DNA from: Mailhella massiliensis
GTDB taxonomy: Bacteria; Desulfobacterota; Desulfovibrionia; Desulfovibrionales; Desulfovibrionaceae
DNA: 64,000 bases
Direction: 5' to 3'
NCBI RefSeq assembly: GCF_900155525.1
Contig: NZ_LT706940.1
Coordinates: forward strand, 119,690-183,689
In this document: piece by piece, positions 1-64,000 of the stretch
How the letters are laid out: every line of letters begins with the position of its first letter
How positions within the stretch are numbered: the first letter of the stretch is position 1
The notes under the pieces: generated by a model
Databases searched by the model: none
Told to the model about the DNA's origin: nothing
Seen by the model: the letters and a program-made list of their open reading frames with translations, nothing else
Made by a program: the position numbers and the translations under genes

Positions 1-61
1 GAGGAAAGTAGCGTTTGATACGAGCAATCTGTTCATGAGAAAGATAAAAAAGTTCCTTCAT
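1..61 (-). mobile_element. IS5-family transposase, N-terminal fragment cut by window edge
   Basis: The minus strand from 61 down to 2 encodes an open frame starting ATG, reading MKELFYLSHEQIARIKRYFP. This is the characteristic N-terminus of IS5-group (IS427-like) transposases, a DDE enzyme that mobilises a short insertion sequence. Only the first 20 codons lie in the window, so completeness cannot be judged. The sequence just upstream of the start (about 62-125) probably holds the outer end of the element, but the terminal inverted repeat cannot be defined without the other end. The identification rests on recall of the family N-terminus. Confidence 0.75.
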
Positions 62-505
62 GGCATCCTCCCTATGCCGACAATAAGAACTTTTTACCCT
101 TTTGGCAATTAATGAGTCCTGAGCCTAGTTTCCGGCCCTGCCGGCAGGAACTGCTTCTCATCGCAGCACCGCATATCCGACGTTTCCTCCCCCGTCAGCA
201 GACAGAAAAACCTTGTTCCGTTTTTCCCATCAGTCCCAAAACGCCGTTTCTATCCTCTATCAAAAGTAAAACATACTGAAAAGACACAATATTTATGAGC
301 AAGGGGCTTTTCGCATCCCTTTGCCCGCTGCCTTTTCCACCGCTTCATCACGGCTTCTTCTCCCTGTTTTTTTCAGTGTTCCGCACAAAAAATATAAAAA
401 TGTCGCACATGCGATATTTTCCTTTTTTCCTTTGTGAAATTCTGTACTCGTCGCCAGTTGGCGAAGCCGCCATGCGAATGTCCATTTCTGCAAAGGAGAA
501 GAAAT
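62..505. other. Intergenic region between IS end and module A; no gene seen
   Basis: No convincing coding sequence. The first 60 or so bases are probably the non-coding end of the insertion sequence. The part from about 360 to 450 is AT-rich with T-runs and should contain the promoter of the ferredoxin operon, but no clear -35/-10 pair or -24/-12 sigma-54 site is visible. A perfect 14-bp palindrome at 451-464 is listed separately. The ferredoxin ribosome binding site AAGGAGAA is at 493-500. Confidence 0.5.
451..464. promoter_or_regulatory. Perfect palindrome TCGCCAGTTGGCGA, candidate operator of module A
   Basis: TCGCCA-GT-TGGCGA is a perfect 6+2+6 inverted repeat lying about 40 bases upstream of the ferredoxin start and just downstream of an AT-rich stretch likely to hold the promoter. 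Position and symmetry suit a repressor site or a short 5' UTR hairpin. No regulator gene is adjacent, so the partner is unknown. Confidence 0.35.
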
Positions 506-760
506 ATGCCCCCGGTCATCAACAGAGAAGCTTGCCTTGGCTGCGGCATCTGCGCCGATGTGTGCCCCCTGCAGGTATTCCGTCACAACAAGGACACGGA
601 CAAGGTTCCCGAAGTAAAACGCCCCTACGAATGCTGGCACTGCAACGCCTGCGTGCTGGATTGCCCGGCCCACGCCATAGAACTGCGCCTGCCGCTCACG
701 CACATGCTGCTTTATGTGGACGCCGACACCCTGAAGCCCAAAGACCTGCCCGTACGCTGA
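506..760 (+). CDS. 2[4Fe-4S] ferredoxin, AprB-like (module A)
   Basis: An 84-residue electron-transfer protein. Two four-cysteine motifs are visible: C10-x2-C13-x2-C16-x3-C20-P and C43-x2-C46-x2-C49-x3-C53-P, each expected to hold one [4Fe-4S] cluster. The second motif sits in an ECWHCNAC context resembling the beta subunit of adenylylsulfate reductase (AprB), though the long AprB C-terminal extension is absent. The ATG at 506 is preceded by AAGGAGAA at good spacing; upstream in-frame codons lack similarity to the module B paralogue, which starts at the equivalent point with MPPVI. The flavoprotein follows 153 bases downstream. It probably passes electrons to or from that flavoprotein in the cytoplasm (inference from pairing). 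Closely related to the ferredoxin at 32916-33164. Confidence 0.88.
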   Translation: MPPVINREACLGCGICADVCPLQVFRHNKDTDKVPEVKRPYECWHCNACVLDCPAHAIELRLPLTHMLLYVDADTLKPKDLPVR

Positions 761-913
761 GCTTTCCGCAAAGGTTTCCCTGAAAGAGCCCCGGAAAAAT
801 CTTTTCCCCATGCTTCATGCCCGCCCGGGCTTTCCTCTCCATAACGACGAATCCGGGCGACGGCCCTTCCGGGGCATCCCTTTCCCCACCCACATTTTCT
901 TCGGAGGTCATCC

Positions 914-2584
914 ATGATCCCTCTCAAAAAGCAGTATGAAGCCGACGTCGCCGTCATCGGCGGCGGCATAGCCGGACTTATGGCCGCCATCGCCGCGGCG
1001 GACAAGGGCGCCCAGGTGGTTCTTCTGGACAAGGCCAATACCAAGCGCAGCGGCGCAGGCGCCACGGGCAACGACCACTTCCTGTGCTGGATTCCCGAAA
1101 AGCACGGCGATATCAGCGTGGTCTACAACGAATTCATGGACAGCCAGAACGCCACGAGCAACGACACGCCTCTCGTCATGCGCTTTCTGGAAACCAGCCC
1201 GAAGATCGTGAACATGTGGAACGACTGGGGCATCAACATGAAGCCCACGGGCGACTACCACTTCGAAGGCCATGCCTACCCGGGCCGCCCGCGCATCTTC
1301 CTGAAATACGACGGCCACAACCAGAAGAAGGTGCTCACTGAACAGGCGAAAAAGCGCGGCGTGAAGATTCTGAACCACGCTCCCGTGCTTGAAATGTTCC
1401 GCGACAAGGAAGGAGTGAGCGGCGTGCTTGCGCTGGATGTTTCCGGTGACGAACCTTCCTTCATCATGGTCCGGGCCAAGGCCGTGGTGGCCGCCACGGG
1501 CTATGTGAGCCGCCTTTTCACCACCGATCCCACGCCGAGCCAGATGTTCAACACCAACATGTGCCCTTCCGGCACCGGCGACTCCATCGCTCAGGCCTGG
1601 CGCATCGGCACCTACCTTGTGAACATGGAAAAGACCTACCGCCATGCCGGGCCGCGCTTCCTCGCCCGCTGCGGCAAGGCCACCTGGATAGGCGTGTACC
1701 GCTACCCCGACGGAAGGCCCGTGGGCCCCTTCATCACCAGGCCCAATGTGGAAACCGGCGACATGACGAGCGATGTGTGGTCCTCGGCCTTCACCGATCT
1801 CAAGCTGAGCGGCCGCGGCCCCGCCTACATGGACTGCTCCGGTGCAAGCAAGGAAGACCTGGAACACATGCGCTGGGCCATGAAGTGCGAAGGTCTCACC
1901 GCCCTTCTGGACTATATGGACAAGGAAGGCATCGACCCCGGCAAACACGCCGTGGAATTCGGCCAGTATGAAGCCAACCTCGTGACCAACGGCATAGAAA
2001 TCGACATCAACGGCGAAAGCAACGTACGCGGCCTCTTCGCCGCAGGCGACATGATGGGCAACATCAGCGGCGATATCGGCGCCGCGGCCGTCTACGGCTG
2101 GATTGCCGGACATCACGCCGCCGATTACCAGACCCGCGCCCTCGCCGCGGAAGCGACGGAACAGGCTGAAGAACGCATGGCCTTCTACAGCGCCATATAC
2201 GAACGCAAGGTCGGCGCGTCCTGGCAGGAAGCCAACTTCGCCCTGCAGCAGATCATGACCGAATACGCCGACTGCGGCCCGCACCGCGTTCGTTCCGACT
2301 CCATGCTCACCGCCGGCATCAAGTACCTGGGCGATCTGCGCATGAAGATAGAAAAAGAACTGTATGCCTCCGACGCGCACGAACTCATGCGGGCCGCCGA
2401 AGTCATCAACCTGCTCGATCTCGGCCAGGCGCTCATGATCTCGGCCCGGGAGCGCAAGGAAAGCCGCGGACGCCACATCCGTTCCGACTACACCTTCACC
2501 AACCCCCTGCTCCGCGACAAGTTCCTGCGGGTATGGAAGGAAGGCGATGAAGTGAAAACGGCCTGGCGCGACCGCCTCATCTGA
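914..2584 (+). CDS. FAD-dependent oxidoreductase, AprA/fumarate-reductase-like flavoprotein (module A)
   Basis: A 556-residue flavoprotein of the succinate dehydrogenase/fumarate reductase/APS reductase alpha-subunit superfamily. The N-terminal dinucleotide fold has GGGIAG at residues 16-21, followed by KRSGAGATGNDH near 44-55, at the place where the family contacts the FAD isoalloxazine. A second FAD motif, GLFAAGDMMGN, lies about two-thirds along. There is no signal peptide, so the enzyme is cytoplasmic. GGAGG at 903-907 supports the ATG at 914. It sits between an AprB-like ferredoxin and an SLC13-type permease, the same order as the paralogue at 33164-34849. The likely job is oxidation or reduction of an imported organic or sulfur substrate using the ferredoxin; the substrate is unknown. 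It should not be named aprA without phylogeny, because the APS-binding residues cannot be checked by eye. Confidence 0.85.
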   Translation: MIPLKKQYEADVAVIGGGIAGLMAAIAAADKGAQVVLLDKANTKRSGAGATGNDHFLCWIPEKHGDISVVYNEFMDSQNATSNDTPLVMRFLETSPKIVNMWNDWGINMKPTGDYHFEGHAYPGRPRIFLKYDGHNQKKVLTEQAKKRGVKILNHAPVLEMFRDKEGVSGVLALDVSGDEPSFIMVRAKAVVAATGYVSRLFTTDPTPSQMFNTNMCPSGTGDSIAQAWRIGTYLVNMEKTYRHAGPRFLARCGKATWIGVYRYPDGRPVGPFITRPNVETGDMTSDVWSSAFTDLKLSGRGPAYMDCSGASKEDLEHMRWAMKCEGLTALLDYMDKEGIDPGKHAVEFGQYEANLVTNGIEIDINGESNVRGLFAAGDMMGNISGDIGAAAVYGWIAGHHAADYQTRALAAEATEQAEERMAFYSAIYERKVGASWQEANFALQQIMTEYADCGPHRVRSDSMLTAGIKYLGDLRMKIEKELYASDAHELMRAAEVINLLDLGQALMISARERKESRGRHIRSDYTFTNPLLRDKFLRVWKEGDEVKTAWRDRLI

Positions 2585-2590
2585 CACACC

Positions 2591-2620
2591 GCCCCGGTTT
2601 CCTTTCGGAAACCGGGGCAT
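2591..2620 (+). other. Intercistronic hairpin between flavoprotein and permease genes
   Basis: GCCCCGGTTT pairs perfectly with AAACCGGGGC across an 8-base loop immediately after the flavoprotein stop. No U-run follows (next bases ATTCCCG), so it is more likely an mRNA-stabilising or partial termination element than a full terminator. About 230 bases without a gene separate it from the permease. Confidence 0.5.
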
Positions 2621-2849
2621 TCCCGTCATGAAAGAAAAAAGACGAAGTAACTTTCATGCGGCAGAGCGGCTTGCGCAGACCGATGAAGAATCCTACGATG
2701 GCGCGGTAATACCGCACTCTCCGCAGGCATGCCTTTTACGGACAGGCAGGGGAACCACTTCAGCACAGTCCTGAAACGTGTCGCGACGCGCTCATAAAGG
2801 CACATCATTCCGGCAAGGGACCGGATATCCGTCTTATCAGGGAGGAAAA

Positions 2850-4232
2850 ATGAAAACTCTATCCATGCTCCGATGGCCGCTGACTCTGGTGCTGCCCCTC
2901 ATCGTCTACTTCGCAGCCCCGACGGACATCTCTCCCAAGGCGCCCCTGTTCATGGCCATGACCAGTATGGCCATACTGGCATGGGCCTTCAACGTCTTCC
3001 CGGCCATAGGTGTGGCGGCCCTGCTCACCTTCGGCTACATGCTGGGCGGCGTGGCTCCTGCGGAAGTGGTTTTCGGCCCGTGGACCACGGTACTGCCGTG
3101 GATATCCTTCGCCGCCGTCATCATCGGTGAAGCCATGGATCAGACGGGCCTTGCGCGGCGCCTGGCCCTTGCCTGCCTCACGCTTGCAGGCGGCAGTTTC
3201 CTGGGCCTTCTGTGGGGCTTCTTCCTCGGCGGGCTTGTCCTTGCCCTTGTTCTGCCCTCCATTCTCGCCCGTATGGTGGTGCTTTGCGCCATCGCCTCCG
3301 GCATCGTCGACACGCTGCGGCTCAATCACAAGTCGCGCATGTCCTCCGCCATCATTCTCATGGCCTTTATGGCGGCAGCCGCGCCCCAGTTCCTGTTCCT
3401 GCACACGTCCGAAAGCTTCATCTGGGCCTTCACCATGCTCTTCAAGGACGGCAGCACCGTGGACTTCTGGCAGTACGCCTGGCACGGTTCCTTCTTCTCC
3501 ATCGTCTACACGCTGGCTTCCATGGCCGTCATTCTGGTCGTGAAGGGGAAGGAAAACCTCACCACCATGGGCAACGCGCAGGCCTTCATCGCCTCCAGCC
3601 GCAAGGAACTCGGCCCCGTGAGCCCCAAGGAAAAGAAGCTCATGGTCATCGTTCTCGGCATGGTGCTCGCCTTCATGGTTCAGCCCTGGACCGGGGTCGA
3701 CCCCGTATTCATCTTCGCCGTGCTGGCCCTGCTCTGCTATATGCCCGGCATAAGCATCCTTTCCGAGGAAAGCATCGGCAAGGTGGAGATCATGTTCCTT
3801 GTCTTCATCACTGGCTGCATGTCCATCGGCTTCGTGGGCGGAGCCGTGGGCTTCAATGCCTGGGCCGTGCAGCAGATTCTTCCCCTGCTTCAGGGCTGGG
3901 GAGAAACCATGTCGGTCATCATCGCCTATATTTCCGGCGTGGCCGTCAACTTCCTGCTTACGCCTCTGGCGGCCACGGCGGCTTTCACCCCCGCCATCGG
4001 CGACCTCGGGCAGGCGCTCAACATGAACCCTCTGCCCCTGTTCTACGCCTTCCAGTACGGCTTGGATCAGTACATCCTGCCCTATGAGGCCGTGTACTTC
4101 CTCTACATCTTCATCACCGGCCGCGTCACGCTCTCCCACGTCATTCCCGCGCTCGCCCTGCGTGCGCTTCTGTGCGGCGTGCTCCTCGCCTGCGTGGCCA
4201 TTCCGTGGTGGAATTTCGTAGGCATCCTGTAG
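2850..4232 (+). CDS. SLC13/DASS-type anion permease (module A transporter)
   Basis: A 460-residue polytopic inner-membrane protein made almost entirely of hydrophobic segments (about 11-12), with a charged cytoplasmic loop near the middle (around residues 230-260, rich in K and E). Overall character and length fit the ion-transporter superfamily that includes SLC13/DASS, which imports dicarboxylates, sulfate or other anions with Na+ or H+. The ATG at 2850 is chosen because GGAGG (2841-2845) lies 4 bases upstream and the hydrophobic stretch begins directly after; the 24 upstream in-frame codons are polar and look non-coding. As the last gene of module A it probably imports the substrate of the flavoprotein. 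It is not an obvious close relative of the module B permease, suggesting different substrates. Confidence 0.75.
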
Positions 4233-4254
4233 GCATACGTTTTCCATGACATGG

Positions 4255-4290
4255 AAGGGCCCTCATCCCCGGCGGACGAGGGCCCTTTCG
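4255..4290 (+). terminator. Rho-independent terminator of module A
   Basis: AAGGGCCCTC and GAGGGCCCTT form a perfect 10-bp stem around a 13-base loop, followed by TCGTT. It lies 22 bases after the permease stop and before serS. Confidence 0.8.
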
Positions 4291-4410
4291 TTCCCGCTTT
4301 CCGCAACATTGACGCTGCGACACTGTCGGGCTAGAATATCCGTTCCTTTCAAATACCCGGGCTTCACGCCTGCATCATATCGCCCACACGCAGATTCAAG
4401 GAAGTTACCC

Positions 4411-5691
4411 ATGCTTGATCTCAAACTGCTTCAGAAACAGCCCGAAGTGGTGGCCAAGGCCCTGGCCGACCGCCATTCCAGCATTTCCGTCGATGAATTC
4501 CTAGAACTCGACGCCCGCCGCCGCGCCGCCCTCACCGAGGTGGAAACGCTCAAGAGCCGCCGCAACGCCGAATCGGCCGAAGTTGCCCGCAAAAAGCGCG
4601 CCGGGGAAGACGCCTCCGAACTCGTTGCCGAACTCGGCAAGCTTTCCGATCACATCAAGGAACTGGACGCCGAAGTTTCCGACATCAAGGAAAAGGTGTA
4701 TCAGTGGATGCTCAGCGTGCCCAACATCCCCGATGCCTCCGTGCCCGTAGGCCTCGATGAGAACGACAACCCCGAACTGCACCGCTGGGGCACGCCCCGC
4801 GAATTCCCGTTCCCGCCCAGGCAGCACTTTGAAGTGGGCGCCGCCCGGAAAGGACTGGACTTCGAACGCGGCGCCAAGCTCGCCGGTTCCCGCTTCTGCG
4901 TATCCCACGGCGTGTTCGCCCGCCTGGAACGCGCGCTCATGAACTTCTACCTCGACACGCAGACCACGGAATTCGGCGCCACCGAAATTCTGCCCCCCTT
5001 CATGGTCAACGCCGCCACCATGCTGGGCACGGGGCAGCTGCCCAAGTTCGAGGAAGACCTGTTCAAGATGCCCGCATGGGGCTACTACCTCATCCCCACG
5101 GCCGAAGTGCCCGTCACCAACCTGCACGCCGGAGAAATTCTTGAGGAAGACCAGCTTCCTCTGCGCTATACCGCGGGCACGCCCTGCTTCCGCTCCGAAG
5201 CCGGTTCCGCCGGCAAGGACGTGCGCGGACTCATCCGCCAGCATCAGTTCATCAAGGTGGAAATGGTGCGCTTCGCCCATCCCGACAAGTCCTGGGAAGA
5301 GCTGGAAAACATGCGCCGCTGCGCGGAAATCCTGCTGGAAAAGCTGGAGCTGCCCTACCGCACCATCACCCTCTGCACCGGCGACATGGGCTTCGGTTCC
5401 GCCAAGACCTACGATGTGGAAGTGTGGCTGCCCGGTCAGAACACCTACCGCGAAATTTCCTCCTGCTCCAACTGCGTGGACTTCCAGGCCCGTCGCGCCA
5501 ACATCCGCTTCCGTCCCAAGGGCGGCGGCAAGCCTGAATTCGTGCACACCCTCAACGGCTCCGGCCTGCCCACCGGCCGTTCCATGGTGGCCGTGATTGA
5601 AAACTACCAGCAGGAAGACGGCTCCATCGTCATCCCCAGGGTGCTTCGTCCCTACATGGGCGGCCTTGAGGTCATCACGCCCGACATGTAG
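4411..5691 (+). CDS. serS: Serine--tRNA ligase
   Basis: A 426-residue class II aminoacyl-tRNA synthetase that charges tRNA-Ser in the cytoplasm. An N-terminal coiled-coil arm (about residues 30-105, heptad-like, rich in K, E and A) binds the long variable arm of the tRNA. The catalytic domain carries motif 2 ([15 protein letters not shown] region) and motif 3 ([18 protein letters not shown] region), both typical of SerRS. Length matches the usual 420-430. The ATG at 4411 gives the standard MLDLKLL start; upstream in-frame codons have no family similarity. It is monocistronic, bounded by terminators at 4255-4290 and 5708-5752. Confidence 0.98.
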
Positions 5692-5707
5692 TTCTTCTTC
5701 CTTACCG

Positions 5708-5752
5708 CGATAAAAAAGGGAGACGGTTCCGCCGTCTCCCTTTTTTATCGCG
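5708..5752. terminator. Strong terminator after serS
   Basis: CGATAAAAAAGGGAGACGG and its reverse complement CCGTCTCCCTTTTTTATCG form a very long stem with a short TTCCG loop. A-runs and T-runs on both sides allow termination from either direction. Confidence 0.9.
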
Positions 5753-6080
5753 TTTTTCGGACTCCCGGAGCACGACGGAGGCATACGGCGTTCAACATGT
5801 TTCTTTTTTCTCAAAAATCATGCCGTCATAACGGCTCAGGAAAGAAGAAATAACGCAATATTTCCGGCATACGGAGCTCTCGTCCGCACCTGTGCGCATA
5901 CGCCTCCCATAGCCATGCCGCCGACGCGCACCTTTTCAAAAACAATCGGAAACATGTTGCCTTTTATAGAACAACAGGAAAAAATTTTGAGCTTTACCTT
6001 ATACGGGCTTTTGTTTTTTTCTGAACAAGGAAGCCGCCAATCTCCGGCTTCCTTTTTCTGCCATACACAGGAGCCTTCTC
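5753..6080 (+). other. Esterase upstream region
   Basis: About 330 bases without a gene. An AT-rich stretch at about 5950-6010 probably holds the promoter of the esterase gene (for example TTGAGC near 5987 followed by TATACG near 6000), but the assignment is weak. A terminator-like hairpin lies at 6028-6058 inside the presumed leader. Confidence 0.4.
6028..6058 (+). terminator. Terminator-like hairpin in the leader of the esterase gene
   Basis: GGAAGCCG...CGGCTTCC followed by TTTTTC looks like an intrinsic terminator, yet it ends only about 23 bases before the esterase ATG. Either the esterase promoter lies inside or after the hairpin, or this is an attenuator acting on its own leader. It could also end stray transcription from serS. 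Confidence 0.55.
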
Positions 6081-7619
6081 ATGAACAGACGCCAGTTTCT
6101 CTATTCCGGCGCCGCTGCGGCGCTTATGACTGCCCTGCCTTTCCGTGCCCGTGCGACGGAAGGGCCCATTGTCCATACTCCGAAGGGAGACCTGCGCGGC
6201 CTCGTGATCGACGGGGTGCATGTTTTCCGGGGCGTCCCCTGCGGAATGCCTCCCTTTGAAGGCAAATACCGCCTCGCCCTGCCGGAACCCGTCGCTCCCT
6301 GGAAAGGCGTGCTGGACGCCGCCGCCTTCGGAGACATTCCTCTTCAGCTCGGCAGGGGCACGTCGAAGCCTGTGGGCGGAGGCGACTGCCTGCGCGTGAA
6401 TATCTGGACGCCCGCCCCCGGCAAAAGCAACTGCCCCGTCATGGTTTACATTCCCGGCGGCGGCAGCACCACCTGCGACAACAACGACATACGTTTCGAC
6501 GGTACGGCCTTTGCCGGGGACGGCGTGATTCTCGTCACCATCAACTACCGCGTGAACGTGGACGGCTTCTTGAAGATCAAGGGCGTTCCGGCCAACATCG
6601 CCCTGCGCGACATGATGTTCGGCCTGCGCTGGGTGCAGGACAACATCGCCGCCTTCGGCGGCAACCCCGACAACGTCACGGTGTTCGGCCAGTCCGCCGG
6701 CGCCACGCACATCACCTCACTGCTGTCTTCTCCCATGGCGAAAGGTCTCTTCCGGCGCGCCATCCTCCAGAGCCCCGCGGCGCTTGCCCAGTACGACGCC
6801 GACCTCGCCTCAAAGGTTGCGGAAAGCCTGCTGGCCTTCTACGGTGTGGAAAACAGCCGTGACGCCGTGGCCGCCCTTTCCCCGGAAAAGCTGCTCTCCT
6901 TCCCCGCCTTCCTTTCCGCACAGAACAAAAAGCCCGAATGGTGCCGTATGCTGGGCGGCAACATCGCCCTGTTCAAGCCCTACTATGACGGCGAAGTGCT
7001 GAAAAAACGCCCTGTGGACGCCATTGCGGAAGGCGCTGCGCGCGGCGTGGACATCATGGTGGGAACGGCGGAAGAAGAATGGCGCTGGTACACCGTGCCG
7101 AACGGAGCCATCGACAAGATAGGCGAAGGCGCGGTCAAAGGATTTGTGGACTCCACGGGCTTTTCCTCCGATATCGTGGAAAGCTACCGCAAGGCCGGAC
7201 GCGGCAATACCCCCGGCGAACTGTTCACCGCCCTTCAGTCCGATTTCATATTCCGTATGCCCGCCAACAAGGTGCTGGAAAGCCAGAAAAAGGCCGGCGG
7301 CAACGCCTGGGCCTACTCCTTCGCCTGGAAGAGCGACGCGGCAAACGGACGCCTGGGCGCGGCCCACAGCGTGGATCTGCCCTTCGTTTTCAAAACGCTG
7401 CATAAGGATTCCTCCCGCGTGAAGAACTCCGTGGGAATCAATCCCCCGGATTCTCTGGCCGAAGCCATGCACAGTGCCTGGGTGCGCTTTGCCAAGGAAG
7501 GCAACCCCGGCTGGACGCCCTTCGATACCGAAAAACGCATGACCATGCGCTTCAACACCGAAAGCGCGGAAGTCTCCGACCCGTGGAAGACCGAACGCGA
7601 AACCATGATCCTGAAATAA
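6081..7619 (+). CDS. Tat-exported type-B carboxylesterase
   Basis: A 512-residue alpha/beta-hydrolase of the carboxylesterase/lipase type B family, which hydrolyses carboxylic ester bonds. The N-terminus MNRRQFLYSGAAAALMTAL has a twin-arginine signal (RRQFL) with cleavage probably after the ARA near residue 25, so the enzyme should be periplasmic. The nucleophile motif GQSAG places the catalytic serine at residue 205. An oxyanion-hole-like PGGG lies near residue 130, where the family has GGG. Length fits the family. AGGAG at 6068-6072 supports the start. It stands alone between hairpins at 6028-6058 and 7665-7697. The natural substrate is not apparent. Confidence 0.88.
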   Translation: MNRRQFLYSGAAAALMTALPFRARATEGPIVHTPKGDLRGLVIDGVHVFRGVPCGMPPFEGKYRLALPEPVAPWKGVLDAAAFGDIPLQLGRGTSKPVGGGDCLRVNIWTPAPGKSNCPVMVYIPGGGSTTCDNNDIRFDGTAFAGDGVILVTINYRVNVDGFLKIKGVPANIALRDMMFGLRWVQDNIAAFGGNPDNVTVFGQSAGATHITSLLSSPMAKGLFRRAILQSPAALAQYDADLASKVAESLLAFYGVENSRDAVAALSPEKLLSFPAFLSAQNKKPEWCRMLGGNIALFKPYYDGEVLKKRPVDAIAEGAARGVDIMVGTAEEEWRWYTVPNGAIDKIGEGAVKGFVDSTGFSSDIVESYRKAGRGNTPGELFTALQSDFIFRMPANKVLESQKKAGGNAWAYSFAWKSDAANGRLGAAHSVDLPFVFKTLHKDSSRVKNSVGINPPDSLAEAMHSAWVRFAKEGNPGWTPFDTEKRMTMRFNTESAEVSDPWKTERETMILK

Positions 7620-7664
7620 TACTGTGATATGCGGCGTCCTGTCCGCCGCGTATCCTCATCCATG

Positions 7665-7697
7665 AAGGCTCCCCGCCCACAGGCGGGGAGCCTTTGC
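7665..7697. terminator. Terminator between esterase and VWA genes
   Basis: A perfect 13-bp stem (AAGGCTCCCCGCC with GGCGGGGAGCCTT) around a 4-base loop, followed by TGCGTT. It lies between convergent genes and may serve both strands. Confidence 0.85.
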
Positions 7698-7758
7698 GTT
7701 ATCCGGCTGTTCACCGGTACAGATTCACCTTCGCTCCAAAACGCCGCCGGCTGCCGGC

Positions 7759-8484
7759 TTACAGAATGAAGGAGCCTCCCCGCATGGTACGCAGCATATC
7801 GCGCAGGGAAAAAGAATCCTTCCGCCCGAAGCGCCTGCCGTCCTTTCCTCCCCGGCGTTCATAGTCTTCCCTGATGCGGCTCTTCCAGTCTCCCTCTATG
7901 ACGCCGGTCCGGGCAAAACAGGAACAGACATGGGAAAGAGACTCGTACATGGTGCGTATGCCCGCGCCGTCGCAGATGAAATCTGCGGCATTCTTTTCGG
8001 AAAGACCGAAATCCCGCGCCGTGGACTCCGCGTCGATGTTTGCGCCGAGAAAAAGGAACTCCCAGCCCTTTTCCTTCTGCTCTTCGATCATTTTGCGCAC
8101 CTCTCCGGCGGAAAAACGGCTGCTGGCGTTTTCCAGTCCGTCCGTGGTGATGACGAAAAGGGTGTGATCCGGCACGTCTTCCGGCCGGATGTAGCGGTGC
8201 ACGTTGCGTATATGCCGTATGGCCCCGCCCACGGCGTCGTACAGCGCCGTACAGCCGGAAACGGAGTAGTCTTCCGCCGTGAGCGCAGGAATCTCGCGGA
8301 TATCCCTGCGGTCATGCAGGATTGCGGTTTCCTGATTGAACAGTACCGTGGAAAGAAGCACCTTTCCTTCTGCCTTCTTCTGTTTTTCGAGTACGGCGTT
8401 GAAGCCGCCGATGGTGTCGGATTCCAGCCCGTACATGGAGCCGCTGCGGTCGAGAATGAAGACGAGTTCCGTTGTGCCGTTCAT
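7759..8484 (-). CDS. VWA-domain (von Willebrand factor A) protein
   Basis: A 241-residue soluble protein. It starts directly with a VWA fold: FILDRSGSM at residues 9-17 carries the DxSxS part of the MIDAS metal site, a threonine follows in GCTALYD, and TTDG supplies the later aspartate. There is no signal peptide or membrane segment, so it is cytoplasmic. The C-terminal 40 residues are very basic. AGGAGG lies upstream of the ATG at 8484. VWA proteins with this opening often act with chaperone-like or stress-response partners. Here the partner is the HTH protein encoded 91 bases upstream on the same strand, so the two probably form a transcription unit. Biological role unknown. Confidence 0.8.
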   Translation of the reverse strand: MNGTTELVFILDRSGSMYGLESDTIGGFNAVLEKQKKAEGKVLLSTVLFNQETAILHDRRDIREIPALTAEDYSVSGCTALYDAVGGAIRHIRNVHRYIRPEDVPDHTLFVITTDGLENASSRFSAGEVRKMIEEQKEKGWEFLFLGANIDAESTARDFGLSEKNAADFICDGAGIRTMYESLSHVCSCFARTGVIEGDWKSRIREDYERRGGKDGRRFGRKDSFSLRDMLRTMRGGSFIL

Positions 8485-8575
8485 AAGTCCTCCTCAAGGC
8501 TTTTGTTGTGTTAACCGCCTTATAGGAAAACTTTCACGGCATCAGGTCGCCGCTGCGGCGACAATATGCGGAACT

Positions 8576-9121
8576 TCAGGCTCCAAGGAGAGGAAGGTCG
8601 AGTTCCAGCAGATATTCGTTGATGAGCATAACGTCGTATATCTTCGCCCGGATGCAGTATTCTATGGCAAGGTCGAAGGCGTCGCTCTTCGACAGGGCAT
8701 AGCCCGCTCTGGCCAGAAATTCCCGCGCTTCCTTCTCGTTCAGCTCAAGGGCCAAAACAAAGGCGAAGGCCGTTTTCCTGCTGGGGCGGTAATGCACGTC
8801 TTTCTGAATTTTGGAAAAGAGCTTTCTGTCGATACCCGCGCGACGGTAGCATTCGGCATGACTCATGCCTTTTTCCCGGATCAGCCGGATAAGAGCCTCC
8901 GTAAAGCTTTCATCACGGAAGCGCACGGCCTTCTTCAGCGCGTCAAGTACCCTGCCCTTCGGGGATACTGCCTTCTGGAAACAGGTATGGACACGCTCGA
9001 AGCAGATCTCCGGTTCCAGGTGCAGAAGAGTATCCGTACCCGGAAGTTCCGCACGCTGAAAATCCTCTCCTCGGGAAGAGATGTAACGAAGAAGGCATTC
9101 TTTAAAAGCGGGATCTATCAC
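8576..9121 (-). CDS. Helix-turn-helix protein paired with VWA gene
   Basis: About 181 residues. The central part (SHAECYRRAGIDRKLFSKIQ, then RPSRKTAFAFVLAL) resembles an XRE-like helix-turn-helix, with the recognition helix near RKLFSKIQ. The C-terminal third is acidic and helical (AIEYCIRAKIYDVMLINEYL). I recall similar proteins being encoded next to VWA or macro-domain genes in Firmicutes, annotated only as helix-turn-helix. The GTG at 9121 is preferred because CGGAG lies 7-8 bases upstream; an in-frame TTG at 9136 has no Shine-Dalgarno sequence. It may be a regulator of the VWA gene or a partner of its product. Confidence 0.65.
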   Translation of the reverse strand: MIDPAFKECLLRYISSRGEDFQRAELPGTDTLLHLEPEICFERVHTCFQKAVSPKGRVLDALKKAVRFRDESFTEALIRLIREKGMSHAECYRRAGIDRKLFSKIQKDVHYRPSRKTAFAFVLALELNEKEAREFLARAGYALSKSDAFDLAIEYCIRAKIYDVMLINEYLLELDLPLLGA

Positions 9122-9271
9122 GGCTTTTCTCCGCAACTATGGAGGAAGATGGAAGATTGGCGTCATACAGCCCGTACAGCACAGGGCTGCGGGCACGACC
9201 GGTAAAACATTACGTTGTCGTACGGAAAAATCCAGGCCCGGTAAACATGCCGCCGGGGATTCCTGGATAAA

Positions 9272-9302
9272 GAAAAAGGGTCTGCGTTTTATCCGCAGAC
9301 CC
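9272..9302 (-). terminator. Terminator of tRNA-Ala
   Basis: GGGTCTGCG and CGCAGACCC pair perfectly around a 7-base loop. On the minus strand the stem is followed by a T-run (AAAAA at 9273-9277 on the plus strand), just downstream of the tRNA. Confidence 0.85.
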
Positions 9303-9310
9303 TGAAATTC

Positions 9311-9386
<76 letters not shown>

Positions 9387-9523
9387 GTTGCGGAGTCATT
9401 CATGCCAGAATGGCCCGACATAGTCAAGAAAAAAAACGCATCTTTTCGTGAATACCCGCTTCTCCCCCGGGAGAAGGGAAAATTCCCCTTGTTTCTCCGC
9501 TTGGGTACGGCTCCGCCGGAGGA

Positions 9524-10702
9524 CTACCTTTTTGCCCGCCAGCTGGATACAAGGCGGGCAAAAGATTCGTACAGAGGCCGGAAGGCCGCTTCGCCGAACC
9601 CTCCGGGCGAAGGAGCGGCAAATGCGAAGATGAGCACCGCATGCAGCCCCTCGGCGGAATAAAAAGGCTTGGCGAAGTAGGAGCGCACTCCGCAGGGAAT
9701 GAACATGGCCCAGTCGATGGACTTGATGCTGTCGAGCGTATCCTCCACGGTGAGCGAATCCAGACTGAACCTCTCGATATCCTGCGCAATGGTGCCCTCG
9801 TACGCATGGGAAGCCCCCCAGGAAAGCGAGGAAAAGAGTCGGCCCACTCCGTACACTTCCACCATGCCCCGTATGGACTGAATGTCGGAAAACATGAGTC
9901 CTTCCACGCCCGGGCAGCGGGCGAGCAGCCTTTCCAGCCCTTCCTTCAGAGAAGGGATCTCCTCTTCCCCTTCAGGGCAGGAAACCAGAGAACAGGAGGC
10001 CGGCGTTTCAGGAATATTCAGAAGGGCTATACGCACGATATCCGTGCCCGTGGAACAGGGAGAAATACGCACCTTGGAACCGAGAATGCTGCCCGAACCG
10101 CTGCGGAGCATGAGCGTGCCCGCCCATATTTCCTTTTCCAGTGCATGACGGCAGGAACCAAGCAGCGTTTCCCCCATCTCTCCGGGGGCGATATCTTCCA
10201 GCATGAAGTCGCCCCCGCCCCTGGCCGCGCCTGCAAAAAGAGCCTGCGCCGCCTCGTTGCAGGTGACGATCTCCTTCTCGTCCAGGCTGAGCACCAGCAC
10301 GGGATACTGGGCATGCCCCAGGGCAAGCTGGCATGTCCCCGCCGTGCCGTTGGCCACGAACGTGGCCGGAAGCACCGCTTCTTTAAGCATGCCGAAATAT
10401 TTTTCCGGGTCGGCGGGGTCGGGCCACCCCTGGAGAAGATAGGCCTGATGCGGATTATCGCTGAGCCGGAACGACACCATGGCCGACTGGCGGCTCGTCA
10501 CCATCTCCCAGAACTCGCAAAGCAGGGTATGGTCCGACTTCATCACCACCCTGCGCCTGAACTGCGCATCCTTGAGCAGGCGGGAGGTATTTTCCCCCAG
10601 AGAAGGCAGTGTCCAGCCGTTCAGCAGCCGTATGCGCGAACGGCGATGCTCTATCTCCCACAACAAGCCGGGAAAGCCTGACGCCCAAAGAGAGAAATCC
10701 AT
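9524..10702 (-). CDS. Orphan PAS-domain sensor-like protein
   Basis: A 392-residue soluble protein. The region at about 130-240 reads like a PAS domain (YPVLVLSLDEKEIVTCNEAA is the typical first strand and helix: stored-value strand, then acquired-state CNEAA). The C-terminal part (from about 260) resembles a GAF-like sensory fold, with DWAMFIPCG and GLHAVLIFAF strands. No histidine kinase, GGDEF, EAL, HTH or sigma-54 module is visible, so it has no recognised output domain. GGAGG precedes the ATG at 10702. It is divergent from the GntR gene at 11010, which makes a regulatory link to that cluster plausible but unproven. Confidence 0.6.
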   Translation of the reverse strand: MDFSLWASGFPGLLWEIEHRRSRIRLLNGWTLPSLGENTSRLLKDAQFRRRVVMKSDHTLLCEFWEMVTSRQSAMVSFRLSDNPHQAYLLQGWPDPADPEKYFGMLKEAVLPATFVANGTAGTCQLALGHAQYPVLVLSLDEKEIVTCNEAAQALFAGAARGGGDFMLEDIAPGEMGETLLGSCRHALEKEIWAGTLMLRSGSGSILGSKVRISPCSTGTDIVRIALLNIPETPASCSLVSCPEGEEEIPSLKEGLERLLARCPGVEGLMFSDIQSIRGMVEVYGVGRLFSSLSWGASHAYEGTIAQDIERFSLDSLTVEDTLDSIKSIDWAMFIPCGVRSYFAKPFYSAEGLHAVLIFAFAAPSPGGFGEAAFRPLYESFARLVSSWRAKR

Positions 10703-11009
10703 AGCCCGCCTCCGCGCTGTAGTGCCATATTTTGTCTAATTTATGAGAAAACGAAGAGATTGTAAATTGGTTAAACCAAAATTATCTCATTACCGGAAAC
10801 TCTTGCTCCATTCCTGAAAAAACGAGTGTCCACAAATGAAAAAATGCGGGAACAACACTTGTGGATGAACCATTTTATTATTTTTTTATATATAAAATCA
10901 AATAATTATCTTCTTTTTTCATTTTTTTTAAAAACGCTTGAGTCTTTTCGTGTAACAGCGCAAGAATAGTAACTATGGATAAAGGGTAAACGCGCGCGGA
11001 GGTTCCTTT
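10703..11009. promoter_or_regulatory. Divergent AT-rich promoter region between PAS and GntR genes
   Basis: About 300 bases with no gene and a sharp drop in GC. A candidate promoter for the GntR operon is TTGAGT at 10938-10943 and AAGAAT at 10962-10967, with an 18-base spacer. GGAGG at 10998-11002 is the GntR ribosome binding site. No strong palindromic operator was found. Confidence 0.45.
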
Positions 11010-11654
11010 ATGAGCAAGCAGAAACTGATTGAACAGCAGCTGGAGCAGGCTCTTATGGAGGGGCGCTGGAAGCTGTTCGAACGCCTGCCTGCCGAACGCC
11101 AGCTGGCCGAGGAACTGAACGTCAACCGAACCACGCTGCGGGCCGCCCTGAGCGCTCTTGCCGGGCGCGGCATACTGGAAACCACCCACGGCAGCGGCAC
11201 ACGCGTGCGCGCTCTGCCCTCCGAGCACCCCGCCCAGTGCGTTCTGACCGACAAGATATACGCAAGCCTGCTCATCGTGCCCCCCATCATCCATGCCTCA
11301 TCCCTCATCATACGCCCCTCGCAGATTCTCAGTCTCGAAAGGCTGCTGCCCGTAGCCGGGACGGCCCTGCGCAATGACGATACCAAGGCCTTTGTTCAGG
11401 CGCACATCCAGTTTTTCATGGAAGCGGCCCGCTTCATCAACAACACCAGCATAAGCGCGGCGCTCGCCTCCTGCCTGCCCGACGGCAAAAGTCTGGTACG
11501 CCTTTTCCACTCCTGCGGGCTGCAGCAGAACGAAATGCTCTTCGCACACCTGGCAAGGATACTCAGCGCCATGCGCCACGCCGATGCAGCCGACGCTTCG
11601 GCCGCGGCGCAGGCCTATTTCTCCACCCTGCAGACGCTGGCGGAAAAAAAATGA
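11010..11654 (+). CDS. GntR/FadR-type transcriptional regulator
   Basis: A 214-residue repressor-type protein. The N-terminal winged helix of the GntR family spans about residues 5-70: [27 protein letters not shown] followed by [15 protein letters not shown]. The C-terminal helical domain would bind an effector, as in the FadR/VanR group. The GGAGG at 10998-11002 sets the start. Its stop overlaps the next start (ATGA), so it is the first gene of the cluster 11010-17907 and probably controls it. The effector is unknown. Confidence 0.85.
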
Positions 11655-11959
11655 GCGAAGGCAGAACCATCACCAGAAAGGAATTTCTGCACGGAATATT
11701 TCGGCATCGCACCGGAAACGACCGGGATACGCGGCCCGAAACTCCCGAACCGGACTACCTTGCCATGCTGCCCCCCGAATTTTCGGGCGTCATGCTGGAA
11801 ATGGAGGCCGCACGCCTTGGAGGTGATACCGCAACGATGACGCGCAATGAGATGGCCGCTCTGGTCGTACGTGCCATGTACGGCGAAGCGAGCCGGACGG
11901 AAGAAAGGCAACAGAGTCCCGGCCCCGCTCAGGAGCAAGAGCGGACGCCCCTCGACTGA
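11651..11959 (+). CDS. Small hypothetical protein translationally coupled to gntR
   Basis: A 102-residue protein of unknown function. The start overlaps the GntR stop by 4 bases, which indicates translational coupling and argues that it is real. It has a basic N-terminus ([16 protein letters not shown], faintly resembling a Tat-like leader but with no hydrophobic stretch after it), a central acidic and hydrophobic part, and a polar tail. No membrane segment and no cysteine motif were seen. The next gene starts 16 bases downstream. A small accessory or anchor protein of the membrane system is possible. Confidence 0.6.
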
Positions 11960-11975
11960 ACAAAGGAGGAACCGT

Positions 11976-13376
11976 ATGTCTCAGGAACAGCTTCCTTATC
12001 TTGAAGAGCGCAAGCTCGTTAAAAGATGGAGAGGCCCCATCCCCGCGCTCATGAACCTGGCGTTCACGCTGCTCATCTTCGCGGTGACCTGGTGGATTTT
12101 CCAGGATCCGCGCGGCATCATGCGCTTCTACACTCCCTATGTAGGCTACAACTACTGCCGCTGGTGGCTCATCATCCTCATCTGGATGGCCTACACCTTC
12201 GACTTCTGGCCCTTCAAAAAGGACTGGATACGCAACGCCCATCCTCTGCAGAAAGGCCTCGTGCTGGCCCTCATTTCCGTGGGTACCATGATCTTCTTCA
12301 TCCACGGCTTCTTTGAAGGCGTGCTCGGCAACTTCGCCTTCGCCTACTTCAATCCCGATCAGCTCCAGAAGCTCGGCCTCACGGAATTCTATTCCACCGA
12401 ATACGCGGCTCAGGCCTGCATGATGTTCGCCGTCATCGCCTCCTGGATCAGCCCCGCCTGGGTGGTCGCCCTCGAAGGTCAGCCCTGGGCCAACGCCTCG
12501 CAGCCCGTGCGCGGCTTCAGCATCTGGCTCGGCACCTTCTGCCTCAGCCTCGTCATCTACCTCATGACCATGCACAACCACATGGGCATCCTGTACTACC
12601 CCTGGCAGTACTTCACCGCCATCTGCCCGCCCTACTGGGAACAGTTCGCCGAAACCGTGTCGGCCAACTTCCATGTGGCGTGGATCATGTGCTGCACCGT
12701 GGTGGTGTGGTTCGTGGAAGGCATCTGGGAACGCTATCCCTTCACCATGATCAAGCGCGACTGGCCCCGCCGCATCGCCCTGTTCATCGGCATCATTGTC
12801 ATCGCCTGGGCTCTGTGCCTGTTCTTCTGGTACATGCAGGAACTCGTATGGGGCGACGCCATCCGCGGTCATCGCCGCGACGCGGCTCCCGACTGGCGCT
12901 GGCTGCACGTGGGCGAAACCGCCATCTTCTTCCTCGTGCCCGCGCTCTTCGTGCAGTTCTACTGCGAAAACTGGCCTACGAAGTTCAGCACTCCCGTGAA
13001 CATTCTCATCCGTACCGGCCTCGTCATCGTGGGCGGCATCATCCTTTACTGCCTGTACTACCAGTACGCCCACTTCATCCTCGGCACGCAGAAGGGCTTC
13101 TCCCATCCGCAGCAGTTCCCCATGATTCCCACCATCTGGCTCATCGACATCTGGCTCATCAACTGGTGGTTCATGGACGGCTGGCCCGGCTGGAGACGTG
13201 AATTCAAGACCGCCGAAGAGCTTGCAGCCGAAAAGCGCCATATCGAAGTCGACCATGCCTGGAACCCTGCCATGAAGGGCGGCCTTGTGGCCGGCATCAT
13301 CGGCGGCGTGGCGCTGTACTTCCTCATCGTTTGGCTGCTGCCCATCTGTAGCGCAACCTTCACTCTGGTGAAGTAG
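11976..13376 (+). CDS. Uncharacterised polytopic membrane protein, tryptophan- and histidine-rich
   Basis: A 466-residue inner-membrane protein with about 10-11 hydrophobic segments, unusually rich in tryptophan and aromatic residues. Several histidines occur in or beside membrane segments (TMHNHMG, NFHVAW, WLHVGET). AAGGAGG at 11963-11969 sets the start at ATG 11976; the preceding in-frame 43 codons overlap the small ORF and are not likely coding. I do not recognise the family with certainty; it is not a standard MFS, ABC or TRAP protein. It lies 8 bases before a Tat-exported MBL-fold enzyme and upstream of G3E GTPase and ExbBD/TonB-like genes, so a role in handling a metal or a periplasmic product is possible. 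Confidence 0.8.
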   Translation: MSQEQLPYLEERKLVKRWRGPIPALMNLAFTLLIFAVTWWIFQDPRGIMRFYTPYVGYNYCRWWLIILIWMAYTFDFWPFKKDWIRNAHPLQKGLVLALISVGTMIFFIHGFFEGVLGNFAFAYFNPDQLQKLGLTEFYSTEYAAQACMMFAVIASWISPAWVVALEGQPWANASQPVRGFSIWLGTFCLSLVIYLMTMHNHMGILYYPWQYFTAICPPYWEQFAETVSANFHVAWIMCCTVVVWFVEGIWERYPFTMIKRDWPRRIALFIGIIVIAWALCLFFWYMQELVWGDAIRGHRRDAAPDWRWLHVGETAIFFLVPALFVQFYCENWPTKFSTPVNILIRTGLVIVGGIILYCLYYQYAHFILGTQKGFSHPQQFPMIPTIWLIDIWLINWWFMDGWPGWRREFKTAEELAAEKRHIEVDHAWNPAMKGGLVAGIIGGVALYFLIVWLLPICSATFTLVK

Positions 13377-13384
13377 GAGTCCTT

Positions 13385-14536
13385 ATGAACAGACGTGAAT
13401 TTCTGAAAGGCGCATCTCTCGGCATCGGCGCCGGCGCGATCGGCGCCATGGGCCTTTATTCCTATACGCCCATGCGCAAGGCCTTCCTGCCCGAAGTACA
13501 CCGTCAGCTGACCGACTTCGGCGTCTGCAAATCCGTCAAGGTGACGAACATCTCGGAAACCAGCTGGTTCGACAACGGCGTGTTCATGAAGAACGTGACC
13601 GGCGCGGGCGGCCTGCTTGTGGACCAGTACACCTACAACTGGGCGCCTTTCGGCAACGGCAAGGGCATAGGCAAGGGTACCTACAAGGAAGGCCTGGCGA
13701 AAATCAAGCCCTACATCCAGAAGGGCGATCTGCACGAAGCCTGGGCCATTGCCAAGGAAAATTCCGTGGATGCCGACAACGCGGGCGGCTTCTCCTGCCT
13801 CGTGGAAATCGAGGCCATGGACGGCACCAAGACCAAGTACCTGTTCGACTGCGGCTGGAACTACGACTGGATGGAGGAAAGCTTCAAGCGCGAAGGCATC
13901 GACAACATGCTCGCCAACGGCGAAATCGCGGGCTTCATCCAGACTCACGAACACATGGACCATTACTGGGCCTTCCCCGTGGTGGCCAAGTACGCCCCCA
14001 ACATCCATGTCTACACCCCGAACACCTTCTATGAGGAAGGCAAGAACTACCTCAAGGAATCCGGGCATGTGGGTGAATGGACGGAAGTGAAGAAGGGCCT
14101 CTATCCCCTTCAGCCGGGCGTGGCGCTGTACCAGTTCGAGTGCCCCATCATCTTCCGCGTGTTCGGCGAAATGTCCCTGTACTGCAACGTGAAGGACGTG
14201 GGCCTTGTGAGCATCACGGGCTGCTGCCATCAGGGCATCATCCTCTTCGCGGATACGGCCTACAAGGAACTCAAGTACGAAAAGGACAAGTTCTACGGCC
14301 TTTACGGCGGCCTGCACATCTCCCCCTTCGACGACTGGGACCCCAAGTACGACGACCTCGTCATCGGCCTGAAGAAGTGGGATCTGCAGCGCGTAGGCTG
14401 CAACCACTGCACGGGTCTCATCACGGCGCAGAAATTCGTCGACGTGGGTTACCCCGTGGTGAAGGGCACGGCCCGCTTCCGCTCCAAGACCACCAACTAT
14501 CTGGGTAACGGCGACATCATCACCTTCCCCGGATAA
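13385..14536 (+). CDS. Tat-exported metallo-beta-lactamase-fold protein
   Basis: A 383-residue MBL-fold hydrolase. The N-terminus MNRREFLKGASLGIGAGAIG is a clear twin-arginine signal, so a folded, metal-loaded protein is exported to the periplasm or held at the membrane. The metal-binding signature THEHMDH lies near residues 191-197. Later ligands are likely in TGCCHQG (near 279) and in LYGGLHIS. This pattern resembles the subfamily that includes the archaeal ribofuranosylaminobenzene-phosphate synthase relatives (GC-H-GI and GG-H motifs), rather than classical beta-lactamases. AGGAG at 13376-13380 precedes the ATG. The substrate is unknown. Its neighbours are the membrane protein upstream and a G3E metal GTPase downstream, the latter separated by a GC-rich hairpin. 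Confidence 0.82.
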   Translation: MNRREFLKGASLGIGAGAIGAMGLYSYTPMRKAFLPEVHRQLTDFGVCKSVKVTNISETSWFDNGVFMKNVTGAGGLLVDQYTYNWAPFGNGKGIGKGTYKEGLAKIKPYIQKGDLHEAWAIAKENSVDADNAGGFSCLVEIEAMDGTKTKYLFDCGWNYDWMEESFKREGIDNMLANGEIAGFIQTHEHMDHYWAFPVVAKYAPNIHVYTPNTFYEEGKNYLKESGHVGEWTEVKKGLYPLQPGVALYQFECPIIFRVFGEMSLYCNVKDVGLVSITGCCHQGIILFADTAYKELKYEKDKFYGLYGGLHISPFDDWDPKYDDLVIGLKKWDLQRVGCNHCTGLITAQKFVDVGYPVVKGTARFRSKTTNYLGNGDIITFPG

Positions 14537-14547
14537 CGACCATCATT

Positions 14548-14573
14548 CCGGGGCGCGCTCCGGCGCGCCCCGG
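14548..14573 (+). other. GC-rich intercistronic hairpin
   Basis: CCGGGGCGCGC-TCCG-GCGCGCCCCGG forms an 11-bp stem between the MBL gene and the GTPase gene with no U-run. It may lower expression of the downstream genes or protect the upstream mRNA. Confidence 0.5.
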
Positions 14574-14587
14574 CTTACGGAGCGGCC

Positions 14588-16315
14588 ATGAAACTGGAAA
14601 AAATTCTTCCTCGCTCTCTCGGCGACAGCGATTCCGACTGCGCGAGCATCTTCACTTCCCTCGTCATGGCCGCCCATTTCGAGCGCAGCCGGGCACGGGC
14701 GCTCGGCTGGCGGGGGGTGCGCCCCTGCGCCTCCAGCCATCCTGCATGGACCTGCCGCGTGGCCGGAAGCGACCATGTGTTCGGCATCCGCTTCGACGGA
14801 GAACACATCAAGGACTTTCCCGGCGGTACGCGCTGGCTGCGCGGGCACTTCAGCCTCTATGTCTTCCCCGACGCACAGTCTCCCCTTCTGGACATTTTTC
14901 CCCTGGACGCCCTGCGCTTCGCCCTTCTGCCCGAATACGGCAACGCCATCCGGGAATTTTCCGGCGGCGAACCCAAACTTCAGCCCTTCCTGCTCGGGGA
15001 TATGCGCATGGACGTTTCCTTTGCCGGCAACGCCCTCGCCCTTACGCTGGAAGCACCGGCAAGGCACCGCGTCATCTGCGCCGACGGGCTGCGAGCCCAG
15101 GACGGGTGGCTCATAGAACCCGGCGCGCCGGAATGCGACGTGCCCGCCTTCAGCCTCTTCCTGCGGCTTTTCGCCGTCATCGCCGCCACGGCGGAACAGG
15201 AACTCGGAGAAAAGGCCTCCGTCTTCCGGGGGATGCGCACCGTTCCCCGCCTTCTTTTCCATGCCGACAGCACTCTGGACGAGTGCGAAGAGGAAAAGGA
15301 GACTCTGCTTTCGCTCTCCGCCGCCTTCGGCCCCGCCCCGGAAGAAAACTCGCTCCGCCCCCTGCGGGACATTCCCGCAAGGCACAGGCCGGACGACATG
15401 GAGCGGCACCTCCGCCCCGTGCTGCATGTGCTCACGGGCTTTCTCGGCGCGGGCAAAACCACCTTCCTGCGCCGCTGGCTGGACTTTCTGCACGGCCGCG
15501 AACGCTTCACCGGCGTCATTCAGAACGAATTCGGCAAGGTGGAACTCGACGCCACGCTTATGAAGGGCGACACCATCGTGGAAGCGCTGGACGAAGGCTG
15601 CGTATGCTGTTCCCTCGCGGACAGCCTGCGCCCGGGGCTGGAACGCATCATCTCCGCCATGCCCGCCGAGCAGTTCGTGCTGGAAACCACGGGCCTTGCC
15701 AACCCCGCCAACATCATGGAGGAACTCGGCAACCTGCGCGACCTCGTCACTCCCGGGCTCGTCATCACCGTGGCGGACGCGCTGGATCTGTGCGGACGGC
15801 AGGACGGACAGGGCAAGGAAGATACGGGCATACGCCTCGCCCAGCTGCAGAAGGCCGACGTCATCATCCTGAACAAATGCGACGCCGTGGACGCCGACGC
15901 GCTGGAAAAACTCACCAATCATCTGCAGAGTCTCAACGCAAAGGCGCTCATCCTGCATTCGCGCTTCGGCAACATCCCCTTCGGCGAACTGGACGCCTGG
16001 ATAGACGCCCATGCCGACACGCGCCTGCCTTCCCACAGCCCGCGGCTCATGCGTATGGGGGAACACGCCGCAACCCATGCCGAAGAAGGCTATGTGGCAA
16101 AGGCCGTAAGCTTCGACCATGCTCTTTCCGTACCGGAACTGGAACGTCTTCTCCAGAGCGCGGGCCCGGGCCTGTGCCGGGCCAAGGGCATCATCAACAT
16201 GGAAGGGGAAGGCCCCTGCGTGGTGCAGTACGCCGCAGGGCGGCTCGACATCACGCCCGCCCCGGACGAAACTCCCATCGACCTCGTGCTCATCGGCACG
16301 GGCCTGACCGTATGA
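14588..16315 (+). CDS. G3E (CobW/YjiA-type) GTPase with extra N-terminal domain
   Basis: A 575-residue protein. The C-terminal part (from about residue 275) is a G3E-family GTPase, the group of metal-insertion chaperones: Walker A GFLGAGKTT, the metal-site motif CVCCSL, an ETTGLANP switch region and the guanine motif NKCD. A CobW C-terminal-type domain follows (GYVAKAVSFDHALS onward). The first 270 residues form an additional domain that I do not recognise; it contains DSDSDCASIFTSL near residue 14 and isolated cysteines and histidines. Canonical CobW proteins are 320-400 residues, so this is a fusion. It may deliver a metal to the MBL protein or another enzyme. CGGAG precedes the ATG. Confidence 0.85.
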   Translation: MKLEKILPRSLGDSDSDCASIFTSLVMAAHFERSRARALGWRGVRPCASSHPAWTCRVAGSDHVFGIRFDGEHIKDFPGGTRWLRGHFSLYVFPDAQSPLLDIFPLDALRFALLPEYGNAIREFSGGEPKLQPFLLGDMRMDVSFAGNALALTLEAPARHRVICADGLRAQDGWLIEPGAPECDVPAFSLFLRLFAVIAATAEQELGEKASVFRGMRTVPRLLFHADSTLDECEEEKETLLSLSAAFGPAPEENSLRPLRDIPARHRPDDMERHLRPVLHVLTGFLGAGKTTFLRRWLDFLHGRERFTGVIQNEFGKVELDATLMKGDTIVEALDEGCVCCSLADSLRPGLERIISAMPAEQFVLETTGLANPANIMEELGNLRDLVTPGLVITVADALDLCGRQDGQGKEDTGIRLAQLQKADVIILNKCDAVDADALEKLTNHLQSLNAKALILHSRFGNIPFGELDAWIDAHADTRLPSHSPRLMRMGEHAATHAEEGYVAKAVSFDHALSVPELERLLQSAGPGLCRAKGIINMEGEGPCVVQYAAGRLDITPAPDETPIDLVLIGTGLTV

Positions 16316-16387
16316 GGAAGCCGGAAAACTCCCGCCCCGGACGTATTCGCAGGGCGCGGGCCAACGTCAAACAGCACGGAGAGGTAC

Positions 16388-16975
16388 ATGAACATATTTC
16401 TGATGGGCGGCTGGATGATGTGGCCTCTGGCGCTCATTTCCATCATGGTCACGGCCATCGTGGTGGAACGCCTTCTCCTGTTCTCCACCTGCCGCTTCCC
16501 GGCAAAAGGCTTTGCCGCCCTTCTGGAGGATGCCGTACGGGGCGATGCCGGGCCTCTGGTGGAAGCGGTGGAACGCGTGGGAATGCTGCGCCGCTTCGCC
16601 GCCCTGCTGGACGAAGAAGGCCCGGGCAGAGAAGCCGCGCTGCGCATCGAAGGCGAAGCCGTGGTAAAAAGCCTTGAGGCAAGGCTCCCTCTGTTGTCCA
16701 TTCTTGCGAAGCTCGCCCCGCTCATGGGACTTCTCGGCACGGTACTCGGCATGATCTCCACCTTTTCCGAAATAGCGAACGCCCAGGCGGGCATCAACAT
16801 GAATCAGCTTGCAGGGGGTATCTGGCAGGCTCTCATCACCACGGCGGCGGGCCTGTTCATCGCCATTCCGGCGCTGTTCTTCCTGCATTACTTCCAGACA
16901 AGAACAGACGATGTGGCCTCGGCCCTTTCGGAGGCGGCCAACGCCGTGCTGGCCGCGGAGGAGGAAAAGCCGTGA
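16388..16975 (+). CDS. ExbB/TolQ/MotA-family proton channel protein
   Basis: A 195-residue inner-membrane protein with three hydrophobic segments, near residues 8-30, 95-125 and 145-170. The stretch KLAPLMGLLGTVLGMISTF is the conserved ExbB/TolQ motif. With ExbD it forms a proton-driven motor that energises TonB or TolA. GGAGAGG lies before the ATG. The stop overlaps the ExbD GTG start (GTGA). No TonB-dependent receptor is encoded in this window. Confidence 0.93.
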   Translation: MNIFLMGGWMMWPLALISIMVTAIVVERLLLFSTCRFPAKGFAALLEDAVRGDAGPLVEAVERVGMLRRFAALLDEEGPGREAALRIEGEAVVKSLEARLPLLSILAKLAPLMGLLGTVLGMISTFSEIANAQAGINMNQLAGGIWQALITTAAGLFIAIPALFFLHYFQTRTDDVASALSEAANAVLAAEEEKP

Positions 16976-17385
16976 TCAGCCTGCGCCCCCGCAGAACGCG
17001 CAGCACGGAGCTGGATCTCACGCCCGTCATGGACGTCATCTTCATCCTGCTCATCTTCTTCATCGTGGCCTCGGCCTTTGCCGTGCGCGGGCTGGATATC
17101 GACCTGCCCGCCGCGCATTCCAGTCAGGCCCTTTCCGGCCGCGTGGTGGAAGTGCGCCTTGAGGAGGACGGAAGCTTTCTGTGCGACGGCGTGCCCGTGG
17201 AACGGGAATTTCTCCGCTACAGGCTGCAGGACATCGTGCGCAATTTCCGAAAGGAACCCGGTCAGCTCGTGCTGAAGGCCAGCCCCCGGGCCCCCGTGGA
17301 AGCGCTTATTTTCGTTGTGGACGAGGTGCGTATGCTCGGCGGTGAAAAGCTCATGGTCGCCACCTCCCGCCCGGAAGAAAGGTAA
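16972..17385 (+). CDS. ExbD/TolR-family biopolymer transport protein
   Basis: A 137-residue protein with a basic N-terminus, one membrane segment (MDVIFILLIFFIVASAF) carrying the essential membrane aspartate, and a periplasmic C-terminal domain. This is standard ExbD/TolR topology. It starts with GTG overlapping the ExbB stop, so it is translationally coupled. The TonB-like gene follows 6 bases after its stop. Confidence 0.93.
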   Translation: MISLRPRRTRSTELDLTPVMDVIFILLIFFIVASAFAVRGLDIDLPAAHSSQALSGRVVEVRLEEDGSFLCDGVPVEREFLRYRLQDIVRNFRKEPGQLVLKASPRAPVEALIFVVDEVRMLGGEKLMVATSRPEER

Positions 17386-17391
17386 CAAGGC

Positions 17392-17907
17392 ATGACGGAC
17401 GGCGAACGACTCTGGACAGGCATCGCGCTGTCGCTGTTTCTGCACTTCACCCTGCTCCTCTGCGACGCCCCGGAACCGGAGCAGGCGCCCCTTTTCCGCG
17501 CCGTGCTGGACATGGACGAGGAATCCACCCTCTCCCAGAGCGGCGCACGGCAGGGCACGGGAATTCAATCCTCCTCCGCTCAGGACAGAGAGGAAGCGGA
17601 AAAGCTCGACCGGAAACGCCGCGCCTACCTGCGCTACCTTGACGATGTGGACGACGCCATCCATGCGCGCAGGCTCGATTTCGGCGAGACCTCGCTCATC
17701 GGCGTGGCGCTCTGCGCCTTCACCATCGCGCCCGACGGCACCTTCAGCGATGCCCGCATCGTCACCGGCTCCGGCAGGCCGGAACTGGACGCCTCGGCCC
17801 TGCGTGCGGTACGCGCCGCAAGCGGCGTCGTGCCCCGGCCGGAAATTCTGGGCTCGGCCCCCATCCACGTTTCCCTTCAGGTGAAATACCAGTACGGGCT
17901 GCAATAA
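17392..17907 (+). CDS. TonB-like energy-transducing protein
   Basis: A 171-residue protein with an N-terminal membrane anchor (residues 8-22, IALSLFLHFTLLL) that includes the S-x3-H pattern of the TonB transmembrane helix. A short polar linker without the usual proline-rich stretch follows, then a C-terminal TonB/TolA-like domain (ALCAFTIAPDGTFSDARIVTGSGRPELDASALRAV). Typical TonB is 220-280 residues, so the periplasmic span is short. It closes the operon that starts at 11010. A dedicated outer-membrane or periplasmic partner is expected but not seen here. Confidence 0.85.
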   Translation: MTDGERLWTGIALSLFLHFTLLLCDAPEPEQAPLFRAVLDMDEESTLSQSGARQGTGIQSSSAQDREEAEKLDRKRRAYLRYLDDVDDAIHARRLDFGETSLIGVALCAFTIAPDGTFSDARIVTGSGRPELDASALRAVRAASGVVPRPEILGSAPIHVSLQVKYQYGLQ

Positions 17908-18292
17908 CGGCGTCTCCCGGCGGACGCTCAGGCCCGGCGCCCCCGCGCTCTGCCGTTCCCTGCCGGCAGAAGGCGGGGGCGCTTCGTACAGTCCGGCAGG
18001 GACGCAGGACTTTGCGCCTTTTCGTGCGCCCATCGCTGAAAAGGGCATCTTCATCATATATCCATACTGCCGACATCAAGGCTTCATGCTTTACGCGCCT
18101 TATAGGACGCGAAGGCAATACCCCTGCGGGCGGATGTTCCATGTAGTATACCACCGCCGCACGCCGCATGACACGCCGAGCCGGAACTCATCCGACAGCA
18201 CATGAACGGCCGAAGCCCCGCCCGGAGGCCGCCTTTTTCCCCTTTACCACCGCCCGCCGTACTGCAACGGCGGCATGAATACGGAGTCTGTC
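17908..18292. other. Intergenic region with terminator-like stem-loop
   Basis: About 385 bases without a gene. A long stem-loop at 17937-17982 pairs GCGCCCCCGC with GCGGGGGCGC, with an inner TCTGCCG/CGGCAGA stem; it has only a weak T-run and may end the TonB operon. The remainder should hold the metallophosphoesterase promoter. No clear -35/-10 pair was found. Confidence 0.45.
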
Positions 18293-19282
18293 ATGGCAAA
18301 GACCATCGCCCGACGCGACATCTTGAAAATGAGTGCGGCCGCCACTCTCTGCGCCGCCGCCGGCGTTCTTGCAAAAAGCAGCACCGCCGAAGCCGGGGAT
18401 ACGAAGAGCCTGCTCAGGGCCGGCATCATCACCGACATGCACAAAACCAGCAAGGCCGACAGCAGCACCCGCATCTACTCCGCCTCCATGGACAAGATGA
18501 AGGTCTTCATCGACGCCATGAAGAAGGAAAAGCCCGCCTTCATCATCGAACTCGGAGACTTCGTGGATACGCTGGCCCCCGGCTCCGATCCCGCCGCCAA
18601 CCTGCGCGACATCGAAGCGCTGTTCACCTCCTTTGCCGGTCCCGCCTACCATGTGCTGGGCAATCACGACTTCGACAATCTGAAGCGCGAAGCCTTCCTC
18701 TCCGGCGTCGTCAACACCGGCATTGAAAAGGGCAGAACCTACTACTCCTTCGAAGCCGAAGGCGTGCACTGCATCGTGCTCGACGCCGACTATACGCCGA
18801 AAAACTTCCGCCCCTACGACATGAACACCCCCGAAGACACGTTCTGGACGTGGGTGGACACCATCATCCCGCCTCAGGAAATGGAATGGCTGGAAAAGGA
18901 CCTCAAGAGCACCGACAAGCCCGTGCTGGTGTTCAGCCATCAGACCCTGGACCGCGTGGACGAACAGGACCACAACATCAAGAACGCCTCCGCCGTGCGC
19001 AGGCTGCTGGAGGAAAGCGGAAAGGTGCTCGCCGTCATTTCCGGGCACGACCATCAGGGCGGCTACTCCAACATCAAGGGCATTCACTATGTGGTGCTCA
19101 ACGGCAACGTGGGCGTCAACGATACCCGCACCTGGGAAGCCACCAGCCTTGAAAAGGGCCGCGGCGTTCACAACGACAATCAGTTCTGCGTGCTCGACGT
19201 TCAGAAGAAGGGCAAGACCTATACCCTCAGCTTCGAAGGCTACGGCCGTCAGCCGAGCTACCGGCTGGAAAGAACGCTCTAG
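18293..19282 (+). CDS. Tat-exported metallophosphoesterase
   Basis: A 329-residue calcineurin-like phosphoesterase. The N-terminus has IARRDILKMSAAATLCAAAGVLA, a twin-arginine signal, so the protein is periplasmic. Dimetal site motifs are visible in order: GIITDMH (D-x-H), ELGDFVD (GD), LGNHDF (GNHD), a histidine in FSHQTL, and SGHDHQGG (GHDH). The ATG at 18293 is preferred because CGGAG lies about 7 bases upstream; an in-frame ATG at 18275 adds six residues with no better site. It could be a phosphodiesterase or phosphatase; the substrate is unknown. It stands alone between stem-loops. Confidence 0.88.
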   Translation: MAKTIARRDILKMSAAATLCAAAGVLAKSSTAEAGDTKSLLRAGIITDMHKTSKADSSTRIYSASMDKMKVFIDAMKKEKPAFIIELGDFVDTLAPGSDPAANLRDIEALFTSFAGPAYHVLGNHDFDNLKREAFLSGVVNTGIEKGRTYYSFEAEGVHCIVLDADYTPKNFRPYDMNTPEDTFWTWVDTIIPPQEMEWLEKDLKSTDKPVLVFSHQTLDRVDEQDHNIKNASAVRRLLEESGKVLAVISGHDHQGGYSNIKGIHYVVLNGNVGVNDTRTWEATSLEKGRGVHNDNQFCVLDVQKKGKTYTLSFEGYGRQPSYRLERTL

Positions 19283-19313
19283 GCCGTACTTCATCTTTCG
19301 TCACTCTCTCCGG

Positions 19314-19347
19314 GCGGGCGGCGCATCTTACGGGTGCGCCGCCCGCC
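19314..19347 (+). terminator. GC-rich hairpin after the metallophosphoesterase gene
   Basis: GCGGGCGGCGCA and TGCGCCGCCCGC pair perfectly around a 10-base loop, about 30 bases after the stop. Bases after it are GCCTTATG, so the U-run is poor. Confidence 0.55.
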
Positions 19348-19522
19348 GCCTTATGCGGCAGTTGCACAGAAGCGCCCTTTGTGCGACGATGCCTGCGGGA
19401 AAAATGTCCCAAGGCGTCATGCCTGAACCGTTCGTCGAGCTGACGGCTTCTGCCTCCCGGGCAGGAATTGTCGGCTTCTTTCTTTATGGGCGTGTGAAGG
19501 TATGCAAAAACAGGAGTCGAAG

Positions 19523-20215
19523 ATGATCTATTCCTCGGAAGTCGAACACATGTGTCCGGTGGCGAAAGGGGCGTATCACGGCCCCGCGCCCATCCCGGAG
19601 GAAGGCAAATGGGTGCAGGCGAAGCAGATCGGCGACATTTCCGGCCTGACCCACGGCATCGGCTGGTGCGCGCCGCAGCAGGGCGCGTGCAAGCTTACCC
19701 TCAACGTCAAGAACGGCATCATTGAAGAAGCGCTGGTGGAAACCCTGGGCTGCTCCGGCATGACCCATTCGGCGGCCATGGCCTCCGAAATACTTCCGGG
19801 CAAGACCATCCTGGAAGCGCTGAACACCGACCTTGTCTGCGACGCCATCAACGTGGCCATGCGCGAACTGTTCCTGCAGATCGTCTACGGCCGCAGCCAG
19901 ACGGCCTTCTCGGAAGGCGGGCTCCCCATCGGCGCCAGCCTCGAAGACCTCGGCAAGGGTATGCGCAGCCAGGTAGGCACCATGTTCGGCACCAAGCTCA
20001 AGGGCGCGCGCTATCTGGAAATGGCCGAAGGCTATGTCACGCAGCTTGCGCTGAACGCCGACAACGAAATCATCGGCTATGAATTCCTCAACCTCGGCAA
20101 GTTCACCGACGCGCTCAAGAAGGGAGAAGACCCCGCCGCCGCGCTGGAAAAGGCCAAGGGCCGTTACGGGCAGTTCGCAGACGCCGTGAAATATATCGAT
20201 CCGAGAAAGGAATAA
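19523..20215 (+). CDS. NifU-like iron-sulfur scaffold-type protein, partner of GGGtGRT protein
   Basis: A 230-residue soluble protein. It contains cysteines in HMCPVAKG, GWCAPQQGACKL and a central LGCSGMTHSAAMAS motif recalling the IscU/NifU scaffold fold (GCS context). Database annotation of proteins with this arrangement is usually iron-sulfur cluster assembly scaffold, always next to a GGGtGRT gene (established knowledge, from memory). AGGAG at 19512-19516 favours the ATG at 19523 over an upstream ATG at 19502. Its stop is 14 bases before the next gene. The functions of this protein and its partner are not established. Confidence 0.75.
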   Translation: MIYSSEVEHMCPVAKGAYHGPAPIPEEGKWVQAKQIGDISGLTHGIGWCAPQQGACKLTLNVKNGIIEEALVETLGCSGMTHSAAMASEILPGKTILEALNTDLVCDAINVAMRELFLQIVYGRSQTAFSEGGLPIGASLEDLGKGMRSQVGTMFGTKLKGARYLEMAEGYVTQLALNADNEIIGYEFLNLGKFTDALKKGEDPAAALEKAKGRYGQFADAVKYIDPRKE

Positions 20216-20229
20216 GGGAGGGGGAAATC

Positions 20230-21231
20230 ATGGCACTGTTTGAAAGTTACGAACGCCGCATCGAACGCATCAATGCGGTTCTCAAGGAAAACGGCATCGC
20301 CTCCCTGGAAGAGGCGCGGGACATCTGCGCCGCCAGGGGCGTCGATCCTTACCGCATCGTGAAGGAAATTCAGCCCATCGCCTTTGAAAACGCCTGCTGG
20401 GCCTATACCGTCGGCGCGGCCATCGCCATCAGGAAAGGCTGCGCCACGGCTCCCGAAGCCGCCGAAGCCATCGGCATCGGCCTTCAGTCCTTCTGCATTC
20501 CCGGTTCCGTGGCGGAAGACAGAAAGGTCGGCCTCGGGCACGGCAACCTCGCGGCCATGCTGCTGTGCGACGAAACCGAATGTTTCGCCTTCCTCGCCGG
20601 GCATGAATCCTTCGCCGCCGCCGAAGGCGCCATCGGCATCGTGAAGAACGCCAACAAGTCCAGAAAGAAGCCCCTGCGGGTCATTCTCAACGGTCTCGGA
20701 AAGGACGCCGCGCAGATCATCTCCCGCATCAACGGCTTCACCTATGTGCAGACGCAGTTCGACTACGCCACGGGCAAGCTCTCCATCGTGAGGGAAATCC
20801 CCTATTCCAAGAACGAACGTGCTTCCGTGCGCTGCTACGGCGCCGACGACGTACGCGAGGGCGTGGCCATCATGCACAGGGAAAAGGTCGACGTGTCCAT
20901 CACCGGCAACTCCACCAACCCCACCCGCTTCCAGCATCCCGTGGCGGGCACCTACAAGAAGGAATGCGTGGAACAGGGGAAGAAGTACTTCTCCGTGGCT
21001 TCCGGCGGCGGCACCGGCCGTACGCTCCATCCCGACAACATGGCTGCCGGTCCCGCCTCCTACGGCATGACGGACACCATGGGCCGTATGCATTCCGACG
21101 CGCAGTTCGCAGGCTCGAGCTCCGTGCCCGCCCATGTGGAAATGATGGGCTTCCTGGGCATGGGCAACAACCCCATGGTGGGCGCCACCGTTGCCGTGGC
21201 CGTCGCCGTGGCGGAAGCCATGAACAAGTAG
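20230..21231 (+). CDS. GGGtGRT protein
   Basis: A 333-residue protein named for the signature SGGGTGRTLHPDNMA, seen near residues 257-271. It is a conserved family of unknown function, widespread in anaerobes, usually encoded with the NifU-like protein found directly upstream here. Other visible features: ICAARGVDPYRIVKEIQ near the N-terminus, GHGNLAAMLLCDETECFAFLAGHESF in the middle, and a glycine/alanine-rich C-terminus ending GATVAVAVAVAEAMNK. Alternating small hydrophobic and glycine stretches suggest a nucleotide- or cofactor-binding fold. GGAGGGG precedes the start. The two genes form an operon. Confidence 0.88.
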   Translation: MALFESYERRIERINAVLKENGIASLEEARDICAARGVDPYRIVKEIQPIAFENACWAYTVGAAIAIRKGCATAPEAAEAIGIGLQSFCIPGSVAEDRKVGLGHGNLAAMLLCDETECFAFLAGHESFAAAEGAIGIVKNANKSRKKPLRVILNGLGKDAAQIISRINGFTYVQTQFDYATGKLSIVREIPYSKNERASVRCYGADDVREGVAIMHREKVDVSITGNSTNPTRFQHPVAGTYKKECVEQGKKYFSVASGGGTGRTLHPDNMAAGPASYGMTDTMGRMHSDAQFAGSSSVPAHVEMMGFLGMGNNPMVGATVAVAVAVAEAMNK

Positions 21232-21330
21232 CGCATACCTGACCGGCAGGACGCCGCTTTTCCGCAGCGGCCGGGCTGCGCCGACCCAGACATGCCCTTT
21301 TCCTCAATCACAAACCATTCTGTTCCGTGC

Positions 21331-21358
21331 GGGTTCCCGGACGATTCCGGGAACCCTC
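21331..21358 (+). terminator. Hairpin after the GGGtGRT gene
   Basis: GGGTTCCC and GGGAACCC flank an inner GGA/TCC extension; ATTTTCC follows shortly afterwards. It is a moderate intrinsic terminator candidate between the GGGtGRT gene and the first lacI-type gene. Confidence 0.5.
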
Positions 21359-21493
21359 GGATTTTCCTCTCCCCGGACAGCCGCCCGGTTTTCCGGGGCA
21401 GCGCCCGCACCGCCTTCCGTGCGGCCGCGGATCTTCAGCCCCATGCCGCAGCAAACCGCAATGCTTCCGCGGGCATGAAGCAGGCTTCCCCAT

Positions 21494-21522
21494 TTGACGA
21501 AAACGCGCCTTCCCGCTAGCCT
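21494..21522 (+). promoter_or_regulatory. Promoter of first LacI-family gene
   Basis: TTGACG (21494-21499), a 17-base spacer and TAGCCT (21517-21522) lie about 20 bases before the GTG start. The same -35, spacer length and -10 are repeated upstream of the paralogous gene at 25893-25921, including matching flanking bases. This supports the site as a real promoter and possible shared autoregulatory operator. Confidence 0.65.
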
Positions 21523-21541
21523 GCCTTTCTGGAGAAAAGCC

Positions 21542-22618
21542 GTGCATAGCAGAAAAAAAGTGACGCTGGAAGATGTAAGCCAGGCTGCGGGAGTGTCGCT
21601 GAGTTCGGTTTCCATGATTCTCAACGCCCGGGCGGACGTATCCTTTTCCCCCGAAACGGTACGCAAGGTACGCAGTGCGGCGGAAAGCCTCGGTTACCGC
21701 GCCCCGGCAAGACTCGGCAAGGGGCGGCTTCCCGGCAGAAACGTCGTGTTCATCGTCACGCCCAACATTGCCAACGCCTATTATTCCGGCCTGGTGCAGG
21801 CCATACAGCAGGCTGCGGAGGAACGCGGCTTCTCCACGCTCATCTTCACCACCTACCGGGCGGAAAGCAAGGAAGAGGAAGTGCTGGACATGGCTCTCGC
21901 GCTGGGCGCGGCAGGCATGATCTTCACCCTCACGCCCCGGAGCATCCGCAAGGTGGAAAAGGTGAACGGCAAAATTCCCATCGTGCTCATGGGCGACGGC
22001 AACTCCAGCCCCAAGGTGGATACCGTGGAGCTCGACAACTACAGCGCAGGCGTGCTCATCGGGCGGCACATGCTGGAGCTCGGCCACAGGCACATCGCCT
22101 TCATTTCCGCCATGACCAACACCGCCAACGCCATACGCCTGCGCAGACTTCAGGGCGTGCGCGACACCTACGCGGAAAAACCCGGCTGCTCCGTTCAGGT
22201 GTTCACCCGCGACTACACCCCCCGCGAGGAACTCGGCAACACGGATCTGGAACAGTGCATCGGCTACGAGCTCACCATGCAGTGCCTGAAGAAAAAAAGC
22301 CGTGTTTCCGGTTTCGTGGCCGTCAACGACTTCATCGCCTACGGCGTGCTCGACGCCCTGGCCGACAGCGGCCTGCGCGTGCCCGAAGACTACAGCGTCT
22401 GCGGATTCAACAACCTTTCCTCTTCCCGCATTTCCCGCGTGGGACTCACCACCGTGGAGCATCAGACGGAGGCATGGGCACGCAACGCCGTAGACATCCT
22501 TTACGAACGCATCAGGGGCGGCAACGCCGTAAGCGACATTACCCGCGTAGCCTACACCCACCGCCTGCTGGAACGCCGTTCCACGGCTCCGTTCCGCCAG
22601 ACACAGGAGAAACCATGA
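21542..22618 (+). CDS. LacI-family transcriptional regulator (paralogue 1)
   Basis: A 358-residue LacI/GalR-type regulator. The N-terminal HTH and hinge read KVTLEDVSQAAGVSLSSVSMILN, then SFSPETVRKVRSAAESLGYR. The periplasmic-binding-protein-like effector domain follows (NVVFIVTPNIANAYYSGLVQ onward). A GTG start at 21542 is chosen: GGAG at 21531-21534 is well spaced, and the predicted N-terminus aligns with paralogue 2, which starts MTTKKRITLEDVS. The next gene overlaps by ATGA. It is very similar to the protein at 25940-27013, so the pair arose by duplication. The effector is unknown. Confidence 0.9.
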   Translation: MHSRKKVTLEDVSQAAGVSLSSVSMILNARADVSFSPETVRKVRSAAESLGYRAPARLGKGRLPGRNVVFIVTPNIANAYYSGLVQAIQQAAEERGFSTLIFTTYRAESKEEEVLDMALALGAAGMIFTLTPRSIRKVEKVNGKIPIVLMGDGNSSPKVDTVELDNYSAGVLIGRHMLELGHRHIAFISAMTNTANAIRLRRLQGVRDTYAEKPGCSVQVFTRDYTPREELGNTDLEQCIGYELTMQCLKKKSRVSGFVAVNDFIAYGVLDALADSGLRVPEDYSVCGFNNLSSSRISRVGLTTVEHQTEAWARNAVDILYERIRGGNAVSDITRVAYTHRLLERRSTAPFRQTQEKP

Positions 22619-23223
22619 AAGGCCTTTTCTGCCTCCCGCTTCTGCTTCTGCTTTCCGGCTGCAGCATGTTCCACCTGCCCTTCTCGGGCGACCCGGAGAA
22701 GGCGGACAGCCCCGCAGCTCCGGTAAACGTCAAAGAACCCGCTCCGAGCCGCAGCGTTTCGCCCGAAGTGCAGAAACTCGTCGCCGAGGCGCTGGAATAC
22801 TGGACCGATTCCGGGGAATGCACCAATCCCGAAAGGGCGGCGGCGCTTCTGGACAAGGCCGTGGCGGCCGATCCGCTGGACCCTGCGCCCTATCTTCTGC
22901 GCTCCCTTGCCCTGAGCGATCTCGGCTACATGAACGAGGCATTCGACGACGCCACCAGAGCCATACGCCTTTCCCCCACGGCGGAAGCCTACGCCACGCG
23001 CGGCTTCATCTGCCTGAAGCAGCGCCATGCCAAAGGCGCGCAGCGCGACTTCGAATACGCGGAAAAAATCAATCCCGACGAACCGCTCATCTATGTGTAC
23101 CGGGCCGCCGGTGCCTTCATGGAGGGCCGCGACAAGGATGCCTGCCGGGACCTGGAACACGCCTGTTCTCTCGGACGCTGCAATCCGTGGGAAACGGCAA
23201 AAACGGGCAATCTCTGCCGCTGA
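22615..23223 (+). CDS. TPR-repeat lipoprotein
   Basis: A 202-residue protein. The N-terminus MKGLFCLPLLLLLSGCSMF is a lipoprotein signal with lipobox LSGC and cysteine 16 as the modified residue. A proline-rich linker is followed by tetratricopeptide-like repeats from about residue 80 (AAADPLDPAPYLLRSLALSDLG, then MNEAFDDATRAIRLSP, then AKGAQRDFEYAEKINPDEPL). It is probably attached to the inner leaflet of the outer membrane or to the inner membrane, acting in protein-protein contacts. The start overlaps the regulator stop (ATGA), yet the functional link to the regulator is not obvious. Two terminators follow. Confidence 0.85.
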   Translation: MKGLFCLPLLLLLSGCSMFHLPFSGDPEKADSPAAPVNVKEPAPSRSVSPEVQKLVAEALEYWTDSGECTNPERAAALLDKAVAADPLDPAPYLLRSLALSDLGYMNEAFDDATRAIRLSPTAEAYATRGFICLKQRHAKGAQRDFEYAEKINPDEPLIYVYRAAGAFMEGRDKDACRDLEHACSLGRCNPWETAKTGNLCR

Positions 23224-23248
23224 CGGGCCTCTTCCGGCAGGACAGTTT

Positions 23249-23283
23249 CGACAGCGCTCCGCACGGCGGAGCGCTGTCGTTTA
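23249..23283 (+). terminator. Strong terminator after the TPR lipoprotein gene
   Basis: CGACAGCGCTCCG and CGGAGCGCTGTCG form a perfect 13-bp stem around a 5-base loop, followed by TTTAAAA. Confidence 0.88.
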
Positions 23284-23289
23284 AAACGG

Positions 23290-23324
23290 AAGGCCGCCGC
23301 CCGCAGGGCGACGGCCTTTTTCCG
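23290..23324 (+). terminator. Second terminator-like hairpin
   Basis: AAGGCCG and CGGCCTT flank an inner GCCC/GGGC stem; TTTTTCC follows. It forms a tandem with the hairpin at 23249-23283 and lies between convergent genes. Confidence 0.65.
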
Positions 23325-23421
23325 AGGAGGAACAGGGGCAGGGGAACCCCTTTTTCCCCGTGCCGGAGCCTGCGCCCCTGTACGGCTCAGGCTCCGGCCG
23401 GGGCAGGAATCATTGGAATCT

Positions 23422-24246
23422 CTACTCTTCCGTGGGATTCACGGAATCAAGAAAGCGATAAGGCCCCGCATAGGTGGGCGTGCCGTAAATCTGGCAGACG
23501 TGGGTGTTCCATGCGCCGTCGCGCCAGTCGTGCAGAAGATAGCCCGGAGCTTCCATCACGAAGGTGTCGCCGCCTTCCGGGGAAAGATCGAGATCTATCT
23601 GCATGGAGGCGGCGGGGGCGGTAACGGCCGCCACCCCGGCCCACTGCGTGAAGATGGGCCTGTGCATGTGGCCGCAGCAGAGCCGCACCCACGGTGCCTT
23701 TTCCAGAATGGCGCGCAGGCGCTCCACGTTTTCATAAGGCTCGTCCATGGCGCCCATGCCCGTGATGAAGGGCGGATGATGCATGAAAAGAAGCGCAGGC
23801 ACGCCGGGGCGGCGGGCAAGCTCCCTTTCCAGCCACGCGGCGCACGCTTCCGGCACATGCCCGGAATGAGAACCCGGGCTCATGCTGTCCATCATCAGAA
23901 AACGCACGTCGTCCTTTTCCACGCTATAGCACAGCCAGGGCGCCGTCTGTTCGTTTTCCGGGCACCAGCCCTTGAGGATGGAACGCATCCTGTCGCGCCT
24001 GTCGTGATTGCCGGGCACGGCGTACACGGGAATGTTCAGGGGCGAAAGCGCTTCATACAGCATGTGATAGGCGTGTTCGTCGCCGCTGTCGGCAAGATCG
24101 CCGGTAATGACCATCATGTCCGGCTTCCGGGCGAGGCTGAGAAGATGCTTTGCCGCGGTTTCCAGGCACTTCGGGGTGTCCACCACACGAAACGACAATC
24201 TGCCGTCGCCGCGAAGATGAAAATCGGAAATCTGAAGTACTTGCAT
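23422..24246 (-). CDS. GpdQ-like class III phosphodiesterase
   Basis: A 274-residue cytoplasmic metallophosphoesterase. Dimetal ligands are visible in order: QISDFHL (D-x-H, residues 5-11), TGDLAD, PGNHD, MHHPPF and CGHMHRP. The pattern and the C-terminal end (YAGPYRFLDSVNPTEE) recall GpdQ, the glycerophosphodiesterase of Klebsiella aerogenes, which has a similarly placed YAGP and a terminal PTEE. It could hydrolyse glycerophosphodiesters or cyclic nucleotides. It lies 42 bases downstream of the transporter at 24289-25620 in the same operon, which fits an import-then-hydrolyse pair. Confidence 0.78.
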   Translation of the reverse strand: MQVLQISDFHLRGDGRLSFRVVDTPKCLETAAKHLLSLARKPDMMVITGDLADSGDEHAYHMLYEALSPLNIPVYAVPGNHDRRDRMRSILKGWCPENEQTAPWLCYSVEKDDVRFLMMDSMSPGSHSGHVPEACAAWLERELARRPGVPALLFMHHPPFITGMGAMDEPYENVERLRAILEKAPWVRLCCGHMHRPIFTQWAGVAAVTAPAASMQIDLDLSPEGGDTFVMEAPGYLLHDWRDGAWNTHVCQIYGTPTYAGPYRFLDSVNPTEE

Positions 24247-24288
24247 AGGTATTCCTTGCGGGAGAGGGAATCTCTCCCGCGTCCTTTG

Positions 24289-25620
24289 TCAGATGTGTTC
24301 CACATCGTCGCCCAGGCGACGCACGGCGGCGTTGTGCTTGCGCTGCACGATGAAGGCGGAAACCGCGCTCGTGGCGGCGGCCAGCATGGTGTACAGGCAG
24401 ACATAGATGGGGTCGCCGTCGGCCACCTTCATGAAGTAGGTGCACAGACCGGGCACAATGCCCGCCACAAGGAAGCCGGGGAACTGATACACTATGGAAA
24501 TGCCGGTATAGCGCACGTCGGCCGGGAAGAGATCGGAGAACAGCGCCGCTTCGGGGCCGAACACACCCGCGTAGAATACGCTGAGCGGAATGATGATGGC
24601 AAGGCCGATCATGAAGAGATTGCCCTCGCTCGCGCCCATGAGCCAGAAGGAGGGGAAGATGGAGAGGCCGCACAGCATACTGGCGATGCCGTACACACGG
24701 CCGCGGCCGTAGCGGTCGGCAAGGCGTCCGGCAATGAGGATGAAGGGGCACATGACGAGCGCGGACACCATGACCAGCGAAAGAGCCTCGGTGCGCGGCA
24801 CGTTCACATACTGCACGAGATAGGTGATGACGAACACGGCAAGCACGTTGAAGAACACGCCGTCGATCCAGCGCGCGCCCACGCCGAGGGCGATGTTGCC
24901 GGGATGTTCCCTGCACACCTTCACGATGGGCAGAGTCTTCTTCTCCTTCTCCTGACGGGCCTTTTCCTGGGCCTTCTGGAAGTCGGGAGTTTCAAGGATG
25001 TGCATACGGATGTAAAGGGCGATGCACACGAGCACCACGCTCACGAGGAAGGCGAGTCTCCAGCCCCAGGCAAGGAACTGTTCGTTGGTCAGCGCCCAGG
25101 AAAGCAGGGCTACCACGCCGGAGGAAAGACACAGCCCCGTGGCCAGCCCCATCTGGGGAATGCTGGCGTAGAAGGCGCGTTCCTTCTTGCTGGCGTATTC
25201 ATAGGTCATGAGCACGGCACCGCCCCATTCGCCGCCGAGCCCCAGCCCCTGACACAGGCGCAGCGTCTGAAGGATGATGGGAGCGGCGATGCCTATCTGC
25301 GCATAGGTGGGAACAAGGCCTATGCCGATGGTGGCAAGGCCCATGATGAGCATGGTGAGCACCAGCATGCTCTTGCGGCCCAGCCTGTCGCCGAAGTGAC
25401 CGAACACGAAGCCGCCGAAAGGACGGGCCAGATAGCCGATGGCAAAGGTGCTGTAGGCCAGAAGGGTGCCGATGAACGGGTCATCCGTAGGAAAGTACAG
25501 CTTGTTGAAGACGATGCCCGCCACCACGCCGTAGAGGAAGAAGTCATACCATTCGATGGTTGCTCCGAGCAGACTGGCCAGTACTACCTTGCGGATTTCT
25601 TTTTTGCTGGGCGCGCTCAT
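24289..25620 (-). CDS. MFS transporter, metabolite:H+ symporter (MHS) type
   Basis: A 443-residue inner-membrane protein with 12 predicted helices. The N-terminal motif SLLGATIEWYDFFLYG and the loop HFGDRLGRKSMLVLTM are hallmarks of the MHS subfamily (KgtP, ProP, ShiA, citrate transporters). The stretch CQGLGLGGEWGGAV is another family signature. The central cytoplasmic loop is rich in K and E (residues 212-230). AGGAG precedes the ATG at 25620. It is transcribed away from the LacI-type gene at 25940 through a shared region carrying three palindromes (25672-25872), so it is probably a target of that regulator. The substrate is unknown, perhaps a phosphodiester given the neighbour. Confidence 0.88.
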   Translation of the reverse strand: MSAPSKKEIRKVVLASLLGATIEWYDFFLYGVVAGIVFNKLYFPTDDPFIGTLLAYSTFAIGYLARPFGGFVFGHFGDRLGRKSMLVLTMLIMGLATIGIGLVPTYAQIGIAAPIILQTLRLCQGLGLGGEWGGAVLMTYEYASKKERAFYASIPQMGLATGLCLSSGVVALLSWALTNEQFLAWGWRLAFLVSVVLVCIALYIRMHILETPDFQKAQEKARQEKEKKTLPIVKVCREHPGNIALGVGARWIDGVFFNVLAVFVITYLVQYVNVPRTEALSLVMVSALVMCPFILIAGRLADRYGRGRVYGIASMLCGLSIFPSFWLMGASEGNLFMIGLAIIIPLSVFYAGVFGPEAALFSDLFPADVRYTGISIVYQFPGFLVAGIVPGLCTYFMKVADGDPIYVCLYTMLAAATSAVSAFIVQRKHNAAVRRLGDDVEHI

Positions 25621-25671
25621 GAAAAGCTCCTGTGATGTTAAAGGGGGAAACCCGTACTCCTGAAAGAGGTT

Positions 25672-25872
25672 ATTAAAATTTTAATTAAAATGTAGGAAAC
25701 TTTTTCATTAAAATTTTAATAAAATCTTCTCCATCCACATGTCTAACGATTTTTGTTCTACGGGTATTATTGTTATTAATCAAGATAATCTGCGATATTT
25801 TTTCTTTTTTAAAAATTTAGCATTTGAATTCGCCATCTTCGACAATATGATTTTTATTTTTAAAATTTTAAT
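25672..25872. promoter_or_regulatory. Three copies of palindrome TTAAAATTTTAA, candidate operators
   Basis: ATTAAAATTTTAAT is perfect at 25672-25685 and 25707-25720; a third copy, TTTAAAATTTTAAT, lies at 25859-25872. Centres are 35 and 152 bases apart. All share the 12-bp core. They lie in a 320-base AT-rich divergent region between the MHS transporter and the second LacI-type gene; the third copy sits 20 bases upstream of the LacI promoter. Wide spacing suits looping by a tetrameric repressor, but LacI-family sites usually have a central CG, so a different AT-preferring protein is possible. Confidence 0.55.
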
Positions 25873-25892
25873 AGCCTTTCCGCACCCGTTGT

Positions 25893-25921
25893 TTGACGAA
25901 AGCGGGCCTTGTCGTTAGCCT
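25893..25921 (+). promoter_or_regulatory. Promoter of second LacI-family gene
   Basis: TTGACG (25893-25898), a 17-base spacer and TAGCCT (25916-25921). The -35, spacer length and -10 are identical to those at 21494-21522, with conserved TTTGACGAAA, GCCTT and TAGCCT blocks. Confidence 0.65.
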
Positions 25922-25939
25922 TCTCTCGGAGATGCTGCC

Positions 25940-27013
25940 ATGACGACGAAAAAACGAATCACTCTGGAAGACGTAAGCCGGGCGGCGGGAGTTTCGCTGA
26001 GCACCGCCTCCATGATTCTGAACGGACGGCCCGACGTTTCCTTTTCCCCGGACACGGTGCGGAACGTACGCCATACGGCGGAAGTTCTGGGCTACCGTTC
26101 CCCCGCAAGGCACAGGGCCAGGCCCCTTTCCGCCAGAAAACTCGTGCTCATCGTCAGCCCCAACATCGGCAACGCCTATTACTCCAGCATGGTGCAGGCC
26201 ATACAGCAGGCCGCAGAACAGCACGGCGTTTCCACCATCATCTTCACCACCTACCGTGAAGCCGAAAAGGAAAACGAGCTTCTCGACATGGCCGTGGACA
26301 TGGGCGTTTCCGGCATCATCTTCACCATGATGCCCCAGAGTCCGCTGCTGGAAAAAGTCAACCGCAGCATTCCCATCGTGGTCATAGGCGACAGGAACAC
26401 CAGCCTGAACGTGGATACTGTGGAACTCGACAACTACAGCGCGGGTATGCTGGTGGGGCGCCACATGCTCGGCCTCGGCCACAGGCACATCGCCTTCATA
26501 TCCACCACGCTCAACAGCGTAAACGCCATGCGTACGCGCAGACTCGACGGCGTGCGCGCCGTGTACGCGCAGGAGGAAGGCACCTCCGTGCAGGTTTTCT
26601 CGCGGGACATCACTCCCCTTGAGGAACTCAACGAAACCAGCATAGAGCACCGTGTAGGCTACGAGCTGACCATGGAATGCCTGAAGCGCGGATCTCCCGT
26701 TTCCGGCATTGTGGCGGTCAACGATTCCGTGGCCTACGGCGTGCTGGACGCTCTGGCCGAAAAGGGCCTGCGCGTGCCGGAAGATTACAGCGTGTGCGGC
26801 TTCGACAATCTTTCCGCCTCCCACATGCAGCATATCGGGCTCACCTCCGTTGAGCATCACATCGAGGAAAAAGGCAGAAACGCCTTCCATATTCTCTATG
26901 AGCGCATGACGGGCGGCAGCGCTCCGAACAACATCACCCGCGTGGAGTTTTCCCATCACCTCAGAGAAAACCGCTCCACGGCTCCTTTCCGGCCGGAAAA
27001 GGAAGAAAAATAA
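25940..27013 (+). CDS. LacI-family transcriptional regulator (paralogue 2)
   Basis: A 357-residue LacI/GalR-type protein. HTH and hinge: RITLEDVSRAAGVSLSTASMILN, then SFSPDTVRNVRHTAEVLGYR. The effector-binding domain starts at LVLIVSPNIGNAYYSSMVQ and aligns throughout with paralogue 1. GGAG at 25928-25931 sets the start. It is divergent from an MHS transporter/phosphodiesterase operon and is followed by the C_GCAxxG_C_C gene, an ABC transporter and a threonine-aldolase-like gene. It probably controls one or both sides through the palindromes at 25672-25872 (inference). Confidence 0.92.
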   Translation: MTTKKRITLEDVSRAAGVSLSTASMILNGRPDVSFSPDTVRNVRHTAEVLGYRSPARHRARPLSARKLVLIVSPNIGNAYYSSMVQAIQQAAEQHGVSTIIFTTYREAEKENELLDMAVDMGVSGIIFTMMPQSPLLEKVNRSIPIVVIGDRNTSLNVDTVELDNYSAGMLVGRHMLGLGHRHIAFISTTLNSVNAMRTRRLDGVRAVYAQEEGTSVQVFSRDITPLEELNETSIEHRVGYELTMECLKRGSPVSGIVAVNDSVAYGVLDALAEKGLRVPEDYSVCGFDNLSASHMQHIGLTSVEHHIEEKGRNAFHILYERMTGGSAPNNITRVEFSHHLRENRSTAPFRPEKEEK

Positions 27014-27115
27014 CACCGTGCCGCACGACGCAGCGCCTTTCACGGAGCCTTGCGGCCCGCGCCTGCGTCCGCGCGGAAAAACACAGGAAAACATCCGCAG
27101 CAAAAGGACGACGGC

Positions 27116-27544
27116 ATGAACGACATCGCGCGGCAGGTACACGGGCTTTACTGGGACAAGAACTTCAACTGCGCCAGAACCATGCTTCTCTGCCTCGGAG
27201 AAGCCTTCAACGTGCCCATTCTGCCGCAGACGCTGCAGGCCGCCACGGGGATGCACGGCGCAGGACGCTTCCGCGCCCAGTGCGGCCTGGTGGAAGGCGC
27301 GCTCATGTTCACCGGCATTCTCGGCGCAAAGCTGGGCCTTACGGACAGGCACAGCGCCGAGCTGTGCCGTCTTTTCGCCCGCGACTTCACGGAGAGTTTC
27401 GGTTCCCTGCTCTGCCGCGACCTGAGGCCGGGGGGCTTTCAGCCTTCCGATCCGCCCCATGCCTGCGAAGAACTTACCGTGCGCGCCGTATCCTTCGCGC
27501 TGGGGTATCTGAATGCCGCAAAGGCCCGTTCCTGGCGCGTGTGA
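27116..27544 (+). CDS. C_GCAxxG_C_C-family protein
   Basis: A 142-residue soluble protein of the C-GCAxxG-C-C family, a small cysteine-rich group of unknown function common in anaerobes and often near redox or transport genes. Visible cysteines: NCARTMLLCLGE near residues 18-29, a QCGLVEGALMFTG motif, ELCRLFAR, LLCRDLR and HACEELT. The motif normally written GCA is here FRAQCGLVEG, so conservation is partial. The ATG at 27116 has AAAGGACG upstream; the earlier in-frame codons look non-coding. It is 22 bases before the ABC substrate-binding gene, so it belongs to that operon. Confidence 0.72.
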   Translation: MNDIARQVHGLYWDKNFNCARTMLLCLGEAFNVPILPQTLQAATGMHGAGRFRAQCGLVEGALMFTGILGAKLGLTDRHSAELCRLFARDFTESFGSLLCRDLRPGGFQPSDPPHACEELTVRAVSFALGYLNAAKARSWRV

Positions 27545-27566
27545 CGACTTTTTCAGGAGAACATTC

Positions 27567-28517
27567 ATGCTCAGATACCGTATTCTCGCTCTTTTTCTTT
27601 CCCTCTTCCTCTTCCGGGGCGGCGCCCTTGCCGCAGACACGCTGAACATAGGCGCGCTGCCCGCTGCGGATTCTCTGCTGCTCTACGCCGCGAAGGAAGA
27701 CGGAGCCTTCGCCGCCCACGGGCTCGAGGTGAACGTCGTGCCCTTCCAGAGCGCGCTGGAACTCGGCGCGGCCATGCGCTCGGGCTCGCTCGACGGACAC
27801 TTCGGCGACATCATCAATGTTCTCATGCAGAATGAAAGCGGCGCGCCGCAGGTCATTGTGGCCACCACCTCCCATTCCGTTCCCGGGGCGCGCTTCTTCG
27901 GTCTTGCGGTCAGCCCCTCCTCTTCCGCAAAGAGCGTAAGCGACCTTAAAGGCAGAAGCTGCGCCATAGGCCGGGCCACCATCGTGGAATTCGTGCTCGA
28001 CGCCATGCTCGAGCGGGAAAACGCGGCGGGAACGCTGGAAAAAAGCGATATCCGGCAGATACCGGTGCGCCTTCAGATGCTGCTTTCCGGCCGCATGGAA
28101 TCGGCCCTGCTGCCCGAACCCCTGCTTTCCCTGGTGGAGGCGCAGGGCGCCCGCGTGCTCATCGACGACAGGGGACTCGACCTGCCCCTTGCCGTCATCG
28201 CGCTGAAAAAGCCGCAAAGCGGCGACGAGGACGCCTTCCGCGACCGTGTCCGGCGCTTCCGCGCCGCCCTTGCCGAGGAAGCGGAACGCATCAACGCCTC
28301 TCCCGAAACCTACAAGGCCATGATGAAGAAATTCAGGCTTCTCGCCCCGCAGGCCGAGGAGCGTTACGCCATGCTGCGCTTTGAAGCTCCCCTCACTCCC
28401 CTGGGGCTGCCTTCGAAAGAGGAATTGCGCCGTTATGCCGGATGGATGGAACAGGGGCGTATGCTGAAAAAAGGCCTGCCCCCCCTGGCCGACATCGTTT
28501 TTCAGGAAGAACAATGA
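27567..28517 (+). CDS. ABC transporter substrate-binding protein, SsuA/ThiY/NMT1-like
   Basis: A 316-residue exported protein. The N-terminal signal peptide (residues 1-22, cleavage after LAA) is followed by [37 protein letters not shown], the typical opening of the nitrate/sulfonate/taurine/thiamine-precursor binding family. The central part [25 protein letters not shown] fits the second lobe. CAGGAGA precedes the ATG at 27567. The stop overlaps the ATPase start (ATGA). The ligand is not predictable from sequence; hydroxymethylpyrimidine, sulfonates and amines are all known for the family. Confidence 0.88.
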
Positions 28518-29275
28518 GCGAAGAAACTCCCGTTCTGCGTGTCTCCCGCCTCGGCAGAAACTTCGGGGAAACCTGCGTGCTGTCGGATGTGAGCTTCACC
28601 CTCCCCGCAGGTTCCACCCTTGCCGTCATCGGGCCTTCCGGTTGCGGCAAGAGCACGCTGCTTTCCGTGGTGGCGGGGCTGACCGCGCCTTCCCGCGGCG
28701 AGGTGCTCTTTCCCGAAACCTGCCGCACGGCCTTCATCATGCAGGACTACGGGCTTTTTCCCTGGAAAAACGTGCGCGACAATCTGGCGCTGCCTCTGCA
28801 GCTCAGGGGCGTTTCCCGCGCCGCCCGGCATGAAGAAGCCCGCTCCATGCTGAAGGAACTGGGCATGGAAGGCCTGGAAAAACGCTTTCCCATGCAGCTT
28901 TCCGGCGGTCAGCGGCAGCGCGTGGCCATAGGGCGCGCCCTCATTTCCCGGCCGGATCTTCTGCTCATGGACGAACCCTTCGCCGCCCTCGACGCCATTA
29001 CCCGCGAACACCTGCAGAATCTTCTGCTCGACATCTGGCAGCGCCGCCGCATGAGCTTCATGCTGGTCACGCACAACGTGGAGGAAGCCGTCTTCCTCGG
29101 CCGCCACGTCATGGTCATGGGCAAAAGCCCCGAAAATCTGAGGCTGTGGCTGGACAACCCCTGTTTCGGCAATGCCTCCTGCCGCAACAGCGACGAATAC
29201 TTCGCTCTCGTGCGGCAGGTGCGCCAGGCCCTGAAGGGCGCCGACGAAGAAACGTCAAAGGAGAATCTCCCATGA
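28514..29275 (+). CDS. ABC transporter ATP-binding protein
   Basis: A 253-residue ABC ATPase of the SsuB/TauB/ThiZ group. Walker A is GPSGCGKST, the Q-loop lies at [11 protein letters not shown], the signature is [15 protein letters not shown], Walker B is [12 protein letters not shown] and the switch histidine is in VTHNVEEA. Coupled start (ATGA) with the binding-protein gene, and its stop overlaps the permease start. Confidence 0.95.
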
Positions 29276-30033
29276 AGGCGCTGGACATACTTCTGCGCTA
29301 TCTCGTGGCCTTTCTCGCCATTCTGCTCCTCTGGCAGGCCGGAGCGACGGCTCTCGGGCCCTACCTTCTTCCCGCGCCTCTGGACGTGCTTTCGGCATGG
29401 TGCGACGCCCTCATGGGGCCGGACATGCCCGGGCACATCAAAAGCAGCGCCGTGCGCGTGGTTTCGGCCATGGTTCTGGCCTGGGTCACGGCCTTTCCCC
29501 TGGGCATACTGCTGGGCTACAAAAAGCGCATCGACCGCTACGTGTCGCCCATGGTCTTTCTTACCTACCCCCTGCCCAAGATCGTGCTGCTGCCGGTGTT
29601 TCTCACCCTTCTCGGGCTGGGAGACGCGCCCAAGATACTGCTCATCGCCCTTACCTGCGGCTACCAGATTCTCGTGGTCACCCGCGACGGCATACGAAGG
29701 CTGGACATGCGCTATCTCGAAGCCTTCCGCAGTCTGGGCGGCACCTCCGCACAGCTCGTGCGCCACGTGCTCGTCCCCGCAGCTCTTCCCAGTTCCATGA
29801 CGGCGCTCAAGGTCGGCAGCGGCACGGCCGTGGCGGTGCTGTTCATGGCCGAATCCTTCGCCACGCAGAAGGGACTCGGCTTTCTCATCATGGATGCATG
29901 GGGCAGGGGCGACCAGCTGGAAATGTTCTGCGGCATTCTTTCCATGAGCCTGCTCGGCATCATGGTCTACGAAAGCTGCCACATCATCGAAAAACTGTGC
30001 TGCCGCTGGAAAAAACTGGAAATCAGGAGATAA
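29272..30033 (+). CDS. ABC transporter permease (SsuC/TauC/ThiX type)
   Basis: A 253-residue inner-membrane protein with about 6 hydrophobic segments. The first helix and LPAPLDVLSAWCDAL are typical of the group; the coupling (EAA-like) loop is visible as YLEAFRSLGGTSAQLVRHVLVPAALPS. It completes the importer encoded at 27567-30033. ATG overlaps the ATPase stop. Confidence 0.93.
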   Translation: MKALDILLRYLVAFLAILLLWQAGATALGPYLLPAPLDVLSAWCDALMGPDMPGHIKSSAVRVVSAMVLAWVTAFPLGILLGYKKRIDRYVSPMVFLTYPLPKIVLLPVFLTLLGLGDAPKILLIALTCGYQILVVTRDGIRRLDMRYLEAFRSLGGTSAQLVRHVLVPAALPSSMTALKVGSGTAVAVLFMAESFATQKGLGFLIMDAWGRGDQLEMFCGILSMSLLGIMVYESCHIIEKLCCRWKKLEIRR

Positions 30034-30035
30034 AC

Positions 30036-31070
30036 ATGCTGCGTTTCGAATGCGATTACGGCGAAGGCGCGCATCCGCGCGTCATGGAACTTCTTGTAAA
30101 AAGCAATCTGGAACAGACCCCCGGCTACGGAGAAGACCATTACTGCGACACGGCCCGCGCCCTCATCCGCGAAGCCTGCCATGCCCCGGAGGCCGACGTA
30201 CACTTTCTGGTGGGCGGCACGCAGGCCAACTTCGTGGTCATAGAATCCGCGCTCAGGCCGTGGCAGGGCGTGCTCTGCGCGGAAAACGGGCACATCAACG
30301 TTCATGAAACCGGAGCGGTGGAAGCCACGGGGCACAAGGTGCTTGCCCTGCCCGCCCGGGAAGGAAAAATTTCCGCTTCTCAGATACGCAGGGCCTGCGC
30401 CGAACACGCCGCCGACGCCTCCCACGAACACATGGTGCAGCCGGGCATGGTCTATCTTTCCGCGCCCACGGAATTCGGCACGTTATATACGAAGGCGGAA
30501 CTTGAGGACATCAGCCTCGCCTGCCGCGAGCTTTCCCTCGCCCTGTTCGTAGACGGCGCGCGCATGGGCTACGGACTCATGTCCGAAAAAAACGACCTGA
30601 CGCTCGCCGACTACGCGCGGCTCTGCGACGTGTTCACCATAGGCGGCACCAAGGTGGGCGCGCTGTTCGGCGAAGCCGTGGTCATCAGCTCTCCGCTGCT
30701 GAAAAAGGATTTCCGCTACCTCATGAAGCAGCGCGGCGCCATGCTGGCCAAGGGGCGGCTCCTGGGCGTGCAGTTCACGGCTCTTTTCCGGGACGACCTT
30801 TACTTCAAGATGGCGGAACAGGCCGACATGCTTGCCATGCGCCTGCGCCGTGCCTTCCTCGACAAGGGCTGGGACCTGCTTTTCGACTCCTTCACCAATC
30901 AGCAGTTCCCCGTCGTGCCCGACGAAGCGCTGGAAAAACTCGGCAGAACATACGCCTTCAGCTTCTGGCAGAAGGTGGATGAAAAGCGGAGCGCGGTGCG
31001 CTTCTGCACGAGCTGGGCCACCACGGAAGACGCGGTGAACCGGCTCATTGCCGACGTGGAAGCGCTGTAG
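30036..31070 (+). CDS. Threonine-aldolase-like PLP enzyme
   Basis: A 344-residue fold-type I PLP enzyme of the low-specificity L-threonine aldolase/beta-eliminating lyase group. It opens with RFECDYGEGAHPRVMELL, where the family has a DYSEG-like motif. VGGTQANFVVIESAL lies near residue 57, FVDGARMGYGL carries the PLP-contacting aspartate, and FTIGGTKVGALFGEA contains the Schiff-base lysine. It would cleave a beta-hydroxy amino acid to glycine plus an aldehyde. AGGAG lies before the ATG, 2 bases after the permease stop, so it is co-transcribed with the ABC importer. The imported molecule might be a beta-hydroxy-amino-acid-like compound (inference). Confidence 0.85.
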   Translation: MLRFECDYGEGAHPRVMELLVKSNLEQTPGYGEDHYCDTARALIREACHAPEADVHFLVGGTQANFVVIESALRPWQGVLCAENGHINVHETGAVEATGHKVLALPAREGKISASQIRRACAEHAADASHEHMVQPGMVYLSAPTEFGTLYTKAELEDISLACRELSLALFVDGARMGYGLMSEKNDLTLADYARLCDVFTIGGTKVGALFGEAVVISSPLLKKDFRYLMKQRGAMLAKGRLLGVQFTALFRDDLYFKMAEQADMLAMRLRRAFLDKGWDLLFDSFTNQQFPVVPDEALEKLGRTYAFSFWQKVDEKRSAVRFCTSWATTEDAVNRLIADVEAL

Positions 31071-31118
31071 TCTTTCCGCTTCCGGCATTCTAGGCCCTGA
31101 GAAACGCGTCAGGGCATG

Positions 31119-31149
31119 AAAGGGGCGCGGCGAAAGCCGCGCCCCTTTT
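31119..31149. terminator. Terminator between aldolase and sigma-54 activator genes
   Basis: A perfect 13-bp stem, AAAGGGGCGCGGC with GCCGCGCCCCTTT, around a GAAA tetraloop, with a T extension on the plus strand and A-rich flank for the minus strand. It lies between convergent genes. Confidence 0.92.
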
Positions 31150-31181
31150 CCGCCTGCCGTTACGGCTGAAGTTTTTCCGGC

Positions 31182-32708
31182 CTATTCGGAGCGCATACGG
31201 GCGCGCAGCGTGGAGTAGTGAATGTCCAGAATGCTGGTGGCGGAACCTGTTCCCGTCAGTTTGCCCCCGCAGTGCCGCACCACCTCGCGGATATAGCGGT
31301 CCTCCACCTCCCTCAGGGTCGGCCACTCTTCCGGCCTGCGCAGATGAAGCGCCAGCACGCCGTCTTCTCCTGCCAAAGAAACATCCCGTCCCGGCACGGG
31401 CGTCACGTCGAAGCGCAGCCTGCCGTCGTCCGGGCCGACGTGCCGCGTAATGAGGGCGCGCTCCACCACATGCTCAAGCTCGCGCACATTGCCGGGCCAG
31501 CGGTGATGGAGCAGCTTCAACAGCTCCTCCTCGGGAATATCCGGCAGCGCGGCAAGACCGAGCTTGTGCGCCTTCGTACGCACGAAATGACGCACCAGTA
31601 CGGGAATATCGCCGAGCCTTTCCCGAAGAGGAGGGATGCGCAGAGGAAAGACGGAAAGACGATACCACAGGTCGAGACGGAAACGCCCGTCCCTGACCTT
31701 TTCCGGCAGATCCTCATGGGTGGCCGCAATGATGCGCACGTCGACGTGAAACTCCCGTACCCCGCCCACGCGGCGCACCGCGCCGCAGTCCAGCACGCGG
31801 AGCAGCCTGACCTGCGACTCCGGGGACATCTCTCCTATCTCATCCAGAAACAGCGTTCCGCCGTCCGCCATCTCAAAGTATCCCGGACGCGAGGCCGAAG
31901 CGCCGGTAAACGCCCCCTTCTCGTGCCCGAAAAGCTCGCTGTCGATGAGATCGCGGGGAATGGCCCCGCAGTTCACCTTGATGACGGGCCGCTCCCTACG
32001 GGCGGAAAGCTGATGGATGGATTCGGCCACGGATTCCTTGCCCACCCCCGTTTCCCCGAGAATGAGCACCATGCTGTCGCACCTCGCCACGCTTTCCACA
32101 AGCTGCCGAACCTGCATCATGCCCGGACAGAGGGCCAGCTTCTCCATGCCGGACAGCGTCTGCGGGGACGGCCCTGTTCCCTGAAGCGCAATATCCGAAA
32201 AATTGCCGCGCAGCTCTTCGGCAAGAGGTTCGAGCAGCTTCTGCAGAAAGACGGCGTCCTCATCGTCGAAGCCGTCCTTTTCCTCCGACCAGAAATTGAT
32301 GAGGAACGTATTGCCCCGGCTGGAAAAAAGCGGCAGCCGCAGAAGCGAACGGTAATGCAGATAGGGCATGTCCCGCCAGGAAGGTTCGCTGAGTACCTCG
32401 GGGTCGTGCTGATAGGCCGAAAGATCGCCGATGATGAGCGTCTCCCCCGTTCTTGCGCTCAGAATCAGCGGCCGGGAACGACCGCCCCCGCTGTATTTGT
32501 TCGATACGCTCACGGTGCTGGTATCGGCCACGCTTATCACCGTGGATGCGTCGCTGTAGGCGAAAATCGTATTTATCCGGGTCACGGGCATCATGGGTCT
32601 CGTGATGTCGAGAAGATACACCAGCGCGTTGCGCAGCCCGCCCATCCGGTACATGACCTGAAGAGACAGCGCCACAGGTTCCGGCCTGAAAGAAGAACTG
32701 TTCTTCAT
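31182..32708 (-). CDS. Sigma-54-dependent transcriptional activator (GAF-AAA-Fis)
   Basis: A 508-residue activator. An N-terminal GAF-like sensory domain (about 15-170) is followed by the AAA+ domain (about 195-425) with Walker A GETGVGKE, the sigma-54 contact loop GAFTGA, Walker [11 protein letters not shown] and an R-finger region ([22 protein letters not shown]). The C-terminal Fis-type HTH ends the protein ([38 protein letters not shown]). AAAGGACG precedes the ATG at 32708. It is divergent from module B, whose promoter at 32824-32839 is a consensus sigma-54 site, so it very likely activates that operon. The GAF domain would sense the substrate or a product. Confidence 0.95.
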
Positions 32709-32823
32709 TTTTCGTCCTTTCTTTGATTTTTAAGAAGTATTTTTATCATATCTTTGAAAAACACTCAATATACCGCAATAAAAAGCATATGCCAACGCCT
32801 TCATAAACAAGCATATTTCTCTC

Positions 32824-32839
32824 TGGCACGTTTTTTGCT
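32824..32839 (+). promoter_or_regulatory. Sigma-54 (-24/-12) promoter of module B
   Basis: TGGCACG-TTTT-TTGCT matches the consensus TGGCACR-N4-TTGCW at every defined position, with the GG and GC elements correctly spaced. Transcription would start near 32850, about 65 bases before the ferredoxin ATG. The divergent gene encodes a sigma-54 activator. Two direct AAGCATAT repeats at 32783-32790 and 32809-32816 lie just upstream; they are closer than usual for an enhancer site. Confidence 0.92.
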
Positions 32840-32915
32840 CCTGAGCGTGTGTCCGTCGATTCCCATCAGGCCGGGGCGACGGGAATCACCGAACACACTT
32901 TTCAAGGAGAACAGT

Positions 32916-33164
32916 ATGCCTCCCGTCATCGACAGAAACAAATGCGTGGGCTGCGGCACCTGCGCCGATATCTGCAACTCCAATATTTTCGTCTTCGACC
33001 GCGCCGTGGACAGGGTTCCCCAGGTCAGATTTCCCGAAGAATGCTGGCACTGCGATTCCTGCGTGATCGACTGCCCGAAGGGGGCCATCACGCTCCGCAT
33101 ACCGCTTTCCTACACGCTCCTGCACGTCAATGCCGACACCATCAGCCACACGGAGGTGAAATAA
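32916..33164 (+). CDS. 2[4Fe-4S] ferredoxin, AprB-like (module B)
   Basis: An 82-residue ferredoxin with cysteines at positions 10, 13, 16, 20 and 43, 46, 49, 53, exactly as in the module A paralogue. Cluster I lacks the proline that usually follows the fourth cysteine (C20-N21). The second motif is again in an ECWHCDSC context like AprB. CAAGGAGA precedes the ATG at 32916. The stop overlaps the flavoprotein start by one base (TAATG), so the two are translationally coupled. It is the electron partner of the flavoprotein encoded next (inference from coupling). Confidence 0.9.
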   Translation: MPPVIDRNKCVGCGTCADICNSNIFVFDRAVDRVPQVRFPEECWHCDSCVIDCPKGAITLRIPLSYTLLHVNADTISHTEVK

Positions 33165-34849
33165 TGATCGCCGTTTCCAGAAAGATTGAAGCCGATGTGG
33201 TCATCGTGGGCGGAGGTATCGGCGGAGCCATGGCGGCCATCGCCGCAGCGGACGGCGGCGCACAGCGTGTGGTCGTGCTGGAAAAATGCCATGTGAAGCG
33301 TTCCGGTTCCGGCGCGACGGGCAACGACCATTTCAGCTGCTACTGTCCCGAAGTGCACGGCGACGACATGGAACCCGTGCTCAGAGAACTCATGGGCAGC
33401 CTCATAGGCCAGGCCAAGGATGTGGAACTCATGCGCCTGCATCTTCAGGAAAGCTTCGGCATCGTGAAGATGTGGGAGGAGTGGGGCATCAACATGCGTC
33501 CTCTCGGCCGCTGGAACTTCCAGGGGCACGCCCTTCCCGGCAGGCCTCGCGCCTTTTTGAAGTTCGACGGCCGCAAGCAGAAGGCCGTGCTTGCCGAACA
33601 GATGAAAAAGCGCGGCGTCACCGTGCTGAACCATCATCCCGTGGTTGAGCTTGCCAAGGAAAACGGCCGGGTATGCGGTGCGCTCGCCATCGACGCTTCC
33701 ACCCCCGAACCGTCCTTCGTGCTCGTCAAGGCGCCCTGCGTCGTTCTCTCCACAGGGCTCACCCACAGGCTGTACGTCAACGCCTCCACACCCAACTACC
33801 TGTTCAACACCGCCCACTGTCCCAACGATGCCGGCGGTCAGGCCCTCGGCTGGCGTATCGGCGCGAGCATGGTGAACATGGAAATTCCCTATACCCATGC
33901 AGGCATCAAATATCTGCAGCGCGCAGGCAAGGCCACATGGATAGGCGTGTACCGCTACCCCGACGGCAGGCCGCTCGGCCCCTTCGTCACCAAACCCGAC
34001 CCTGAATACGGCGACGTGACCTCCGACATCTGGAATTCCGCCTTCATCGACGTCATGCAGAACGGCTCGGGTCCCGCCTACCTCGACTGCTCGGAAAACA
34101 CGCCTGAAACGCTGGCCTACATGAGACGCGCCATGTTCGATGAAGGCCTTTCCGCGCTCATCGGCTACATGGATGCCAAGGGCATTGATCCTGCAAAGCA
34201 CGCCGTGGAATTCACCCGCTACGAACCCATCCTGCACGGTCGCGGGCTGGACGTGGACAAAAACGGACAGACCACGGTTCCCGGCCTCTACGCCGCCGGC
34301 GACATGGTGGGCAACGCAGGCTGCGGCCTCGGCCTCGCCGCATGGATGGGCTGGAGGGCAGGCCACGCCGCCGCGGCTTCGGCTTCCTCCGCCCCCGCCT
34401 CCGGCGATCTTGAACAAAACCCCGCCATCCGGGCCAAAATGGAGCTTCTTTCCTCCTTCATGGAGCGGGAGGAAGGCGCCGAATGGCAGGAGGCGAACAT
34501 CGCCCTCACGCAGATCATGAGCGACTACGCCAACATCGGCCCCTACAAGGTACGCTCGGAATCGCTGCTCAACGCGGGCCTCGCCTATCTGGCCCAGCTT
34601 CGTGCGGAAACGAACGCCGGCATGAAGGCATCCTGTTCCCACACCCTCATGCGGGCGGCGGAAGTGCTCGACCTGTTCGACTGTGCCGAATGCATTCTGC
34701 GTTCCGCGCTGGAACGCAGGGAAACGCGCGGCAACCACAGGCGCTCCGACTTCACGTTCACCAATCCGCTCCTCGCCGACAAAATGCTCGACGTAACGAA
34801 GCAGGACGACGGCAGCGTCGTGACCTCGTGGCGCGAGATGAGAAAGTAG
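33164..34849 (+). CDS. FAD-dependent oxidoreductase, AprA/fumarate-reductase-like flavoprotein (module B)
   Basis: A 561-residue cytoplasmic flavoprotein paralogous to 914-2584. The N-terminal FAD fold has GGGIGG at residues 16-21, then KRSGSGATGNDHF near 45-57. GHALPGRPRAFLKFDG and ATWIGVYRYPDGRPLGPF are shared nearly unchanged with module A and are probably active-site segments. GLYAAGDMVGNAGCGLGLA is the second FAD motif. A short alanine/serine linker follows. It starts in the ferredoxin stop codon. Reaction and substrate are unknown; the family includes fumarate reductases and APS reductase. It is expressed from the sigma-54 promoter, so it is induced on demand rather than constitutive. 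Confidence 0.88.
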   Translation: MIAVSRKIEADVVIVGGGIGGAMAAIAAADGGAQRVVVLEKCHVKRSGSGATGNDHFSCYCPEVHGDDMEPVLRELMGSLIGQAKDVELMRLHLQESFGIVKMWEEWGINMRPLGRWNFQGHALPGRPRAFLKFDGRKQKAVLAEQMKKRGVTVLNHHPVVELAKENGRVCGALAIDASTPEPSFVLVKAPCVVLSTGLTHRLYVNASTPNYLFNTAHCPNDAGGQALGWRIGASMVNMEIPYTHAGIKYLQRAGKATWIGVYRYPDGRPLGPFVTKPDPEYGDVTSDIWNSAFIDVMQNGSGPAYLDCSENTPETLAYMRRAMFDEGLSALIGYMDAKGIDPAKHAVEFTRYEPILHGRGLDVDKNGQTTVPGLYAAGDMVGNAGCGLGLAAWMGWRAGHAAAASASSAPASGDLEQNPAIRAKMELLSSFMEREEGAEWQEANIALTQIMSDYANIGPYKVRSESLLNAGLAYLAQLRAETNAGMKASCSHTLMRAAEVLDLFDCAECILRSALERRETRGNHRRSDFTFTNPLLADKMLDVTKQDDGSVVTSWREMRK

Positions 34850-34859
34850 TTCCCCGGCC

Positions 34860-34891
34860 GGGCCGCGTCCGCCGAAAAGGCGGCGCGGCCC
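34860..34891 (+). other. Intercistronic hairpin before module B permease
   Basis: GGGCCGCG and CGCGGCCC flank an inner CCGCC/GGCGG stem with an AAAA loop, followed by TTCCC. It occupies the same place as the hairpin at 2591-2620 in module A, between flavoprotein and permease genes. Confidence 0.5.
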
Positions 34892-34923
34892 TTCCCGAGC
34901 CTCCGCACCAGGAAGACCAGCCC

Positions 34924-36408
34924 ATGAAAGCAAACACCGCCTCCATACGCCCGCATCTTTCCGGCATTCTGTCCGGGCCGCTCCTGTGTTTCATCCTTCT
35001 TGCCTGCCCCGCCCCCGCATCGCTCGGCGAACAGGGCATGAAAAGCCTCGCCGCCATCGCCTGGATCATCATGTGGTGGATGACCGAGGCCTTTCCCCTT
35101 TCCTTCACCGCTCTTTTCGGCATCGTACTCTACGGAATCATGGGCGTTCTGCCCCTCTCCAGAGGCTTCGCCTTCCTCAGCAGCCCCACCTGCATGTTGC
35201 TGCTCGGCTCCATGCTGCTGCTCGGCGCGCTGAAGGACAGCAACCTCATCGAACGCTACACCTACAAAGTGGTGACCTCCGCCTTCGTGGCTCACAGCCC
35301 CACAAGGCTGATGGTTCTGTTCGGCATGGCCGCCGGCCTTCTTTCCGCCATCATGCCGAACATTCCCGTGGCCATTCTCTTCACGTCCATCGCCGTCGCG
35401 CTGGGGAAAAGCATGAGGGCCCGGCCCGGACACCCGCTCATCCGCGCCATGGTGGTCGCAAGCGGCGTCGGCGCTTCCGTAGGCGGCACGGGAACTCCCG
35501 TGGGGGGCGTACCCAATCTTCTCGTCATAGGCATCATCGCCTCTTCCCTGAACTATCAGGTACAGTTCTGGGAATGGTCCGCCTTCGGCATGGCGCTCTG
35601 CATCGCGTGGCTGGCAGCCATGGTGCTCTTCTGCCACATCTTCTTCCTCAGAGGCTGTTCCACAGGCGATTCCTGCTTCAGTGTGGACGTCATCAGCGAA
35701 AGACTGGAAAGTCTCGGTCCGGTGACGATACGCGAAAAGGCCTCCCTCGGCGTGCTCATCGCCGCGCTCCTGCTCTGGTGTCTGGGGCAGCCCATGGCGA
35801 ACCGCTTCGGCATACCCGCTCTGGCAAGGCTTCTCGACGTGTCCACCATCGCCGTGCTCTGCGGCGTCTGCCTGCTCTTCATTCCCACAGGGCGCGACGA
35901 TACGGGCAGAATCACCTTCGTGCTGGACTGGAAAACCGCCCTTGCCTCCATCAACTGGGAAATTCTCATCTTCGTTTCCGGCGTTCTCGCCTTCGGGCAG
36001 GTATGCATCGAAGGCGGCATAGACAAGTGGCTTGCCGGGCTGGTCTCCCCCATGCTCGAAGGGCTTTCGCCTTCCCTCACCTGGCTGGTGCTGCTTGCCG
36101 TCAGCGGCATTCTCTGCCAGTGGGCCAATCCCGCCACCGTCATTTCGCTGCTGGTGCCCACCACGGCGCTCATTGCCGCCCAGAAGGGCATAAACCCCAT
36201 CGTGGCCTGCTTCACCGTGGGCATGGTGGCCAACCTCGCCATCATGTTTCCCTTCTCCTCCCCGCCCATTGCGGCCAGCATTCTCGGTTCGGACGACTAT
36301 GCCTCGCCGAAGGACTTTTTCCGCTTCTCCTTCCCCATGGTGACCGTATGCGTACTGCTGGCATGGGTCATCGGCATGGGATTCGGCCCCGTGGTCTTCC
36401 CTTCCTGA
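34924..36408 (+). CDS. DASS-type (SLC13/CitT-like) anion permease, module B
   Basis: A 494-residue inner-membrane protein with about 12-13 hydrophobic segments. It shows divalent anion:Na+ symporter features: AAIAWIIMWWMTEAFPLSFTALFGIVLYG near residues 40-70 (the family's W-TE-P-TA motif), PNIPVAILFTSIA, GASVGGTGTPVGGVPN resembling the substrate-binding SNT-type loop, and a second half ending in a similar motif (WANPATVISLLVPTTA). A dicarboxylate, sulfonate or similar anion is the expected cargo. As the third gene of the sigma-54 operon it probably imports the substrate of the flavoprotein. Confidence 0.87.
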   Translation: MKANTASIRPHLSGILSGPLLCFILLACPAPASLGEQGMKSLAAIAWIIMWWMTEAFPLSFTALFGIVLYGIMGVLPLSRGFAFLSSPTCMLLLGSMLLLGALKDSNLIERYTYKVVTSAFVAHSPTRLMVLFGMAAGLLSAIMPNIPVAILFTSIAVALGKSMRARPGHPLIRAMVVASGVGASVGGTGTPVGGVPNLLVIGIIASSLNYQVQFWEWSAFGMALCIAWLAAMVLFCHIFFLRGCSTGDSCFSVDVISERLESLGPVTIREKASLGVLIAALLLWCLGQPMANRFGIPALARLLDVSTIAVLCGVCLLFIPTGRDDTGRITFVLDWKTALASINWEILIFVSGVLAFGQVCIEGGIDKWLAGLVSPMLEGLSPSLTWLVLLAVSGILCQWANPATVISLLVPTTALIAAQKGINPIVACFTVGMVANLAIMFPFSSPPIAASILGSDDYASPKDFFRFSFPMVTVCVLLAWVIGMGFGPVVFPS

Positions 36409-36435
36409 TCAGGCTCCGTCCCCTGCCTGCATGAG

Positions 36436-36462
36436 AAAAAGCCCGGCGGTGCCGGGCTTTTT
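36436..36462. terminator. Bidirectional terminator between module B and panF
   Basis: AAAAAGCCCGGC-GGT-GCCGGGCTTTTT is a perfect 12-bp stem with a 3-base loop and runs on both sides, located between convergent genes. Confidence 0.93.
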
Positions 36463-36542
36463 CCTGGTGTTTCAAAAAAATGAACTCTGCGGAACCATCC
36501 GTCTTCTGACAGCGTCGGGGCCGCTGTCATGCCTCGAGGACG

Positions 36543-38018
36543 CTAGTCCTCTTCGCCCCAGAAAAGCTTCGTCACCTCCGGCGGCACGGGAGCACCGCGG
36601 AGGCTGCCCAGCCAGAAGGCGAAAAGCGATATCACACAGGTCGGTACGATGGGATGCACGCCGCCCATGGGAACCTTGAACACGGAAAGCAGCATGAAGG
36701 CCGCCACGCCCGCCGCCATGGACCATACGGCTCCCGTGGCGTTGGCCCGTCTCCAGTACATGCCGAGCACCACGGGCCAGAGGAATACGGCTTCCAGCCC
36801 GCCGAAGGCGAAAAGATTGATCCACACCAGAAGATCCGGGGGATTGAACGAGGCGCAGAACACCAGCACCCCCGCGGCAAGGGTGCAGCAGAAGCTCATG
36901 CGGCCTATCTTTTTTGCCGAAATGCCGGAAACGTCGTTCTTCAGGCGGTAACGGACGTACAGGTCCTTGATGATGGAGGCGGAAACCAGAAGCAGCATGG
37001 TATCCACCGTGGACATGATGGCGGCAAGGGGACCTGCCACGAACACGCCCGCCCAGAACGGCGGCAGAAATTCCAGAATAAGCGAGGGGATGATGAGGTC
37101 GCCGGAGGTGAGGCCGGGCATGACGGCGCGGCCCAGCACGCCCGCAAGATGCATGAAAAGAAGCAGGAAGCCGATGATGAGCGTACCCATGACCATGGCG
37201 TCGTGCATGGACTTGGAATTCTTGTAGCCGAAGCAGCGCTGCGTGGTCTGGGGCAGGCCGAGAATGCCGAGTCCCACCAGTATCCAGAAGGAAAAGAGCA
37301 TGGGCGCGGGAATGGCGCCTCCCGCGCCGGAAGGGGAAATGAGGCCCGGGTCCATGCCTTTCAGCGTCTGGATGCACTGTTCCATGCCGCCCCCCGCCCG
37401 TACCACGGCAAGAAGTATGACCACGGATGCGATGAGCATGACCACGCCCTGCAACGCATCGGTGACGGCCACGGCGCGGAAGCCGCCCACCGCCGTATAG
37501 AGCACCACGGTCACGCCGAAAAGGATGAGCCCCGCTTCATAGGGATATCCCGTCACGGCCTGAAACACGCGCGCCCCGCCGATGAACTGGGCCACCATGG
37601 AAGCGGCGAAGAAAAGCAGGATGGCCGCGGAGCAGAGCACGACCACCGCATCGCTTCTGTACCTTGCGTAAAGAAAATCCGTGATGGTGACGGCGCGGAC
37701 GCGCCTGCCGAGAATGGCGAAGCGTTTGCCGAGCACCCCGAGGGTGAGAAAGGTGGTGGGCACCTGTATCATGGCCAGAAGCACCCAGCCGAGGCCCAGC
37801 TTGTAGGCCACGCCCGGGCCGCCCACGAAGCTGCTCGCGCTCGTGTAGCTGGCAATGATGGTCATGGCGAGCACAAAGCCGCCCATGGTGCGGCCGCCGA
37901 TGAAATATTCCTCGATGAAGCCCCGGCCCGCGCCCTTTTTCGACTGGCGCTGCGCCCAGAGCGCGAGCAGAAGCGTGAGCGCAAGGTAGCCTATGAGGGG
38001 TATGAGCGCGATGTTCAT
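36543..38018 (-). CDS. panF: Sodium/pantothenate symporter
   Basis: A 491-residue solute:sodium symporter with 12-13 helices. Strong PanF-like features: EEYFIGGRTMGGFVLAMTIIASYTSASSFVGGPG near residues 36-70, FRAVAVTDALQGVVM, LPQTTQRCFGYKNSKSMHDAM and GPLAAIMSTVDTMLLLVSASIIKDLY. It imports pantothenate with Na+. Its ATG overlaps the stop of the upstream YhdT-type gene (ATGA), the arrangement known from enterobacterial yhdT-panF. GGGGAG lies upstream. It gains weight because panD nearby appears broken, which would make pantothenate uptake important. Confidence 0.93.
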   Translation of the reverse strand: MNIALIPLIGYLALTLLLALWAQRQSKKGAGRGFIEEYFIGGRTMGGFVLAMTIIASYTSASSFVGGPGVAYKLGLGWVLLAMIQVPTTFLTLGVLGKRFAILGRRVRAVTITDFLYARYRSDAVVVLCSAAILLFFAASMVAQFIGGARVFQAVTGYPYEAGLILFGVTVVLYTAVGGFRAVAVTDALQGVVMLIASVVILLAVVRAGGGMEQCIQTLKGMDPGLISPSGAGGAIPAPMLFSFWILVGLGILGLPQTTQRCFGYKNSKSMHDAMVMGTLIIGFLLLFMHLAGVLGRAVMPGLTSGDLIIPSLILEFLPPFWAGVFVAGPLAAIMSTVDTMLLLVSASIIKDLYVRYRLKNDVSGISAKKIGRMSFCCTLAAGVLVFCASFNPPDLLVWINLFAFGGLEAVFLWPVVLGMYWRRANATGAVWSMAAGVAAFMLLSVFKVPMGGVHPIVPTCVISLFAFWLGSLRGAPVPPEVTKLFWGEED

Positions 38019-38290
38019 GATTTCTCCCCGTCTCGGCCGTCCTCAGGCTCATCCAGAGGAATGTCGGCAAAAAAGCGCCGCACCACCCCCCACAGAATGA
38101 GGGTCATGACGGGGTACCCCAGCACGCAGCTGTAGAAAAACCACTCCGGCAGTCCGAACACATACCCGTAGTCCTCCACGTCGCCGGAGCCGAGGCCGAA
38201 GGCGAACGCCGTCCACCATACGAAAAAGAACACATAAAGACCCAGCGTGATGAGAGCCTCACGGTCGGCCTGTCTGAAAGCCTTTCGCAT
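38015..38290 (-). CDS. yhdT: YhdT-family (DUF997) small membrane protein
   Basis: A 91-residue protein with two hydrophobic segments (residues 14-35 and 50-72) and an acidic tail. FVWWTAFAFGLG and YGYVFGLPEWFFYSCVLGYP are typical of YhdT, usually encoded directly upstream of panF. GGGGGA precedes the ATG at 38290. Its role in pantothenate uptake is not established; it is probably a small partner of PanF. A run of ten G (minus strand) lies about 80 bases upstream of the start. Confidence 0.85.
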   Translation of the reverse strand: MRKAFRQADREALITLGLYVFFFVWWTAFAFGLGSGDVEDYGYVFGLPEWFFYSCVLGYPVMTLILWGVVRRFFADIPLDEPEDGRDGEKS

Positions 38291-38370
38291 ATATTCCCCC
38301 TGAATGTTCGACGCGGAGTTTTCCCCGCTTTCCGAGGCACGGCCGTTTCCCGGTGACGCCGGGAGCGCCG

Positions 38371-38380
38371 CCCCCCCCCC
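38371..38380. repeat. Homopolymer C10 (G10 on minus strand) upstream of yhdT-panF
   Basis: Ten uninterrupted C in an otherwise non-coding 178-base gap between the BASS remnant and yhdT. On the transcribed (minus) strand it is G10, about 80 bases upstream of the yhdT start, where a promoter or leader would lie. Long poly-G tracts are prone to slippage. No clear -35/-10 elements flank it. Confidence 0.6.
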
Positions 38381-38468
38381 GCGGGACCGCAAAAGCACGC
38401 CGTAACGACGAAACGGCCGCCCCGCATCGTGAAGCAGCCTGCAATTCCCTTTCCGGTCAATATAACCC

Positions 38469-39218
38469 TCAAGCGCGCGGGGCCTCAACTTCTTTCTGCC
38501 GCCCCTTCCGCCGCCAGGAGGCAAAGAGCGAGCCCGTAATGTTCTGCCATGCGCTGAAGAGCGCGCCGGGGAGCGTGGCGAGGGGATTGGCGGCAAAGTT
38601 GGCGGCAGCCAGCGCCACGGCAAGGCCGCTGTTCTGCATGCCCACTTCTATGGAAACGGCCGTGGCCTTCGCATAATCCAGGCCGAGCAGTCTTGCCGCC
38701 GCAAGGCCGAGAAAAAGTCCCGCTCCGTTGTGCAGAAATACAAGAAGCAGCACAAGCGCCCCGCTGCCCGCAATTTTTTCCGCATTCACGGCAATGATGC
38801 CGCTCACGATGAGCACGATTCCCGCCACGGAGACAAGCGGGCATACGTCGGCCACGGCATCCACCGCCCTGCCTGCGCTGCGGCGCAGCGCAATGCCTGC
38901 GGCCACGGGCAGAAGCACGATCTTCACCACCGAAAGCACCATGGCCCAGAAGGAAACCTGCACCCAGCTTCCCGCAAGAACATACACGAGCATGGGCGTA
39001 AGAAGAGGCGCAATGAGCGTGGAAGCTGCGGTCATGCCCACGGAAAGCGCCACATCGCCGCAGGCGAGGTAGGTGATCACGTTGCTGGCCGTACCCCCCG
39101 GGCAGCACCCCACCAGAATGACGCCGAGCGCAAGATCGGCGGGCAGGTCGAAGAACCGGGCCAGGGCATAGGCCAGAAGCGGCATGACGGTGAACTGCGC
39201 CGCACAGCCTGCAGCAAG
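38469..39218 (-). pseudogene. N-terminally truncated bile acid:Na+ symporter (BASS/PanS-like)
   Basis: The frame encodes about 250 residues clearly of the BASS family: [53 protein letters not shown] and [20 protein letters not shown] proteins normally have about 310-330 residues, so roughly 70-80 N-terminal residues (two or three helices) are missing. At about 39219-39230 the sequence changes directly into panD in another frame. Only an internal ATG at 39185 could start translation and no convincing ribosome site precedes it. BASS members include PanS, a pantothenate-precursor transporter, which would fit this location. Likely a deletion remnant, or possibly an assembly join. Confidence 0.75.
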
Positions 39219-39219
39219 G

Positions 39220-39450
39220 GCGCGCGGCGGCGCCGTTCAGGCATATCACGCCGCTGTCTCTTTTCCCGGTGATGGCATAGGTCTCCAGACGGAGCCCGTT
39301 GTTCACGTCCACCACCTGCACCTGCTCATATTCATGAATGCAGGCTTCCTCCATGAGACGTTCATCGATGGTGATGCTGCCCACATAATCCAGCTCGGCC
39401 TGCGTGACCACGGCGCGGTGTATCTTGCCCTTCAGCATGTTGAGAAGCAT
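39220..39450 (-). pseudogene. panD: Aspartate 1-decarboxylase, 3'-truncated
   Basis: PanD makes beta-alanine from aspartate. Codons 1-77 are intact: K9, the self-cleavage site G24-S25 (YVGSITID), R54, T57, Y58 and N72 (CLNGAAAR) all sit at the positions known from the E. coli enzyme. Right after NGAAAR the similarity ends and the frame runs through the BASS remnant out of frame to a stop at 38485. About 45 of the usual 120-126 residues are lost, including later barrel strands, so the product is probably inactive. It starts 3 bases after panC ends. The breakpoint contains a GC-only stretch (GCCGCCGCGCGC) that could have served as microhomology. Confidence 0.85.
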
Positions 39451-39453
39451 GGG

Positions 39454-40299
39454 CTACCCTTCAAAGGAAAAGTTGTCGATAAGGCGCGTTTTGCCGATAT
39501 ACACGGCCATGGCGCAGAGCACCGGGCCTTCCGCACGCGTCACGGGCTGCATGGAAAAGGCGTCCACCATATCCACATAGTCGATGCGGGCCAGAGATTC
39601 CTTTTCTATGCAGGCCTTCATGGCCGAAACTACGGCCGAGGCATCCCTCTCGCCTTTTTCCATCATCTCCCGGCCGAGGAACACCGCACGGCTCAGCACC
39701 AGGGCCGCCTTGCGCTCCTCCGCGCTCAGGTAGGTATTGCGGGAGCTTTTTGCCAGACCGTCCGCCTCGCGCACGATGGGGCAGCCTACGATTTCCACAT
39801 CGAAATTGAGATCGCGCACCATGCGGCGGATGACGGCGAGCTGCTGCGCGTCCTTCTGTCCGAAATAGGCTCTGTCGGGGGAAACGATGTGGAAAAGCTT
39901 GCTCACCACCGTACACACCCCGCGGAAGTGAATGGGACGCGTTCTGCCGCAGAGCGTTTCGCTGAGCGAACGCATGTCCACCCAGGTGCAGAAATCCGGC
40001 GCGTACATGTCTTCGGGCCGGGGATGAAAAATCAGATGTGCTCCGGCCTCTTCACAAAGACGCGCGTCGGCCTCGATGTCGCGCGGGTAGCTTGCCAGAT
40101 CCTCTCCGGGGCCGAACTGGGTGGGATTCACGAAATCGCTGACCACCACGCGGTCGTTTTCCGCAACGGCGCGCACGATGAGGCTCTTATGCCCTTCATG
40201 CAGGTATCCCATGGTCGGCACGAGCCCCACGCTCAGCCCCTCGCGCCGCCAGGCCTTTACCCGGGCACGCACCTCATCCACGGAAGAAACAATGTTCAT
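39454..40299 (-). CDS. panC: Pantothenate synthetase
   Basis: A 281-residue cytoplasmic enzyme joining pantoate and beta-alanine with ATP. Visible signatures: GLVPTMGYLHEGHKSLI (the HIGH-like ATP site), FVNPTQFGPGEDLASYPR, YFGQKDAQQLAVIRRM, and READGLAKSSRNTYL (the KMSKS-equivalent loop). Length is normal. AAGGAG lies before the ATG at 40299. It is first in the order panC, panD remnant, BASS remnant. It remains intact although the beta-alanine source next to it is broken. Confidence 0.97.
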   Translation of the reverse strand: MNIVSSVDEVRARVKAWRREGLSVGLVPTMGYLHEGHKSLIVRAVAENDRVVVSDFVNPTQFGPGEDLASYPRDIEADARLCEEAGAHLIFHPRPEDMYAPDFCTWVDMRSLSETLCGRTRPIHFRGVCTVVSKLFHIVSPDRAYFGQKDAQQLAVIRRMVRDLNFDVEIVGCPIVREADGLAKSSRNTYLSAEERKAALVLSRAVFLGREMMEKGERDASAVVSAMKACIEKESLARIDYVDMVDAFSMQPVTRAEGPVLCAMAVYIGKTRLIDNFSFEG

Positions 40300-40608
40300 G
40301 ACTGTCGCTCCTTGCCATGGGCCATGACTTCTACAGGCTCACGGACGAATATTTTAACCATGTTCATGCCGTCTGAAACAGCCTTCACGGTTCAGACAAA
40401 AAGGCGGAACACGTTGCAACAGGGGCGCATTCTAGTCAAAAAGGAGAAAGAGAGCAACAAAGTGACTCTACTCACGACGAAGAGGCGTCTTTTTCGTAAA
40501 TAGAAAGAGAAGACTATAACGAAAATACGTCTTTTTCTCTTCAAAAGACGTACAAGATATGACAGGGGAGCCCCTTCGCTTTGCAGGCAACACGCTCCGT
40601 CATGCAAA
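40300..40608. promoter_or_regulatory. panC upstream region with 10-bp inverted repeat
   Basis: About 300 bases without a gene. A perfect inverted repeat, TACGTCTTTT-TCTCTTC-AAAAGACGTA, lies at 40526-40552. A further half-site, GCGTCTTTTT, lies 42 bases away at 40485. It may be an operator or an RNA hairpin. The panC promoter should lie between about 40320 and 40420 on the minus strand, where an AT-rich TTAAAATATT (complement of 40350-40359) could be part of a -10. Confidence 0.4.
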
Positions 40609-40635
40609 GCGGCCGGCCCCTTTCGGAGCCGGCCG
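40609..40635 (-). terminator. Hairpin after the autotransporter gene
   Basis: GCGGCCGGC and GCCGGCCGC form a 9-bp stem; on the minus strand TTTGC follows. It is about 45 bases past the autotransporter stop. A weaker TCCGCC/GGCGGA hairpin lies at 40661-40676. Confidence 0.6.
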
Positions 40636-40680
40636 CCGCCGGATGTTGAACCGTTTCTCCGCCTTCAGGCGGAAAAAGCC

Positions 40681-44796
<4,116 letters not shown>

Positions 44797-45702
44797 CTTC
44801 TCCTCCAAGAATTACATGTTTCAGGTACTCTCCCCGTGAGGGGCTTCCCGTCCGCCGCCATGCCCTGCCGGATCGCCGCGGGGGCTTGAAACCCGCGCCG
44901 TCCCTGCCCGGCGACAAGCCTTCGATTATTGTTTGCGTTTTCACAAAAATGTACGTCCGCCATATTCAAAACGTACATGAACCGAAGGCCCCCGCATGAC
45001 GATATTTTCCTGTGCCGCAACAATTTGCGGCACTTCGGACCCTTTTCATCGACTTCTCATTAAAAAAATGAATCATAAAAAAATACAATATGTGAAAAAG
45101 CCTTTTCAGCATAGCACGCCGGTGAACCATGTCAACAACAGGCCACAATAAACCATACATTTACAACTATATATTTTTTATTATAAAAAATATCGATATC
45201 AAAAACAATAAATACAACAATATTTTTTACCACTTTTCAACAAAAAAAATTATCAGTACAGGCTGATGATGTTTTCATACAAATTAAAATATAAAAAAAA
45301 CTGCATTGGTAAAAAACATTTTTATCATAAATTAATATACCGTTACATGAAATGATAAAAAAAGCTCAATCATCGTCTTCTTTTCCTTTTCCCCTGCGCG
45401 AATCCTCCGGGATGTTCCTTCCTGCACAAATGCCACCGCGCGTCGCGCTTAAAAGACCCTGTCCCTTCCGCATTCCCGTTTCCGGGCAAAACCAAGAGAG
45501 ACCGGCAGACTCCCTCCTGAGGAAAAATACTCCGCCGGGATGAAGCGTTCCGTACATGCCGCCCCAAAGCTCTCCCGGAAGCGCACTTTGCCGCACTCCG
45601 TTGCGGCTTTTGAAAAAACGCTATATATCATACCGGTTCCGGCAGGAAAAATTTCCGCCGTTTTCCCCCTTTCCGAAGAAGGGCCCGCAGGATGGAATTC
45701 CC
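44797..45702. promoter_or_regulatory. Long divergent, very AT-rich intergenic region
   Basis: About 900 bases without a convincing gene, between the autotransporter (minus) and the Kef-type gene (plus). From 45040 to 45370 the sequence is extremely AT-rich, unlike anything else here, and could be a site for H-NS-like silencing or a remnant of transferred DNA. Two symmetrical sites lie closer to the autotransporter: ATGTACGT/ACGTACAT at 44949-44956 and 44971-44978, and a hairpin GTGCCGCAA-CAAT-TTGCGGCAC at 45012-45033. These may control the autotransporter. The segment 45400-45700 returns to normal GC and shows no clear gene. Confidence 0.5.
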
Positions 45703-47709
45703 ATGGAAGAACTGATCCTCCACGAAATCGTCGTACTGTTTATTCTTTCCATCATCGTCGTCCTCGCCTGTCTCCGTTTCCGCCTGCCCTCCATTGTAGG
45801 CTTTCTGCTCACCGGCGTTCTGTGCGGCCCTTCGGCCCTCGGGCTCATTCCCAGCCCGGAAGCCGTGGACATGATGGCGGAAGTGGGGGTGGCCTTCCTC
45901 ATGTTCACCATAGGCATGGAGCTTTCGGGCAAGGAACTGGTACGCCTGAAAAAGCCTCTCTTTCTCGGCGGCTCCTCCCAGGTGCTTCTGACCACGGCCT
46001 TCGTCTTCGCCCTCACCTTCTGGTGGTGCGGGCCGCGGCTCGGCATCGTGTACGGATGCATGGTCACGCTTTCCTCCACGGCCATAGTGCTGAGCATACT
46101 GCAGCAGAAGGCGCTCACCGAATCTCCTCAGGGGCAGGTCTGCCTTGCGGTGCTCATCTTTCAGGATCTCGCCATCGTGCCCATGGTGCTCATCTTTCCC
46201 CTGCTCGCAGGCGGCCTGGAGCTCGACATGAATTCCATGCTCTTTGCCGCAGGCAAGGGGCTTTTCGTCATCGGCGGCATTCTGCTCTTCGGCAAGTTCA
46301 TCCTGCACCGCCTCATGTTCAGCATCGTGCGCACGCGCAGCCGCGAACTCATGCTCATGGCCACGCTGGGCCTCTGCCTCGCCGTGGCGCTTATGACCTC
46401 ATGGCTGGGGCTTTCCCTGGCGCTGGGGGCGTTTCTGGCCGGTCTCATGATGGCGGAGTCGGAGTACAGCCTCAACACGCTGGAAAGCATCATGCCCTTC
46501 AAGGAAGTCTTTTCCAGCATATTCTTCATTTCCGTGGGGATGCTGCTCAACGTGAACTTCTTCCTCTCCCACCTGCCCGTCATCGCCCTGTGCGCGGCGG
46601 GGATCATCGCGGCCAAGATACTCATGGCCGTCCCCTCCGTGCTCGTGCTGAAATACTCCCTGCGCACGGCGCTGCTTGCGGCATTCAGTCTTGCACAGGT
46701 GGGGGAATTCTCCTTCGTTCTGGCCAAGTCGGCCCTCGGACTCGAACTCATCGGCAACGACGCCTATCAGATCTTCCTCGCCGCCAGCATTCTGACCATG
46801 GTGCTCACGCCCCTGCTCATCGGCATCGCACCGCGGGCTGCGGGCATCATTCTGAAAAGACCCGACGTGCAGACGACGGAGGTTGCCGGAGAAGAAGCGG
46901 AAAACGAAACTGCGGCAGCCCCCGGCATCATCCGCGACGGAAGGCTTCTCAAGGATCACCTCATCATCATCGGCTTCGGCATCGGCGGGCAGATCATGGC
47001 GCACGGCGCAAAGCGTTGCGGCATTCCCTACATCATTTCCGAAATGAACCCCGACACCGTGGCTCGCTTCCGCGACACGGAACCCATACGACACGGCGAC
47101 GCCTCCTTCCCCCTGGTGCTCGCACATCTCGGCGCGGCCACGGCAAGAACGCTCGCCATTCTCACCTCCGACCCGGCGGGAAGCCGCGCCATCATCGCCA
47201 ACGCTCGGGCCATGAATCCTTCGCTGCACATCATCGTGCGCACGCGCTTTCTGGGCAATCTGAATTCCTACAAGGAAGTGGGAGCCAACGAGGTCATTCC
47301 CGAAGAATTCGAGACCTCGCTGGAGGTGTTCGCCCGCGTGCTCAACCACTATCTCGTTCCGCGCCAGACCATTGACGAATACGTCTTTGCCATACGCCGC
47401 GAAAACTACGGTATGCAGCGCAGGCTGGACATGGGCGGCTCCATCATGGAAAGCCTGCCCGACCTTCAGCTTCAGGCCTATACCGTGGAGGAAGGCTCTC
47501 CCCTGGCGGGCAGAACCATTGCGGAAGCCGCGCTGCGCAAGGAACACGACGTTACGGCCGCAGGCATCCGGCGGGGAGAGGAAATCAACAACAATCCCAG
47601 CGCGCAGACGCTTCTTCTCGCCGGAGACGTGGTGTACCTGCTGGCGACGCAGGAGGCCATGACCCGGGCCGCGCGGCTCTTCCGGGCCGAAGGGAGCAGC
47701 GGCGCATGA
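45703..47709 (+). CDS. CPA2-family cation:proton antiporter (KefB/YbaL-like) with TrkA domains
   Basis: A 668-residue inner-membrane protein. Residues 1-385 form a Na+/H+-exchanger-type domain with about 12 helices, including GPSALGLIP, MFTIGMELSGKEL, TLSSTAIVLSIL and VFQDLAIVP-like VLIFQDLAIVPMVL. Residues 425-545 are a TrkA-N/RCK domain (HLIIIGFGIGGQIMAHG, then SEMNPDTV), which binds NAD(H) or nucleotides. A TrkA-C domain (LPDLQLQAYTVEEGSPLAGRTIAEAALRKEHDVTAAGIRRG) ends the protein. This order fits KefB/KefC/YbaL K+ efflux proteins. The ATG at 45703 starts the first helix directly. Its stop overlaps the dprA start (ATGA). Confidence 0.92.
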   Translation: MEELILHEIVVLFILSIIVVLACLRFRLPSIVGFLLTGVLCGPSALGLIPSPEAVDMMAEVGVAFLMFTIGMELSGKELVRLKKPLFLGGSSQVLLTTAFVFALTFWWCGPRLGIVYGCMVTLSSTAIVLSILQQKALTESPQGQVCLAVLIFQDLAIVPMVLIFPLLAGGLELDMNSMLFAAGKGLFVIGGILLFGKFILHRLMFSIVRTRSRELMLMATLGLCLAVALMTSWLGLSLALGAFLAGLMMAESEYSLNTLESIMPFKEVFSSIFFISVGMLLNVNFFLSHLPVIALCAAGIIAAKILMAVPSVLVLKYSLRTALLAAFSLAQVGEFSFVLAKSALGLELIGNDAYQIFLAASILTMVLTPLLIGIAPRAAGIILKRPDVQTTEVAGEEAENETAAAPGIIRDGRLLKDHLIIIGFGIGGQIMAHGAKRCGIPYIISEMNPDTVARFRDTEPIRHGDASFPLVLAHLGAATARTLAILTSDPAGSRAIIANARAMNPSLHIIVRTRFLGNLNSYKEVGANEVIPEEFETSLEVFARVLNHYLVPRQTIDEYVFAIRRENYGMQRRLDMGGSIMESLPDLQLQAYTVEEGSPLAGRTIAEAALRKEHDVTAAGIRRGEEINNNPSAQTLLLAGDVVYLLATQEAMTRAARLFRAEGSSGA

Positions 47710-49010
47710 CGGGCGGACGGGACCGGCCTTCCGGGCTCGCCGCTCTTGACGAAGACGGACGGCGGGAATACTGGGCCGCCCTGGCCCTGCGCTGCTGCGC
47801 GGGGCTCGGCAGCCGCGGCACCTGCCTTCTGCTCCGGCATTTCGGTTCGGCCTACGCGGCGGTGAGCAATCTGCCCCGCTGGCCGGAGGCGGGCATCCCC
47901 CCGCAGAAGGCGGAAACGCTTGCGCGCAACGCATGGCGGGAACGGGCAAGACCGGAATGGGAGAATGCGCGCACGCTCGACGCTTCCATCATCCTCTGGA
48001 CGGATGCGCGCTATCCCGCGCTTTTGAAGGAACTGCCCGACGCTCCGGCCCTTTTCTACGCCAGAGGCGACCTTTCCCTGCTGGCCGGGCCATGCGTAGC
48101 CGTCGTCGGTTCAAGGGAAAGTTCCGCCGCCGCGCTCGATACCGCCGCGGCCGTGGCCGGGGAGCTTTCCCGCTCCGGCGTCACCGTGGTTTCGGGTCTC
48201 GCCTTCGGGGTGGACGGTCGTGCCCACAGAGCAGCCCTTTCCGGGCCGGGCCGCACCATAGCCGTCATGCCCGGCGGCGTGGACATGGTCTTTCCCGCAA
48301 GGCACAGAGAACTGTACCGGCACATTGCAGAACGGGGTCTCATCATCAGTGAAATGCCTCCCGGAACTTCGCCCGGACCGGGAGCCTTTCCGGTACGAAA
48401 CCGCATCATCAGCGGCCTTTCCCTCGGGGTGCTCATGGTGGAGGCCGTTCATCCTGCAAGCGGCAGCACCATCACGGCGCGTCTTGCAGCGGAACAGGGC
48501 AGAAACGTCTACGTTCCTTCGCCGGACACCTTCCGCGGTCCGTACCGCGAAGGAACGAAGAAACTGCTGCTGGAAGGCGCTCGCCCCGTTTTCCATGCGG
48601 CGGACATTCTGGCCGATCTTTTTCCGCACCTGAAAGATTCCCTGCAGAGGTCATCGCCCCCAAAGCTCCTTCCTTCAGAAGAAAAACCGCTGCCGGATAC
48701 ACGGAAAAACACAAGAGCCGCCGCGCATGGCGCAGCTCCTTGCCCGGCTGCGCCGCAGGCTCTCCGCCCCGGAACCGTGCGGCCCGTCGCCCGTACGGAA
48801 ACATCTCCCGCGTCCTCCCTTACGGAAGAGGAGGAAACACTCCTTGCCCTTCTGCGCAGGGGGCCGCTTCTTCAGGATGAGCTTCTGTATGCCGCACAGG
48901 AAAAAAGAGGGACATGGACCAGCGCAGCCGTCAGTGCCGCGCTCATGATACTGGAAGTAAAACAGCTGGTACGCCGTCTTTCCGACGGCCGCTACGAGGC
49001 CGCCCCATGA
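47706..49010 (+). CDS. dprA: DNA-processing protein DprA
   Basis: A 434-residue protein that loads RecA on incoming single-stranded DNA during natural transformation. An N-terminal helical (SAM-like) region is followed by the Rossmann-type DprA domain with GPCVAVVGSRESS, VVSGLAFGVDGRAHRAAL, AVMPGGVDMVFPARHREL and GAFPVRNRIISGLS. A low-complexity linker (about 310-375) precedes a C-terminal winged-helix (DML1-like) domain. Starts and stops overlap the neighbours (ATGA on both sides), forming a unit with the Kef-type gene and xerC. No other competence genes are seen here. Confidence 0.95.
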   Translation: MTGGRDRPSGLAALDEDGRREYWAALALRCCAGLGSRGTCLLLRHFGSAYAAVSNLPRWPEAGIPPQKAETLARNAWRERARPEWENARTLDASIILWTDARYPALLKELPDAPALFYARGDLSLLAGPCVAVVGSRESSAAALDTAAAVAGELSRSGVTVVSGLAFGVDGRAHRAALSGPGRTIAVMPGGVDMVFPARHRELYRHIAERGLIISEMPPGTSPGPGAFPVRNRIISGLSLGVLMVEAVHPASGSTITARLAAEQGRNVYVPSPDTFRGPYREGTKKLLLEGARPVFHAADILADLFPHLKDSLQRSSPPKLLPSEEKPLPDTRKNTRAAAHGAAPCPAAPQALRPGTVRPVARTETSPASSLTEEEETLLALLRRGPLLQDELLYAAQEKRGTWTSAAVSAALMILEVKQLVRRLSDGRYEAAP

Positions 49011-49996
49011 ACCGCATTGCCGAAATCACCGCTTCCCTGCCGCCCGGCCCGGCCGCCTTCCTGGCCTGGCTGGAATTTCAGAAAGGCGCCTCCGAAGCCA
49101 CGGTGCGGGCCTATGCTCTGGACATTCTGGAATTTGAAACCTACCTGCACGGCATGGGGGCCACTCTGGCGCGTCCTTCGGAAATCACAAGGCAGATGGT
49201 GCAGGGCTTTTCCGCCTCCCTTTTCCGCAGAAACATGGCCCGCTCCTCCATGGCGCGCAAGCTCTCCGCCCTGCGCAGCCTGTTCCGGCACCTGCACAGA
49301 CTGCACAAAATAGAATCCGATCCCTGCGCCGGGGTACGCAACCCGAAGCAGGATCAGCGGCATCCGGCCATGCTCAACGTGGACCAGACCTTCGCGCTGC
49401 TTGAGGAGCCGCCCGCAGAAAAAGACATTGCCCCTCCTGCGGAAACGCCCGGCAAAGACATTTTCCACCTCAGGGACACGGCGCTTCTGGAACTGCTCTA
49501 CGGTTCGGGCCTGCGTATTTCCGAGGCGCTGGGCCTGAACGTGAACGACATGCGGCCGCAGACGGGACATGTCATCGTCATGGGCAAGGGCGGCAAACAG
49601 CGGCAGGTTCCCCTCAGCGATACCAGCATCGCCGCGCTGGAAAAATGGCTTTCGGCGCGAAGCGAGGTTCCGCCCGAACACGGAGAAAGGGCGCTTTTTC
49701 TCGGCAGGCGCGGCAAAAGGCTGGACCGCCGTCAGGCCGCGCGCATTCTGGAGGAAAGAGCGAAGGAGGCGGGCATTCCGCAGCACGTCTCCCCCCACGA
49801 CCTGCGGCATTCCTTCGCCACGCATCTTCTGGAAGGCGGGGCGGATCTGCGCGCCGTACAGGAACTTCTGGGGCACAGCCGCATTTCCACCACGCAGCGC
49901 TACACGCATCTCGACCTCGCCGCCCTTACGCGCATTTACGATGCTTCCCACCCTCTGGCGCAGGGCGGGAAGGAAGACGGCGGAAAAAAGGCGTGA
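49007..49996 (+). CDS. xerC: Tyrosine recombinase XerC
   Basis: A 329-residue site-specific recombinase resolving chromosome dimers. The N-terminal SAM-like core-binding domain spans about 10-105 (FLAWLEFQKGASEATVRAYALDILEFETYL). The catalytic domain holds the conserved residues: R in GSGLRISEALGL, K in MGKGGKQRQVPL, H-x-x-R in SPHDLRHSFATH, H in LLGHSRISTTQ and the nucleophile Y in QRYTHLD. The start overlaps the dprA stop. XerC rather than XerD is chosen by its dprA neighbourhood; this is not certain. No integrase-associated attachment site was seen. Confidence 0.92.
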   Translation: MNRIAEITASLPPGPAAFLAWLEFQKGASEATVRAYALDILEFETYLHGMGATLARPSEITRQMVQGFSASLFRRNMARSSMARKLSALRSLFRHLHRLHKIESDPCAGVRNPKQDQRHPAMLNVDQTFALLEEPPAEKDIAPPAETPGKDIFHLRDTALLELLYGSGLRISEALGLNVNDMRPQTGHVIVMGKGGKQRQVPLSDTSIAALEKWLSARSEVPPEHGERALFLGRRGKRLDRRQAARILEERAKEAGIPQHVSPHDLRHSFATHLLEGGADLRAVQELLGHSRISTTQRYTHLDLAALTRIYDASHPLAQGGKEDGGKKA

Positions 49997-50098
49997 GGCG
50001 GACTTTTTCCGGCTGCGGAAGAGGGGGATTTACCCATTGCGTGCGCTGCGAAGAAAGGATAAACTCTCTTGTCTTTTTACTTCCCGGGTGGTGCGCGC

Positions 50099-50896
50099 AT
50101 GTCTGAACAACTTCTCCTTGCCGACATCGGCAATACCTGCATCAAGCTCGTCTTTGCCCGCCCCGACGCGCTGGAGGCCGCCTATTCCCTGCCCACCAGG
50201 GCGCAGCACACGGCCGACAGCCTGGGCCTCTCCCTCATGCAGCTCCTTTCCCTGCAGGGCCTCGGCGCCGCGGACATCACCGCCTGCGTGGTCTGTTCCG
50301 TGGTACCCGACGTGAACACCCTGTTTCAGGAAGCCTGCCGCAGATATCTGAAAAAGACGCCCCTCTCCTTCCCCGGCGACTTTGCCGTCGACCTCGTCAA
50401 CGGTTATGATCAGCCGCAGGAAGTAGGGGCCGACCGGCTGCTCGCGGCCTTTGCGGCAAGAAAGCTCTTTCCCGAAACGCCCTCCCTCATTTCCGTGGAT
50501 TTCGGCACCGCCACCACCTTCGACTGCGTTTCCGGCAACACCTATCTCGGCGGACTCATCTGCCCGGGGCTCTTTTCCTCCCGCAACGCGCTTGCGGCCA
50601 ACACCGCCAAGCTCCCGCGCATTTCTCTGGAAATGACGGATTCCCATGTAAGCATAGGAAAGAGCACCATCACCAGCATGAATCACGGTTTTCTCTTCGG
50701 CTTCGCCGCCATGACGGAAGGCCTGTGCGAACGCCTGAAGGAAGAGCTGCCCGGCCCCACCCTCGTTGTGGGCACGGGCGGCGCGGCGCATGACCTTGCA
50801 AGGATATGCCGGGCCTTCGACGTCGTTCGGCCCGACCTCATTCTGGAAGGACTCCGGCTGCTCTGGGCCGGAGGCGGGGCGCGCGCTTCACTCTAG
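50099..50896 (+). CDS. coaX: Type III pantothenate kinase
   Basis: A 265-residue cytoplasmic enzyme phosphorylating pantothenate, the first step of CoA synthesis. Family motifs: LLADIGNTCIKL near residues 5-16 (phosphate-binding), VCSVVPDVN, GADRLLAAFAAR, and VDFGTATTFDCV with LGGLICPG. The usual length is 250-270. ATG at 50099 is chosen because it puts the DIGNT motif in the normal place; a TTG at 50069 would add ten residues. There is no good Shine-Dalgarno for either. Together with panF and panC it shows that CoA synthesis from pantothenate is intact. Confidence 0.93.
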   Translation: MSEQLLLADIGNTCIKLVFARPDALEAAYSLPTRAQHTADSLGLSLMQLLSLQGLGAADITACVVCSVVPDVNTLFQEACRRYLKKTPLSFPGDFAVDLVNGYDQPQEVGADRLLAAFAARKLFPETPSLISVDFGTATTFDCVSGNTYLGGLICPGLFSSRNALAANTAKLPRISLEMTDSHVSIGKSTITSMNHGFLFGFAAMTEGLCERLKEELPGPTLVVGTGGAAHDLARICRAFDVVRPDLILEGLRLLWAGGGARASL

Positions 50897-52267
<1,371 letters not shown>

Positions 52268-52300
52268 GCATGCCGGGCGGGCATGCCCGCCCTTAATGAA

Positions 52301-52336
52301 GGAGCGGTCCGGCCGGAAGGCCGGGCCGCTCTCCTT
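52301..52336 (+). terminator. Imperfect terminator hairpin after eno
   Basis: GGAGCGGTCCGGCC and GGCCGGGCCGCTCTCC form a long GC-rich stem with one bulge and a G-T pair, followed by TTCCT. A second inverted repeat (GGGCGGGCATGCCCGCCC) lies at 52275-52292 just before it. Confidence 0.65.
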
Positions 52337-52381
52337 CCTACCGCCTCTTCCGGGCTTTTCCCGGAAAGGCCTGAGGTTCAC

Positions 52382-53074
52382 ATGAGCAAGGCTCTGCGTA
52401 TTCTGTTCTGTTCCCTTTTCGCCCTCTGCCTCCTTGCAGGGAGCGCCCTTGCCGCAGACATATCCGCCACGGTGGAGAAAATGCAGGCCGCCTACGCCTC
52501 CATGCAGAGTTTCCGCGCCGAATTTTCGCAGCAGCTTCTGCAGAGGGAAAGCGGCGTCGTGGAAAACCGCAAAGGCGTCCTTCTTTTTCAGAAGCCTCTG
52601 CGTGTGCGCTGGGAAACGGCCGCGCCCCATGCCGAGCTTCTCATGGTGACGGACAAGGAAATCTGGAACTACCTGCCCGATGAAGAGCTCGCCTACCGCT
52701 ATTCCCGCGAGCTGGCGGAAGACTCCCGCTCCCTCATCCAGGTGGTCACCGGTCAAAGCGCCCTTTCCCGCGATTTCGACGTGGAATCCGCCCAGGCTCC
52801 GGAAGACGGAAAACTCATCCATCTTCTGCTCTACCCCAAGGATCCCACCACGGAACTCACCGAAGCCCAGCTCTGGCTCGATCCGGAAACCTTCCTCATC
52901 CGCCGCGCCATGGTCATGGACTTCTACGGCAACACCAACACCATCGAGCTTGGCAATCTGAAAAAGAACGCCTCCGTTTCCGACGGGGACTTCTCCTTCA
53001 CGCCGCCCAGAGGCACGGAAGTGGAAGACCATGTGGAAGCGCCCCACCCCGTGGAGAGGCCCCTTCTGAACTAG
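52382..53074 (+). CDS. lolA: LolA-like outer-membrane lipoprotein carrier protein
   Basis: A 230-residue periplasmic protein. The signal peptide (residues 1-24, LLAGSALAA) is followed by the LolA-type half-barrel: VEKMQAAYASMQSFRAEFSQQLLQRESGVVENRKGVLLFQKPLRVRWE. In LolA the equivalent opening is a helix followed by strands that hold the lipid anchor of lipoproteins. ATLWLDPETFLIR-like TEAQLWLDPETFLIRRAMVMDFYGNTNTIELGN also fits. GAGG precedes the ATG. It is annotated lolA by similarity of fold; the precise chaperone role is inferred. Confidence 0.82.
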   Translation: MSKALRILFCSLFALCLLAGSALAADISATVEKMQAAYASMQSFRAEFSQQLLQRESGVVENRKGVLLFQKPLRVRWETAAPHAELLMVTDKEIWNYLPDEELAYRYSRELAEDSRSLIQVVTGQSALSRDFDVESAQAPEDGKLIHLLLYPKDPTTELTEAQLWLDPETFLIRRAMVMDFYGNTNTIELGNLKKNASVSDGDFSFTPPRGTEVEDHVEAPHPVERPLLN

Positions 53075-53213
53075 CCTGAAGGCTCCCGTTTTTCCGCGCA
53101 GGGGAGAAGAGCGCCGCCTTCCCGGGAGCCGTTTCCTCCTGCGCGCCTTTTCCCGCAGACGCCCCATCCGGGGCTGGACTATCACGACAATTAAAGGTAC
53201 ATACGTTTTTCGC

Positions 53214-54140
53214 ATGGAACAACAGCACGGCATACTGGTACTCAACAAGCCCAAAGGGCTCAGCTCCGCACAGTGCATCGCGCGGATCAAACGCCTGGGG
53301 CAGAAGAAAATCGGCCACGCCGGCACGCTCGACCCCATGGCCACGGGAGTGCTGCTCGTACTCCTCGGCCACGCCACCAAGCTTTCCGGGTATCTTCTGG
53401 AAGGCGGCGTCAAGACCTACGGCGGCACGCTGCGCCTCGGCGTGACCACCGACACCTGGGATGCGGAAGGTTCCATCGTCGGCGAAACGCCGCTCGGTGA
53501 GGATGATCTCGCCGAAGGCTCAGCGCTGGAGCAGGCTGCCCGCAGAGAAGTGGCGGCCTGGCTTGAGGTGACGGAACAGCCTGTTCCGCCTTATTCCGCA
53601 GCAAAGCACCAGGGCCAGCCTTTGTACAAGCTTGCCCGTGCGGGCAAGGAAGTGCCCGCCAAGGTGAAACGCATACATGTTTCGTACGCCGATGTTCAAT
53701 GGGTGAACATGCCCGACGTACGATTCCGGGTAACGTGCAGTTCCGGTTCCTACATACGGTCCCTGGCCCACAGCTTGGGGATTCGACTTGGGTGCGGAGC
53801 CATGCTCACGGAACTGACCCGGGAATACAGTCACCCGTTCGGACTGGATGTCGCCCACACGCTGGACGAAATCCTCGCCGAGCCGGAAAAGCTGCCTGAA
53901 CGGATCATGCCCATCAGCGCCGCCCTGCCGGGATGGAAGAACCTTTCCATCAGCCCCGCGCAGGAAGCGAACCTGAGAAACGGCATTCCCGTTCCCCACA
54001 CGCCGGAGTTCGGAGAATTCCAGCCCGGCGAACGCGCCCTCATCACGGCGCAAGGCGGCTCGCCCCTGGCTCTGGCGGAAGCCCGTATGGACAGGCAACG
54101 CCCTGTCTGGGCAGTACTTCGGGGGCTTTTTACCCACTAA
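53214..54140 (+). CDS. truB: tRNA pseudouridine(55) synthase
   Basis: A 308-residue enzyme making pseudouridine-55 in the T-loop of tRNAs. The catalytic motif GHAGTLDPMATGVL puts the nucleophile at D40, as expected. GVTTDTWDAEG, PPYSAAKHQGQPLYKLARAGKEV and VTCSSGSYIRSLAHSLG are further family motifs. A C-terminal PUA-like domain follows (about 240-308). It lies 33 bases before rpsO, the conserved truB-rpsO-pnp order. Confidence 0.98.
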   Translation: MEQQHGILVLNKPKGLSSAQCIARIKRLGQKKIGHAGTLDPMATGVLLVLLGHATKLSGYLLEGGVKTYGGTLRLGVTTDTWDAEGSIVGETPLGEDDLAEGSALEQAARREVAAWLEVTEQPVPPYSAAKHQGQPLYKLARAGKEVPAKVKRIHVSYADVQWVNMPDVRFRVTCSSGSYIRSLAHSLGIRLGCGAMLTELTREYSHPFGLDVAHTLDEILAEPEKLPERIMPISAALPGWKNLSISPAQEANLRNGIPVPHTPEFGEFQPGERALITAQGGSPLALAEARMDRQRPVWAVLRGLFTH

Positions 54141-54173
54141 CCTCTGGCAGAAGCCAGAGAGGAGGATACCGCT

Positions 54174-54443
54174 GTGGCTATGGATTCCGCTCAGAAGCAG
54201 GCCGTTATCGCCCAGTTCGCCAAGCACGAAGGCGACACCGGCTCCGCTGAAGTTCAGATTGCCCTTCTTACCGCCCGCATCAACGGCCTCGCCGGCCACT
54301 TCAAGGCCAACAAGAAGGACTTTCATTCCCGCACCGGCCTGCTCAAGCTGGTCGGCCAGCGTCGCAAGATGCTGAACTACCTGAAGAAGACCGACATTCA
54401 GAGCTACCGTGCCCTGATCGAAAAGCTCGGCCTGCGCAAGTAG
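54174..54443 (+). CDS. rpsO: 30S ribosomal protein S15
   Basis: An 89-residue primary 16S rRNA-binding protein. [55 protein letters not shown] is the S15 core. A GTG start at 54174 gives the usual 89 residues, with GAGGAGG about 9 bases upstream; an in-frame ATG two codons later would shorten it to 87. Confidence 0.98.
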
Positions 54444-54466
54444 TCGCGACAAGGATCCGAAAGCAA

Positions 54467-54495
54467 GGGGGGAGCGGAAGTCATTCCGCTCCCCC
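54467..54495 (+). terminator. rpsO-pnp intercistronic hairpin
   Basis: GGGGGAGCGGAA and TTCCGCTCCCCC pair around a 4-base loop about 24 bases after rpsO, followed by ATCCTG. The weak U-run suggests partial termination. In E. coli the same gap holds a terminator and RNase III/E processing sites that autoregulate pnp; the same may hold here. Confidence 0.65.
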
Positions 54496-54608
54496 ATCCT
54501 GCATGAACGGGGCGAAGGCCCCCAACCTCAACGCGAGGAAGGAGCATCCGCGAACAGAGGCGAAATTTTCGTCTTTCTTCACGGAGTCTCCTTCCAGGAG
54601 TAACCATT

Positions 54609-56861
54609 ATGGGTCTGCTCAACAGCACTCGTGTTTCCGCCACCGTAGGCGGCAAGGAAATCATTCTGGAAACGGGCCGCGTGGCCCGTCAGGCCAACGG
54701 TGCCATCTGGGTGCAGTGCGGCGGCACCGTGGCTCTCGTCACCGTGTGCGAAGCCCAGCTCGACACCCCCAAGGACTTCTTCCCCCTCACCGTGGAATAC
54801 GCCGAACGCATGTACGCCGCCGGCCGCATCCCCGGCAACTTCTTCCGCCGCGAAATCGGCCGCCCCAGCGATCATGAAACCCTGGTGGCCCGCCTCATCG
54901 ACCGCCCCATCCGTCCGCTCTTCCCCAAGGGCTACGGCAATGAGGTGCAGGTGCTCGCCACCGTCATTTCCGCCGACGGCGAAAACGACCCCGACGTGCT
55001 CTGCATCACCGCAGCTTCCGCCGCCACCTGCATTTCCAGCATTCCCTTCGCGGGCCCCGTGGCCGGCGCGCGCCTCGGCCGCGTGGACGGTCAGTTCATC
55101 CTGAACCCCACGAATGAGGAACTCAAGCGCTCCGACATGGACATCGTGCTCGCGGCCTCCCGCGACGCCGTGGTCATGGTGGAAGGCGAAGCCAAGCTCG
55201 TCAAGGAACAGGATCTCATCGACGGCCTGAACTGGGCCCACAAGGCCATTCAGCCCCTCATCGACGCTCAGGAAGAACTGGTGAAGCTGGTCGGCAAGCC
55301 CAAGAGCGCATTCACGCCCAAGGAAGATGATCCCGAACTCTTCGCCTATGTGGAAGAGCTCGCCATCAAGTCCGGCATGGAAGACGCCCTGCGCACCACC
55401 GACAAGCTGCAGAGAAAGGACGCCCGCAAGGCCGTCAAGGACAAGGTGAAGGCCCTCATGGCCACCGACGAACGCTATGCCGAAGATCCGGCCGCCCAGG
55501 CCGCCATCGGCGAAGTGCTGGAACACCTTGAAAAGAAGCTCGTGCGCCAGAGAGTCATCAACGAAGGCACCCGCATCGACAACCGCGATACCAAGACCGT
55601 GCGCCCCATCGAAATCGAAGCCTCGGTGCTGCCCCGTGCCCACGGTTCCGTGATCTTTGCCCGCGGCGAAACCAAGACCATTGCCGTCACCACCCTCGGC
55701 AGCTCCTCCGACGAACAGAAGGTGGATACGCTGAACGGTGATGAAAGCAAGCGCTTCATGCTGCACTACAACTTCCCGCCCTTCACCGTGGGCGAAGTGA
55801 AGTCCGTGCGCGTGTCCCGCCGCGAAATCGGCCACGGCCACCTTGCCGAACGCGCCCTCAAGGCCGTGCTGCCCTCTTCCGAAAGCTTCCCCTACACCAT
55901 CCGCGTGGTGTCCGACACGGTGGAATCCAACGGTTCCTCCTCCATGGCCGCCGTGTGCGGCGGCTGCCTCTCCCTCATGGATGCAGGCGTGCCGATCAGC
56001 GCTCCCGTGGCCGGCGTGGCCATGGGCCTCATCAAGGACGGCGACACCTACACCGTGCTTACCGACATTCTCGGTGATGAAGACGCCCTCGGCGACATGG
56101 ACTTCAAGATCGCCGGTACCGCCGAAGGCATCAGCGCCATCCAGATGGACATCAAGATCAACGGCCTGCCCACCGAAGTGATGGCCCGCGCCATGGAACA
56201 GGCCCGCGTGGCCCGTCTGCACATTCTGGACGTCATGGCCAAGGCCATGCCCGCCGTGCGCGAACTCTCTCCCTACGCTCCCCAGCATGAGGAAGTGTTC
56301 GTGAATCCCGAAATCATCCGCATGATCATCGGCCCCGGCGGCAAGAACATCAAGGCCATCACCACCGCCACGGGCGCGGCCATCGACATCGAAGATTCCG
56401 GCCGCATCACCATCTTCGCCCCCACCCAGCAGGCCATGCAGGCCGCCAAGGAAATGGTGCTCTACTACGACCAGCACGCGGAACTCGGCAAAAACTACAA
56501 TGCCAAGGTGAAGCGCATCATGGACATCGGCGCCATCGTGGAAATCCTGCCCAACCTGGAAGCTCTGGTGCACATCTCCCAGCTCGACACCAACCGTGTG
56601 GAAAAGACGGAAGACGTGGCGCACCTCGGCGAAGACATGATGGTCAAGGTCATTGAAATCAACGGCGACCGCATCCGTGCCAGCCGCAAGGCCGTGCTGC
56701 TTGAAGCCCAGGGCATCGAATGGAACCCTGAAGACACGGCCCGTCCCGCCCGCCGCGAACGCGGTGAACGCGGTGAACGCGGCGAAGGCGACCGCCGCAA
56801 CGAACGTCGCGGCGAACGCCGTGACAGAGGCGAACGCCGTCACGAACGCAAGGACGACTAA
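54609..56861 (+). CDS. pnp: Polyribonucleotide nucleotidyltransferase (PNPase)
   Basis: A 750-residue 3'-to-5' exoribonuclease of the RNA degradosome. It has two RNase PH domains (about 1-225 and 310-545; RPLFPKGYGNEVQVLATV, then FPPFTVGE with GRREIGHGHLAERAL-like SRREIGHGHLAERALKAVLPS), an intervening helical linker, a KH domain (IIRMIIGPGGKNIKAITTATG, near 570) and an S1 domain (KVKRIMDIGAIVEILPNLEALVHISQLD). The C-terminal 40 residues are an Arg-Gly/Arg-Glu-rich tail longer than in many homologues. CAGGAG precedes the ATG. Confidence 0.99.
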   Translation: MGLLNSTRVSATVGGKEIILETGRVARQANGAIWVQCGGTVALVTVCEAQLDTPKDFFPLTVEYAERMYAAGRIPGNFFRREIGRPSDHETLVARLIDRPIRPLFPKGYGNEVQVLATVISADGENDPDVLCITAASAATCISSIPFAGPVAGARLGRVDGQFILNPTNEELKRSDMDIVLAASRDAVVMVEGEAKLVKEQDLIDGLNWAHKAIQPLIDAQEELVKLVGKPKSAFTPKEDDPELFAYVEELAIKSGMEDALRTTDKLQRKDARKAVKDKVKALMATDERYAEDPAAQAAIGEVLEHLEKKLVRQRVINEGTRIDNRDTKTVRPIEIEASVLPRAHGSVIFARGETKTIAVTTLGSSSDEQKVDTLNGDESKRFMLHYNFPPFTVGEVKSVRVSRREIGHGHLAERALKAVLPSSESFPYTIRVVSDTVESNGSSSMAAVCGGCLSLMDAGVPISAPVAGVAMGLIKDGDTYTVLTDILGDEDALGDMDFKIAGTAEGISAIQMDIKINGLPTEVMARAMEQARVARLHILDVMAKAMPAVRELSPYAPQHEEVFVNPEIIRMIIGPGGKNIKAITTATGAAIDIEDSGRITIFAPTQQAMQAAKEMVLYYDQHAELGKNYNAKVKRIMDIGAIVEILPNLEALVHISQLDTNRVEKTEDVAHLGEDMMVKVIEINGDRIRASRKAVLLEAQGIEWNPEDTARPARRERGERGERGEGDRRNERRGERRDRGERRHERKDD

Positions 56862-56903
56862 GTCCGCAGCGGGGCCATGCCCCGTACGCCTGTAATACCT
56901 GTG

Positions 56904-56941
56904 AAAAGCCTCCCCGGAACAGAATTCCGGGGAGGCTTTTC
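56904..56941 (+). terminator. Terminator after pnp
   Basis: AAAAGCCTCCCCGG and CCGGGGAGGCTTTT form a perfect 14-bp stem around a 9-base loop, with a T-run. Confidence 0.93.
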
Positions 56942-57119
56942 TGCCTCCGCACCCGCATGGGCCGGGCGGATGCAAAGCGCAAGGGGAAAAAGGATCCATC
57001 GCCCGAAAAATCATACACGACGCTTCCGGTGAAGTCCGTGATGCAGATTCCCGGAAAAACGCCGCAAGCCCCTTCTGCGGCAAAAGCAGACCGATGGAGG
57101 AACAAACGCCGCTTCGGCC

Positions 57120-57875
57120 CTAGAAGGTCACATCGGCAAAGCGGGGGCCGCCGTCGGCCTGTCCTGTGGGCATGATCTCCATAAAGCTCACATCCATGTG
57201 CGGAGGGCACTGCACCACCCACCACAGCGCACGGGCGATATCTTCAGCGTCCAGCGGTCTGCCCGTCGCGTATTCCTTTTCCGCCAGCGCTGCGTCTCCG
57301 GCGTTGTGCACCAGAGAAAATTCCGTGCGCGTACGGCCGGGAGCCAGGCAGGTCACCCGTATGGGCGTTCCCAGAAGGTCGGAACGCATGTTGTCGGACA
57401 GGTGTCGCACGAAGGCCTTGCTTGCGCCGTAGACGTTGCCCGTGGGAAAGGCGCGGCTTCCGGCCACGGACCCCACATTGACCACATGCCCCCTGCCGCG
57501 GGCGAGCATACCGGGCAAAAGCAGCCGCGTGCAGTAAAGAAGGCCGAGAATATTGGTGTTCACCATGGTTTCCCAGGCTTCCGTATCCCCGTCCTGCACG
57601 CGTCCATCGCCCGCAAAGAGCCCGGCGTTGTTGAACAGCACGTCCACGGCGGAAAAATCCTCCGGCAGGCCGTCAAAGGCCGCCTTCGTCTCTTCACGGC
57701 TCTGTATGTCGAAGCAGAGACCGAAAAAATGCACCCCCAGTTCCCCGCGCATCTTTTCGAGGCGCTCCCTGCGCCTTCCCGTACCGACGACACGCCAGCC
57801 GTTGTCGATGAAAAGCCGCGCTGCCGCGCGCCCCAGGCCGGAGGTGGCCCCGGTAATGCAGATGACGTTGCTCAT
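57120..57875 (-). CDS. Short-chain dehydrogenase/reductase (YdfG-like)
   Basis: A 251-residue NAD(P)-dependent oxidoreductase. The cofactor motif is TGATSGLGRAAA near residues 8-19; GRRRERL after the second strand suggests NADP. NNAGL follows, and the catalytic S-Y-K triad is GSVAGS, then VYGASKAFVRHLS. CLAPGRTRTEFS is the usual PG motif. It resembles YdfG/serine 3-dehydrogenase (3-hydroxy acid dehydrogenase) proteins, so a malonic semialdehyde or hydroxy-acid substrate is possible. It is monocistronic and convergent with pnp. Confidence 0.88.
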   Translation of the reverse strand: MSNVICITGATSGLGRAAARLFIDNGWRVVGTGRRRERLEKMRGELGVHFFGLCFDIQSREETKAAFDGLPEDFSAVDVLFNNAGLFAGDGRVQDGDTEAWETMVNTNILGLLYCTRLLLPGMLARGRGHVVNVGSVAGSRAFPTGNVYGASKAFVRHLSDNMRSDLLGTPIRVTCLAPGRTRTEFSLVHNAGDAALAEKEYATGRPLDAEDIARALWWVVQCPPHMDVSFMEIMPTGQADGGPRFADVTF

Positions 57876-57953
57876 ACCTGATCCCCGGATATTCCCGCTT
57901 GCGAAGCGGATGTGTTTAAGATGCCTTTGACATGCCCCCCAGGGGAAGCGGCA

Positions 57954-58847
57954 TCAATTCTTTTGTGTATTCCAGCATACAAAAGTCAGAGCACCAATCG
58001 TGATGACAAGCCCCAGCAGCATCGACGCCGTGGGAATTTCCGAAAAAAGCATGACGCCGAAGCATAACGCTCCCGTCGGTTCCCCGCCGGAAGCCAGTAT
58101 GGATACCTTCCCCGCTTCGGCATACAGCAGCGCCCAGGTTATGAACATATACGGCAATACGGACGTAACCAGAGCATGAAGAAGAAGAAAAAAGAGGTGT
58201 GGCACCGCATTGCCGGAAACGAATTCACCAATCTTCGCCGTATCCGCCCACGGCAGCAGCACCAGGGCTGTAAAAGCGACGCTGTAAAAGATGATCGTAT
58301 AGGTATGATAATGTCTGTCCGTGGCCATCCTTGAACAGATACCGTACAGCGCATAGAACAACGCAGACAAAAGCCCGAAGAAAACTCCCGATGAGGAAAT
58401 CCTCAGCCCCGTCCGCCGTTCAAGCAGCCCGCTTGTCAGAACACAACCGGCAACCGCAAGGCACAGACAGAATATTTTTTTCGGCGTGATCTTCTCATGA
58501 AACAGCAACGCGGCAAGAAAAATAACGAAGAACGGCGCGGTACTTAGAAGAACGGCGGCAAGGGACAACGTAAGCTCGTTGATGGCCACATTATAGCACA
58601 GGTTAAGCCCCATCATGCCGAGAATGCCTGTCCCCAGAAACTGAACGACATCCTTTATCCGTATCTTCAGCAGGGAGGCATCGCAGACAAGAACGACGCA
58701 ACACATCGCCAGCGCCGCGAAAACCGCCCTTAAAAACACTATGGTGGCATTATCCATGCCGTGCGTCGTCAAGATCCGTACAAATACGCCCACGGAACCG
58801 AACATGATTCCCGCCGCGACGGGAAGAAGCAGCACCATCTGTTTCAT
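57954..58847 (-). CDS. EamA/DMT-family transporter
   Basis: A 297-residue inner-membrane protein with ten hydrophobic segments arranged as two EamA repeats (about 5-140 and 150-290). GIMFGSVGVFVRIL at the start and EIPTASMLLGLVITIGALTFV at the end are typical. Members export amino acids or other metabolites. AAAGGTGA lies upstream of the ATG. The base composition is slightly less GC-rich than that of its neighbours. The substrate cannot be told. Confidence 0.88.
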   Translation of the reverse strand: MKQMVLLLPVAAGIMFGSVGVFVRILTTHGMDNATIVFLRAVFAALAMCCVVLVCDASLLKIRIKDVVQFLGTGILGMMGLNLCYNVAINELTLSLAAVLLSTAPFFVIFLAALLFHEKITPKKIFCLCLAVAGCVLTSGLLERRTGLRISSSGVFFGLLSALFYALYGICSRMATDRHYHTYTIIFYSVAFTALVLLPWADTAKIGEFVSGNAVPHLFFLLLHALVTSVLPYMFITWALLYAEAGKVSILASGGEPTGALCFGVMLFSEIPTASMLLGLVITIGALTFVCWNTQKN

Positions 58848-58983
58848 TTCATCACCTTTTCACGTCATTCCTTCTTTCTTTCGGAGTGTCTTCCCGGCAT
58901 GTGCCGCTTTTCTGAAAACAAACTCCTTATGAGAATGCAAAGGCGCGCCATCCGGCAAGGGCGTTCTTATGGGAACCCAGGAA

Positions 58984-59020
58984 AGCCCCGGGCCTTGCTT
59001 CAACGCAAAGCCCGGGGCCG
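58984..59020. terminator. Hairpin after the TRAP transporter operon
   Basis: GCCCCGGGC and GCCCGGGGC pair, with an inner TTGC/GCAA stem. On the minus strand TTTC follows, and on the plus strand CGTTTTCC. Confidence 0.65.
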
Positions 59021-59071
59021 TTTTCCTCCTGCAAGGCTTACCTCGCCCTCACGTGCGGCAAGAAGAAAGGA

Positions 59072-60922
59072 CTACATGAAGCGCGTCAGGAAAAGCGATA
59101 CTTCAGGAATATAGGTAACGATAAGCAGCATGACAAGCATGGACGCAAGCAGCGGAGCTGCCGCCACTGCGATACGTTCCGTTCGTTCGTCGGAAATGGC
59201 CGCAGCCACGAACAGACTCTGTCCCACAGGCGGGGTAATGAAGCCTATGGACAGGTTGCACACCATGATGACGCCGAAGTGCACCGGGTCCACGCCGAGC
59301 TTTATCATCATGGGCATGAGGATGGGCGCGAGAATCAGGGTGGCCGAAGCCGATTCCATGAGCGCGCCCACAATGAGCAGAAGAATGTTCACGATGAGCA
59401 GCATGGCGAATTTGTTCGACGTAATGGACATCATCCATTCGGAGATGGCGTCGGGAACCTGCTCGATAGCCATCACATAACCGAACACGCTGGCCATGGC
59501 CACAAGGAAAAGCACCGTGGCGGCGGTGACGGAGCTGTCTACCAGAATTTCGATGAAATTCTCGCGGGTGATCCCTTTGAGTACGAACATACCCACTAGG
59601 AAACCGTACAACGCGGCCACGCCCGCCGCTTCCGTAGGCGTCATAATACCGCCGTAAATACCGCCAAGAATAATGACAGGCACCATGAGCGCCCAGCGGG
59701 CTTCCCATACGGCACGGCCGATTTCACCCCAAGTATAGACCTTGTCCTCGCCTTTCCAACCGTTCTTTTTGGAAATATACCATGCTGTCATGCAAAGCAT
59801 CACGCAGGTAATGATACCGGGCATGATGCCGCTCACAAAAAGCTTGCCGATGGACACATTGGTGATGACGCCGTAAAGCACGAAGGGATTGCTCGGGGGA
59901 ATCATGACGCCGATGGCGCTGGCGCACGCTACGATGGCCCCGGCGAAGGCCTTGGAATAGCCGCGTTCCACCATGGCGGGAATGGTGATCATGCCGATGG
60001 CCGCGCAGGTGGCGATGCCGGAACCGGAAATGGCTCCGAAGAAGGTACATGCAATGACCGTGGCCATGGCCAAGCCGCCGGTACGGCGCCCTATCATCAT
60101 GTCGGCAAGGCCGATAAGCTGACCGGAAAGCCCGCCCTTACCCATAAAGATACCGGCCAGCACAAAGAAGAAAACGGCCAGCATAGGGAAGGAATCCAAA
60201 GAGTTGTAGGCTGTCTGTGCGATGATGTTCAACTGCAGAAAGCCAGAAGCATGTACGGCGAGAGCTCCGGAAAGGCCCAGTACTACGGCAATGGGAATGC
60301 CCAGAATCATGCCGCCAAACAGTGAAACCATGAGCACGAAGATGATGCTGTGCTCAAAGCATACCACCGGCGCGGCTACCGAGACGAGAAAAAATAGCGA
60401 CAGGAGGAACTTCATCCAGCCTTCTTCGCGGATAAGCTTCAGCGTATCCTGAATGACGCGAACGCTCTGGGCAAAGAAACCGAAGAGAAGCACGGAGTAA
60501 GGAATCCAGTACGGTATGCGGAGCGTAGGCGTTTCCTGCGGGAACTGGAACTGCAGGCGGATCAGGCGCACGGCCAAGCACATGATGGTGACGGTAAGCG
60601 CCAGTGTGGCGATGTTGTTGAACATCAGAATAAAATTATGATACTTCTGAGGAACCAGCCAGTCTATCAACGCCGTCATGCGAATATTTTCACGCCGTTT
60701 GATAACGAGCGGAACGGCAAAGTAGGTGCACCATATCAGGCAAAACAGGGCGAGTTCCTCCACGGGAGAGGTATCGACGTTCACCTTGAGCCATGTGCCG
60801 AGAATATAGCGGGCGAAAACCTGATACGGAATAAGCAGGCATGATGCTACGCAGGCTATGACGATGATGGGCTTTTCGCCGCTTTCATCCAGCCAGCGCA
60901 GGACTTTCTGAAACGTTACCAT
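59072..60922 (-). CDS. TRAP transporter permease, fused DctQ-DctM
   Basis: A 616-residue inner-membrane protein. Residues 1-190 hold the four-helix small DctQ subunit (SPVEELALFCLIWCTYFAVP, then RRENIRMTALIDWL). The rest is the large DctM subunit with LVMVSLFGGMILGIPIAVVLGLSG, GAISGSGIATCAAIGMITIPAMVERGYSKAFAGAIVACASAIGVMIPPSNPFVLYG and IGFITPPVGQSLFVAAAIS. Fused QM proteins are common in Desulfovibrio-like bacteria and others. AGGAG precedes the ATG. With the binding protein encoded upstream (61001-62008) it imports an organic acid driven by Na+ or H+ gradients. Confidence 0.96.
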   Translation of the reverse strand: MVTFQKVLRWLDESGEKPIIVIACVASCLLIPYQVFARYILGTWLKVNVDTSPVEELALFCLIWCTYFAVPLVIKRRENIRMTALIDWLVPQKYHNFILMFNNIATLALTVTIMCLAVRLIRLQFQFPQETPTLRIPYWIPYSVLLFGFFAQSVRVIQDTLKLIREEGWMKFLLSLFFLVSVAAPVVCFEHSIIFVLMVSLFGGMILGIPIAVVLGLSGALAVHASGFLQLNIIAQTAYNSLDSFPMLAVFFFVLAGIFMGKGGLSGQLIGLADMMIGRRTGGLAMATVIACTFFGAISGSGIATCAAIGMITIPAMVERGYSKAFAGAIVACASAIGVMIPPSNPFVLYGVITNVSIGKLFVSGIMPGIITCVMLCMTAWYISKKNGWKGEDKVYTWGEIGRAVWEARWALMVPVIILGGIYGGIMTPTEAAGVAALYGFLVGMFVLKGITRENFIEILVDSSVTAATVLFLVAMASVFGYVMAIEQVPDAISEWMMSITSNKFAMLLIVNILLLIVGALMESASATLILAPILMPMMIKLGVDPVHFGVIMVCNLSIGFITPPVGQSLFVAAAISDERTERIAVAAAPLLASMLVMLLIVTYIPEVSLFLTRFM

Positions 60923-60954
60923 AGCGGGCTCCTGAAGAAAAAATACGGGTATGC

Positions 60955-60977
60955 GACCGGAGGACCCCTCCGGTCGG
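60955..60977 (-). other. Hairpin between dctP-like and dctQM genes
   Basis: A perfect 10-bp stem (CGACCGGAGG with CCTCCGGTCG), loop ACC, sits just after the binding-protein gene. On the minus strand it is followed after a short gap by TTTTTT. It is a partial terminator that would give more binding protein than permease, a usual bias. Confidence 0.65.
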
Positions 60978-61000
60978 AAAAGATTTTCAGTAATGGAGCA

Positions 61001-62008
61001 TTACTTCTGTACGTCTTGGATGAGCTTGATGAACGCAGGATCGATGTTCTTGGTATATTCGTCATACAGGGGCTGGAGGTTCTTCACGATCTCAGCCTTT
61101 TCCGCATCGGTGAGTTCGATGAGCTTGATGTTGTGCTGCTTGCAGTATTCTTCCCCCTTGCGTTCGAATTCCTGGCTCATGTCCCATTCTTCCATCTGGG
61201 ACTTGCGGCCGGCGTCGAGGATCATCTTCTGCTGTTCGGGAGTAAGGGCGTCGTACTTCGCCTTGTTCATGACCACGAAGATCTTGGCCATATTGTGGCG
61301 AGTAACAAGGAAACGGTCTTCGATTTCGGCTCTATTGAAGGAAGCGAAGGTGCCGAAGTTGATGATTTCGCCGTCCACGGTACCCTGCTGAAGGGCGGTG
61401 TACACTTCGGTCCAGCCCACGGCGCAGGGGTTCATGGCAAGGGCATTCACAAAGGCCTTTTCAATAGGGGACATGGTCACGCGCACCTTGACGCCGCGCA
61501 CGCTGGACAGATTCTCCACGCCGGAACGGGGAGTGAAGGCATAGCTTCTGAAAGGGGTGTCAAGGGTCATGACAAGCTTCAGACCGGCCTTCTGCGCTTC
61601 GCCGTCCACATACTTGTAGAGAGGGCCAGTGTATGGGTCGAATGCTTCGAGGAACTGGCGGTTCTTTTCAAATGCCACCATATAGGGAAGATCCATGGCC
61701 AGAAGGGGCTTGATGAACAGGTTGAGCTGGCTCTGGCCGATGAGGCTGAAGTCCAGAGAACCCTGCTGCGCCATTTCCGTGGTCACGCGGTCGTTGCCGA
61801 GAACGCCGTTGTTCATCACGCGCACTTCAAATTCTCCCTTGGAGATTTCATTCAAATTCTTGGCGAACTGTTCACAGCCGTAAGTATAGTCGTCATTGGG
61901 GCCGCCGGTGTTGGCCAGACGGAAGACGGTCTTGGCATCCGAAGACAGAGGCGACAGCATCATACCGGTAACGGCAAGAACCACACAAAGAACGGAACGC
62001 AGATTCAT
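61001..62008 (-). CDS. TRAP transporter substrate-binding protein (DctP family)
   Basis: A 335-residue periplasmic protein. The signal peptide (residues 1-25, cleaved after SDA) is followed by KTVFRLANTGGPNDDYTYGCEQFAKNLNEISKGEFEVRVMNNGVLGNDRVTTEMAQQGSLDF, the typical DctP opening. VKVRVTMSPIEKAFVNALAMNPCAVGWTEVYTALQQGTVDGE contains the conserved carboxylate-binding arginine region. GGAGTCCTC lies before the ATG at 62008. The ligand is unknown. It is first in the operon with the fused permease. Confidence 0.95.
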   Translation of the reverse strand: MNLRSVLCVVLAVTGMMLSPLSSDAKTVFRLANTGGPNDDYTYGCEQFAKNLNEISKGEFEVRVMNNGVLGNDRVTTEMAQQGSLDFSLIGQSQLNLFIKPLLAMDLPYMVAFEKNRQFLEAFDPYTGPLYKYVDGEAQKAGLKLVMTLDTPFRSYAFTPRSGVENLSSVRGVKVRVTMSPIEKAFVNALAMNPCAVGWTEVYTALQQGTVDGEIINFGTFASFNRAEIEDRFLVTRHNMAKIFVVMNKAKYDALTPEQQKMILDAGRKSQMEEWDMSQEFERKGEEYCKQHNIKLIELTDAEKAEIVKNLQPLYDEYTKNIDPAFIKLIQDVQK

Positions 62009-62052
62009 GAGGACTCCTTCTCGCAAAATGGACATTCGGTGGTAAAACCCGG

Positions 62053-62143
62053 AAAAGGCGCTCCGGCAGTGCGGAGACTGCCTGCCGCGCCGGAGCGCCC
62101 TTCCTTCGCTTCCATGGCGGGAAGACGCATACGCGTCTTCCCG
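62053..62143 (-). terminator. Two hairpins after the OYE-type gene
   Basis: 62118-62143 is a perfect 11-bp palindrome around ATAC (CGGGAAGACGC with GCGTCTTCCCG). 62057-62099 pairs GGCGCTCCGGC with GCCGGAGCGCC and is followed on the minus strand by TTTT. Together they probably end transcription of the enzyme gene before the TRAP operon, or reduce read-through. Confidence 0.7.
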
Positions 62144-62156
62144 GTAAAGGTTGTTC

Positions 62157-64000
62157 CTACAGGCGGGCAGCGGCATCCCAGCCGGATTCGATGGCGGTTC
62201 TGATGGTGCCCACACTGTCGCAGTCGCCCACATTGATAACGTCGAAGGCGGTATCGGCAAAGGAGTCCCTTTCCGCCGCGAGAGAACGGGAACCCGCGCT
62301 CACGATGACGGTGTCGGCTTCCAGAAGAGATTCCTTTCCTTCCTTGTCGCATACGGTCACGCCCTTGTCGGAAATGCCGACGCAGAGCGTTTCGGTCAGC
62401 GCCTTCACATGGTTCAGGCCCATGTGCTCTTCAAGGCTCATGCGTTCGGAAATCTGCGAATTGGCGGCCAGCCACTTCGTCATTTCCACCACGGTGACCT
62501 CATGCCCCTTGCCTGCGAGCTGAATGGAAAGTTCGCAGCCCACGGATCCGCCGCCCACGATGACGACCTTTTTGCCCACCTTGTCCTCATGACCGAACAC
62601 GTCCCACGCCAGGGTGGCGTGTTCGATGCCGGGAATGGACGGCACGTTCTGCGTTGCGCCCACGGCCACGATGCAGGCGTCGAAATCGGCGTCTTCAATG
62701 AGCTTCGGGGTGGCCCTGGTATTCAGAAGCACCGTGACGTTGCTCTTGGCAAGCTGGGTGATGAAGTATTCGCGCAGGTCGCGCACATGGTTCTTGAACC
62801 ACAGATGATCGGGGTACAGGGCAAGCTGACCGCCCAGCCTGTCGCCCTGCTCGAACAGCGTCACGTCATGGCCGCGTTCGGCAGCCTTGAGGGCCGCCTG
62901 CATACCGGCCACGCCGCCGCCGACCACGGCCACTTTCTTCGGCGTGGTTTCGCGCAGCATGTATTCCTTGTACTGACCCTGCCGGTAAAGCGGGTTCACG
63001 GAGCAGTGGCCGTCGAAGGTGGCGGTATCGGAAATGTTCACTTCCGTGGTCAGGGAACCGCGGCGGCCGCCGTCGAGGCAGTAGTCGCAGCGGATGCAGG
63101 GGCGGATATCCTCTTCACGGCCTTCGCGTACCTTGTTGAACCAGTACGGATCGGCCACGGACTGACGGCCGATGAGCACATAGTCGCACTTGCCTTCGGC
63201 AATGAGCTTTTCCGCCGTGGCCGCGCTGCCTATGGCGCCCACCACGCCCACGGGAACCTTGACGCCGGCCTTCTTCAGGGTATGGGCCGCTTCGGCGTTG
63301 TGGGCTTCGGGCACGAAGCAGGTGGGGTGCATCTTCGGGCGGGCATGAGCGTCGAGGCGCGTACCGCAGGAAACATGAATCATATCCACATAATCCTGGA
63401 AGATCAGAGCCTGCTGCGCGCAGTCGTCGGGGGTGATGCCGCCTTCCTTCTTGTCGTCGCCGTTGAGACGCACTTCGATGATCATGTCGTAGCCGATGGC
63501 GTCGCGGATGGCCTTGATGATTTCCAGAGGATAACGGCAGCGGTTTTCCACGGAGCCGCCGTATTCGTCGGTGCGCTTGTTGCACAGGGGCGAGAGGAAG
63601 TTGTTCATCAGCCAGCCGTGGCCGTAATGCAGCAGAATGCCGTCGAAACCGGAACGCATGGCGAGGACGGCGGCGTCCACATACATCTTTCTGACATCGT
63701 CCATGTCCTTTCTGTCCATGGCGCGGGTCATGCGGCCGTTGTACATGAAGGCGCTGGAGCTGATGAGGTCATAGCCCGGCCAGGGAAGCATACAGCAGCC
63801 GGCATGGTAGATTTCGCACAGCGTCTTGGTGCCGTACATGTGCACGGGACGCTGGAGATTGTGCATGTAGATGAAGCCGTCCACTTCGTCATCCAGCACA
63901 AGGTCGCCGCGGTGGCCGCCGTTGGCCGGAATTTCCATGGGAACGGTGATGCAGGCCGCGCCGCCGCGCGCCCAGTGGGTATAGAATTCCACGCCGTCAC
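62157..64000 (-). CDS. OYE-family flavin/iron-sulfur oxidoreductase (2,4-dienoyl-CoA reductase-like), 5' end outside window
   Basis: At least 614 codons, cut by the window end; the frame stays open past a GTG at 63992, and residues before it (DG) fit the family, so the gene continues. The N-terminal part is an FMN-binding TIM barrel of the old-yellow-enzyme type (GYDLISSSAF, FDGILLHYGHGWLMNNFLSPLCNKRTDEYGGSVENRCRYPLEII). A cysteine cluster PCIRCDYCLDGG with later CSVNP would bind [4Fe-4S]. The C-terminal part has two dinucleotide folds (VAVVGGGVAGMQAALKAAERG and VVIVGGGSVGCELSIQLAGKG). This matches FadH, trimethylamine dehydrogenase and BaiCD-type enzymes. It reduces an enoate-like substrate or demethylates an amine; the TRAP operon downstream may import it. 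Confidence 0.88.
   Translation of the reverse strand, partial: DGVEFYTHWARGGAACITVPMEIPANGGHRGDLVLDDEVDGFIYMHNLQRPVHMYGTKTLCEIYHAGCCMLPWPGYDLISSSAFMYNGRMTRAMDRKDMDDVRKMYVDAAVLAMRSGFDGILLHYGHGWLMNNFLSPLCNKRTDEYGGSVENRCRYPLEIIKAIRDAIGYDMIIEVRLNGDDKKEGGITPDDCAQQALIFQDYVDMIHVSCGTRLDAHARPKMHPTCFVPEAHNAEAAHTLKKAGVKVPVGVVGAIGSAATAEKLIAEGKCDYVLIGRQSVADPYWFNKVREGREEDIRPCIRCDYCLDGGRRGSLTTEVNISDTATFDGHCSVNPLYRQGQYKEYMLRETTPKKVAVVGGGVAGMQAALKAAERGHDVTLFEQGDRLGGQLALYPDHLWFKNHVRDLREYFITQLAKSNVTVLLNTRATPKLIEDADFDACIVAVGATQNVPSIPGIEHATLAWDVFGHEDKVGKKVVIVGGGSVGCELSIQLAGKGHEVTVVEMTKWLAANSQISERMSLEEHMGLNHVKALTETLCVGISDKGVTVCDKEGKESLLEADTVIVSAGSRSLAAERDSFADTAFDVINVGDCDSVGTIRTAIESGWDAAARL

Follow-up and report, generated by a model that had tools for sequence, protein, structure and literature searches.

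What supplies vitamin B5 to a bacterium whose panD gene runs, without a gap and out of frame, into a transporter gene beside an intact panC? This arrangement lies in a 64,000-nucleotide stretch of Mailhella massiliensis contig NZ_LT706940.1 (hereafter the window), part of a 28-contig draft genome (G000; 99.37% complete, 2.43% contamination), and a literature search found no paper on this particular locus. The original prediction had read the locus as an out-of-frame fusion, and this reading held: codons 1-77 of panD abut, gaplessly and in a different frame, a BASS-family gene (panS) lacking approximately its first 66 codons, with residues G24, S25, K9, R54, T57, Y58, and N72 all present in the panD fragment (Table 1). 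The proposed common break point was also recovered, in a GC-only run that by eye spans 39218-39235 and within which the position of the join is ambiguous over 39219-39227. The genes taken to be intact (panC, yhdT, panF, and coaX) were matched over the full length of their families, PanF at nearly twice the curated TIGR02119 cut-off of 328.05 bits.

Table 1. Features of the panC-panD-panS-yhdT-panF locus and of coaX, in window coordinates
Feature	Position	Strand	Basis or remark
panC, pantoate--beta-alanine ligase, intact	39454..40299	-	TIGR00018 344 bits, 1-277 of 281 aa; Pantoate_ligase 369.6 bits
panD codons 1-77, 3' part gone	39220..39450	-	Asp_decarbox 1-79 of 115; ~52 residues short of relatives
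Deletion join, CCGCGCGC(C)	39219..39227	-	Read against seven intact loci; fits panD Ala-Ala-Arg and panS Pro
panS (BASS family) minus ~first 66 codons	38469..39227	-	SBF and PanS profiles; alignment to intact panS; first in-frame ATG 39185
Fused 321-codon frame, PanD 1-77 plus out-of-frame panS	38485..39450	-	Chance open frame
yhdT (DUF997), intact	38015..38290	-	PF06196 109.4 bits, 1-76 of 77
panF, sodium/pantothenate symporter, intact	36543..38018	-	TIGR02119 641.7 bits, 3-468 of 471
coaX, type III pantothenate kinase (matched region)	50111..50734	+	PF03309 196.1 bits, 1-205 of 205; G000:C16:169800-170423

Profile searches located the missing parts. The 321-aa open reading frame that starts as PanD matched the Pfam family Asp_decarbox over residues 1-79 (profile positions 1-79 of 115) and no family past residue 79, and the 238-aa frame at 38469-39185 (minus strand), which is the BASS protein and is read in another frame, entered the SBF profile at position 41 of 191. 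The NCBIfam panD profile covered the fragment over 1-78 of 126 (107.6 bits; cut-off 106) and the PanS profile covered the 238-aa frame over 74-296 of 299 (215.3 bits; cut-off 400). Across the whole genome, profile searching returned a single match to PF02261 (1-79 of 115) and a single match to NF047939 (60-296 of 299), both partial; no further copy of panD was found, and neither the complete panD and panS of a working operon nor the complete chain of a working aspartate 1-decarboxylase is present among these matches. All 18 listed PanD positions up to residue 76 are kept, and the ~52 residues lost include six positions, from 82 to 112, that are invariant or nearly so. PanS lacks residues 1-66, or 1-80 if translation restarts at 39185; this part includes the counterparts of Ile47 and Met48 in the panel domain of ASBT-NM and, judging from the ten-helix fold, would comprise the first two membrane helices.

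Comparison with relatives supports the proposal that a single deletion broke both genes. Intact panC, panD, and panS lie side by side in six congeners (G005, G010, G013, G014, G016, and G018) and in a member of another genus (G024), with yhdT-panF downstream in five of the six congeners and not found in G005 or G024 within the stretch examined. The two points joined in G000 are separated by 425-455 bp in these intact relatives, and by 446 bp in G010, whose panC (88.6%) is the closest among loci in which both genes are intact; gene order on both sides of the join is that of the relatives. Read on the minus strand from 39227 to 39219, the bases of the join, CCGCGCGC(C), fall within Ala-Ala-Arg of panD and Pro-Arg-Ala of panS. 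Of these residues, the panD motif and the panS proline are conserved in 7/7 intact loci, and the next two panS residues are variable. The join thus looks as expected for the trace of a deletion between short identical stretches, with a homology that would be 8 or 9 bases long.

Several other features of the region were recorded. Scans of 36300-41000 returned two promoter-like sites (1.0 expected) and 12 terminator-like sites (5.7 expected), from which no conclusion was drawn, and 38300-40400 had no match in the plasmid collection. A run of ten C (38371-38380) lies between the panS stop and yhdT. A 46-base (CT)n run at 44658-44704 falls, by eye, in the signal-peptide region of a minus-strand gene (40681-44808) whose 1375-aa product carries a Pfam Autotransporter domain (168.4 bits); this run is a candidate on/off switch acting through slipped-strand change of repeat number.

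The original prediction treated the transporter apart from panD, and here it needs correction: the BASS gene belongs to panD's own pathway. In PMC6593275, a panD-panC-panS operon carried by 35 auxotrophs of the Bacillota, together with five prototrophs, is described as a complete pantoate salvage pathway. The Apt variant given there for Clostridiales, Tissierellales, and Veillonellales resembles the present locus in having panC, panD, and panS adjacent without panB; it differs in that our lineage lies outside the Bacillota, the order is panC-panD-panS, the genes are linked to yhdT-panF, and, in G000, panD and panS are broken. Among the matches listed for Bacillota, nine of the best 80 BASS loci have panS with panC and panD as neighbours within the stretch examined, and eight of these rank in the top nine; eight of the nine genomes had no panB match, Veillonella ratti being the one with panB, and a tenth genome searched (L038, with panS at a locus without panC or panD) had no panB match either. 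In the PanC tree the cassette PanC of the genus was nearest, among the rows included, to the Bacillota cassette PanC (support 94/85). We claim no direction of PanC transfer, as the PanC of G006, G017, and G030 is also near and 10 of the 30 inner branches are unresolved; an interpretation of the congener panB-panC group as simply the native form was dropped because only one of its three members (G011) has its PanC in the other large clade. Taken by analogy, the locus looks like a pantoate-salvage operon of the Bacillota kind that was the ancestral state in the genus.

The substrate of PanS can be approached through its relatives. NF047939 scored 244-268 bits in seven congeners, and its cut-off of 400 was reached by none of the 19 genus genomes and none of the 14 controls, which is why pantoate import by PanS is inferred. 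The closest known transporters are ASBT-NM (3zux) and the PanS of Salmonella. The PanS of G018 aligns with ASBT-NM over 6-310 of 322 positions (282.7 bits), and a comparison by eye indicated that congener PanS keeps the counterparts of ASBT-NM T112, A113, N265, G267, and N295; it differs in having Gln as the counterpart of H294, and the G000 protein differs further in lacking residues 1-66. According to PMC10645422, ASBT-NM binds pantoate, and binding of ketopantoate or pantothenate was not seen in that assay. Of the seven congeners with panD, five had no match to the PanE family (PF08546), as would be expected if PanS takes in pantoate rather than ketopantoate. Against this, a PanE-family gene is present in G005, G009, and G000, in G000 (TIGR00745 at 282.6 bits) despite the absence of a panB match. 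A further PanS-like gene was seen at G002:C58:2872-3747 (L174; 265.1 bits), in a genome without a panC, panD, or panB match.

The distribution of panB bears on what the organism could make before the deletion. PF02548 was matched neither in G000 nor in the panD-bearing congeners, seven in all (the six intact ones plus G009), so that pantoate could not be made in G000 even before the deletion. Within the genus, panB was found in three of 19 genomes (G006, G011, and G017; L166, L167, and L164), all with panC and no panD match, a class with panB and panC and without panD that is also listed in PMC6593275. Of the 11 genus genomes whose panC exceeds the cut-off, three therefore have panB without panD and eight have panD without panB (Fisher p = 0.006, with kinship ignored and the below-cut-off panC match of G015 left out). 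Four genomes (G005, G006, G010, and G014) are 69-87% complete, and completeness is below 90% in three of the seven that carry panD; G018, assembled as a single contig, conforms to the pattern of the other panD-bearing congeners. The exclusion fails outside the genus, where panB and panD occur together in genomes elsewhere in the family and order; G024 and Veillonella ratti have both the cassette and panB, which shows that a genome can carry the cassette without having lost panB. In an order-mate, a PF02261 match at G050:C109:9208-9414 ends at 73 of 115 in a 72-aa frame, representing either a contig end or a broken panD. These results divide the phenotype originally predicted, loss of beta-alanine synthesis with dependence on pantothenate or beta-alanine. 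The loss itself remains probable, since no second panD and no PLP-type aspartate decarboxylase (PF00282) was found in G000, the latter having no match in the 11 of 18 congeners examined either. Rescue by beta-alanine does not follow: with no panB found and PanS broken, beta-alanine alone should not restore growth, and pantothenate taken up through PanF should.

In the nearest congener (G009), which the original prediction did not consider, panD and panS are also being lost, but by a different route. Its panD frame is full length (L158:1963-2370) and carries K9R, Y22H, R54S, and T57A at four positions that are identical in 38/38 other full-length PanD aligned (of the 41 loci, L038 yielded no panD, and the G000 fragment was treated separately); the protein still scores 142.9 bits against the panD cut-off of 106. 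In E. coli PanD, as described in PMC3975893, Thr57 is needed for activation and Tyr22 is not, and Lys9 and Arg54 touch the bound dicarboxylate. The panS of G009 (L158, ~2376-2790) is a many-gapped remnant with changes spread evenly over codon positions (18/19/18), the pattern of neutral decay. Corresponding counts on the G009 branch were 4/3/29 for panC, 8/3/49 for panF, and 5/3/8 for panD; by Fisher tests panC did not differ from panF (p = 1.0), differed from panS (p = 1.2e-5), and differed weakly from panD (p = 0.044). By sequence, then, the functions of PanD and PanS appear to have been lost in two lineages through different events, and in G009 PanC appears, on small counts, to have been kept without its partners.

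Branch counts for G000 were made against G010 as outgroup and G009 as nearest congener (panC 93%, panF 94%), with 70 three-way-different columns set aside. Over codon positions 1/2/3, panC had 8/4/34 changes, panF 12/6/49, yhdT 0/6/10, panD codons 1-77 3/0/8, and the part of panS still present in G009 5/1/12, and the dN of the panD and panS fragments was within the range of intact pairs. With no accelerated protein change in the fragments, the deletion looks recent: for most of the branch they would have evolved like working genes, and the deletion in G000 looks either recent or private to the sequenced culture.

The latter option, a real deletion confined to the sequenced isolate or population (arising, for example, during growth on rich medium) and not a trait of the species, is one that we regard as quite possible while leaning against it. 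The codon-position changes and dN that make both fragments look like working genes are what it would predict, and one genome per species was compared; against it, the loss of the same two genes in G009 indicates that the relaxed need is not limited to one culture. The count for panS (5/1/12), in a frame free of stops, could be taken to mean that one product still functions, whether a PanS whose translation restarts at 39185 or the fused 321-codon frame. This we judge highly improbable, as the restart would forfeit ~80 residues, the Ile47 and Met48 counterparts among them, the fused tail has no family match, and a recent deletion would leave the same pattern of changes. That the assembly dropped ~450 bp and the real strain has both genes intact also seems very unlikely. 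The missing parts are exactly the content of the intact locus, and scaffold gaps do exist in this draft, where contig C21 has N beside a repeated stretch (L169; G000:C21:173500-177000, an open reading frame with X between two copies of one stretch, either a scaffold gap or a short duplication). The window, however, contains zero N, a collapse requires a long repeat whereas the stretch shared at the join is at most ~9 bases, gene order flanking the join matches the relatives, and the missing PanD and PanS pieces were matched nowhere else in G000, on no other contig, in a search run without a positive control.

Another reading concerns what remains rather than what was lost: PanC may be fed by other carriers of pantoate and beta-alanine, or may have another role, so that what is left of the operon would be a lasting PanC-only arrangement. 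Such a class, the Apt variant with PanC only and an unknown beta-alanine source, is listed in PMC6593275 and is the state that G000 and G009 appear to have reached, the difference being that panD and panS remnants still lie beside panC here. The panS of G009 has decayed neutrally, yet its panC has changed in the manner of panF, as this reading would expect; the counts are small, and the panD of G009 may have failed late. We hold the reading to be doubtful. Its stronger form, in which PanC is kept in the genus by purifying selection after the loss of PanS and PanD and with no PanB, receiving both substrates through unrecognised carriers or serving a second role, strikes us as rather unlikely. 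If true, G000 and G009 would have settled separately into a PanC-only state that lasts, rather than showing an operon on its way out.

The reading that we consider probable remains that a pantoate-salvage operon was broken by one deletion of ~0.43-0.46 kb, with loss of the inputs to PanC and a need for pantothenate through PanF. In the intact panC-panD-panS-yhdT-panF operon, PanS would import pantoate, PanD would make beta-alanine from aspartate, PanC would join the two, and PanF would bring in ready pantothenate, there being no PanB to supply ketopantoate. In G000, a deletion between short GC-rich identical stretches would have taken ~52 codons from the 3' end of panD and ~66 from the 5' end of panS. 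PanD would then stop partway through its fold and PanS would lack its first two membrane helices, so that PanC would have neither input; the route left to CoA would be uptake by PanF followed by CoaX.

This bacterium thus probably depends on import for its vitamin B5, and ordinary reductive evolution is the most likely account of the event, in an operon of a vitamin-salvage type already known. Two features deserve notice: panB and panD exclude each other among the panC-bearing genomes of the genus, and PanC persists. The finding places a pantoate-salvage operon outside the Bacillota orders named in PMC6593275 and catches it in the course of being dismantled by two routes. With panB and panD split among relatives, exchange of pantoate and beta-alanine between them becomes directly testable, and a genome that bears panC may still be that of a strict vitamin B5 auxotroph.
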